From an uncultured bacterium (GTDB lineage Bacteria > Bacillota_I > Bacilli_A > RFN20 > CAG-826), in the NCBI GenBank assembly GCA_949297275.1, contig CASFQR010000023.1, positions 1-35,721 on the forward strand: a DNA stretch of 35,721 bases. The letters run 5' to 3'. A program made the position numbers and the translations under genes. The notes under the pieces are model-generated. The model was not told where the DNA came from and did not search any database. It saw nothing but the letters and a program-made list of their open reading frames with translations. Positions 1 to 35,721 of this stretch are shown piece by piece. How positions within the stretch are numbered: the stretch's first letter is position 1; the number at the start of each line of letters is the position of its first letter.

Positions 1-165
1 AATAAATGCTTATTCTTCAAGTGAATGCTTATTCATTAATTAACTAAAAAGAAAGGAAGTATTTATGAGAAAAAATAATTTCTTAAAAGTAGGCTTAGTC
101 GGCTTATTTTCTTTAATGCTTACAATTGGAGTTAATAAAGGCATTGAAGTAAAAGAAGTTAAAGC
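1..165 (+). repeat. Left arm of surface-protein leader inverted repeat
   Basis: This stretch (64 bp upstream DNA plus the first 33-34 codons) recurs in inverted orientation at 3963-4127. The first 99 bases are identical and only about five scattered differences follow, all silent in the signal peptide. It contains two copies of AATGCTTATTC (5-15 and 25-35 region, 19-20 bp apart), the second lying inside the imperfect palindrome TGAATGCTTATTCA (22-35), and an SD AAAGGAAG at 52-59. The repeat reaches the window edge, so its true outer end is not visible. Confidence 0.9.
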
Positions 166-1777
166 CGCTGATGAAGTTGCGCTTATAGGTAAAACTGAAA
201 CAATTGTTACAGACTCCTCTTATTCAACCTATAATGATGATAACTGGGTTTTAACTTTTGGCGGAAACAATCAATCGGGCGGCACAAATTCTAAAAACCG
301 TAGTAAATGCAAATTAACCGGCAATAGTGTAAAGTACGCTGATGGAACAAATGTGACAACATCCGATACCGCCTTTGCCTTAGCAACAAAAAGTTCCTAT
401 GAAAATATTAGTCGTGTAACCGTTCAATATACCGGAGGTAGTTATTCAGGAGCTCTGCTTTACTTAAATTATTCGAATGATGGCACTAACTACATACCTG
501 TTTCATTAACTAGCGGCACGCAAGGAATGGAAGCAAACGCCACCAATACAATATATGAAATGGATTTTGAACCAATAACTGATGCCTCTTATTTTGCTAT
601 TATTTTTAAAGATACTGGGAGTTCGGGTAATTTTAGATTGGATTATATTACTGTTACTTTATATTCAGAATTGTATGAACAAGAAGGCACAGTTACTGGC
701 ATTAATTTAGATGCATCAACAATGCCGACCGAAGTTTATACAGGAAGTCAATGGGATACATCTGGTATTATTGTAACTGCTAGTTATGATGATAATAGTA
801 CCGCAAATGTTACTACCTTTAGCGAAATTACTTTAAACCCTGAAGTAGCACCTCTAACTACTGGTGAAACAACTGTAACTGTTACTGCATCCTATGAGAC
901 ATTTACTGCTAGTAAACAATTTACCGTTAATGTGATAGAAGCACCGGTTTATGATGTGGATTTTACTGAAGATGTATCATCTAATCCATTTGACGCGAAT
1001 GGAATAAATTGGGCTTATTATATGGATGCAGGTAAAATATCTAATTTTGATAATACAAAAGGTTTACATTTTGGCACAAACGATAACCCATGTGGAAAGG
1101 TACAATTAATATCAGATGCTTTCATTGCTCCAGAAAGTGGTGAAACATCAATTCATCGCATTAATGTTGAAGCATCAAATGCCTCAAGAAATGATGGCGG
1201 TGTAGAATTAAGTGTTTATGTAAATGATGTTAAGATTGGTGAAACCAAAACAATATCTAGTAGTGCCTCTACAATGTATTCTTTTGAAACAAATGAACCG
1301 TTAATGGGGCAAATTAAAATTGTTTTAGAAGATAAATCAAACGATCCAGCAGCAATGTATATCAAAGGTTTTGAGGTATATGCAAACGTTGATGAAACTG
1401 GCACCTTATTAATGCCTATCGTCAATGCTTTAAGCCAATTTAAGACTTGCGAAATTCAAGCTCAAGATGAATCGTTTGGTACTTTCCTAAATAGTCATCA
1501 AACCACCATTGAAGAACATAGCAATGTTTTAAGTGGCGTAAAAATTTATGACTACGAATCAGAAAAAACTGATTATACTGGCCCGAAGACTTTTGTGACC
1601 GACTTTATGAGTAAATATAACCTTTGTTTACAAAGATATAATAATGTAGCAACAAGTCCAGTGCTTCAACCAATGAATTCTAATAATATTATTCCAATCG
1701 CGATAGTTATGGTGGCAATTTCTAGCTTAATGATTCTAAGTATTGGCTTAGTTATTAGAAAAAGAAAAGGCAATTAA
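65..1777 (+). CDS. Secreted, C-terminally membrane-anchored Ig-like (Big_3) surface protein
   Basis: A 570-residue protein with an N-terminal signal peptide (basic residues 2-8, hydrophobic 9-23, likely cleavage after VKA at 32-34). A beta-rich domain spans about 38-200. A bacterial Ig-like domain of the Big_3 kind spans about 208-290 (TGINLDASTMPTEVYTGSQW). A second beta-rich domain covers about 295-445, and a more helical stretch about 450-530. The C-terminus is one hydrophobic segment (about 542-563) followed by RKRK, with no LPXTG sequence, so anchoring is probably by the transmembrane helix. The SD AAAGGAAG sits 5 nt before ATG. It converges with a paralogous gene at 1847-4063 that has the same signal peptide and the same Big_3 start. 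A role in adhesion or ligand binding is inferred from architecture only; no enzyme motif was seen. Confidence 0.85.
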   Translation: MRKNNFLKVGLVGLFSLMLTIGVNKGIEVKEVKAADEVALIGKTETIVTDSSYSTYNDDNWVLTFGGNNQSGGTNSKNRSKCKLTGNSVKYADGTNVTTSDTAFALATKSSYENISRVTVQYTGGSYSGALLYLNYSNDGTNYIPVSLTSGTQGMEANATNTIYEMDFEPITDASYFAIIFKDTGSSGNFRLDYITVTLYSELYEQEGTVTGINLDASTMPTEVYTGSQWDTSGIIVTASYDDNSTANVTTFSEITLNPEVAPLTTGETTVTVTASYETFTASKQFTVNVIEAPVYDVDFTEDVSSNPFDANGINWAYYMDAGKISNFDNTKGLHFGTNDNPCGKVQLISDAFIAPESGETSIHRINVEASNASRNDGGVELSVYVNDVKIGETKTISSSASTMYSFETNEPLMGQIKIVLEDKSNDPAAMYIKGFEVYANVDETGTLLMPIVNALSQFKTCEIQAQDESFGTFLNSHQTTIEEHSNVLSGVKIYDYESEKTDYTGPKTFVTDFMSKYNLCLQRYNNVATSPVLQPMNSNNIIPIAIVMVAISSLMILSIGLVIRKRKGN

Positions 1778-1795
1778 TTAAAATTCTATTCATTT

Positions 1796-1824
1796 AAAAA
1801 TGGTGGCAATTTGCCACCATTTTT
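1796..1824. terminator. Bidirectional intrinsic terminator
   Basis: A near-perfect inverted repeat with arms AAAAATGGTGGCAA and TTGCCACCATTTTT. It has A-runs on one side and T-runs on the other, so it can end transcription from both converging surface-protein genes. Confidence 0.9.
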
Positions 1825-1846
1825 ATGTAAAACCTAAATATTTTTA

Positions 1847-4063
1847 TTAATTTGTTTTGCGTTTGCGCATGACAATGAACACTAAGGCGGCTAGTAAAAG
1901 CAAGGCTGAAGTAACAACAGTAATAATGATAATATTGTTATTGTTGTTAACTAAATTTAATGCATTACTCGCACTGACGATTTGATTATTTTCATCAAAT
2001 GTATCACCGTTAGCACTTGCCCAAGCACGTAATCTAGCGTACGGTTGAGCATATTTTTCATCACTAACAAATGTCACTCGTTGGGTGTCGGTTAATAAAG
2101 CATATGCTTGTTTAGCTAAATCATACCAACCTTCAGTGATACATAAACCAGTACCTGCTTCTTCATAGCTAACTTCGGTATGCATTACTCTATCAACAAA
2201 TTTGTCGAGTACATCTACATCACTATAAACTTTCGTAATAACCCCATTTAATTCTTTTGTAGTTCCAAAATCTAGTCTAAAAACAAGCATTTCAATAACA
2301 TCACCAACTACTAATGAATTAGTCGTTGAGTTAGTTAAGAAATCTTGAGGATTATTAAATACATATTCACCAGTTTTGTTATCGAATTTTAAGGCTGATG
2401 TAGTGACTGTCGAACCAAAGACCAAAATTGATTTGCTACTATCGACAAAGTCGGCAATATGAATATTACCATATTTAGTTGGATCAGTGCTGTCATCATA
2501 TTGGCCTAAGATGCTAATACGTCCAGTTACACGATAAATAACTGTGTTATTAGCTTCAGTATTTAAAATATCTGCAACTTCAATATCAATTGGATCTGGT
2601 TCAGCAAATAAAACAGTTATATTAACAAAATCAGAATAGATTACATCGTTGACAGTTATTGAGGCAGTAATTTTCGCTATACCACTAGAAATACCAGTTA
2701 CTATACCATCTTGAGTTACGGTTGCAATCTTATCGTTTTCACTACTCCAAACAACTGTTACATCAGGGGCATTTAAAACCGATGCATAAAGTTTGATTGT
2801 TTCATTAACATCAACTTCTGTAACGCTGCTTTCAATAGTAACTATTGGAGATGAGGCATCTTGATATTCAACAGTTATTGAATTTAGGTATAACGAATTA
2901 ACAGTTGCAGCAACTTCGATTACTACACTTTCACCAGTTTGAATTGTATATTTCGTTTCAATTTTTGGTGTGATATCAATGAAATTTGATGAATATCCAG
3001 TTGAACCAGGGAAATTAGCAAATGTTGTTGCTGACAAAAAATATAATGTAGTTGAACCAGCAGTTATATTAATGCTTCCTGAACCTGCACTTTTATTTGA
3101 TTTCATTGATAATGTTACATTCTTAATTTGATAGCCATCATATCCTTGTAAAGTGAGAGTTGATGAATGACCTTTTGTCATTTGATAAAGGGTATTATAA
3201 GTATTTTTGAATGTCGCTGATGAATTTTCTGGCGGATTTCCTAATGTATCGACAGCACTTGTAGTTGTGATTTTATATTCTGCAATTAAAGGTTCATTAA
3301 GAACATTTATATTAAAAGTTTTACTAGCAGTTTTATCTTTATAAGAAGCGTTGATCGTTAACACCATCATGCCAATGGTTGAAGGCACTGTTTCCGGATT
3401 AAAGTTTATTGTGCATTGTGAAGTTACATCGCTAGTGGAGCCTTCGTCGTATGTCGCAGTAACTTTAATGCCTGATGTATCCCATTGACCGCCTGCATAA
3501 ACTTCGGTTGGCATTGTTGAATCATCTAAACTGATTCCAGTCAAAACAGCATCTTCCGAAATTGTTGAGCAATATGTTACATCGATTTTTGTGATTTGGT
3601 TTGTGGCCGCTGGATTACTAATTTCAACGCTTGTACAATCTGTTAAATCTGTTGTATACACAGAATTATTTTGCGTCCATCCTTCGGATACACTGTTCAT
3701 AGTCACGCTTCCATCAGCTGTTAATTTAACCTCTTTTAAATAAAAATTTTCCTCTACTGATATAGTAATTTTACCAGAGCCCGTTTTGTAAAAGCGCCAC
3801 GAACTATTCTTAGCATAATATTTGCAGTTATGTCCAGTGCCAGATCCTACAATTGTTACCACTCCTTGTGTAATTCCGGGGGCTTGACCAGATACTTCGG
3901 CATCATTCCATCCGTATTGATTTGCTATTTCTGAAATAACAAAACTTTCCACTAAATCTTCTGCCTTAACTTCTTTAACTTCAATGCCTTTATTAACTCC
4001 AATCGTAAGCATTAAAGAGAATAAGCCAACTAAGCCTACTTTTAAGAAATTATTTTTTCTCAT
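1847..4063 (-). CDS. Secreted, membrane-anchored surface protein with Big_3 and Big_2 Ig-like domains
   Basis: A 738-residue paralog of the protein at 65-1777. The first 34 residues (signal peptide) are identical. A beta domain covers about 40-168 and Big_3 about 173-255 (TGISLDDSTMPTEVYAGGQW, closely matching the partner). A further beta domain covers about 260-410. A Big_2-like domain covers about 413-490 (VVWSSENDKIATV, GIVTGISSGIAKITA). An OB-fold-like segment covers about 500-620, followed by a helical C-terminal region and one TM helix with RKRK at the end. No LPXTG is present. The gene is convergent with its paralog and shares a terminator with it. Upstream DNA back to 4127 is identical to that of the partner, so the two are expected to be regulated alike. 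Function is unknown; a cell-surface location is inferred. Confidence 0.85.
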   Translation of the reverse strand: MRKNNFLKVGLVGLFSLMLTIGVNKGIEVKEVKAEDLVESFVISEIANQYGWNDAEVSGQAPGITQGVVTIVGSGTGHNCKYYAKNSSWRFYKTGSGKITISVEENFYLKEVKLTADGSVTMNSVSEGWTQNNSVYTTDLTDCTSVEISNPAATNQITKIDVTYCSTISEDAVLTGISLDDSTMPTEVYAGGQWDTSGIKVTATYDEGSTSDVTSQCTINFNPETVPSTIGMMVLTINASYKDKTASKTFNINVLNEPLIAEYKITTTSAVDTLGNPPENSSATFKNTYNTLYQMTKGHSSTLTLQGYDGYQIKNVTLSMKSNKSAGSGSINITAGSTTLYFLSATTFANFPGSTGYSSNFIDITPKIETKYTIQTGESVVIEVAATVNSLYLNSITVEYQDASSPIVTIESSVTEVDVNETIKLYASVLNAPDVTVVWSSENDKIATVTQDGIVTGISSGIAKITASITVNDVIYSDFVNITVLFAEPDPIDIEVADILNTEANNTVIYRVTGRISILGQYDDSTDPTKYGNIHIADFVDSSKSILVFGSTVTTSALKFDNKTGEYVFNNPQDFLTNSTTNSLVVGDVIEMLVFRLDFGTTKELNGVITKVYSDVDVLDKFVDRVMHTEVSYEEAGTGLCITEGWYDLAKQAYALLTDTQRVTFVSDEKYAQPYARLRAWASANGDTFDENNQIVSASNALNLVNNNNNIIIITVVTSALLLLAALVFIVMRKRKTN

Positions 4064-4127
4064 AAATACTTCCTTTCTTTTTAGTTAATTAATGAATAAG
4101 CATTCACTTGAAGAATAAGCATTTATT
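3963..4127 (-). repeat. Right arm of surface-protein leader inverted repeat
   Basis: Reverse complement of 1-165 with about five mismatches, all at synonymous positions in the signal-peptide codons. The 64 bp upstream of the start codon is identical in both arms. The arms enclose about 3.8 kb holding both mature coding regions and their shared terminator. Confidence 0.9.
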
Positions 4128-4215
4128 TTCCTATTCTGTTTTCTATTAAATTAAGTTTAAAAATACTTGATTTTTATATAAATTAATATAATTAATTATT
4201 ATTGAGGTTAAGGCG

Positions 4216-4923
4216 ATGAATAAAGAATTAGTAATCTTTGAAAACGTTAACAAAATATATGAATTAGGTGGCACCAAGATATACGCTAATAAGAATTTAT
4301 CTTTTAAAATATTAGAAGGTGAATTCTGCGTAATTGTTGGGCCAAGTGGTTCAGGTAAGACAACCACTTTAAACCTTTTAGGTGGCATGGATAAACTTAC
4401 TAGTGGTCATATTATTGTTGATAATGAAGATATCTCTTTATTCAATGATAAAAAATTAACTTTATATCGTCGCGATTCGGTAGGTTTTGTTTTCCAATTT
4501 TATAATTTAATGCCAAATTTAACTGCGTTAGATAATGTTGATATTTCTTCTGAAATCTGTTCTAGCCCTTTAGATAGTAAAGAAGTTTTAAATGAAGTAG
4601 GGCTAGGTGATCGTATACATAATTTCCCTAGCCAACTTTCGGGCGGCGAACAACAAAGAGTCTCCATTGCGCGTGCAATTGCTAAGAATCCTAAATTATT
4701 ATTATGTGATGAACCCACCGGAGCGCTTGATTATCAAACTGGTAAATTAATTTTAAGATTATTATTTGATGTTTGTAAAAATAATCATAAGACCGTGATT
4801 ATTATTACCCATAACTCTGCTCTAACTAGCATGGCGGATCATGTTATTCATTTACGAAACGGGGAAGTAGTTGCCGAAGAATATAACGAACATCCCACCC
4901 CAATTGAAGAAATCGAATGGTAA
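4216..4923 (+). CDS. ABC transporter ATP-binding protein (MacB/LolD type)
   Basis: A 235-residue nucleotide-binding subunit. Walker A GPSGSGKT is at 42-49, the Q-loop region [10 protein letters not shown] near 93, the signature LSGGEQQ at 141-147, Walker B plus D-loop DEPTGALD at 165-172, and the switch histidine in IIITHN near 199. The sequence type ([20 protein letters not shown]) is that of ATPases paired with FtsX-like permeases, and such a permease follows 4 bp downstream. These complexes are mechanotransmitters or exporters of peptides, lipoproteins or drugs; the substrate cannot be read from sequence. GAGG lies about 10 nt before the ATG and a TATAAT is at 4187-4192. Confidence 0.93.
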
Positions 4924-4927
4924 GATA

Positions 4928-7558
4928 ATGCAAAAAAAGAAAAGAACTTATTTTAAATATTTACTAAGATCAATCAAAAATGATTTAGTAAGATTATTAA
5001 CTATTACAGCTATCACCGCTTTAGGGATGGGGTTTTTAGTTGGCTTATTATCAACCTCACCTGATTTAGAAGCTTCGATGGATTCTTATTATGATGAGAC
5101 GAATTTTAATGATTTAGTCATTCGTTCAACCATCGGTTTTTCTAGCGATACGGATGAATATATTTTAAGCAATATTAGCGATGTCTCGCTCGCTAGTCTC
5201 GCGCATGAATCTGACCAATTTATTACAATGAATGATCGCCGGGCCTACGCCCATATCTCTTATCGCGATTTAACTAATAACGATATTAATACTTTAGAAA
5301 TTGTTGAAGGGCGAATGCCAAATAACGCGAGTGAATGTGTCGCTTTAAATAACGCTAATAATTCTTCATTAGAAGAATATTCTTTAAATGATACGGTAAT
5401 TATTAATAACGAAGAAGTTAAAATTGTTGGGAAAGTTGATGATCCTAATTATATTACTTATCAAAGCGAAACTTCTTTAACAACCGGTAATGCTTTAGAA
5501 GCTATTTTATATTTAGATATTAATGATTATCCTGATTTACCTTATAGCATCCTTTATGTCAATTTTACTAGGGCTAAAAGAATGAATAGTTTTTCTGGAG
5601 AATATGAAAATTATATTAGTGAAAAAGCCGATGAAATTGAGGCCCTTAGTGATGAATTAATTAATCTTAGAATTGAAGAAATTAGAACGGAAAATTATCA
5701 AACAATTTATGATATTGTTTATCAAGAAGCCTATAATACTACTCTAGAACAAATCGTTAATTATTTAATGAATTTAGGGCAAAGCGAGGAAAGCGCGCGC
5801 CAAATTGCTCCAACCATTATGGCAATTGTTGTCGCAACCGATGACTTTAATAATCAAGTAAATACCGCAGTTGAAACTGCCCTTGATAGTGTAATTGAAA
5901 CTCTATCACCTTCTTGGTATATCCTTAACCGCGACACCGTTCCTAGCGCTTATTTATTTAAAGTTGATTCGGAAAAAGTCAATACTATTTCTTTAATTTT
6001 TCCACCATTCTTTTTCCTAATTGCTATGTTAGTAACTTTATCAAGTATTAACCGTATTATTTCTAAAGATCGCGGCATTATTGGCACCTTTAAAGCTTTA
6101 GGGTATTCCAAAAGAAAAATATCAACAAAATATCTTGTTTATGGGGCTTTATCATCCCTTTTAGGTGTCATTATTGGAGTGATGATTGGTTTATTCTTAT
6201 TCCCCTATGTCTTAATGAGCATTTATCAAAGTGTCTATCATCTTGCCAATATTACTTATTTATTTACTGCTGGTTATGTCTTTGGTTTTGGTGGTTTAAT
6301 GATTGGCCTAATTCTTTTAGTAGTCTTAGGAACAATTTTAGGCACTTTGCGCGAATCAAGTGCGACCTTAATGATGGGGGCAAAAGCACCTAAACCTGGT
6401 AAAAAGATTTTATTAGAAAGAATTAAACCTTTATGGAAACCGCTCTCCTTTAAATATAAATCAATGTTTCGCAATATCTTCCGTTATAAAAAGAATCTCT
6501 TAATGATGATTATTGGTGTTGGTGGTTGTAGTGGAATGCTTTTAACTGGCTTTGGCATTCAAGATGCTTTTTACACTTTAACTAATACCCAATTTAATGA
6601 AATTGTCCTTTATGATGCGATTGCCTCTTTAAATGAAAACGCTTTACCTAGCGATGAAATCTTTTTAGAAAATGATCCAGTCATTTATTCACCAATTGTT
6701 AATAACCGCATCACCTTATTAGATGATAGTGCTTATTCCATCGAATTAATTGCCATTAAAGATGATATTAGTCCTTATATTACCCTCTTTAATCTTAATC
6801 ACCAAAAGATGGAATTTAATCCAGATTCCGTCATCATTTCACAACAAATTGCTAATGATTTTGATCTGCAAATTGGTGATAGCCTCCGCCTTAATACTGA
6901 TATTGGAGCGATGTCAATTAATATTACTGCAATTGCGGAAAATTATGTCAATAATTATCTTTATTTAGGCTATCAAGCTTATGAAAATTATTTTGGACAA
7001 AATTACGATCAATCTTATAATGCTTTTATTATTAAGGCTAATGGTGTTGCTAGTGATGTGGAAGCTACTTATGAACGTATTTTAACCAATGAAAATGTTG
7101 CCTCCTTTACTCGCAGCTCGGTCACAATTGATAGTTATAAAAATATCATTAATAATTTATCTTCTTTAGTTATCTTAATTATTGCCCTAAGTGGCTTTTT
7201 AGCCGCGATTGTCATTTATAATTTAACTGATATTAATATCAATGAACGAATTAGAGAAATTGCGACCTTACGCGTCTTAGGTTATCGGCGAAGTGAGGTT
7301 TTAATGTATATTCTTAGAGAAGTTTTTGTGATGGGCCTAGTTGGGGCAATCCTAGGTATCGGCATTGGAGTGTTCCTCAACTGGTTTATTTTAAGTAATA
7401 TTGCTTCGGTGGGTTTATTATTCTCCACCCAAATTCATTGGACAAGTTATATTTACGCCTCATTAATTACCATTGCCTTCGTCGTTTTAATTGGCTTTTG
7501 CTTCTATCCGAAAATTCGTCATATCAATATGGCCGAATCGCTTAAATCGGTTGAATAA
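4928..7558 (+). CDS. FtsX-like ABC transporter permease
   Basis: Membrane subunit partnering the ATPase at 4216-4923, 876 residues from the ATG at 4928. An in-frame ATG at 4871 would overlap the ATPase by 53 bp and is unlikely. The layout is an N-terminal TM helix (about 11-35), a long extracytoplasmic domain (to about 350), a first FtsX domain with three TM helices (includes RGIIGTFKALGYSKRKI), a linker with another TM and a second extracytoplasmic domain, and a C-terminal FtsX domain with three TM helices (IREIATLRVLGYRRSEV). The two FtsX repeats in one chain suggest a single permease gene working with one ATPase gene. Substrate unknown. Confidence 0.9.
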   Translation: MQKKKRTYFKYLLRSIKNDLVRLLTITAITALGMGFLVGLLSTSPDLEASMDSYYDETNFNDLVIRSTIGFSSDTDEYILSNISDVSLASLAHESDQFITMNDRRAYAHISYRDLTNNDINTLEIVEGRMPNNASECVALNNANNSSLEEYSLNDTVIINNEEVKIVGKVDDPNYITYQSETSLTTGNALEAILYLDINDYPDLPYSILYVNFTRAKRMNSFSGEYENYISEKADEIEALSDELINLRIEEIRTENYQTIYDIVYQEAYNTTLEQIVNYLMNLGQSEESARQIAPTIMAIVVATDDFNNQVNTAVETALDSVIETLSPSWYILNRDTVPSAYLFKVDSEKVNTISLIFPPFFFLIAMLVTLSSINRIISKDRGIIGTFKALGYSKRKISTKYLVYGALSSLLGVIIGVMIGLFLFPYVLMSIYQSVYHLANITYLFTAGYVFGFGGLMIGLILLVVLGTILGTLRESSATLMMGAKAPKPGKKILLERIKPLWKPLSFKYKSMFRNIFRYKKNLLMMIIGVGGCSGMLLTGFGIQDAFYTLTNTQFNEIVLYDAIASLNENALPSDEIFLENDPVIYSPIVNNRITLLDDSAYSIELIAIKDDISPYITLFNLNHQKMEFNPDSVIISQQIANDFDLQIGDSLRLNTDIGAMSINITAIAENYVNNYLYLGYQAYENYFGQNYDQSYNAFIIKANGVASDVEATYERILTNENVASFTRSSVTIDSYKNIINNLSSLVILIIALSGFLAAIVIYNLTDININERIREIATLRVLGYRRSEVLMYILREVFVMGLVGAILGIGIGVFLNWFILSNIASVGLLFSTQIHWTSYIYASLITIAFVVLIGFCFYPKIRHINMAESLKSVE

Positions 7559-7585
7559 TTATCTTTATCTTAACTAATAATTGTT

Positions 7586-7591
7586 TATAAT
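7586..7591 (+). promoter_or_regulatory. -10 element TATAAT before the 40-residue gene
   Basis: A consensus TATAAT ends 9 nt before the ATG at 7601. Expected initiation 6-8 nt downstream leaves almost no 5' leader, and there is no SD. The -35 region is weak. Confidence 0.5.
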
Positions 7592-7600
7592 AATTTTTTG

Positions 7601-7723
7601 ATGAGATTAATTAATTATCTATATTTAATTAATGATTATTCCTTCTTAAGCGCCTCGGTCGTCTTAATTGTGATTTTTGGTGTTACTCTCATTGCTATTA
7701 TCTATTTATTATCTAAGAAATAA
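7601..7723 (+). CDS. Small single-TM membrane peptide (40 aa) coupled to the CDF transporter
   Basis: A short reading frame beginning MRLINYLYLINDYSFLSASV, followed by a hydrophobic stretch (about 18-36, with VVLIVIFGVTLIAIIYLL) and ending in SKK. It is one transmembrane helix with a basic C-terminus. Its stop codon overlaps the ATG of the transporter gene by one base (TAATG at 7721-7725), which suggests translational coupling. The transporter lacks an SD of its own and may need this upstream frame to be translated. The homology of the peptide is not known to me. It could be a transporter accessory peptide or simply a leader frame. Confidence 0.6.
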   Translation: MRLINYLYLINDYSFLSASVVLIVIFGVTLIAIIYLLSKK

Positions 7724-8901
7724 TGATTACTTTAATTCGTAAATTATTTATTAAAAATTATCGCGATGTCGACCAAGAAATAGTGCGCCTTAACCACGGC
7801 AAAGTTGCTTCGATCTTTGGCATTATTATTAACGCTATATTAGTTAGTTTAAAATTAACATTTGGTATCATTGCTAATTCGATTGCTTTAATTGGTGATG
7901 CGATAAATAATTTAAGTGATGTTTCAAGTAGTTTAGTAACTTTAATTGGTTTCCGCTTAGCGTCTAAACCCGCTGATAGGGAACATCCTTTTGGTCATCG
8001 TCGCATTGAATATATTGCTGGGCTAATTGTTTCAATTATCGTTATTGCCTTAGCGGTTAGCCTATTAACTACTTCGATTGAAAGAATTATTGCCTCCTCC
8101 ATCAGTGAATATAATCTTTGGACCTTTATTATTTTAGGGATTTCGATTCTATTGAAAATCTTGCAATTCGCGATTTATTTTTCCTTTGCTAAAATCATTC
8201 ATAGTGTTGCCTTAAAAGCCACTGCGATTGATTCTTTAGGTGATATCTTAGCAACTGCTATCCTTTTAATCGGGGCTCTTATCGCTTATTATTTTGATCT
8301 TTCCTTAGATGGTTATTTGGGAATTGCTATTGCGATCTTTATTGCTATTAATGGCATTAAATTAGTGAAAGAAACGGCATCGCCTTTAATCGGGGAAGCT
8401 TTAAAAAAAGAAGATGTTGATCAAATTATCGCTAAAATTAAGAATTACCCTGGTGTAATAGGTCTCCATGATATTTTAACCCATTCTTATGGCCGCGATA
8501 AAATCTTTATGAGTGTCCATTTAGAAGTCGATGGTCATCAAGATGTCTTTTCTTTGCATCGCTTAATTGACAAAATTGAAAAAGACATTAAGAAAGAATT
8601 CAATGTGGAATTATTAATTCATATGGATCCTTTAGATTTAAGCGATGAATTCATGGTGAAAGTTGAAAAAGAAATTATTAATATTTTACTAACGATTAAT
8701 CCTGATTTAAAACTACATGAATTTTCTTTAACTAGAAGCGGCCATCAATTAATGATTTCTTTTGAATTACTTTATCCTTATAGCGAAAAAAGAAAAGAAG
8801 AAGTTATTACTTCTTTAATCTTAGGAAAATTAAAAGGTCTTCACCATGAAGATATTGTTTTAAATATTTCTTATGAAAGACCTTATTACCTTGATGAATA
8901 A
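7723..8901 (+). CDS. Cation diffusion facilitator (CDF) family metal efflux transporter
   Basis: A 392-residue cation/proton antiporter-type protein with about six TM helices in the N-terminal half and a cytoplasmic C-terminal domain. Family marks are AINNLSDVSSS in TM2 (NxxxD), the strongly conserved KPADREHPFGHRRIEYIAG loop, and ATAIDSLGDILAT in TM5 (DxxxD). Classical zinc CDFs carry DxxxD and HxxxD at the membrane site; the N/D plus D/D pattern here departs from that and could indicate manganese or another metal, which is inference. The C-terminus is longer than the minimal CDF domain, with a second ferredoxin-like segment after about 300. It is translationally coupled to the preceding 40-residue gene and convergent with 8905-9312. 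Confidence 0.9.
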   Translation: MITLIRKLFIKNYRDVDQEIVRLNHGKVASIFGIIINAILVSLKLTFGIIANSIALIGDAINNLSDVSSSLVTLIGFRLASKPADREHPFGHRRIEYIAGLIVSIIVIALAVSLLTTSIERIIASSISEYNLWTFIILGISILLKILQFAIYFSFAKIIHSVALKATAIDSLGDILATAILLIGALIAYYFDLSLDGYLGIAIAIFIAINGIKLVKETASPLIGEALKKEDVDQIIAKIKNYPGVIGLHDILTHSYGRDKIFMSVHLEVDGHQDVFSLHRLIDKIEKDIKKEFNVELLIHMDPLDLSDEFMVKVEKEIINILLTINPDLKLHEFSLTRSGHQLMISFELLYPYSEKRKEEVITSLILGKLKGLHHEDIVLNISYERPYYLDE

Positions 8902-8904
8902 TTT

Positions 8905-9312
8905 TTATTTATTTTCTTCTGGAAATTTTTTAAAGACGAAAATATAGCCTAAAATTGCCGAGAAAGTTAATAAAACAAAACTCACCGCGTAGAATGGATA
9001 GAAACTAAAGGCGAGTTCAAATGACACTCTTGTATCAACATTCACAATGATTGGTAAAGCAACGACAATTACTAAAAATAAAATAGCAGCAACGGTTTTT
9101 AAAATCGCACTGATAAAGGGAATCGCACGCGTTAAAGCACTAGAGATAATTGCAACAATACCTCCAATAACCGCAGTGCACATCGCAAAGATAGCAACAA
9201 TTAATTCATTTTGCATTGAAAAGCACGCGAAATATTGAATAGCCCCAATCACTAAACAAATTAGACCGCCGACTAAACCTAAGATAAATGATAAACGTGA
9301 TATTTTTTTCAT
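8905..9312 (-). CDS. Small four-TM membrane protein of unknown function
   Basis: A 135-residue hydrophobic protein with four predicted TM helices (about 8-30, 38-58, 68-90, 103-126) and short loops. The N-terminus MKKISRLSF is basic. A GAGGAG SD lies 6 nt before the ATG. No recognised domain. It converges with the CDF gene with 3 bp between the stop codons, leaving no room for a separate terminator. Confidence 0.75.
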   Translation of the reverse strand: MKKISRLSFILGLVGGLICLVIGAIQYFACFSMQNELIVAIFAMCTAVIGGIVAIISSALTRAIPFISAILKTVAAILFLVIVVALPIIVNVDTRVSFELAFSFYPFYAVSFVLLTFSAILGYIFVFKKFPEENK

Positions 9313-9379
9313 TCTTTTTTCTCCTCAAAATTATCTTAGCATTTTTCTACCTATTTTTAAACCAATATTCGCCCGCGCG

Positions 9380-9409
9380 TTGCTCATAGAGCAAATATCT
9401 TGCTATAAT
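9380..9409 (+). promoter_or_regulatory. Promoter with extended -10 for the ABC-F gene
   Basis: TTGCTC (9380-9385), an 18-bp spacer and TATAAT (9404-9409), the latter preceded by TGC and so forming a full extended -10 (TGCTATAAT). The ATG at 9420 lies 10 nt after the -10, implying a leader of only a few bases. Confidence 0.65.
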
Positions 9410-9419
9410 GGAAGGCGTT

Positions 9420-11276
9420 ATGTCATTAATTACCCTCAATAATGTCTCTAAATTATATGGTAATGAATTGATTCTTGATCATATTTCTCTCCAAATTAAT
9501 CGGGGAGAAAAAATCGCCTTAGTGGGCAAAAATGGTGAAGGTAAGACAACAATTCTTAAATTAATCTTAGGAGAGATTAAGCCCTCATTAATGCCTAAAG
9601 AAAATAATAGTGGGGAAATCGCTATCTTAAATAATTTAAAAATCGCTTATTTAGATCAAAATATTATTAAAAATCCCTCTTTGAGTGCACGCGAAGAATT
9701 ATATGATGCTTATCAAGATATTTTTGTTCAATTAAATGAATATAATTCATTAGTGAACCGCCCCAATTTAACGGAAGAAGAAATCATTCACCTCAATAAT
9801 TTACTAACTAATTTAGTGAATTTGGATGCCTTTAATCTCGATAAGAAAATTAATAATTTCTTCAAGCAATTTCATCTCCCTTTAAGTTATTTAAACCGAC
9901 AAATATCGACCTTAAGTGGTGGTGAACAAATGAAAATTGCTTTCATTAAAATATTATTAAATGATTATGATGTTTTATTACTTGATGAACCAACCAATCA
10001 TTTAGATATTGCTTCGATTGAATGGTTAGAAGATTATTTAAAAGCTGATGATCGCACGCTTTTATTTGTTTCGCATGACCGCTATTTTTTAAATGCGGTC
10101 GCTAATAAGATTTTTGATTTAGAAAATAAGAAAGTCACCACTTATCATCTTAGTTACGATGATTATTTATTAGAGAAACAAACGCGTTATCAAAATGCTT
10201 TAAAGCAATATGAAAAAGATTTAGCTAAGAAAGCACGCTTAGAAAAATTTATTACCTACTTTATGCCTAAACCTCGCTTTGCTAGTCGGGCTAAAGACCG
10301 CGTCCATAAGCTCGCAAAATTAGAAAAAAGTATGCAAAAACCCATTAAAAATAACGAAAAAATTCATTTATCGTTAGCAGATAATTCGTTAAAAAATAAA
10401 CAAATTATTGAATTTAAAGATGTGGTTATGGGTTATGAAACCCCCTTAATTGCTCCTTTTTCTTTTTTAATGTTTTCTAGCGATCGCCTAGCAATTATTG
10501 GCCAAAACGGGGTTGGTAAAACCACTTTAATTAAAACAATTTTTGGTGAAATTAGACCTTTGAGTGGGGAGATTAATTATAAAAGAAAATTATCTATTGG
10601 TTATATTAAACAAAATAATCATGAAGTGATTGATGGCACGCTTTTTAGCTATTTAAAAAATCTTTATCCTTTTCGCTTTGACCAAGAGATTCGACACGCC
10701 TTAGGAGCTTTTTTATTTGAACAAGACGATGTCTATAAAAATGTTAAATCTTTATCTAATGGCGAAAGAATGCGCCTATATTTAGCGGGCCTGACACTTA
10801 CTAGTTATGATCTCTTACTCCTTGATGAACCGACGAATCATTTAGATCTTATTACCAAAGAATGTTTATTAGATGCTTTAAAAAAATATCGCGGAGCGAT
10901 TATCTTTATTAGTCATGACCGTTATTTTATTAACTCTTTAGCGACCCATTCTTTATCTTTATCAAAAACAAAAACCATCTTAAATGAAGGGAGCTATGAT
11001 GATTTAAAAGATCTAATTTCATTTAAAGAGGCGAAAGTTGATAACATTCTTACAAAGAAAGAATCTATTAATACAAAATCTACTTTATCGCATAATCGCC
11101 GTAAGGCTTGTTTAAATAAAATGTTAGAACTAGAAAACGAAATTAAAAATTTAGAAATCGAACACGAAGCGCTTAGTGACAAAGCTTACGCGAGATATAA
11201 CGAAATTAATTCACTCATCAAGCAAAAAGAGGACGAATATTTAGAAATATTAACAATTTTAGATAAAAATGATTAA
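9420..11276 (+). CDS. ABC-F family ATPase (ribosome-associated translation factor type)
   Basis: A 618-residue soluble protein with two fused ATPase domains and no TM helices. Domain 1 has Walker A GKNGEGKTT, signature LSGGEQMKIA and Walker B LLLDEPTNHLD. Domain 2 has GQNGVGKTT, LSNGERMRLYLAG and LLLDEPTNHLD. Between them lies a charged interdomain linker (the P-site tRNA interaction motif region of ABC-F proteins). The last 70 residues are coiled-coil rich (KMLELENEIKNLEIEHEALS). ABC-F proteins act at the ribosomal E site to relieve stalling or antibiotic block; which subtype cannot be said. The ATG at 9408 lies inside the -10 hexamer, so the start at 9420 (MSLITLNNVSKLYG) is chosen. smpB follows 36 bp downstream, a second ribosome-rescue theme. 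Confidence 0.9.
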   Translation: MSLITLNNVSKLYGNELILDHISLQINRGEKIALVGKNGEGKTTILKLILGEIKPSLMPKENNSGEIAILNNLKIAYLDQNIIKNPSLSAREELYDAYQDIFVQLNEYNSLVNRPNLTEEEIIHLNNLLTNLVNLDAFNLDKKINNFFKQFHLPLSYLNRQISTLSGGEQMKIAFIKILLNDYDVLLLDEPTNHLDIASIEWLEDYLKADDRTLLFVSHDRYFLNAVANKIFDLENKKVTTYHLSYDDYLLEKQTRYQNALKQYEKDLAKKARLEKFITYFMPKPRFASRAKDRVHKLAKLEKSMQKPIKNNEKIHLSLADNSLKNKQIIEFKDVVMGYETPLIAPFSFLMFSSDRLAIIGQNGVGKTTLIKTIFGEIRPLSGEINYKRKLSIGYIKQNNHEVIDGTLFSYLKNLYPFRFDQEIRHALGAFLFEQDDVYKNVKSLSNGERMRLYLAGLTLTSYDLLLLDEPTNHLDLITKECLLDALKKYRGAIIFISHDRYFINSLATHSLSLSKTKTILNEGSYDDLKDLISFKEAKVDNILTKKESINTKSTLSHNRRKACLNKMLELENEIKNLEIEHEALSDKAYARYNEINSLIKQKEDEYLEILTILDKND

Positions 11277-11294
11277 TCTATGATTAAAAATGAG

Positions 11295-11300
11295 TATAAT
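11295..11300 (+). promoter_or_regulatory. -10 element TATAAT before smpB
   Basis: TATAAT ends 12 nt before the chosen smpB ATG (11313). No SD is present between them. Confidence 0.4.
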
Positions 11301-11312
11301 AGGTTTCTAAAT

Positions 11313-11780
11313 ATGAGCAAGAGTGTCAAAATTATTTCTAAAAACAATAAAGCTTATTATAACTACTTCATCTTAGAAACTTATGAAGCTGGGATTGTTT
11401 TAACTGGTAGTGAAATTAAAGCGATTCGTCAAAGTGGTCTTTCTTTAGATGAAAGTTATGTCACTTTTAAAAATGCGGAAGTTTTTTTATTAAACGCTCA
11501 TATTGCTCAATATCATGAAGCAAACATTTTTAACCATGAACCTAAACGCACGCGTAAATTATTACTACATAAAAAGGAAATCTTTAAATTAAAAAAGAAA
11601 GCCGAAGAAAAGTCTTTAACGATTATACCCACTAAAGCATATTTTAAAGGTAGTCATGTGAAGATTGAAATTGCTTTAAGTAGAGGTAAAAAATTATTTG
11701 ATAAGCGTCAAACAATCAAAGAACGCGACCTCCAAAGAGATCTTTTAAAAATGAAGAAGGATTTTAATAATCGACGATGA
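11313..11780 (+). CDS. smpB: SsrA-binding protein SmpB
   Basis: A 155-residue tmRNA partner for trans-translation. Family motifs are NKKAYYNYFI-like NNKAYYNYFILETYEAGIVL, TGSEIKAIR (OB-fold), SLDESYV, HIAQYHEAN, KRTRKLLLHKKEI and the basic tail region GKKLFDKRQTIKERD. Length is normal for SmpB. The start at 11313 (MSKSVKII) matches the family N-terminus better than the ATG at 11280, which would place a -10-like TATAAT inside the coding region. The last four bases overlap folC (ATGA). No tmRNA gene is visible in the window. Confidence 0.95.
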   Translation: MSKSVKIISKNNKAYYNYFILETYEAGIVLTGSEIKAIRQSGLSLDESYVTFKNAEVFLLNAHIAQYHEANIFNHEPKRTRKLLLHKKEIFKLKKKAEEKSLTIIPTKAYFKGSHVKIEIALSRGKKLFDKRQTIKERDLQRDLLKMKKDFNNRR

Positions 11781-12997
11781 TTGATAATATTTTAGCTTTA
11801 AATAAATATTTTCTTGACCACGAATCTAGCGAATATTCGCGTTCAAATTACGATAAATTTCTGCGAGCCTTACATCCTGAAAAATTTAATTTTCCTTCCA
11901 TTCATCTCACCGGGACGAATGGCAAAGGTTCAACTGCCTTATTTCTTAGTCACATTTTAAAAGCCGCGAATTATCGGGTGGGTTTATATCATTCCCCTTT
12001 TTATAAAAATGTCTTAGAGATGATTTTAATTAATGATGAGATGATATCCGCTTCTTTATATTTAAAATTCTTTAATCAATATCAAAGCTATTTTGAAAAA
12101 TATCATCTCACCGCTTTTGAGATGCAAACTTTTCTCGCCTATAAAATTTTTGAAGAATTAAAATTAGATCTTGTCATTATTGAAGTGGGGATGGGTGGAT
12201 TAATTGACGCTACAAATATTATTACTCCGCTTTTAGCAATCATCACCAGCGTTTCACTTGAACACACATCTTATTTAGGTTATAGCTTATCGGAAATTGC
12301 ATATAATAAAGCTGGTATTATTAAAGAATATGTTCCAACCTTAATTGGTAAATTACCCGAAGAGGCTCTAACCCCAATTTATCAAAGAATTAAAGAATGT
12401 CATTCAAAATTATATCTTGTCGACGATTTTCACCATGTGCAATATCTAAAAGATGGTCTTGCCTTTGATTATTTACCTTATCACGATCTCCAAATTAAAA
12501 CGCGCGCCTATTATCAAATTAAAAATGCTTGTTTAGCCTTAGAAGCAATGCGAATTATTGCGAAAGCATTTCCGGTGAATCTAGATCAGATTCGTCAAGG
12601 TTTAGCCCTTCCCCTTTTTAAAGGTCGCTATGAATATATCGATGAACATACCTTGATTGATGGCGCGCATAATAAAGAAGCCATTGAAAATTTAGTTGCT
12701 TCATTAACTAAAGATGTTACTAAACCTATCCATACTTTGTTTGCGGCTTTTTTAGATAAAAATGTCGATGCTATTTTACCTTTATTAAGCAGCGTTTCTA
12801 GTTCGCTTACCATTACCACTTTCCCGCATCGACGCGCGCGAAAGGAAGAAGATTATTTTTTATATTTAGGTGACTATCCTTTCGCTGAAGATTGTTACCA
12901 AGCTTACCGCGCCTTAAGAGAACAATATCCCGATGATTTAATTTTAATTACTGGTTCATTATATTTTGCTTATTTAATGGAGGATTATTTAGCTTGA
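11777..12997 (+). CDS. folC: Folylpolyglutamate synthase / dihydrofolate synthase
   Basis: A 406-residue Mur-ligase-family enzyme that adds glutamate to folates (and/or to dihydropteroate). The P-loop HLTGTNGKGST is at 43-53, the LYHSPF motif follows, the metal/acyl-phosphate region is EVGMGGLIDATN, and the C-terminal domain contains DGAHNKEAIENL. Length is slightly short but complete. It overlaps smpB by 4 bp and the next gene by 4 bp. The neighbour is a FolT-like ECF S component, which supports a salvage route: import folate, then trap it by polyglutamylation. No other folate-synthesis gene is present here. Confidence 0.93.
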   Translation: MIDNILALNKYFLDHESSEYSRSNYDKFLRALHPEKFNFPSIHLTGTNGKGSTALFLSHILKAANYRVGLYHSPFYKNVLEMILINDEMISASLYLKFFNQYQSYFEKYHLTAFEMQTFLAYKIFEELKLDLVIIEVGMGGLIDATNIITPLLAIITSVSLEHTSYLGYSLSEIAYNKAGIIKEYVPTLIGKLPEEALTPIYQRIKECHSKLYLVDDFHHVQYLKDGLAFDYLPYHDLQIKTRAYYQIKNACLALEAMRIIAKAFPVNLDQIRQGLALPLFKGRYEYIDEHTLIDGAHNKEAIENLVASLTKDVTKPIHTLFAAFLDKNVDAILPLLSSVSSSLTITTFPHRRARKEEDYFLYLGDYPFAEDCYQAYRALREQYPDDLILITGSLYFAYLMEDYLA

Positions 12998-13767
12998 CTA
13001 TCTTTAAATTAAAGACTATCCATAAAATTCCCCTGGCTGCGATTATGTTAGTGCTAATTATTCTTTTTACGCGCGTCATCGCTTTAAATAATTTACCAGC
13101 GATTCCTTTTTTAAGAATTTCGCTTGGGCCTTCTTTAATTATTTTTTCTTCTTTATTACTTGGACCAATTTATGGGGCGTTAATTGGGGGATTGTCTGAT
13201 ATTTTAGGCATTGTTATGTTTCCGAATGCTTATGCGATTAATCCTTTATTCACCTTAGTGTATCTGTTATTTGGTTTAACTCCACCCTTTTTATATTGGT
13301 TAGTGAAACGCCTTAAAAAGGAAAAGATTCTTTATCTTATCAATTGTCTAATTTTATTTTTAGTCGCTTTATTTATTACCTTATTTATCTTTTTAAACGA
13401 CGAATTTGTCCTTTATGGTGTAACTTATAATTTAGCTTTATGGCTTAGGATTCTTATTAGTGTCCTGGCTTTTTTTATCGCCATTATGCTAGCCTTAGCA
13501 ATTTATTTCATTGGTCGCTATTACCAGAAAAAAGACAATAATAATTACCAATTTAATATCAATAAATTTGCCTTTATTGCTATTATTAATAACCTGGTGT
13601 GGATGCTAGGTCTCAATTCATTAATTAAGACTTTTTTCTTTGATGTTAATTTTCTTATTATCTTTTTTACTCAAGCGTTGATGTTTGTTTTTGATATCCT
13701 CATCAGCGTTTTTTTAATACCATATTTATTCCTTTTGGTGCATCATATATATAGGAAGTACGAATAG
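12994..13767 (+). CDS. ECF transporter S component, FolT-like (folate)
   Basis: A 257-residue integral membrane substrate-binding subunit with about six TM helices. The motif RISLGPSLIIFSSLLLGPIY followed by GALIGGLSDILG and NPLFTLVYLLFGLTPP is typical of the folate-type S component group. It is longer than most S components (often 170-200 residues) because of extra hydrophobic segments in the second half. The start is a TTG overlapping the folC stop (TTGA), with GGAGG at 12979-12983. The direct folC neighbour supports folate as ligand. It would share the EcfA1/A2/T module encoded at 16717-19306. Confidence 0.85.
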   Translation: MTIFKLKTIHKIPLAAIMLVLIILFTRVIALNNLPAIPFLRISLGPSLIIFSSLLLGPIYGALIGGLSDILGIVMFPNAYAINPLFTLVYLLFGLTPPFLYWLVKRLKKEKILYLINCLILFLVALFITLFIFLNDEFVLYGVTYNLALWLRILISVLAFFIAIMLALAIYFIGRYYQKKDNNNYQFNINKFAFIAIINNLVWMLGLNSLIKTFFFDVNFLIIFFTQALMFVFDILISVFLIPYLFLLVHHIYRKYE

Positions 13768-13769
13768 CA

Positions 13770-14015
13770 ATGGATGACGAAATAAAAAAACAACCCGCAG
13801 AAGTTAAAGAGGAAGAGAATCCTTCTAAACCTCATATTGATCCCAAATATCTTGGTGAAGATCCTGATCCAGCGAATCGTTTTTTAGAAGAGGAAGAGAT
13901 TAATCCTCAAGAAACGAAAAAACCTAAATTCTCCTTTATGATGGGTTTAGGTATTTTCATTATCGTTTTAATTATTGCCATAATTGTTTTATCAATTATC
14001 ATCATGCGTTTATAA
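13770..14015 (+). CDS. Small acidic single-TM protein
   Basis: An 81-residue protein with a charged, proline-containing N-terminal region (1-52, rich in E, D, K) and one C-terminal TM helix (about 55-78), presumably anchored with the acidic tail in the cytoplasm. AGGAAG lies upstream of the ATG. It sits 2 bp after the FolT-like gene in the same operon. No known domain recognised. Confidence 0.7.
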   Translation: MDDEIKKQPAEVKEEENPSKPHIDPKYLGEDPDPANRFLEEEEINPQETKKPKFSFMMGLGIFIIVLIIAIIVLSIIIMRL

Positions 14016-14022
14016 TTTATTT

Positions 14023-15663
14023 ATGGAAAGAAAATATTATCAAGAAAATATCGTTTATCAAATCTATCCGCGTTCCTTTTGCGATTCTAATGGTGATGGG
14101 ATTGGTGATCTTCAAGGCATCATCTCTAAATTAGATTATTTAAAAGATTTAGGAGTGGGAATCATTTGGCTCTCACCTATCTATAAATCACCCTTAGATG
14201 ATATGGGTTATGATGTTGCTTCCTATTATGAAATACATCCTGATTATGGCACGATGAGGGATATGGAAGAATTAATTAAAGAAGCCAAAAAACGCAATAT
14301 AAAAATCTTAATGGATTTAGTAATTAATCATACATCTGATGAACACGAATGGTTCCTCCAAAGCAAAGATGTTAATTCTAAATACCATGATTACTATTAT
14401 TGGCGAACAGGTCGAAAAAATAATAAAAAGCCACCTAATAACTGGGATTCGATGTTTTCAGGCAGTGCTTGGGAATATGATGAGGATAATAATTTATGGT
14501 ATCTCCATTTATATTCTAAAAAACAAGTTGATTTAAATTACCATAATGAAGATGTCATTTTGGAAGTCGAAAAGATTTTAAAATTCTGGTTAGATAAGGG
14601 AATTTATGGCTTCCGCTGCGATGTCATTAATCAGATTTATAAAACTTCGTTAAAAAATGGTCGCAAAAATTTATTTATGACCGGGAAAGAACATTATCTT
14701 AATCAAGAAGGCAACCATTTAATTTTAAAAAGATTCTACCAAGATGTCTTTAAAAATTATGATGCAATGACGGTCGGAGAAACTTTCGGTGTTTCGCCTA
14801 AAGAGGCGATCAAATTTATGGATAATGAACTAACGATGTGCTTTTCTTTCGAGCATCTAAATTTAGATAAGCGTTCCATTCCAGTCTTTAAGAAAAAATA
14901 TCATCCTTCCAATTTAAAAAATGTTTTGATTAAATGGCAAAAAGAGGTCGATTGGAATACGAATTTCTTTGAAAATCATGATCAACATCGTTCGATTGAG
15001 CGTTATGGGGACGCTAAAAAGTATTATTTAGAAAGCGCGAAGATGTTAGCGACAATCATTTTAACATTAAGAGGAACACCCTTTATTTATCAAGGGGAAG
15101 AAATTGGCATGCTTGATAATCATTATGATAGTTTAAATGATATTCAAGATGTGAGCGCCCATCGGGTCTATCAAACAATTAAAAAATTATTGCCCTTTTT
15201 AAGTGAGAAAAAAGTTTTAGATTTAGTGGACACTAATAACCGCGATCATTCACGCACCCCAATGTGTTGGGATGCTTCCTTACATGCTGGTTTTAGCACT
15301 GCTAAACCGTGGATTAAAGAAGCCCCTTTTTATCAAGAAATTAATGTTCAAAATAATTTAGATAATCCTAATTCCATTTTCCATTATTACCAATCTTTAA
15401 TTCAAATTCGTAAAAAACATTTACCCCTAAGTTATGGGACGATTGAATTTTTACCTAGCAATAAAAATGTCTTATGTTTTTATCGTAAATTAGCTAATCA
15501 CCAGGCGATTTTTGTTATCATTAATTTAAGTAAAAAAAGAATTAAAAATCCTTATTTTGAGCAAGGAGAAATTCTTCTAAGTAATTATGATATTGCTAGC
15601 CTTGAACAATTAGATTATCTTGAGCCCTTTATGGCGATAGTGGTGAACACTAATCATCAATAA
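14023..15663 (+). CDS. GH13 alpha-glucosidase (oligo-1,6-glucosidase type)
   Basis: A 546-residue cytoplasmic glycoside hydrolase of family GH13, subfamily 31 type, likely releasing glucose from short alpha-glucosides. The N-terminal barrel starts with YQIYPRSFCDSNGDGIGDL, which includes the calcium-site DSNGDGIGD. Conserved INHTS is at about 101-105. The catalytic nucleophile is D200 (GFRCDVIN), the acid/base E253 (VGETFG) and the transition-state stabiliser D320 (FFENHDQH). The valine right after the nucleophile aspartate is typical of enzymes preferring alpha-1,6 bonds; trehalose-6-phosphate hydrolase remains an alternative. Start 14023 (MERKYYQENI) is chosen over the upstream in-frame ATG at 13984 inside the preceding gene. 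No SD is seen; TATAAT ends 6 nt before the ATG. Confidence 0.9.
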   Translation: MERKYYQENIVYQIYPRSFCDSNGDGIGDLQGIISKLDYLKDLGVGIIWLSPIYKSPLDDMGYDVASYYEIHPDYGTMRDMEELIKEAKKRNIKILMDLVINHTSDEHEWFLQSKDVNSKYHDYYYWRTGRKNNKKPPNNWDSMFSGSAWEYDEDNNLWYLHLYSKKQVDLNYHNEDVILEVEKILKFWLDKGIYGFRCDVINQIYKTSLKNGRKNLFMTGKEHYLNQEGNHLILKRFYQDVFKNYDAMTVGETFGVSPKEAIKFMDNELTMCFSFEHLNLDKRSIPVFKKKYHPSNLKNVLIKWQKEVDWNTNFFENHDQHRSIERYGDAKKYYLESAKMLATIILTLRGTPFIYQGEEIGMLDNHYDSLNDIQDVSAHRVYQTIKKLLPFLSEKKVLDLVDTNNRDHSRTPMCWDASLHAGFSTAKPWIKEAPFYQEINVQNNLDNPNSIFHYYQSLIQIRKKHLPLSYGTIEFLPSNKNVLCFYRKLANHQAIFVIINLSKKRIKNPYFEQGEILLSNYDIASLEQLDYLEPFMAIVVNTNHQ

Positions 15664-15679
15664 AATATTGGGTTTTTGC

Positions 15680-15712
15680 AATTAAAAAGCGTTAAAAAAT
15701 CACTTTTTAATA
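15680..15712. terminator. Weak bidirectional terminator-like hairpin
   Basis: An A-rich arm (ATTAAAAAGCG) faces a T-rich arm (CACTTTTTAAT) across the gap between the convergent glucosidase and CBS-protein genes. The stem is mostly A-T, so confidence is low. Confidence 0.35.
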
Positions 15713-16150
15713 AGTTAAATCATCATCATTTTGATCGTTATTATTTATTTTACTAATTAAATATTCAATTACTTTTTTACGAGTTATAATGCCGATAAAT
15801 GAGCCATAATCATCAACCACTGGCACGAAATTTTGTTGATAAATTAACGTGACTAAATCATCCATATTTTTATCAATTTTAATTGAAGCGGTATCGCGAT
15901 ATCTTGGTACAGATAAGATATTAATGTTTGCTAATTTATCAAAAGTATCTGGCTGATGTTTAATAAACATTAAAATATCGCCTTCGGAGATTGTTCCAAC
16001 ATATTTACCATCTTTTGAGATGATTGGAATAGCAGAATAACGATGAAAATCCATCTTCTCTAAGACTTGGCGAATCGAATAATTATCATAAACATATTCA
16101 ACATTATTTTTTGGTAAGAGGAAGAATAAGATATTAACTTTTTTGGCCAT
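15707..16150 (-). CDS. CBS-domain pair protein
   Basis: A 147-residue protein made almost entirely of two CBS motifs (about 14-66 and 78-135), the fold that binds adenylates such as AMP or cyclic di-AMP. Visible motifs are SAIPIISKDGKYVGTISEGD in the first repeat and FVPVVDDYGSFIGIITRKKV in the second. There is no fused enzyme, DNA-binding or transporter domain, so it is a stand-alone sensor. It is divergent from the dCMP deaminase operon. Ligand and partner are unknown. Confidence 0.85.
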   Translation of the reverse strand: MAKKVNILFFLLPKNNVEYVYDNYSIRQVLEKMDFHRYSAIPIISKDGKYVGTISEGDILMFIKHQPDTFDKLANINILSVPRYRDTASIKIDKNMDDLVTLIYQQNFVPVVDDYGSFIGIITRKKVIEYLISKINNNDQNDDDLTY

Positions 16151-16219
16151 AATTTATTTTAAACTCTTTAAAAATGAAATATCAATGATATTTATATGTA
16201 ATTTTTATAAAATTTCATA

Positions 16220-16225
16220 TATAAT
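16220..16225 (+). promoter_or_regulatory. -10 element of the comEB-ecf-truA operon
   Basis: TATAAT 27 nt before the GTG start of the deaminase gene, with AAGGAGG in the resulting leader. The -35 is weak. The intergenic region is divergent with the CBS-protein gene. Confidence 0.5.
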
Positions 16226-16252
16226 TACTTTCGCTTTAAGGAGGGAAAATCG

Positions 16253-16717
16253 GTGAATAATATTTCTTGGGATGAATATTTTATGGGTTTAGCCATTTTA
16301 TCGAGTTTAAGAAGTAAAGATCCTAATACGAAAGTCGGGGCGTGCATCGTCGATAATGAACATAAAGTTGTTTCGATTGGTTATAATGGGATGCCAATCG
16401 GCATTGATGAAACGAAAATTTCTTGGAATAAAGGTGAAGGACTAGATAGTAAATATCTCTATGTTTGTCACGCTGAATTCAATGCGATTTTAAATACCCG
16501 TAATGGCGCGGCCTTAAAAGGTTGCATTCTCTATGTTACCCTCTTTCCTTGCAATGAATGCGCGAAAGCTATCATACAAGTTGGCATTAAAGAAATCATT
16601 TATTTAGATAATAAATATGAAAATCAAGTTACAACATTAGCGTCAAGAAAAATGCTCGAATTAGCGGGCATTAAATTAACAAAGTACACGGGGAGAATAC
16701 CAGAAATTACCATCTAA
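16253..16717 (+). CDS. comEB: dCMP deaminase (ComEB type)
   Basis: A 154-residue zinc-dependent deoxycytidylate deaminase that supplies dUMP for thymidylate synthesis. Zinc site and catalytic motif: H73-A-E75 (HAEFNAIL) and C100-x-x-C103 (FPCNECAKAI). N-terminal DPNTKVGACIV and GYNGMPIG are family hallmarks. The start is a GTG with a strong AAGGAGG 7 nt upstream. It is the first gene of an operon: its stop codon overlaps the next ATG by one base (TAATG). The name comEB refers to the Bacillus homolog; no competence role is implied. Confidence 0.92.
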   Translation: MNNISWDEYFMGLAILSSLRSKDPNTKVGACIVDNEHKVVSIGYNGMPIGIDETKISWNKGEGLDSKYLYVCHAEFNAILNTRNGAALKGCILYVTLFPCNECAKAIIQVGIKEIIYLDNKYENQVTTLASRKMLELAGIKLTKYTGRIPEITI

Positions 16718-17526
16718 TGAAGGCGTTAGAAGTTGAGCATTTATCTTTTAATTATGAAGAAAATTCGCCGATTATTCGCGATTTGAGTTTCGCCCTTAAT
16801 CAAGGCGAATCTTTAACAATTGTTGGTAAAAATGGTTCAGGTAAATCAACTTTAGCAAAGATTCTAGTTGGTTTATTACCCTTTAAAAGCGGCAAAATTA
16901 AAATCAATGAACAAGAAGTTGATCCTAAAAAAGATTTAGCGTCAACTTATCATCTAGCAATCGTTTTTCAAAATCCTGATAATCAATTTATTGCTTCTAG
17001 CGTTGAAGATGATATTGCTTTTGGCTTAGAAAATTATTGTGTCGAGCCTTCTAAGATGCACGATTTAGTCATTAAATACGCTAAGATGGTGGGGATGGAA
17101 AATTATTTAGACCGCGCGCCTGAAAATCTTAGTGGTGGTCAAAAGCAAAGGGTTGCAATTGCCGGCGTTTTAGCCCTGAATGCGAATATCATTATTTTTG
17201 ATGAAGCTACTTCGATGCTTGATCCAGAAGGTAAAAAAGATTTCCAACAAACTTTACAATCTTTAAAGAAAGAAAATCCTCATTTAACTATTATCACGAT
17301 TACCCACGAAAAAGAAGAAGTGACGCTTAGTGATAAAATTTTAGTGTTACATGAAGGCCAAGCCGCCTTATTTATTGCTAGTCAAGATCTTGATAAATAC
17401 AAAAAAGAATATGCTTCATTTGGTTTAGAATTACCATTTAATTACGCCTTAGTTGAAGAACTAAATCAAAATGGTTTCCAAATTAATTATTGCGATGATT
17501 ACGAGGAGATTATTCGTCAATTATGA
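16717..17526 (+). CDS. ecfA1: ECF transporter ATPase EcfA1
   Basis: A 269-residue ATPase of the energy-coupling factor module. Walker A GKNGSGKST is at 37-45, the Q-loop FQNPDNQF near 85, the signature LSGGQKQRVAIAG at 138-150, and Walker B FDEATSMLDP at 161-170. DEAT rather than DEPT is characteristic of EcfA1. It starts one base into the comEB stop and overlaps ecfA2 by 4 bp (ATGA). With EcfA2 and EcfT it powers interchangeable vitamin S components, two of which lie in this window. Confidence 0.95.
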   Translation: MKALEVEHLSFNYEENSPIIRDLSFALNQGESLTIVGKNGSGKSTLAKILVGLLPFKSGKIKINEQEVDPKKDLASTYHLAIVFQNPDNQFIASSVEDDIAFGLENYCVEPSKMHDLVIKYAKMVGMENYLDRAPENLSGGQKQRVAIAGVLALNANIIIFDEATSMLDPEGKKDFQQTLQSLKKENPHLTIITITHEKEEVTLSDKILVLHEGQAALFIASQDLDKYKKEYASFGLELPFNYALVEELNQNGFQINYCDDYEEIIRQL

Positions 17527-18374
17527 TTGATTTTCGTCAAGTTAGTTATATCTATTCTCCGAAATCTCCTTATGAATGTTTAGCGCTTCAAAATATTAAT
17601 TTTTCTATATCTAACCACGAATTTCTTTTTATAGTTGGCGAAACTGGTTCAGGTAAATCTACTTTGATTCAACATCTCAATGGTTTATTAATTCCGACTA
17701 AAGGAGAAGTGCAAGTTGATGAATATTGTTTAACTACTAATCGCAAAAAAGCGACTAAAAAGATTTTACCATTAAGAAAAAAAGTTGGTGTCGTCTTCCA
17801 ATTTTCGGAAAAACAATTATTCCAAGATAGTGTCGAAAAAGATGTCGCTTTTGGACCGTTAAATTTTAAAATCAAAGAAGAAGAGGCGTATAAAATTGCC
17901 CATCAAGCCTTGCGTAATGTTGGTTTAGACGCAAGTTATGATAAGCGATCACCTTTTGAACTAAGCGGGGGAGAAAAAAAGAAAGTAGCGATTGCCGGGA
18001 TCTTAGCCTTAAATCCTGACATTTTAGTTCTTGATGAACCAACCTCTGGTTTAGATAACCAAAGTAAAAAAGAAATGATGGCGTTATTTAAACAACTATA
18101 CTTAGATGGTAAAAGCATCATTATCGTCACTCACGATATGGAATTAGTGCTCGAATATGCTCAAAAAGTTTTAGTGCTCAACCATGGTGAGATTGTGCTT
18201 AACGGCAATGTTCACGATTTATTTTACGGTCAAGAAAAATTCGATTTTTTAGAATTGCCAAAAATCGTTCATCTTGTTCAAGCTTTAAAGAAACATTATC
18301 CATCTCTTAACGAGGATGCGATAAAAAATCTACCTACTTTAGTCGATGAAATTAGGAGGGTAAAAGGGCAATGA
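17523..18374 (+). CDS. ecfA2: ECF transporter ATPase EcfA2
   Basis: A 283-residue second ATPase of the ECF module. Walker A GETGSGKST is at 39-47, the Q-loop VVFQFSEKQLF near 91-101, the signature LSGGEKKKVAIAG at 147-159 and Walker B DEPTSGLD at 171-178. The FSEKQLF segment is typical of EcfA2. It overlaps ecfA1 and ecfT by 4 bp each, so the three subunits are probably made by coupled translation. Confidence 0.95.
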   Translation: MIDFRQVSYIYSPKSPYECLALQNINFSISNHEFLFIVGETGSGKSTLIQHLNGLLIPTKGEVQVDEYCLTTNRKKATKKILPLRKKVGVVFQFSEKQLFQDSVEKDVAFGPLNFKIKEEEAYKIAHQALRNVGLDASYDKRSPFELSGGEKKKVAIAGILALNPDILVLDEPTSGLDNQSKKEMMALFKQLYLDGKSIIIVTHDMELVLEYAQKVLVLNHGEIVLNGNVHDLFYGQEKFDFLELPKIVHLVQALKKHYPSLNEDAIKNLPTLVDEIRRVKGQ

Positions 18375-19306
18375 AAAATTTTGCCTTGGGTCAATATCTT
18401 CCTTATAATTCTTTTATCCATCGCCTTGATGCTAGGAATAAAATCTTTTGTCTCATCGTTTTAATGGTGGCAATTTTTTATTCTTATTCAACTTGGGAAA
18501 TGACTTTTTTAATGGGCGGCACACTATTTGCTTTTATTTTAGTTTTAATGATTATTAGTCATGTGTCTTTTCGTAAATTATTTTCTTCGTTAAAAGCCAT
18601 GTGGCTCCTAATTATTTTTTTATTAATTGTTAATTGTCTAGTGCCGATCTCTAAAGATGGCCCAGTAGCCTTTTATTTAGGCTCTTTACCAATTTATTAT
18701 GACGCTATATTTCAATCTTTAAGGATCATTCTTCGCCTTATTATGATGCTATCACTGACGATGGTTTTAACTGCTACCACTAAGCCCCTTGATTTAACTT
18801 ATGCTTTAGAATGGTATTTAACTCCCTTAAAGATTATTAAATTTCCCGCTCATATTATTGCAATGATTATTTCTTTAGCTTTAAGGCTAATTCCGACTTT
18901 ATTATTAGAAACCGAAGATATTATGAAAGCTCAAGCGAGTCGCGGGGTAGATTTTAAACGCGGTGGGCTCAAAATGAAAATCAAAGCAATCATTTCCTTA
19001 ATTGTTCCCTTATTTATTTCTTCTTTTAAACGCAGTGATGAATTAGCGGACGCGATGAGCGCGCGTGGCTATAATCCACACGCGAAAAGAACTAGATATC
19101 GTAAACTCCATTTCCGCCTTAGTGATTTATTTGTTTTTTTATTATCTTCCTCAATGATGGCGGGTGTTATCTGCGTTTCTTATTTTAATTTGACGATTGA
19201 AACTCCCACCTTTTTAGCGTGGTTCTTTATTTGCCTATATGGCATTATCTTTATCATGATACTAAGTGGTCTGATTGATGCGAAATTAGAGGAGAGAAAA
19301 GCCTGA
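18371..19306 (+). CDS. ecfT: ECF transporter transmembrane component EcfT
   Basis: A 311-residue membrane scaffold of the ECF transporter. Start FALGQYLPYNSFIHRLDARN is family-typical. There are about five to six TM helices, then the coupling helices carrying the two small-Arg-Gly motifs that dock into the ATPases: QASRGVDF (about residues 192-199) and MSARGYNP (about 229-236). The first motif is SRG instead of the usual ARG. It overlaps ecfA2 by 4 bp and truA by one base (TGATG). Confidence 0.93.
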   Translation: MKNFALGQYLPYNSFIHRLDARNKIFCLIVLMVAIFYSYSTWEMTFLMGGTLFAFILVLMIISHVSFRKLFSSLKAMWLLIIFLLIVNCLVPISKDGPVAFYLGSLPIYYDAIFQSLRIILRLIMMLSLTMVLTATTKPLDLTYALEWYLTPLKIIKFPAHIIAMIISLALRLIPTLLLETEDIMKAQASRGVDFKRGGLKMKIKAIISLIVPLFISSFKRSDELADAMSARGYNPHAKRTRYRKLHFRLSDLFVFLLSSSMMAGVICVSYFNLTIETPTFLAWFFICLYGIIFIMILSGLIDAKLEERKA

Positions 19307-20040
19307 TGCGTTACTTATTAAATTTTGCTTATGATGGTTCCACCTTTAATGGTTATCAAACGCAATTAAGTCACGATACGATTCAAGATAAAATTCAAGA
19401 TGCTTTAAAAATTTTATTAAAAGAAAATATTATTATTTATGCCTCTGGCCGCACGGATAAAGGCGTGCATGCGCTTAATCAATACGCTCATTTTGATTAT
19501 TCTAGTCAAATTGCTGATGTTAATAAATTTCTTTATTCGTTAAATGCCTTAGTCTCACCAAATATCTTCTTTAAATCATGTAAGGAAGTTTCATCATCTT
19601 TCCATGCGCGTTTTAACGCTCTTAGTAAGACTTATGTTTATATAGTAAATTATGAAAAATATGATGTTTTTGCAAAGAATAATGCCTTTTTCTACCATTA
19701 TTCACTCGATTTTCATAAATTAAATGAAGCTTTAAATTTATTTTTAGGAAAACATAATTTTAAGAATTTTACCGCTAAAGAAGAAGATGAAAATAATTTT
19801 GTGCGCACTATTTTCCGCGTAGAAATTAAACAAATTAAAGATAATTTAATTGCTCTTATTTTCGAGGGCGAAGGCTTTATGCGATATATGGTCCGCACAT
19901 TAGTAATGAATGTTTTAGAGGTCGCTTCTAATCGTCTTGAGATTTCAGAAATTCAAAAGCGTTTAGACCACGAAGAAAATTTACCATCGAATTATAAAGC
20001 CCCAAGCTTAGGACTATATTTATTTGATGTTAAATATTGA
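19306..20040 (+). CDS. truA: tRNA pseudouridine synthase A
   Basis: A 244-residue enzyme that makes pseudouridine at positions 38-40 of the tRNA anticodon stem. The catalytic motif GRTDKGVHA is at 48-56 with D51 as catalytic aspartate. FNALSKTYVY and the C-terminal FMRYMVRTLV match the family. Last gene of the comEB-ecfA1-ecfA2-ecfT-truA run; the ecf-truA order is widely conserved in Firmicutes. Confidence 0.94.
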   Translation: MRYLLNFAYDGSTFNGYQTQLSHDTIQDKIQDALKILLKENIIIYASGRTDKGVHALNQYAHFDYSSQIADVNKFLYSLNALVSPNIFFKSCKEVSSSFHARFNALSKTYVYIVNYEKYDVFAKNNAFFYHYSLDFHKLNEALNLFLGKHNFKNFTAKEEDENNFVRTIFRVEIKQIKDNLIALIFEGEGFMRYMVRTLVMNVLEVASNRLEISEIQKRLDHEENLPSNYKAPSLGLYLFDVKY

Positions 20041-20109
20041 GTATCGGTATTTATTTATTTAAAAATGGTGCTAAAATATGAGCGATAATTTTGATAAGGA
20101 GTTTTATTT

Positions 20110-20755
20110 ATGGGCAGACATCATGAAGTAAGAGCTGCGGCGATGGCTAAGACTGGTAAAATTAAATCAGCGTTATACGCGCGCGCCTCTAGAGAAGTAT
20201 ATATGGCCGCTAAAAGCGGTGGTAGCACCGATCCTAATAGCAATTTAGCTTTAAGAGCCGCCATGGAAAAATTTCGCGGCAAATCAGTGCCTCGCGATGT
20301 TTGCGATTGGTCCTGGTAATTCGATGTTTGTCATTGACACTTTGACTGATAACGCGAATCGCGCTTTAGTGGAAGTTAGAACTATCATTGTGCGTAAAGG
20401 CGGACATATGGGTAATGTCATGTTTAATTTTACCGAAACTGGTGTCTTTGTCTTTAAAGGACAAAACCGCGATGAGGTAGAAGAAGCTTTAATTCTAGGC
20501 GATGTTGATGTGAGGGAAGTTAATCAAGAAGATGATGTCGTAGTGGTTTATGTTAATCCAAGCGATTTCTCCAAAGCGCGCGATGTCTTAAATGGTTTAG
20601 GAATCAGCGAATTTGATGAAGCGGAAATTGAAATGCTTCCCAATGATACAATCGATGTTGATGATGAAGAAACTAAACAAAAAATTAATGATATCATTGA
20701 TGGTTTAAATGAACTCGAAGATGTGAGTAATGTTTTCCATAATGTTAATTTATAA
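20110..20755 (+). pseudogene. YebC/PmpR-family gene broken by an internal deletion with frameshift
   Basis: The first frame (20110-20319) encodes a normal YebC N-terminus (MGRHHEVRAAAMAKTGKIKS to SVPRDV) and then ends CDWSW-stop. The +1 frame resumes the family at AIGPGNSMFVIDTLTDNANR (from about 20303) and runs to the end (HNVNL). Family members carry about 20-25 more residues between PRDV and the GPGNS block, so roughly 60-75 bp appear to be missing, with a length that is not a multiple of three. GCGAT occurs on both sides of the join, which could be a slippage repeat. YebC proteins are regulators or translation factors. AAGGAG precedes the ATG, and an extended -10-like TGCTAAAAT lies at 20069-20077. 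An assembly artefact is possible. Confidence 0.85.
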
Positions 20756-20772
20756 TTAATAACTTATTATTT

Positions 20773-20797
20773 AGTCTTGTTTATACAAGGCTTTTTA
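20773..20797 (+). terminator. Intrinsic terminator/attenuator hairpin
   Basis: Arms AGTCTTG and CAAGGCT (one G-T pair), loop TTTATA, then TTTTTA. It ends 7 nt before the ATG of the next gene, so it either terminates yebC transcripts or sits in the leader of the ECF S gene. A TATAAT at 20751-20756 could start a transcript that includes the hairpin. Confidence 0.7.
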
Positions 20798-20804
20798 TGT
20801 CTTT

Positions 20805-21365
20805 ATGAACAAAAATACATTGTTAATTCGTAAAATTGTTGGCACGGCGCTTTTAGCAGCCCTAACGATTATTTTAACATTTATCTCAAACCAAATTCGC
20901 ATTGGGAATATTGAAATAAATTTATCTTTAATTCCAATTGCCTTAGCAAGTATCCTTTATGGTCCTTGGTATGGCCTATTTATTGGTTTAATTAATGGTG
21001 GCTTAGTATTAGTGGCCCCCGGCACGAGTGCCTTTTTTGCAATTAATCCAGTTTTAACTATCTTTACTTGTTTATTAAAAACGGGTTTAGGTGGTGTCAT
21101 TGCTGGTTTGTTATTTAAATTAATTAATCGAAAGAATTTTAAGGTTGCGATTGTTGTTTCTTCCTTGAGCGTTCCTTTTATCAACACTGGGCTCTTTGTT
21201 TTATTTTGTCTAATTGGCTTTAATGAATTATTTGGAGCGATTGTTACTATCTTCTTATTAATTAATTTTGCAATTGAATTAGCGATTAATATTATTTTAG
21301 CCCCGACCATTGTCTTTTTAATCAAACAATATTTTAAAAATCATCAAGACTATTTTAATATTTAA
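20805..21365 (+). CDS. ECF transporter S component, vitamin specificity unknown
   Basis: A 186-residue membrane protein with about six TM helices. The early segment INLSLIPIALASILYGPWYG and the loop GGLVLVAPGTSAFFAINPVL are typical of ECF S components. The ligand is not evident. It would pair with the EcfA1/A2/T module encoded just upstream. No SD is visible before the ATG, which lies 8 nt after a terminator-like hairpin. Confidence 0.8.
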   Translation: MNKNTLLIRKIVGTALLAALTIILTFISNQIRIGNIEINLSLIPIALASILYGPWYGLFIGLINGGLVLVAPGTSAFFAINPVLTIFTCLLKTGLGGVIAGLLFKLINRKNFKVAIVVSSLSVPFINTGLFVLFCLIGFNELFGAIVTIFLLINFAIELAINIILAPTIVFLIKQYFKNHQDYFNI

Positions 21366-21584
21366 TGATCTAGATAAATTGAATTTATTCGATAAATACG
21401 AACATTTTCACTGATTAACTTAACTAGAAATCACTTCAAAGAAACATTGAAGTAACATTGAAGTAGACATTGAAGTAACTTTAATTTTGGGTGAATTTTA
21501 TTTAATTTTAGTAGGGTTGATTTCACTAATATTGTAACAAACTTGTTCAGTGAAACTATAAGCATAAAAGTAAATAAATACTGA
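21366..21584. repeat. Intergenic region with three ACATTGAAGTA repeats
   Basis: AT-rich spacer without a gene. Three copies of ACATTGAAGTA lie at 21444-21454, 21455-21465 and 21467-21477, nearly in tandem. An inverted match (ACTTCAA, about 21433-21439) lies just before them, so the stretch could fold. It lies about 110 bp upstream of the rplM promoter. Confidence 0.7.
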
Positions 21585-21614
21585 TTGACTTTATTTATAT
21601 AAAATAAATATAAT
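21585..21614 (+). promoter_or_regulatory. Promoter of rplM-rpsI
   Basis: TTGACT (21585-21590), an 18-bp spacer and TATAAT (21609-21614), close to the housekeeping sigma consensus. Predicted start near 21621, which would include the hairpin leader that follows. Confidence 0.75.
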
Positions 21615-21620
21615 TTACAA

Positions 21621-21670
21621 GCACATAGATAGTTAGTCCCGGTAAGACAAGAATTATCTAAGGAGGAACG
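21621..21670 (+). promoter_or_regulatory. Structured leader before rplM (L13-leader-like)
   Basis: TAGATAGTT (21626-21634) pairs with AATTATCTA (21652-21660), with one G-T pair, closing a loop that contains TCCCGGTAAGACAAG. The pairing ends directly before the AGGAGG SD (21661-21666), so protein binding to the hairpin could control ribosome access. The position and form match autogenous L13 leaders known in Firmicutes; assignment to that family is inference. Confidence 0.65.
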
Positions 21671-21673
21671 TTA

Positions 21674-22108
21674 ATGCAACGTCAAACAACAAACGCTAAG
21701 AAAAGCAAAATTAAAAGAAGTTGGTTCGTCATTGATGCTAGTGATCAACCACTTGGCCGCTTAGCTAGTAAAGTGGCAGTTATTTTAATGGGTAAAAATA
21801 AACCCCTCTATACTCCCAATGTTGATTGTGGAGATTATGTCATTATTGTGAATGCAAAAAAAGTCGCTTTAAGTGGTGCGAACAAATTACAAAACAAAAA
21901 ATATTATAATGTCTCTGGCTACGCTGGTGGATTAAGAACCCGCACGGCTGGTGAAATGCTTGAAAAATATCCTTGTGAGATGGTTGAAAGGGCCGTCTGG
22001 GGGATGTTACCTAAAGGTCGTTTGGGCCGTCAAATTTATAAAAAATTATTTGTTTATGAATGTGAATCACATCCTCATAGCGCCCAACAACCAATTGAAT
22101 TAAAGTAA
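21674..22108 (+). CDS. rplM: Ribosomal protein L13
   Basis: A 144-residue large-subunit protein. The core [20 protein letters not shown], the conserved [12 protein letters not shown], and [19 protein letters not shown] near the C-terminus are standard. AGGAGG SD precedes the ATG, behind a hairpin leader. rpsI follows after 15 bp, the universal bacterial pairing. Confidence 0.97.
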
Positions 22109-22123
22109 TAGGTGGTAAAAATT

Positions 22124-22519
22124 ATGGCTAAAGAAGTTAAAACATATTATGGTACTGGTCGAAGAAAATCTTCGATCGCCCGCGTTTATTTAAAAAGCGG
22201 TAAAGGTAAAATTACTGTTAATGGTCGCGATGTCAATGAATATATGCCACATGCGACCTTGGTCATGGATTTAAGCCAACCTCTTACGGTTACTGATAAT
22301 GCGGATAAATTTGATGTCATCGCTACTGTTAAAGGTGGTGGCTTTACTGGTCAAGCTGGTGCGATTCGCTTAGGTATTGCTCGCGCTTTGCTTGAGGCTG
22401 GCGATAACCGCGCGAATTTAAAAAATGCTGGTTTATTGACTAGAGATAGCCGTGCGAAAGAACGTAAAAAATACGGTCTTAAAGCTGCTCGAAGAGCGCC
22501 TCAATTCTCTAAACGTTAA
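22124..22519 (+). CDS. rpsI: Ribosomal protein S9
   Basis: A 131-residue small-subunit protein. [20 protein letters not shown] at the N-terminus, [19 protein letters not shown] in the middle and the invariant basic tail ending FSKR, whose last residues contact P-site tRNA. Start 22124 ([10 protein letters not shown]) is preferred over the in-frame ATG at 22112 because AGGTGG lies in the right place before it. Confidence 0.97.
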
Positions 22520-22561
22520 TTTCCTCAAATCTCTCCTTTCTTTGTTTGAGAAATTCTCATA

Positions 22562-22604
22562 TTGCAAAATTTTAGCGCCTAGTGTATATTAATTAGGCGC
22601 TAAA
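22562..22604 (+). promoter_or_regulatory. tRNA promoter enclosed in an 11-bp palindrome
   Basis: TTGCAA (22562-22567), a 17-bp spacer and TATATT (22585-22590) form a promoter for the tRNAs. The -10 lies in the loop between perfect inverted arms TTTAGCGCCTA (22571-22581) and TAGGCGCTAAA (22594-22604). No T-run follows on the plus strand, so it looks like an operator rather than a terminator. Confidence 0.55.
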
Positions 22605-22608
22605 AAAT

Positions 22609-22685
<77 letters not shown>

Positions 22686-22698
22686 TTAGTGATTAATT

Positions 22699-22722
22699 AT
22701 GCCCATCGCTATGGGCATTTTT
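22699..22722 (+). terminator. Terminator-like hairpin between two tRNA genes
   Basis: Arms ATGCCCAT and ATGGGCAT with loop CGCT and a following TTTTT. It ends 4 nt before tRNA-Val, leaving no space for a separate promoter. Confidence 0.8.
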
Positions 22723-22726
22723 AAAA

Positions 22727-22801
22727 GGGCACTTAGCTCAGTGGGAGAGCGCTTCCTTCACACGGAAGAGGCCGTAGGTTCGACCCCTATAGTGCCCACC
22801 A
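22727..22801 (+). tRNA. tRNA-Val(CAC)
   Basis: Acceptor GGGCACT pairs with AGTGCCC. The anticodon stem is CTTCC/GGAAG with loop TTCACAC, giving anticodon CAC at 22759-22761, which reads GUG. The T-arm contains GGTTCGACCCC, and CCA is encoded. Confidence 0.93.
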
Positions 22802-22815
22802 TTTTTGTATCAACG

Positions 22816-22845
22816 CCTATAATGTTTGAGCATTATAGGTTTTTT
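22816..22845 (+). terminator. Intrinsic terminator after tRNA-Val
   Basis: Perfect 9-bp arms CCTATAATG and CATTATAGG, loop TTTGAG, then six T. Confidence 0.9.
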
Positions 22846-22853
22846 ACATAAAT

Positions 22854-22940
22854 GTCGTTAATTAACACTCATTAAAGAAGAAATAAAGTTCAGTGGTATA
22901 CGTCGTTAATTAACACCCGTTAACGAATAAATAAAGTTGA
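22854..22940. repeat. Two imperfect 39-bp direct repeats, 48-bp period
   Basis: Copies at 22854-22892 and 22902-22940, each starting GTCGTTAATTAACAC and ending AAATAAAGTT plus two bases. They mark the left edge of the accessory island, directly after the tRNA terminator. No gene is seen in them. Confidence 0.8.
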
Positions 22941-23016
22941 ATGATGAAAAAATTATCAAATATAGCTTAATTCCATACTACGGGTTTAAATCCCCAATCA
23001 CAGAAAATCACGGAAT

Positions 23017-23340
23017 TTAAACTAATTTAGTAATATCTTTTGAATAAGGTAATAATTCATCTATAGGTTTAGTTTTTACATTTGTGAGAACATATTTTAA
23101 ATATCGATATGGATCTAAACCATTAATAATTGCAGTTCTAATATGAGAAAATAATTTAACAGTATAAATTGCTCCTGCTTCACTTTCTGAGGTTTGGAAT
23201 ACTTTTCTATCGAAAAATTACCAATTCTCTTTGACCATGTTGCGTCCTTAAGATTATAGCTATCAAAAATGGTCAAAAACATCTCTAAAAGTTTAAACCA
23301 CCGATGTACGCATACCGAAGTAGTGCTTCAGGTTAGAATA
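23017..23340 (-). pseudogene. IS66-type transposase C-terminal remnant
   Basis: The minus-strand reading from about 23211 to 23017 gives KVFQTSESEAGAIYT, then HIRTAIINGLDPYRYLKYVL and ends PIDELLPYSKDITKLV-stop. This matches the C-terminus of IS66-family transposases (NGLxPYxYLxxVL followed by LLPW/Y). Upstream the frame shifts near 23212, where the reading continues as NLKDATWSKRIGNFSI, and no complete catalytic domain is left. Further upstream to about 23340 an open but unrecognised stretch remains. Most of the transposase and the element ends are missing. Confidence 0.65.
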
Positions 23341-23774
23341 TTCGCAAATTATAAATAAGGATATAAAGGAATCATTGCTAATTGCATAGATTAGTGATTC
23401 ACAACTAACAGTTACTAAAAAATGCTACAATCCAAAAATGAGCACCTAATATAGAATCTATGTCAGCAAGAGCTATTTCATGTTTGTTTAGTATAGTTTG
23501 AACCCAATTGATACTCTTGATTGATGTTTAAAGTGATTCCTAAAATGACCTCAAAATAACGCCCAAACAAAATTAAAAAATACAATTGTTTTTCAATTTT
23601 TCTAGTTAGTTCCATGCATACAATACAAATAAGTTTTTACAATTAGTCAAGAATTTCAAGGCAATTTATCCTGAAAACTTTGGAATTTCCAGGTAATTAA
23701 TCCCGAAAATTCCAATTTCTATCAATCGCAATTTATTTGATACATTTTTGATGAACTAAATGGATTTAAGCTCA
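23341..23774. other. Gene-free degenerate DNA
   Basis: No open frame of recognisable type on either strand. Two imperfect tandem copies of a motif resembling CAATTTATCCTGAAAACTTT / TAATTAATCCCGAAAATTCC lie at about 23660-23720. The region looks like decayed mobile DNA. Confidence 0.5.
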
Positions 23775-23825
23775 CTGCTCAGTTTTGCTGTGCGAAGAAA
23801 AAGCAGTGACAATAGAAGTTACATA
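23775..23825 (-). pseudogene. Fragment of an AlbA_2-type regulator linker
   Basis: The minus strand encodes YVTSIVTAFSSHSKTEQ-stop, matching NVTAFSSLNKIEQ of the intact regulator at 27969-29318. On the plus strand GAAGAAAAAGCAGTGACA (from 23794) is identical to DNA at 28171-28188, and GTGACA / GTTACA repeats keep the 12-bp spacing. It is a decayed second copy. Confidence 0.65.
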
Positions 23826-23853
23826 AATGATACATAAAGTGTTTTTAAAAATT

Positions 23854-25182
23854 TTATAAATCAAGTGAATTAATGTCTATTAAAAAATCTAGGAGATTGA
23901 TTCTTAAAAAACCTTCGCTTGTATAAAATGGTTTATAATCATTTTTTACAATAATAACTTTCTTAAAAGAATCATTAATATTTCTTAACGAACGATATTC
24001 TTGTTCTTTTTTCTCCTCATCATTTATTTCTAATGTAACTTGGATATAGTATTTTTTGCTACCTTTTGTGGCTACAAAATCTACTTCAGTTTCTTTTTCG
24101 ATGTAAATTGGTTTATTGTTTTTATCTAATCTATCAGTTTTAGAGTGAAATTTAACTGCTCCAACATCGACACTAAAACCACGATATCTAAGTTCGTTAT
24201 AGACGATATTTTCCATTAAATCAGTTTCATCAACATCTCTAAAATTTAAAATGGCATTTCTTATACCTACATCTTCAAAATATATCTTAAAAGGGGTGCC
24301 AATATAAGTTCTACCTTTTACATCGTATTTTAAAACTCTATTTGTTAAATAAGCTTCTTCAAACCATTTTATATAGTCCTTGATAGTATCATCCATAACA
24401 CTAAGATGGTAGTTGCTTTTAAATGTGTTTTCTATTCTAGTAGGATTTATAGGCGTAGAAATCATCGAGGCAATAACCCGTAAAGTTTCCTCAAGATTAT
24501 TCTTGTTGGCGGTAGGATGCCTTTGCATTAAATCTTTAAAATAAGTTTCTTTGACGATTGAAATAGCATGATTTACCTTATTTGCATCACTAGTTTGTAA
24601 TTGCACTAGTGGGATCCCTCCATAACGAATATATTCATCTAATGCATCTCTTTTATCGATGTTTACCCCTTTTAAATATTCATTAAAAGATAATGGCAGT
24701 AAATGAATCCTATATCCTCTTCCACCAAATTCAGTGTCAACTTCACTAGATAAAAATCTAGAATTACTGCCCGTAACATAAACATCTAAATTATCTTTAT
24801 ATAAAAAGGAATTTAAAACTCTAACAAAATTTTCTAAGTTTTGAATTTCATCTAATAAAAGATAATAAAAACCATCTTTTTTAGTGTTATCATCGATATA
24901 AGATAAAAACTTCCTGCTATCGATTAAAAATTGGCCTTTAACTTTTTTTGTCGTTAGTTTATTAGGCAAATATGAATCTAATTTCATGATGTCTTTTTCA
25001 TTATCGAAAGCAAATCTAATTATATGTTTAGGATCAACATCATTTTCTCTAATCAAATAATTGTAAAAAATATCATTTAGCAAAAAGGATTTACCACATC
25101 TTCTCACACCTGTAATTACTTTCACTAATTTATTGTTTTGACTATCGATTAATTTTTTTAAATATATGTCTCTATTAAACAT
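23854..25182 (-). CDS. AAA-type ATPase with DUF4143 domain
   Basis: A 442-residue protein. The N-terminal P-loop domain has Walker A TGVRRCGKS (about 24-32), Walker B LLLDEIQ (108-114) and a sensor-like TGSNS (137-141). The C-terminal half has the DUF4143 type of layout, with YRIHLLPLSFNEYL before it and ETEVDFVAT plus YIQVTLEI near the end, resembling a nuclease-like fold (E/D-x-K-like positions not certain). Such genes are abundant in host-associated bacteria and mobile regions; their role is not settled. AAGGAGG lies 5 nt before the ATG at 25182; the longer in-frame start at 25257 lacks an SD. It lies alone in the island. Confidence 0.88.
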   Translation of the reverse strand: MFNRDIYLKKLIDSQNNKLVKVITGVRRCGKSFLLNDIFYNYLIRENDVDPKHIIRFAFDNEKDIMKLDSYLPNKLTTKKVKGQFLIDSRKFLSYIDDNTKKDGFYYLLLDEIQNLENFVRVLNSFLYKDNLDVYVTGSNSRFLSSEVDTEFGGRGYRIHLLPLSFNEYLKGVNIDKRDALDEYIRYGGIPLVQLQTSDANKVNHAISIVKETYFKDLMQRHPTANKNNLEETLRVIASMISTPINPTRIENTFKSNYHLSVMDDTIKDYIKWFEEAYLTNRVLKYDVKGRTYIGTPFKIYFEDVGIRNAILNFRDVDETDLMENIVYNELRYRGFSVDVGAVKFHSKTDRLDKNNKPIYIEKETEVDFVATKGSKKYYIQVTLEINDEEKKEQEYRSLRNINDSFKKVIIVKNDYKPFYTSEGFLRINLLDFLIDINSLDL

Positions 25183-25191
25183 AATGCCTCC

Positions 25192-25303
25192 TTTTTTCTT
25201 AGAACTGAGGATTTTATCGACATCATTATAATTTTTTCGAGGGAAAAATGCAAACATACATATATTTTTTTCTTAGAACTGAGGATTTTAACGATATGAT
25301 TAT
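25192..25303. repeat. Direct repeat pair upstream of the ATPase gene
   Basis: A 38-bp unit at 25192-25229 recurs at 25266-25303 (period about 74 bp), both containing CTTAGAACTGAGGATTTTA with minor differences. The first copy carries the SD side of the ATPase gene. It could be a duplicated promoter segment or operator. Confidence 0.75.
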
Positions 25304-25342
25304 TAGCATTTATAATTTCAATTGATGTAATTACTAATTAGA

Positions 25343-25387
25343 AACTAGCAAAAAATTATCGATAACATTTAAATTTTTCTGCTAGTT
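25343..25387. repeat. Long A/T-rich inverted repeat
   Basis: AACTAGCA (25343-25350) plus an A-run pairs with a T-run plus TGCTAGTT (25380-25387). On both strands the arms are A/T-rich, resembling an element end or weak terminator. Confidence 0.55.
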
Positions 25388-25451
25388 ATTTATTTTTTTG
25401 AAAGCTATCTCTTTCTTCATACCTTATTTGTATAAAAGCATTATGAGGCAT

Positions 25452-25477
25452 TCGCACTATGGTAGTGCGAGTTTTTT
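25452..25477 (+). terminator. Intrinsic terminator hairpin, orphan
   Basis: Arms TCGCACTA and TAGTGCGA with loop TGG, then GTTTTTT. No plus-strand gene precedes it in the island. It may end transcription reading out of the region upstream of the ATPase or belong to a lost gene. Confidence 0.7.
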
Positions 25478-25573
25478 AAATATTTTTACTATTTTGATGG
25501 GCAAGATAAGACTTAAAAATTTATTGATATATAAGCGTATATTAGTAAGGTTTACTTTTAAAAAAGGACATAT

Positions 25574-25700
25574 AATGATGTAACATCATAGGTGCTTATT
25601 AGAATTGTCTCTTCGCTATCGCTTTAATACAAAAGATGCCGTTACTGTTGAAATGATACTTTTACTAAAAAGTGGTCCAAGTTACAAAAGTGGCCACACA
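25574..25700. mobile_element. Insertion-element end remnant
   Basis: Contains a perfect palindrome ATGATG-TAA-CATCAT (25575-25589), then CTTCGCTATCGCTTTAATAC followed by spaced TTACT motifs. The same arrangement (CGCTATCGCATTGATAC followed by CTACTAG motifs) forms the right end of the element at 27154-27426. It is followed by GTGGTCC and GGCCAC half-sites (25673-25698). It reads as a diverged right end of a related element. Confidence 0.4.
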
Positions 25701-25728
25701 AGAATTAAGAGACCCGAAAAACAGGTGA

Positions 25729-26118
25729 TCAGTCCTCATCGCTTTTTCCATGGTCAATTACCCATTGCAAAAGGCCGTCATAATCAATTTCACCGGCTGC
25801 TACGTTTAAAAAAACCGAAGCCAGTTCTTCTTGCGTATAGAAAAGCGAAACTCCGTTTAATGCAAGAAACACGAGCATTGCGTGTGCACCGATTCGCTTG
25901 TTGCCATCTAAGAAAGGGTGATTTTGCACCAACCCGCAGGCTAGACGCGCCGCTTTCTGATACACGGATTGAAATAATTCGGTTGAATCAAAGGTTTGGA
26001 ACGGAGCAGCGATAGCCGAATCTAAAAGTCCCTCATCCCGCAAACCATCCAAACCTCCCGTTTCCATTACCAAAGCATGGTGCATAGCGATGATTTGTTG
26101 TTTGGAAAGGACAATCAC
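25729..26118 (-). CDS. doc: Doc-type (Fic fold) toxin of a toxin-antitoxin pair
   Basis: A 129-residue protein of the death-on-curing family. The active-site motif HPFLDGNKRIGA is at 67-78; in studied Doc proteins this fold phosphorylates elongation factor Tu and stops translation. The start is a GTG that overlaps the antitoxin stop codon (GTGA at 26115-26118), a standard coupled toxin-antitoxin arrangement. Codon choice and GC content are visibly higher than in neighbours, which suggests transfer. The motif is complete, so the toxin looks functional. Confidence 0.93.
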   Translation of the reverse strand: MIVLSKQQIIAMHHALVMETGGLDGLRDEGLLDSAIAAPFQTFDSTELFQSVYQKAARLACGLVQNHPFLDGNKRIGAHAMLVFLALNGVSLFYTQEELASVFLNVAAGEIDYDGLLQWVIDHGKSDED

Positions 26119-26372
26119 TTCGCCAATTCCTCATAAGCTGTACGATTTTTTTCAATAAATTGCTTGGAGAGTTTTTCTACGGAACTATCTGTTGCCATTT
26201 GCATCTTAGTTCCTGTGCGCTTAATCTCAAAAGGAATACGTTGTTCCCGAACAGCTTGCTTCGCAAACATGGTAATGGCAGCGCTTAAAGAAAGTCCGAG
26301 ATCGCTAAACAATTCATCAGCTTGGGCTTTAAGCTCTTCATCCATGCGGATTGTAACATTAATGTTAGCCAT
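26115..26372 (-). CDS. RelB/DinJ-type antitoxin
   Basis: An 85-residue protein with an N-terminal ribbon-helix-helix DNA-binding part (MANINVTIRMDEELKAQADE, then LGLSLSAAITMFAKQAV) and a C-terminal toxin-neutralising tail. RelB/DinJ antitoxins usually pair with RelE/YafQ toxins; pairing with Doc is a mixed combination also seen in nature. AGGAGGTG lies 5 nt before the ATG at 26372; a longer frame from 26435 would run into the promoter. The antitoxin probably represses its own promoter. Confidence 0.92.
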   Translation of the reverse strand: MANINVTIRMDEELKAQADELFSDLGLSLSAAITMFAKQAVREQRIPFEIKRTGTKMQMATDSSVEKLSKQFIEKNRTAYEELAK

Positions 26373-26402
26373 AAAAACACCTCCTATTCGAATTACTTCT
26401 AC

Positions 26403-26431
26403 ATTATACAGCAAAACGAATGATTTAACAA
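26403..26431 (-). promoter_or_regulatory. Promoter of the antitoxin-toxin operon
   Basis: On the minus strand TTGTTA, a 17-bp spacer and TATAAT, the -10 preceded by TG. It lies about 30 bp upstream of the antitoxin ATG. Confidence 0.8.
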
Positions 26432-26663
26432 TCATATTACATAATAATTATATGTATTTTATTTGCAATGCAATGAATTTCAACAGCGGAAAGAGCAGAC
26501 ACCTTACTAATAAGTTAATAAGCATTTTGCACAAATTAATAAGCTTCGACAACTCATAATTGACATCCTTATCCATAATTAAAATCGAGATGCAGTGCTC
26601 GAGATTTTGAGTGTGTCATATTTCTTGCCGCTGAGGATACTACAAAAATCTTATACTACAGCC
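26432..26663. other. Gene-free AT-rich spacer
   Basis: No convincing gene. An imperfect hairpin with AAAATCGAG and CTCGAGATTTT arms is at 26581-26608. Confidence 0.5.
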
Positions 26664-27082
26664 TCATAGATAATCCGACCACACTTGGAACAATAGCATG
26701 AATTTCTTCGATACCATGTCCTTCACGTTTTCTATCAATAAATATTTAGGAAGTTCGTCATTTTCTTTTACTACTTCAAGCAATCTCTGAACTTTCCATA
26801 AAAGTGATGAATGGGTATTACTGCCTTTGTCAAATCCTTTCATTTTTCCTGCTAGAGAAATATCAGTGCAAGGAAATAATAGGTCCATAAATCAGTTTTT
26901 GGTAATCTTTCTATCTCTCTTATATCACCTAGATTGTTAGTCGGACCATTAAGTAACTCATTAGCTCTACTTGCGTATTTGTCGTTTTCACTAATCGCCA
27001 CTATTTCATGTTCTATATCAGTTCTTTTTAATGCTTCTCTTTGGCTTCCTATAGCCGCAAAAAGCTCTATAACCTTGTTCAT
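26664..27082 (-). pseudogene. Truncated, frameshifted C5-cytosine DNA methyltransferase
   Basis: The N-terminal part encodes MNKVIELFAAIGSQREALKR and NGPTNNLGDIREIERLPKTD, matching motifs I-III of cytosine-5 methyltransferases. A one-base loss near 26885 shifts the frame, after which FPCTDISLAGKMKGFDKGSN (motif IV with the catalytic Cys) and LIENVKDMV (motif VI, ENV) follow. The reading stops after SDYL, so the target-recognition domain and motifs VIII-X are absent. Motif I is FAAIGS where family members have FAGIGS. The gene is therefore dead three ways. AGAGGTG precedes its ATG. It is probably the rest of a restriction-modification system. Confidence 0.88.
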
Positions 27083-27153
27083 TTATAAACACCTCTCAAA
27101 ATCTTTAGAACTTCAAAAGGCATTTATTTCGATAAAGTTAAGATTTTGTATGG

Positions 27154-27426
27154 GGTATCATTTTTCTAGTAGAGAAACGTTTATTTAGTAGGATTTCATT
27201 TTTCTAGTAGAACCAATTTCTTAAAATCCGTTGGTTCAAATCAATTTTTCTCTACTAGCAAAACGCTGAAAATTAAAAAATGCCCGATTTCTCGAGCAAA
27301 TATCATTCACTTCGATTCCTTTACTTTGTATCAAAGTGATAGTTATAAGATGTCTTTGCGCTATCGCATTGATACAAAACGCGACCCCTACTAGCAAAAT
27401 GAAACCCTTACTAGATAAACGATACC
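27154..27426. mobile_element. 273-bp MITE-like element with GGTATC ends
   Basis: The left end starts GGTATCATTTTTCTAGTAG. The right end, read on the minus strand, starts GGTATCGTTTATCTAGTAA, matching 16 of 19 positions. CTAGTAG motifs recur at 27166, 27204, and inverted at 27252, 27388 and 27408. A hairpin GTATCAAAGTGATAG / CTATCGCATTGATAC is at 27328-27375. No transposase is encoded, so it looks like a non-autonomous element. A partial copy lies at 29461-29652 in the same orientation. It ends 11 bp from the kinase gene stop codon. Confidence 0.6.
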
Positions 27427-27436
27427 ATTTTCATTC

Positions 27437-27967
27437 TTAAATTATTTCTTCATCACCATTCCAGTACTTAATTCCCCAATTATCAAAATCCCATTTTGCA
27501 TCGTATAAATTGCATTCGTAATCAATGTAATAAATTAAGTTGTCCTTTTTATTAACGATAAAGTTTGTTGGGTAATAGTCAATATTAAGTCTTGCATTAT
27601 AAATATTAGGAAGCATGTCTCTCATTTGCTTAATATAAATCGTTATATCTTTTTTCGATTTAATTAAATCAGATAAGACTGGTCCTTCAATATATTCTTT
27701 AATGATTATTTCTTTATCTTTATCAACTGCAATTAATTTAGGAATTCTAATATCAGTTTTAAGAAGACGCTCATAGTCATATAATTCGGATTCGATTTTA
27801 TTACCAAATTGATAATAAGAACAAGGTTCATGATGGATTTGTTTTAATACATATTCTTGGTCATTATATTTTACTAAATATGAATATCCGCCTTTACCAT
27901 GCCCTAAAAGTTTTATAATTGTGTAATCTTTATTAAATATATTAACTAAATCATCGATATTTAACAT
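27437..27967 (-). CDS. Small protein-kinase-like phosphotransferase
   Basis: A 176-residue single-domain kinase fold. A glycine loop LGHGKGGYSYLV, lysine strand YVLKQI, hinge IIIKEYIEGPVL, catalytic loop NIDYYPTNFIV (D and N in the expected spacing, with N replacing the usual H) and metal-binding IDYE are all present, in the order of aminoglycoside/choline-kinase-like enzymes. It is much shorter than typical kinases because the C-lobe is reduced. An AAGGAG overlaps the end of the regulator gene; ATG 27967 is 1 nt after that stop. A role as protein kinase, small-molecule kinase or modulator of the regulator is open. Confidence 0.8.
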   Translation of the reverse strand: MLNIDDLVNIFNKDYTIIKLLGHGKGGYSYLVKYNDQEYVLKQIHHEPCSYYQFGNKIESELYDYERLLKTDIRIPKLIAVDKDKEIIIKEYIEGPVLSDLIKSKKDITIYIKQMRDMLPNIYNARLNIDYYPTNFIVNKKDNLIYYIDYECNLYDAKWDFDNWGIKYWNGDEEII

Positions 27968-27968
27968 A

Positions 27969-29318
27969 TTAACTCCTTGTTTTTTTAATAACTTCCCAAT
28001 ATCCGTATTGATTGCTGCCAACCCTTATTAGCATCTTTTTATCAACAAGTTTATCAGTAATTCTTTGAACAGTTCTTATCGTTTTGTTTATTTTCATAGC
28101 AATTTCTTTTCTAGTAATCTTTGGATTATTTTCTATTAAATCAAATACTTCTTGTTCAATTTTATTAAGTGAAGAAAAAGCAGTGACATTAGGAGTGACA
28201 AATGCAGTGACATTCGTTTTTCTGTTAAAAGTAAAATAAAAACCATAGGCAGTATTTTCGCTAGACCAACTAATATTCTTTTCAGAACATGAATCATTCA
28301 TTCTTTTGAAACCAGTTCCAGATTTTTCAACATCTTTACATCTATATAAAACATCTAAAATAATTGGGTTTCTTTTAATCGAGGAAAGATCCTTCTCAAT
28401 AAAATCATTTGGTGTTAATCCGTCAGGAAAAGAACCAGGATTAAATATTGTTAATTTATTTGGGTGAATATTTATTTCAATTTCTGGAGTTGGATTATAG
28501 ATTGCATGAGCAAAAGCGTTTATTAAAATTTCTCTTATTGCCCTTAGCGGAATTTCTGGAGTTTCTTTTCTAACTAAACCTATTTCAATATCCCAGTTAA
28601 TATGGTTAAGAATATAAATCATGCCTTCACGAATCAAATTATAAATATTTCCTTTAATCACTTTTAAATCAGTAAAAGTAATTTTACTATCTGTTGCAAA
28701 ACAAGCTAATTTAAGTGAGATATTTGCTTTTTTTCCAAAAAGAATATTTGCGGCGTTATTTATAACTCCATTGTGAAATAAATCTAAAATTGTTAACAAT
28801 TGCTCTTTATCATATTTATCAAGTGCAAGTCTTCCACAATTAACAGCTTCGCCATAATATTCTTTTAAAGCATCATCATCGATATCTTCAATCGCAATGG
28901 ATGATTTTTCTTTTTCCCAACTATTTGAATAATCCTCCTCTTTGATTAATTTTATAAGTTCATTTCTTGTCATATGTCTATTTTGAGTTCCAACTCGAAT
29001 TAAAAACCTGCCAAAAGCAGAATAGGGTCTATGATTCCCATAGAAAGAAACTTCTATAATTTCTTTGCTTTCATATACAATTCGTTCAACTGTCGGAATA
29101 ATTCTTGGTTCGATATCTCTTAAGATTGAATCAGTAAGATTTCTAATAGTCGAGTCTGAAATTACTTGTCCCTTCAATTCACCATTATCGAAAACTCCAA
29201 ATAATACTTTTCCATAGCCATGCTTATTCAAAATTGCGCCAATCGATTCAATCGCTTGATGCAATTCAGAAGTTGATTCTTTAAATTCTAAGATTTCACT
29301 TTCTTTGCCAAAATTCAT
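27969..29318 (-). CDS. AlbA_2 / GHKL 'RecG-like' transcriptional regulator
   Basis: A 449-residue protein. N-terminal AlbA_2 (DUF4325-like Schlafen-type) domain: ESEILEFKESTSELHQAIES and KVLFGVFDNGELKGQ. Central region leads to a GHKL-like ATPase fold with AIREILINAFAHAIY (N-box) and GTGFKRM. Then a repetitive linker NVTAFVTPNVTAF (369-381) and a C-terminal winged helix (383-449, ITRKEIAMKINKTIRTVQRI). Often misnamed ATP-dependent helicase RecG-like; no helicase motifs are present. AGGAGG lies 6 nt before ATG 29318; the longer frame to 29468 lacks an SD. It is followed directly by the kinase gene. Triple GTGACA repeats lie both upstream and inside the linker-coding DNA. Confidence 0.88.
   Translation of the reverse strand: MNFGKESEILEFKESTSELHQAIESIGAILNKHGYGKVLFGVFDNGELKGQVISDSTIRNLTDSILRDIEPRIIPTVERIVYESKEIIEVSFYGNHRPYSAFGRFLIRVGTQNRHMTRNELIKLIKEEDYSNSWEKEKSSIAIEDIDDDALKEYYGEAVNCGRLALDKYDKEQLLTILDLFHNGVINNAANILFGKKANISLKLACFATDSKITFTDLKVIKGNIYNLIREGMIYILNHINWDIEIGLVRKETPEIPLRAIREILINAFAHAIYNPTPEIEINIHPNKLTIFNPGSFPDGLTPNDFIEKDLSSIKRNPIILDVLYRCKDVEKSGTGFKRMNDSCSEKNISWSSENTAYGFYFTFNRKTNVTAFVTPNVTAFSSLNKIEQEVFDLIENNPKITRKEIAMKINKTIRTVQRITDKLVDKKMLIRVGSNQYGYWEVIKKTRS
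28183..28214 (+). repeat. In-gene copy of the GTGACA iteron array
   Basis: GTGACA at 28183, 28195 and 28207, exactly 12 bp apart. The 32-bp unit is the perfect reverse complement of the one at 29347-29378. It encodes the linker NVTAFVTPNVTAF of the regulator on the minus strand; 12 bp equals four codons, which explains the four-residue peptide repeat. Confidence 0.9.
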
Positions 29319-29346
29319 TCTGCATCCTCCTAGGAATATTGTAACA

Positions 29347-29378
29347 AATGTCACTGCATTTGTCACTCCTAATGTCAC
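29347..29378 (-). promoter_or_regulatory. Upstream GTGACA iteron array of the regulator gene
   Basis: On the minus strand GTGACA three times with 12-bp spacing (plus-strand TGTCAC at 29349, 29361 and 29373), with weaker neighbours TGTAAC (29340) and TATCAC (29387). It lies between 29 and 60 bp upstream of the ATG, downstream of a possible minus-strand TATAGT near 29397-29402, so binding would block transcription. Likely the operator of the winged-helix regulator (inference). Confidence 0.65.
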
Positions 29379-29460
29379 CGCATTTTTATCACCGAAACTA
29401 TAATTATTTTTGCTCAAATAGTAATTGTTGTAAGAATATATAAAGATGACAATAAATAAA

Positions 29461-29652
29461 GGTATCATTTTTCTAGTAGAGAAACGTTTATTTAGTAGGC
29501 TTTCATTTTTCTAGTGGAAACAAAATTTAAAAATCCGTCGGTTTGAACCAGTTTTTATCTACTAGCAAAACGCTCAAAATTAAAAAATGCTCGATTTCTC
29601 GAGCAAATATATTTATCTTGACACCATTTGTTTGTATCATAGCGATAGTTTA
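29461..29652. repeat. Partial second copy of the 27154 element
   Basis: Starts GGTATCATTTTTCTAGTAGA, matches 27154-27345 over most of its length in the same orientation, and keeps the GTATCATAGCGATAG left hairpin arm. The right end is missing: the copy stops where tRNA-Leu begins (encoded CCA at 29658-29660). Confidence 0.85.
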
Positions 29653-29657
29653 AAGTG

Positions 29658-29741
29658 TGGTGGGGATAACAAGACTTGAACTTGCACGAATTTCTTCACT
29701 GGATTCTAAGTCCAGCGCGTCTGCCATTCCGCCATATCCCC
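29658..29741 (-). tRNA. tRNA-Leu(TAG)
   Basis: Class II tRNA with a long variable arm. Acceptor GGGGATA pairs with TATCCCC, the D-arm contains GGCGGAATGGCAGACGC, and the anticodon loop CTTAGAA gives TAG (plus-strand 29706-29708). The T-arm contains AGTTCAAGTCT, and CCA is encoded. Confidence 0.95.
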
Positions 29742-29750
29742 GTTAAAAAA

Positions 29751-29825
<75 letters not shown>

Positions 29826-29894
29826 ACGCTTTATTATTTAACTACAAAGTTTATCGTTTTTCCATATAAAAATAATTTTTAGAAGTTTTTGTTT

Positions 29895-29900
29895 TATAAT
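29895..29900 (+). promoter_or_regulatory. -10 element of the metallophosphoesterase gene
   Basis: TATAAT ends 11 nt before ATG 29912; no SD in between. Confidence 0.45.
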
Positions 29901-29911
29901 AAAGATGTTCG

Positions 29912-30757
29912 ATGAAAAAACTTTTATACATTATTAGCGTTCTTCTTATTTTACTTGGTGTGTCTGGTTTTATTATTATTGGGAATAATGATCCTTCCTT
30001 ATATGTCAATAATTACGAGATTATTAACCCTAAATTTCCTCAAGAAATGGGTGAATTAAAAATAGCTCAACTGAGCGATTATCATTCACATGGTTTAAGG
30101 TATGAAGATGATAACTTAATCGATGTAATTTTAGAAAATAACCCCGATATTATTTGCTTAACAGGCGATTTTATTGATGATGGCACAACTAAAAGTGATC
30201 TCAATGATATTCAGATCTTATTTGAAGCTATGAAAGAATTTCCTGTCTTTTTAATTAATGGTAATCATGAATATGACGCTAGAGGGCAAGAAGAATACTA
30301 TTCGCTTATTGCTAAATATGAAAATATTCACTTTTTAAGAAACGAAATCATGCGATTATATTCTCGCTCGAATCAATCTTATATTAATATCATCGGGATG
30401 GATGATGCTGCTTTTTATGGTGGTTTAAAACAAGAAGAATATGCTTTATTAGCGATTCAAGAGATTGATGATGCTCTTTTTAATCCAAGTGAATTCAATC
30501 TCTTTTTAGCACATAATCCCGATACTTTTGATGTATATTCCCAATATGCCTCTTTACAACTTAGCGGTCATACGCATGGTGGTCAAATTAATTTTATTTT
30601 CAATAACTATTTATATAAATATCGTAGTGGTCTTTACCAAAAAGATAATGCAACTTTACTAGTTTCGGAAGGTTTAGGAACTTCGACCTATTTGCCAATT
30701 CGAGCTGGAACGCGTCTAGAAGTTAATTTCATTACTTTAAAAAATAACAACGAATAG
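29912..30757 (+). CDS. Membrane-anchored metallophosphoesterase (YkuE/YaeI-like)
   Basis: A 281-residue protein with an N-terminal TM or uncleaved signal (5-24) and a calcineurin-like phosphoesterase domain. Metal ligands are seen in LSDYHSH (D56, H58), GDFIDDG (D86), GNHEYD (117-122), LAHNPD (199-204) and GHTHGGQ (219-225). The first motif has SDYHSH in place of the common SDLHxG, a minor variation. The active site probably faces outside. The substrate is unknown (phospholipid or nucleotide esters in relatives). First gene of a plus-strand run toward envelope genes. Confidence 0.88.
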   Translation: MKKLLYIISVLLILLGVSGFIIIGNNDPSLYVNNYEIINPKFPQEMGELKIAQLSDYHSHGLRYEDDNLIDVILENNPDIICLTGDFIDDGTTKSDLNDIQILFEAMKEFPVFLINGNHEYDARGQEEYYSLIAKYENIHFLRNEIMRLYSRSNQSYINIIGMDDAAFYGGLKQEEYALLAIQEIDDALFNPSEFNLFLAHNPDTFDVYSQYASLQLSGHTHGGQINFIFNNYLYKYRSGLYQKDNATLLVSEGLGTSTYLPIRAGTRLEVNFITLKNNNE

Positions 30758-30801
30758 TATTATTTTTATTTATCTATGATAAAATAAAGCGCGTAAAAAT
30801 T

Positions 30802-32328
30802 ATGACGAATAAAATTAAAGAAGATCTCAAGATGGAAAAAACTTCTGTTGAAGATATTTCTACTCTGAAAATCGAAGAACCAAATAAAGATGAGAAGAAA
30901 AAGAATAAAATTTCTTCAAAAGCTAAACATATTATCTATATTGTTGTTTTACTTGTTGTTACTGCTTTAGCGTTATTCTTATCTTTATATCAAGATTTTG
31001 ATGGTATCATGAACGCCATTTTATCCGCTGACTGGCGGATTCTTTTGCTTATTGTTGCATTGTTAGCTTTATATTACTCAATTGATGGTTTAATTATCTT
31101 TATCTTTGTTAGACTATATACCCGTAAATACAAATTTCATCAATCGGTTGCAGTATCGATGGTCGGAGCTTTTTATAGTTCAGTTACCCCTGGTAGTAGT
31201 GGCGGTCAAATCATGCAAATTTATACGATGAATAAGCAAGGCGTTGAAGCATCGCATGGCGCTTCAATTATGATTATGTCTTATATTGTTTATCAAAGTG
31301 CTTTAATTATTTTAGGGGCAGTCGCCGTCATCTTTAAGTGGGACTTAATTATGTCGATGGGTGATATTAATATCTTCGGTTTATCAATCCCTATCGTGCC
31401 ATTAACAGTCTTTGGTTTCGTTATAAATATCATGGTTATTTTAATTTTGTTTGCCATGTCTTATTCGCATAAATTCCATAATTTTATCCTCAATCAATGC
31501 ATTACTTTTTTAGGCAAAATTAAAATATTAAAGAAGCCTGATGAAACTAGAGAATTCTTAAGGGTACAAGTTGAAAACTTTAAAATTGAACTTCGTCGTT
31601 TAATCTCTAATATTCCTGTTTTTATTTTAGTTTTCTTATTGCATCTCTTTAATCTAATTTTAAAATTCTCTTTACCATTTTTTGTTGGTATTGCCTTAAA
31701 TGCTTATGGTCCGCGAATTGACGGGAATGGTTTATTAGTCCTCAATGAACTAGGACAAGCCGTTTATTCCACCGGCCAATTAAATGTTAATAGTTTCTTT
31801 GAAGCAACCTTTTTAAGTGCCTACCACCAAATGACAACTGGTTTATTGCCGCTTCCAGGCAGTGCGGGAGTCAGTGAATATTTCTTTAATACTTGCTTTG
31901 CTAATTATTTTACTAGTTTACAAATGGCGACTGCTGCCCAAATTATTTGGCGATTTATGACCTTCCACATTATTTTATTAGTGTCTGGTATTATCGCCGC
32001 GACATATCGATCTTCACCTAAAGGTCAAATTGAAAAAGCTAGCCGTAAAACCTTTGTTACTTTGCAATTCCAAACTTATGAACTAAGAAAAGCCACCAGT
32101 GATTCTTTATATCACACTGCTCAATTATCTAGGAAAGAAATTCAAAGTCGTTTGAAGGCCTTAGGCAAAAAGAAAAAAGAAAAAAATAATTCAACTTCTA
32201 AAACAAAAACCCCGCAAAAACCAATTAAAAAAACTTCTTCTAAAAATATTAAACCAAAGAAAGAAGCGCAGGTTGAAACTAAGGTAGAAGATAATACTGA
32301 ATACGATTCGCTTAAATTAGGAGATTAA
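30802..32328 (+). CDS. YbhN/UPF0104 (LPG-synthase TM-like) membrane protein
   Basis: A 508-residue integral membrane protein with about eight TM helices, of the flippase-like family (lysylphosphatidylglycerol synthetase TM region). The conserved TPGSSGGQIMQIYTMNKQGV and LLPLPGSAGVSEYFF are characteristic. A lysine-rich, low-complexity tail (about 445-500, KKKEKNN and KPIKKTSSK) follows. It lacks the MprF catalytic aminoacyl-transferase domain. It is separated by 1 bp from a diacylglycerol glycosyltransferase gene, suggesting glycolipid handling. Confidence 0.88.
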   Translation: MTNKIKEDLKMEKTSVEDISTLKIEEPNKDEKKKNKISSKAKHIIYIVVLLVVTALALFLSLYQDFDGIMNAILSADWRILLLIVALLALYYSIDGLIIFIFVRLYTRKYKFHQSVAVSMVGAFYSSVTPGSSGGQIMQIYTMNKQGVEASHGASIMIMSYIVYQSALIILGAVAVIFKWDLIMSMGDINIFGLSIPIVPLTVFGFVINIMVILILFAMSYSHKFHNFILNQCITFLGKIKILKKPDETREFLRVQVENFKIELRRLISNIPVFILVFLLHLFNLILKFSLPFFVGIALNAYGPRIDGNGLLVLNELGQAVYSTGQLNVNSFFEATFLSAYHQMTTGLLPLPGSAGVSEYFFNTCFANYFTSLQMATAAQIIWRFMTFHIILLVSGIIAATYRSSPKGQIEKASRKTFVTLQFQTYELRKATSDSLYHTAQLSRKEIQSRLKALGKKKKEKNNSTSKTKTPQKPIKKTSSKNIKPKKEAQVETKVEDNTEYDSLKLGD

Positions 32329-32329
32329 T

Positions 32330-33505
32330 ATGCGAGTTGCAATTTTTACGGAAACTTATCCACCAGAAATTAATGGTGTAGCAACTTCGTCTTTTACTTT
32401 AAAAACGATTTTAAAAAGGCATGGTCATGATGTTTTAGTGATTACTACTAATCCCTATACCAAGAAGATTATGCTAGAAGATGATGTTTTAAGAATCCCG
32501 GGCTTAGAATTAAAAAAGATTTATAATTATCGCTTTGCTAATATCTTAACCCATAATATTTCTAAATATATCTATACTTTCGCCCCCGATATTATTCATG
32601 TTCAACAAGAAGCCGCGATTGGGGTTTTAGGAAGAATCTACGCTAGAAGGATGCATAAGCCACTCGTCTATACTTATCATACAATGTATGAAGATTATTC
32701 CTATTATATTACTAAAGGCCACTTTGACCGGATTGTGCGTTCAATTTTACGAAAATTTACTAAATCACAAGTGGAAAATGCCACTGAATTTATTTCTCCT
32801 TCTTTAAAAACCCAAGATTATATTCGTCTAGTCGGTGCGGACGATTATATTAATATCATTCCTACCGGCATTGATTTTTCCAAATTTAACCCGACAAATG
32901 TTTCAAAGAAAAGGGTCAATGAAATCCGCAAGAAATTTGGGATTAAGGATGATGATTTTGTTTTATTATCCTTAGGGAGAATAGCAAAAGAAAAATCGGT
33001 TGATATGATTATTAATGGCGTTTATGAATATCATAAAAATTATCCTAATGTCAAAATTAAATTATTAATTGTTGGTAAAGGTCCAGGGGTCAGTGAATTA
33101 CAAAAATTAGTAAATGAATTAAAGGCGAATGATTACATCATATTTTGTGGGCCTAGTGATCCAAGTGAAGTGCAATTTTTCTATAACGCAGCGAATGTCT
33201 TTGTCAGTGCCTCCGTTACGGAAACCCAAGGATTAACTTATATGGAAGCAATGGGTTCGCGCCTCTATGTTTTAGCCCGTTATGATTTTAATTTATTAGA
33301 TGTCATTCAAGAAGAAAAGACTGGCTTTTATTTTGAAAGTAACGATGAATTTGTAACTAAATTAGAAAAAATAAGACAATTACTTCTAAGCCATAATGAA
33401 GATGTTTTAGATAACGCCATTAAAGGGATTGATCGCTATTCGATTGAAACATTTTACCTTAATATCATGGAGGTTTATCGTCGTGCCATTAAGAAAAATT
33501 GGTAG
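32330..33505 (+). CDS. GT4 glycosyltransferase (diacylglycerol glucosyltransferase type)
   Basis: A 391-residue GT-B enzyme. N-terminal TETYPPEINGVATSS and PDIIHVQQEAAIGVLGRIYA, followed by YTYHTMYEDYSYY, are signatures of 1,2-diacylglycerol 3-glucosyltransferase (alMGS/UgtP-alternative group). C-terminal donor site: LSLGRIAKEKS and ETQGLTYMEAMGS. The usual product is monoglucosyl-diacylglycerol, a membrane lipid and lipoteichoic-acid anchor precursor. It overlaps the recX start by 23 bp. Confidence 0.87.
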   Translation: MRVAIFTETYPPEINGVATSSFTLKTILKRHGHDVLVITTNPYTKKIMLEDDVLRIPGLELKKIYNYRFANILTHNISKYIYTFAPDIIHVQQEAAIGVLGRIYARRMHKPLVYTYHTMYEDYSYYITKGHFDRIVRSILRKFTKSQVENATEFISPSLKTQDYIRLVGADDYINIIPTGIDFSKFNPTNVSKKRVNEIRKKFGIKDDDFVLLSLGRIAKEKSVDMIINGVYEYHKNYPNVKIKLLIVGKGPGVSELQKLVNELKANDYIIFCGPSDPSEVQFFYNAANVFVSASVTETQGLTYMEAMGSRLYVLARYDFNLLDVIQEEKTGFYFESNDEFVTKLEKIRQLLLSHNEDVLDNAIKGIDRYSIETFYLNIMEVYRRAIKKNW

Positions 33506-34262
33506 AATCCAATACGGCAAAAAGAAGATTGTTTTACATTTTACTAATGGGGAAAAAATAGCTCTTCATCCCGATGTTTATGTTGAAAAATCTTTTTATC
33601 TAAATAAAGAAATATCCGAAGATGAATATCAAAATCTTTTAGCTAATAATGCTTTAATCAAAGATTTTATGTACGCTAAAAATTATTGTTTAAACCACAA
33701 TATCTCTTATGATAAATTTTTATTTAAATTAATGGAAAGAGGCTTAGATAAGAAAGTTTCTCAAGCGATCATCGAACAATTAATTGCCTATCATCTTTAT
33801 GATGAAAAAGATCATCTAAATGATTTAATGGATTCTTATAATTTAAATAATAAAGGCTATCACTATATTATTAATAATTTAGTGACGAAAGGTTTTTCAG
33901 ACGCCTTAATTAAAACAATTATTTATGATGAAGATTTAGAATTAAGCAAAATAAATAATCTTTTACCTTTGTTGATTAAAAAATATCGCTATGATAACAA
34001 TCAAAAATTATCTGAACATTTAAGGCAATCTTTATTGCGACAAGGTTTTAAATTAGATGTAATTAAACGCGCTTTAAATCATCTTCCTAGCAATCAGCGA
34101 CAAGATATCTTAATTTCTTTAAAGAAAGATTATCAAAAAGCTTTAAGGTTATATAGTAAAAAGTTTTCTCATCAAGCCCTCAAAGAAAAAGTGCTAAAAT
34201 ATTTAATGTTAAAAGGTTATTCTTATTTAGATATTATGGAGGTTATAAATGCAATTGATTAA
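33483..34262 (+). CDS. recX: Regulatory protein RecX
   Basis: A 259-residue protein made of repeated three-helix RecX motifs; it restrains RecA filaments. Motif traces are YAKNYCLNHNISYDKFLFKL, RGLDKKVSQAIIEQL and the repeat RQGFKLDVIKRAL near the end. A GTG start at 33483 is chosen: GGAGG at 33469-33473 is 9 nt upstream; the upstream in-frame ATG (33429) lies deep inside the glycosyltransferase gene. It overlaps yhaM by 14 bp. Confidence 0.85.
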   Translation: MPLRKIGRIQYGKKKIVLHFTNGEKIALHPDVYVEKSFYLNKEISEDEYQNLLANNALIKDFMYAKNYCLNHNISYDKFLFKLMERGLDKKVSQAIIEQLIAYHLYDEKDHLNDLMDSYNLNNKGYHYIINNLVTKGFSDALIKTIIYDEDLELSKINNLLPLLIKKYRYDNNQKLSEHLRQSLLRQGFKLDVIKRALNHLPSNQRQDILISLKKDYQKALRLYSKKFSHQALKEKVLKYLMLKGYSYLDIMEVINAID

Positions 34263-35196
34263 AGATTTAGTTAGTGGGGATGTCATTAATGGCCCATTAC
34301 TTGTTAATAGTGTCACTAAAGGGGTGACTGATAGTGGTCGCGAATATTTAAGTATTGTTTTTCAAGATCTTAGCGGCACCCTTGAAGCAAAAAAGTGGGA
34401 TGTGAATCCTGAAGATTTAGAAGTTATCGTTCCTGGCGAAATTGTTTCCATCGGTGGAGTTATTTCGACTTATAAAAATAATTTACAACTAAAAGTTGTT
34501 TCTGCTCATAAAATTGCTGAATTAAGTGAGGAAGAAAAGAAACGTTTTTATCGTCTTTCGCCTATTCCTTACGATGAATTAATCGCACGCTTAAATAAAT
34601 ATCTAGATTCTTTTGTTGATCAAGATGTTGCTTTAATCACCAAAACGGTCATTAATCATTTTTATGATAAATATGTAACTTATCCCGCTGCTGTAAGAGT
34701 TCATCATGAATTTGGTAGTGGGATTCTCCACCATTCAATTATGATGGCCGACTTAGCGGATTTTATTGCTAAAGCCTACCCCAATGTTGACCGCGATATT
34801 TTAGTAGCAGGCGCTTTACTCCATGATATGGGTAAAGTTATTGAATATGAAAAACCGATGACTCCAATCATCACTAAAGAAGGTCGACTCATCGGCCATA
34901 TTTCCATTTTTTATGCAGAATATCGCAAGATTGTCGATAGTTTAAATATTCAATCCGAAGTTCCGTTATTACTAGGGCATATGATTTTAGCCCATCATGG
35001 TAAATTAGAATTTGGCTCACCGGTTTTACCCATGACCATGGAAGCAACCTTATTATCGATGATTGATTTACTTGATTCGCGCGTCATGATTATTAATAAA
35101 GCGCTTGATGGCATTAATGAAGGTGAATTTACTCCTCGGCAATGGGCGTTAGACGATGTGATGTTATATAAGCCCTTTAAAAGAAATCAAAAATAA
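34249..35196 (+). CDS. yhaM: 3'-5' exoribonuclease YhaM
   Basis: A 315-residue ribonuclease. An N-terminal OB-fold (about 12-90, SREYLSIVFQDLSGTLEAKK-like strands) binds RNA; a C-terminal HD domain carries the metal site: GILHHSIMMADL (H161/H162) and ALLHDMGKVIEYEK (H192-D193), and later HMILAHHGKLEFG. GGAGG lies 6 nt before ATG. It converges with the HIT gene with one base between the stop codons. Confidence 0.93.
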   Translation: MQLIKDLVSGDVINGPLLVNSVTKGVTDSGREYLSIVFQDLSGTLEAKKWDVNPEDLEVIVPGEIVSIGGVISTYKNNLQLKVVSAHKIAELSEEEKKRFYRLSPIPYDELIARLNKYLDSFVDQDVALITKTVINHFYDKYVTYPAAVRVHHEFGSGILHHSIMMADLADFIAKAYPNVDRDILVAGALLHDMGKVIEYEKPMTPIITKEGRLIGHISIFYAEYRKIVDSLNIQSEVPLLLGHMILAHHGKLEFGSPVLPMTMEATLLSMIDLLDSRVMIINKALDGINEGEFTPRQWALDDVMLYKPFKRNQK

Positions 35197-35197
35197 T

Positions 35198-35617
35198 TTA
35201 TAACCCCTTTTTAATTTCACTTGCAATTGCTGGTAAATTGAGATTTTCTAAATCTTTATTTGTTTTCATTTCGATAATAAAGCCATCGCTTTGATAGCGA
35301 GGAATGACGTGGACATGAAAATGAAAGATTGATTGCCCGGCTTCTTTATTTATATTTGTTAAGATATTAACGCCTCGCGCACCGAGCATTAAAATATCAG
35401 CTTGGCCGATTCTTTGAGCGACATCCATTACTTTATGCATTATATCTTTAGGAGTAGCTAGAAAATTATCATAATGCTTTTTGCTAACCACTAAAGTGTG
35501 ACCAGGGGTCACTTGGGAAATATCTAAAAAAGCATAGACATCATCATCTTCATAAACTTTACTTGATGGTATTTCACCGCGAATAATTTTACAAAACAAA
35601 CAATCCTTTTCGTTCAT
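35198..35617 (-). CDS. hit: HIT family nucleotide-binding protein
   Basis: A 139-residue nucleotide hydrolase or transferase of the histidine-triad superfamily. The triad HFHVHVIPR is at 99-107, and CLFCKIIRGEIPSSKVYED starts the family fold, with C6 and C9 possibly binding zinc. The end is normal. Convergent with yhaM. Confidence 0.94.
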   Translation of the reverse strand: MNEKDCLFCKIIRGEIPSSKVYEDDDVYAFLDISQVTPGHTLVVSKKHYDNFLATPKDIMHKVMDVAQRIGQADILMLGARGVNILTNINKEAGQSIFHFHVHVIPRYQSDGFIIEMKTNKDLENLNLPAIASEIKKGL

Positions 35618-35638
35618 AATTTTCGTATTATTCAGTTA

Positions 35639-35721
35639 AGCCTAGTTTGATGACTGAATAACTTCTCCTTTCTAGGCTATAATTTCTATATGCTGTGTAC
35701 CTGTAGTTCATATTTGCCACT
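35639..35721 (+). promoter_or_regulatory. Promoter at the right edge with flanking inverted arms
   Basis: TATAAT at 35678-35683, preceded by GGC. An ATG at 35690 is 6 nt after it, and no SD is present. AGCCTAG (35639-35645) and CTAGGCT (35672-35678) form an inverted pair around it. The product starts beyond the window; it could be a leaderless gene or a small RNA. Confidence 0.4.

Follow-up and report, generated by a model that had tools for sequence, protein, structure and literature searches.

An inverted pair of surface-protein genes sharing a 5' untranslated element as a proposed site-specific inversion switch in an uncultured Bacilli lineage

Results

The window, which is the whole stretch of DNA analysed (35,721 nucleotides), is the entire contig C23 of a 1.04-Mb assembly in 38 contigs (genome G000), and its base 1 is the contig end (G000:C23:1). 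Two surface-protein genes, convergent in the map of open reading frames (ORFs), lie at this end next to an ABC-transporter gene, and the region carries the following features.

1-64 (+): upstream element copy 1, a 5'UTR with a Shine-Dalgarno sequence (GAAAGGAAG), identical to copy 2 and beginning at the contig start
28-51 (unstranded): weak candidate crossover dyad with the halves CTTATTCATTAA and TTAACTAAAAAG, in which 9 of 12 positions pair; copies 1 and 2 both carry it, and copy 3 has a near-identical form
65-166 (+): signal-peptide part of gene 1 (MRKNNFLKVGLVGLFSLMLTIGVNKGIEVKEVKA), encoding the same protein as that of gene 2
65-1777 (+): gene 1 (ORF), a 570-aa secreted surface protein with Big_3 (Pfam, 2.3e-4), a C-terminal membrane segment and a basic tail
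1795-1825 (unstranded): bidirectional intrinsic terminator between the convergent genes, a 15-bp perfect inverted repeat (fold z -5.3 and -4.5 on the two strands)
1847-4063 (-): gene 2 (ORF), a 738-aa secreted surface protein with Big_2 (Pfam, 4.9e-9) and a Big_3-like domain, a C-terminal membrane segment and a basic tail
3962-4063 (-): signal-peptide part of gene 2, protein identical to that of gene 1
4064-4127 (-): upstream element copy 2, from the repeat search and alignment to copy 1
4128-4215 (unstranded): outer flank of copy 2, common to the divergent ABC-transporter gene; G002, a sister species, has an insertion of about 140 bp at this point that includes a 42-bp promoter-like block
4216-4923 (+): ABC-transporter ATPase (Pfam), a neighbour outside the proposed switch

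A repeat search of the window placed inverted arms at 1-177 and 3951-4127, and BLAST aligned 1-165 with 3963-4127 at 97% identity (E 1.5e-75). The first mismatch between copies 1 and 2 falls at base 100, which bears out the claim of the first-pass annotation that the arms are identical over their first 99 bases. The leader mismatches, at positions 100, 109, 124, 151, 163 and 166, are all silent third-position changes (V, F, T, V, K and A), and with six of 34 codons changed and none of them non-synonymous, the claim that only silent changes separate the coding parts also holds. The mature parts are only 28.5% identical, with Big_3 in gene 1 and Big_2 plus a Big_3-like domain in gene 2, in agreement with the earlier statement that the mature proteins differ; a Big_3-like stretch common to both genes was nevertheless picked up by the repeat search (695-792 and 3444-3541, 81%). 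The hairpin at 1795-1825 reads as a structure able to terminate transcription arriving from both sides. No orthologues of genes 1 and 2 were detected in the related genomes G001 and G002.

Only 64 bp of DNA is visible upstream of gene 1, and its outer flank is missing where the contig starts. Since the contig starts exactly at a repeat, and such ends are typical of assembly breaks, the first ~100 bases might have been copied from an internal repeat during assembly, with the true 5' end of gene 1 lying elsewhere. We regard such an artefact as very improbable, because six silent differences, starting at base 100 and in frame with gene 1, are particular to the arm, and because G002 independently carries the same element behind the promoter-like block P described below.

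A genome search for further copies of the element identified a third one on contig C9, 92% identical to copy 1 over bases 11-70 (E 1.3e-18), and the end of contig G002:C74 carries a 100% identical copy over bases 1-70. The element was absent from the viral contigs searched. The earlier picture of two copies is thus corrected: copies 1 and 2 are indeed inverted around genes 1 and 2, but the element is not confined to them, and the possibility that these were the only two copies in the genome falls with the copy found before a third surface gene. This gene 3 encodes a 549-aa surface protein with Big_2 and is divergent from a serine recombinase gene. Its mature part is only 25% identical and its leader differs, so that what the three genes have in common is the untranslated stretch of approximately bases 11-70. 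Hence, the suggestion that the signal-peptide cassette serves as a general leader does not hold, as the genome encodes the leader peptide just twice and gene 3 shares the untranslated part alone. Among the three surface genes the UTRs are 92-100% identical, in contrast to 25-29% for the mature parts, and the identity of copies 1 and 2 declines with distance from the UTR into the leader. Because identity decays in this direction and gene 3 shares the UTR alone, we infer that the exchange point lies within approximately bases 11-70.

The recombinase encoded beside copy 3 scored 285.7 bits against NF009949, the 'master DNA invertase Mpi family' (PRK13413), over residues 1-197 of the 203-aa model, and thereby passes the curated NCBIfam equivalog cut-off of 272 bits. 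It has a Resolvase domain (PF00239, 1.3e-31) with a helix-turn-helix (HTH) tail, its best solved relative is the DNA invertase 4m6f (3.5e-13), and the Ser and Arg motifs of the catalytic region are kept. It is thus a serine recombinase and not a tyrosine recombinase (Xer1) as in Vpma proper. The arms of genes 1 and 2 have the length and identity that homologous recombination requires, and rare RecA-dependent inversion together with homogenisation could in principle account for them without a dedicated enzyme. We find this distinctly unlikely, as copy 3 shares just ~60 bp at 92% and yet adjoins an invertase gene, and as the centre of the shared block falls in the UTR instead of in coding DNA.

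Close homologues of the recombinase were found in only 6 of 279 genomes of the order but are widespread in other phyla. Several of the genes next to them belong to classes known to undergo inversion, namely surface genes in G029 and restriction-specificity genes in L086, L096 and G106. In G029 the homologue follows two divergent surface genes, and a 16-bp inverted repeat bounds the ~100 bp between these (0 of 300 shuffles). In G014 the gene divergent from the invertase is cut by a contig break within its signal peptide. Contig ends less than 300 bp 5' of the homologues were seen at 13 of 79 loci, compared to 1.4 expected. Such breaks at the element or near invertases of this type, far above chance, fit DNA that exists in more than one arrangement, although ordinary repeats can also cause contig breaks.

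Loci where an Mpi-type invertase neighbours a split type IIG or an HsdS-like specificity gene lie at L086 8788-10063, L096 889-3384 and L163 2744-3004, in metagenome bins from termite, Saccharibacteria and Bacilli sources; the specificity gene of L086 has inverted arms and a TaqI_C domain, and that of L096 is HsdS-like.

Contig C9 ends ~215 bp past the recombinase gene, in the 42-bp block P (GGCCGATATTTTCTTTTAAGTTTTTGTTGTTATAAGCATAGA). In G002 three bases separate an identical copy of this block from the same 70-bp element downstream, and the contig there also ends at the start codon of the element. The block was not found elsewhere in the three genomes of the genus. P and the element, together 112 bp, are identical between G000 and G002; the neighbouring ABC gene differs at 38 of 80 fourfold sites, and its flank is conserved at 86 of 88 bp. 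Because C9 ends in the block that directly precedes the element in G002, C9 probably adjoins the window. The simplest join, resting on this one shared block, would be C9 - TGA - C23 with a gap of ~3 bp, and the recombinase gene would then end ~280 bp from gene 1. The recombinase gene adjoins copy 3 directly on C9, and its linkage to the window would rest on the P block. Across the contig gap the locus would then read gene 3 (leftward), element 3, Mpi-type serine invertase (rightward), P, element 1, gene 1 (rightward), terminator, gene 2 (leftward), element 2 and ABC transporter. Elements 1 and 2 are inverted relative to each other around genes 1 and 2, and element 3 would be inverted relative to element 1 if C9 abuts the window. 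No invertase was detected in G002, though the element is present; the G002 assembly breaks there.

Genome G001 was considered as an empty-site control for the join and gives no synteny proof of it, because there the ABC neighbour is a Cas9/CRISPR locus and the UTR at the position of gene 3 is unrelated, single-copy and at a contig start. Upstream of the orthologous ABC transporter (G001:C2; L076 3119-10684), the place of the surface genes is taken by a Cas9-like gene together with a CRISPR-like array of 66-bp period. Contig G001:C18 begins 59 bp upstream of the surface gene that occupies the position of gene 3 (G001:C18:1-60; L168 1-60), and the UTR at this start holds a dyad, TCCGGATA...TATCCGAA, which occurs once in the genome and might serve a similar switch as another kind of site. 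A separate observation on G002:C74 is a 1.0-kb tandem duplication (L048 6221-7224 and 7214-8217, 97.5%) inside an FtsX-type permease gene, which forms one 1229-aa open frame and may be real or assembly-made.

An alternative account is that genes 1 and 2 are ordinary inverted paralogues, whose mature parts diverged after duplication while purifying selection, or gene conversion from time to time, kept their 5' ends similar, with no programmed inversion and with the recombinase serving something else. The Big_3-like stretch shared by the two genes fits such an origin, and the conservation of the flank of the ABC gene shows that other intergenic DNA at the locus is well conserved too. Against this account stand a 92% identical element before a third gene with a different leader and a mature part of only 25% identity, the direct adjacency of an Mpi-family invertase gene to copy 3, and contigs that end on the element in two genomes and less than 60 bp from the start codon of the gene at the position of gene 3 in a third. 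We therefore consider this account unlikely, although it is the most probable of the alternatives weighed.

The placement of a promoter was approached through motif searches. P contains an extended -10 sequence (TGTTATAAG) ending ~10 bp before the element, and no similar extended -10 was present within 60 bp outside copy 2. The flank of copy 3 also has an extended -10-like site (TGGTATTAT), and the promoter in P may thus not be unique. Sigma-70 scans at the arm gave nothing above shuffles. The earlier idea of a promoter within the arms is accordingly not upheld, as the arm has no promoter-like match and the extended -10 lies in the outer flank. The search for an invertase core site in the element by dyad symmetry gave a best dyad that was not significant, with 24% of shuffles as good. 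A reading of TGAAT-N4-ATTCA motifs as a TetR-type operator was dropped, there being no evidence of a regulator.

Discussion

The genome holds three surface genes that share an untranslated leader, and a recombinase of the Mpi family is encoded beside the third copy of that leader; these observations support a switch at the locus. We consider it likely that the locus is a site-specific inversion switch for surface proteins, in which one of the three leader-sharing genes is placed behind the promoter flank P. The elements would be 5'UTRs of ~60 bp (~64 nt) that hold the recombination site, and the extended -10 in P would set the transcription start at the edge of the element. P would then be the main promoter and gene 1 the gene presently expressed. 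Inversion between elements 1 and 2 would flip ~3.8 kb and exchange genes 1 and 2 behind P, whereas inversion between elements 3 and 1 would flip the short segment with the invertase gene and P, so that P would face gene 3. Because the recombination site would lie in the UTR, each exchange would leave an intact gene, every gene retaining its own start codon and signal peptide. Strict control by one promoter may be questioned on account of the promoter-like site at copy 3. Of the first-pass interpretation, the invertible pair thus remains the best explanation, given the third copy and the Mpi-family invertase adjoining it, while the general leader and the arm-borne promoter are not supported.

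Tentatively, and with somewhat more doubt than belief, we put forward a three-gene system in which the invertase gene and the promoter flank would flip between two leader sites and a second flip would exchange the convergent genes. In this uncultured Bacilli lineage with its small genome, one enzyme would thereby choose among the three surface proteins, and an invertase family that elsewhere switches restriction specificity would have been recruited for this purpose.

Two switches that have been studied by experiment have a closely matching layout, the slp segment of Lactobacillus acidophilus and the vpma locus of Mycoplasma agalactiae. In slp the genes are convergent and have identical 5' ends with a Din-like site. 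As in slp, two surface genes lie here on one proposed invertible segment, of ~4 kb. Accounts that refer back to Boot et al. 1996 describe slpA and slpB on a 6 kb invertible segment with one gene behind the expression-site promoter, inversion swapping the active and the silent gene (PMC6015585; PMC6176008). In contrast to slp, the present locus comprises a third gene with the shared leader and, very probably, a gene for an invertase, the proteins are membrane-anchored and Ig-like and are not S-layer proteins, and switching is proposed from sequence. In the vpma locus of M. agalactiae the 5'UTR and signal peptide are conserved and the mature parts divergent, recombination takes place at sites in the UTR between -1 and -72, and the locus has a single promoter and a recombinase gene (PMC2268961). 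The present genes resemble both vpma and the vsp genes of M. bovis in their conserved 5'UTR and signal peptide, divergent mature parts and, through the proposed linkage, a recombinase; on the other hand, vpma combines the tyrosine recombinase Xer1 with six lipoproteins, whereas here a serine recombinase of the Mpi family is found with three genes that have no lipobox.

Mpi of Bacteroides fragilis flips small promoters at 13 distant regions (PMC4747536). The C9 recombinase passes the cut-off of this family and both enzymes would control surface architecture, but the flips proposed here would swap entire genes or a segment in which the invertase gene itself lies. Inversion of type IIG and HsdS specificity genes is comparable in that several close homologues of the recombinase adjoin such genes (L086, L096 and G106), and differs in that the cargo here consists of surface proteins and the sites would lie in the 5'UTR and not inside coding domains. 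The switching principle is hence already known, and what looks new is an Mpi-type serine invertase with such a layout in such a lineage.

In one survey of gut communities, Bacillus-like Firmicutes had a median of zero invertons (PMC11892184). If the proposed switch is real, an uncultured Bacilli lineage that is probably host-associated and has a genome of about 1 Mb would show surface switching in the style of antigenic variation, and the vpma/slp layout would have been reached with a different class of recombinase. The switch would also account for metagenome assemblies breaking at such loci, where variable surface genes may be systematically missed.

Further along the window, a RelB-type antitoxin gene (PF04221) precedes a Fic/DOC toxin-like gene (25729-26435, minus strand; PF02661), and the two probably form a toxin-antitoxin pair. 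Direct repeats of 159 nt (27154-27312 and 29461-29619, 88%) and inverted repeats of 50 nt (28169-28218 and 29343-29392, 90%) lie around a gene for a Schlafen AlbA_2 / winged-helix protein (27969-29468), which tRNA genes flank at 29661-29825, and this region looks like a mobile or rearranging islet.

Follow-up and report, generated by a model that had tools for sequence, protein, structure and literature searches.

Why should the DNA that codes for a linker within a bacterial regulator carry, as a perfect reverse complement, the repeat that precedes the same gene? The question is posed by contig CASFQR010000023.1 of an uncultured bacterium (assembly GCA_949297275.1; GTDB lineage RFN20, CAG-826), whose 35,721 nucleotides were analysed as a whole and are called the window below. 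Comparison with homologs favours, with good probability, an answer in which the upstream repeat is a private autorepressor operator and its counterpart a second operator at the gene's 3' end.

The regulator gene and its two iteron arrays

The features of the locus, all on the minus strand, are as follows.

27437..27970: small kinase-like gene, 177 aa, presumed to belong to the same operon; overlaps the regulator stop codon; weak Pkinase/RIO1 and PD-T4-6 matches
27969..29318: regulator gene, 449 aa (Pfam; start from the ribosome binding site and homologs; AlphaFold2 model, pLDDT 88)
Residues 6-117: SLFN_AlbA_2 domain (PF04326, E 1e-18)
Residues 279-348: HATPase_c_4 / GHKL domain (PF13749, E 1e-14)
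Residues 384-427: winged helix HTH_24 (PF13412, E 3e-5)
28038..28169: DNA coding for the winged helix, immediately following the linker array, with recognition helix NKTIRTVQRITDKL
28183..28212: linker iteron array, cores 28183-28188, 28195-28200 and 28207-28212 (TGTCAC in gene direction), coding for the tether NVTA-FVTP-NVTA
29326..29331: ribosome binding site AGGAGG (from the sequence)
29338..29343: predicted -10 box TACAAT
29349..29378: upstream iteron array, TGTCAC cores 29349-29354, 29361-29366 and 29373-29378 (GTGACA in gene direction)
29361..29366: predicted -35 box GTGACA, the middle iteron (5/6 to TTGACA), 17 bp from the -10 box, which is the spacing peak across the inverted class

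The stretch 28183-28214 reads GTGACATTAGGAGTGACAAATGCAGTGACATT, and 29347-29378 is its perfect 32-nt reverse complement, so that the three GTGACA/TGTCAC units at exact 12-bp spacing described in an earlier note on this DNA are indeed present; a repeat search reported a single inverted pair here, 28169-28218 / 29343-29392, 50 nt long and 90% complementary. The linker peptide N-V-T-A-F-V-T-P-N-V-T-A was likewise read correctly, as residues 369-380, encoded by the linker array. Residues 369-381 form the only internal stretch with pLDDT <50 in the AlphaFold2 model of the window protein, and the tether is predicted to be disordered. The regulator frame is open to 29468, beyond the start codon, which is the ATG at 29316-29318 (AGGAGG lies shortly before it, and homologs start there); the array at 29347-29378 is therefore non-coding and lies over the promoter.

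The upstream-versus-gene match in the window scores 37.5, against a maximum of 21 over 468 upstream/gene swaps between homologs, and the pair is thus not due to chance. Within the 1.04-Mb genome, GTCAC-N7-GTCAC occurs five times, four of them at this locus, and the backwards pattern also occurs five times. The TGTCAC motif appears, from these counts, to be private to the locus; a genome-wide regulon was rejected, since the motif pair lacks enrichment elsewhere.

The protein has the domain order SLFN_AlbA_2, HATPase_c_4, winged helix (Pfam), and its closest solved structure by fold is the uncharacterised 3lmm, followed by Schlafen and SAMD9 tRNase domains. Schlafen-type RNases have a conserved acidic triad, whose positions here we take to be E6, E11 and the region 43-45; across 80 homologs E6 and E11 are nearly invariant, and no constant Asp column occurs near 43-45.

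The kinase-like gene downstream of the regulator is translationally coupled to it and also follows the 94% homolog L039. Besides this gene, the regulator's neighbours are a Fic/RelB pair and an AAA/DUF4143 gene; no BREX core genes were seen next to it in the window. In Mycoplasmopsis arginini and Aliarcobacter, relatives sit at type I restriction loci. The regulator is probably a defence gene, possibly an anti-viral one. An island at 23854-26435, flanked by ribosomal protein genes on one side and a tRNA pair on the other, holds an AAA_14/DUF4143 ATPase (PADLOC candidate PDC-S01), a Fic/Doc gene and a RelB-type antitoxin. The regulator/kinase pair is bracketed by a direct repeat of ~190 bp (86%; 27154-27344 and 29461-29650), of which contig C14 of this genome has two more copies, one of them close to a Fic-type gene, and a fragment resembling it occurs in the Fic gene region (25596-25634, or 25605-25634; 82% over 39 bp). 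Homologs L034, L156 and L189 also have direct repeats on both sides, and the ~190-bp repeats possibly mark a cassette or island boundary. Elsewhere in the window, the convergent genes 65-1777 and 1847-4063 share an identical N-terminal signal-like sequence, MRKNNFLKVGLVGLFSLMLTIGVNKGIEVKEVKA.

Arrays that vary together across the family

Homologs were collected in genomes of the family (224), the order (279) and the phylum (392) and then in named genomes belonging to several phyla, the sample of distant homologs being small; viral contigs were searched for relatives and yielded none. Start codons were placed by alignment, probably wrongly in a few cases (e.g. L031). In 43/98 homologs the 250 bp upstream repeat themselves most strongly at a lag of 12 bp, compared with 1 among gene-body controls, and upstream arrays with a period of 11-13 or 22-25 bp occur in 56 of 108 non-redundant homologs versus none of 432 gene-body control windows. 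The upstream motif recurs inside or just behind the gene in 36 of 78 homologs, where swaps lead one to expect 3.5, and in 9 of 30 homologs of a separate set (0.8 expected). Seven-mer matches are concentrated in the linker, with 426 in 91 bp versus 166 across the remaining gene.

About 31 of the 108 homologs repeat their own motif in the linker DNA, and about a dozen do so just after the stop codon, a count that leaves out several matches to other repeats. In 61/108 a second array went undetected by the criteria used, 23 of these 61 having an upstream array. The distance from the upstream to the second array is about 1.1-1.4 kb for linker and post-stop placement alike. Some post-stop matches were not counted as iteron pairs: that of L118 is AT-rich and ribosome-site-like, and those of L156 and L189 are other direct repeats. 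That of L201 is doubtful. In L103, 83 bp (coding end plus array) are nearly the same upstream (-98..-15) and at the 3' end, as if from tandem regulator copies, and its post-stop match has the look of an array that accompanies a second copy of the gene. Other arrangements include long palindromes over the promoter in place of tandem iterons (L241, L242 and L249, a distant subgroup) and facing iterons (GTGACA...TGTCAC), whether upstream, within the linker or past the stop codon (L236, L180, L026, L193).

The motifs differ among homologs (TGTCAC, TGTCCA, TGGCAC, TGATAAGATA, TGATACAAT and others) and are alike within a locus; linker arrays are of the types TGTCAC, TGTCCA, TGGCAC, TGGCGA, TGATAC, TGATAA and TGATAG, and further units occur in post-stop arrays. 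A periodic core is present in the linker of 37 genes; 23 of them have the same periodic core upstream, compared with 13% on swapping, L170 with its drifted linker being clearly discordant. About seven motif changes are needed on the homolog tree; L062, for example, with TGTCCA at both sites, groups by its N-terminal domain with L001, L013 and L015, which have TGTCAC at both. Furthermore, paralogs within a Flexilinea genome differ in motif (e.g. AAAGCGCA, TTCGGAGAA), each motif standing both before its own gene and in that gene's linker. The flanking bases +1 to +4 agree within a locus at 0.78 versus 0.59 among same-core relatives (p = 0.0005, where, as for all permutation p-values here, the homologs are related and kinship is not fully removed) and, in the TGTCAC class only, at 0.70 versus 0.40; the two spacer positions hardly agree (0.60 versus 0.57). 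Agreement over a 10-bp unit, with spacers left out, is what one DNA-binding protein that reads the unit would produce and wholesale copying would not.

The alignment of homologs proposed in the earlier note thus finds upstream and linker repeats changing together. The case that the note named as refuting, a linker repeat lacking a matching repeat upstream, does occur in about ten homologs, a minority. Perfect linker arrays without an upstream array occur in L117, L118, L194, L247, L252 and L255, and a search of 0.3-3 kb of upstream DNA for a partner at an operon promoter found none; in L165 the core was found close to the start.

DNA-level constraint, promoter overlap and the recognition helix

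The conjecture that selection on a DNA site rather than on protein accounts for the peptide repeat is supported by codon usage and recoding. In GTCAC-type arrays, linker valine is written GTC in 23 of 24 codons, versus 47/207 elsewhere in the same genes (p = 1e-12). Random exchange of synonymous codons, drawn according to the usage of the gene in question, weakened the match at p < 0.05 in 25 of 28 genes (combined 3e-29). The motifs within a locus agree more closely than the peptide requires, and the NVT repeat looks to be mainly a by-product of the DNA site.

The upstream array overlaps the gene's own promoter, the promoter elements themselves being predictions. In the inverted class the upstream GTGACA or TGGACA comes close to TTGACA, and its distance from the best -10 match has a sharp optimum at 17 bp; in the direct class, the upstream TGATACAAT or TGATAAGAT resembles an extended -10 element. 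Such overlap predicts repression by occlusion, and an iteron doubling as -35 or extended -10 element would account for the dependence of orientation on motif: all 8 TGATA-type genes with shared cores are in direct orientation, the 15 others in inverted orientation.

In addition, motif sharing rises with recognition-helix identity once N-terminal identity is allowed for (partial r = 0.43, p = 0.0005; 0.11 for the rest of the winged-helix domain). Typical helices are R-T-(V/I)-Q-R for TGTCAC, S-E-K-(T/S)-V-Q-R for TGTCCA and T-(I/V)-Y-R-H for TGATAA. Together with the overlap of promoter elements, this co-variation lends further support to the autoregulation that had been suggested as one role of the repeat.

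Proposed mechanism, rival readings and meaning

The arrays, their co-variation with each other and with the recognition helix, the DNA-level constraint and the promoter overlap are results of sequence comparison; binding, repression, a loop or roadblock, a release signal and a role in defence are inferences. The C-terminal winged helix would bind an iteron of ~10 bp (TGTCAC with its four flanking bases) that recurs at 12-bp intervals. Binding to the upstream array, which covers the gene's own promoter, would shut off both the regulator and the coupled kinase-like gene. The linker array would serve as a second operator, placed inside the DNA for the disordered tether just before the winged helix; in other lineages the second operator would lie just after the stop codon. 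A linker or post-stop array with the same motif as the upstream array stands at a distance from it, and would probably strengthen repression, either through a bridge to the promoter array or as an obstacle to RNA polymerase towards the 3' end. Bridging, with a loop of 1.1-1.3 kb (1.16 kb in the window, as the earlier note suggested), is a serious possibility though we put it somewhat short of even; a roadblock to RNA polymerase near the gene's 3' end is a close, somewhat less likely rival, and what likelihood is left falls to other roles, or none, for the second array. In L115 the post-stop array lies directly before a terminator-like hairpin. Several homologs have no same-strand start close to the post-stop array, and for them the idea that it is the promoter of a following gene was dismissed.

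The upstream array might alone be the operator, the linker repeat being selected as a peptide, for tether length or contact, or arising by tandem slippage, so that its match is incidental or a relic. The homologs with a perfect linker and no upstream array fit this account, as do the Asn that starts each unit in many linkers and the period itself, since 12 bp equal four codons and slippage keeps the frame. We nevertheless consider it improbable, because the peptides of different motif classes (NVTx, NDKI, NDTx, NGTx, NGEI) are wholly different yet track the upstream DNA, the recoding test and the GTC bias indicate constraint beyond the peptide, the tether is predicted to be disordered, and in some lineages the second array follows the stop codon, where there is no peptide. 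Recent copying or gene conversion, with a linker copy lacking function, would explain why the 32-bp match in the window takes in the spacers, but in most loci the 10-bp unit agrees and the spacers do not, pairs occur in direct as well as inverted orientation, and the pairing is kept in homologs about 40-60% identical at the protein level, all of which makes this origin very doubtful.

The remaining readings, DNA inversion and RNA pairing, cannot serve as general explanations, since about a third of the pairs are in direct orientation. A site-specific inversion or recombination site (phase variation), of which a recombination site had been the other role suggested earlier, would suit a long perfect inverted repeat that brackets most of the window gene; inverted orientation is not essential, however, for homologs with TGATAA, TGATAG or TGATAC carry direct arrays. 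Inversion would moreover split the gene, and the list of ORFs in the window shows no evident recombinase gene, so we give this reading hardly any weight. Equally far-fetched is an action as RNA, whether by pairing of leader and linker RNA or by binding of AlbA_2 to a repeated RNA motif: complementarity in the window is perfect and AlbA_2 domains bind nucleic acids, but the array overlaps the -35/-10 region and so lies mostly upstream of the transcript, direct pairs cannot base-pair, and in inverted pairs the two RNA copies do not show one and the same motif.

The operator pair, which we prefer to all of these, has partial parallels. Iteron-binding plasmid Rep is a winged-helix protein that binds tandem iterons and represses its own gene; winged helix, tandem iterons and (proposed) self-repression recur here, but the window locus is chromosomal, with no replication domain or origin function indicated. 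LacI represses itself via lac O3 near the 3' end of its own gene, by a loop and a transcriptional roadblock (PMC3711431), and the regulator would likewise act near its gene's 3' end, as proposed from sequence; O3, in contrast, is neither a repeated array nor embedded in a protein linker, and in the present family site and recognition helix switch together. Rco of pLS20 is a looping autoregulator with two operators and several short, similarly spaced motifs over its promoter (PMC4207663), sharing autoregulation and spaced, promoter-overlapping motifs with the system proposed here, where looping too is a proposal; its operators are intergenic and close together, and its protein family is unrelated. 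Proteins with the same domain order as the window protein (Schlafen RNase, minimal histidine-kinase-type ATPase, winged helix) stand beside BREX and are treated as back-up effectors (PMC12839542), an account that makes no mention of an operator, iteron or direct repeats; in the window, by contrast, no BREX genes are seen. In the journal papers searched, no operator system is described for the SLFN_AlbA_2 / GHKL / winged-helix family.

A bolder version, in which the arrays would do more than repress and which we regard as quite unlikely, has the GHKL dimer clamp both gene ends and keep the Schlafen-type N-terminal domain idle at its own gene until an invasion that damages or displaces host DNA releases it. 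If true, the regulator would be a self-tethered immune effector with a private, quickly changeable address, one that could change quickly because operator, tether and recognition helix adjoin in one DNA stretch. Apart from this, the four-residue linker repeats (NVTx, NDKI, NDTx, NGTx) of a widespread defence-linked family would be explained as translated operator DNA. The family also offers a natural codebook of recognition helix versus DNA site, with about seven motif switches on one tree and more among distant paralogs, and private self-regulation suggests how a possibly toxic Schlafen-like protein may be kept at a low level.
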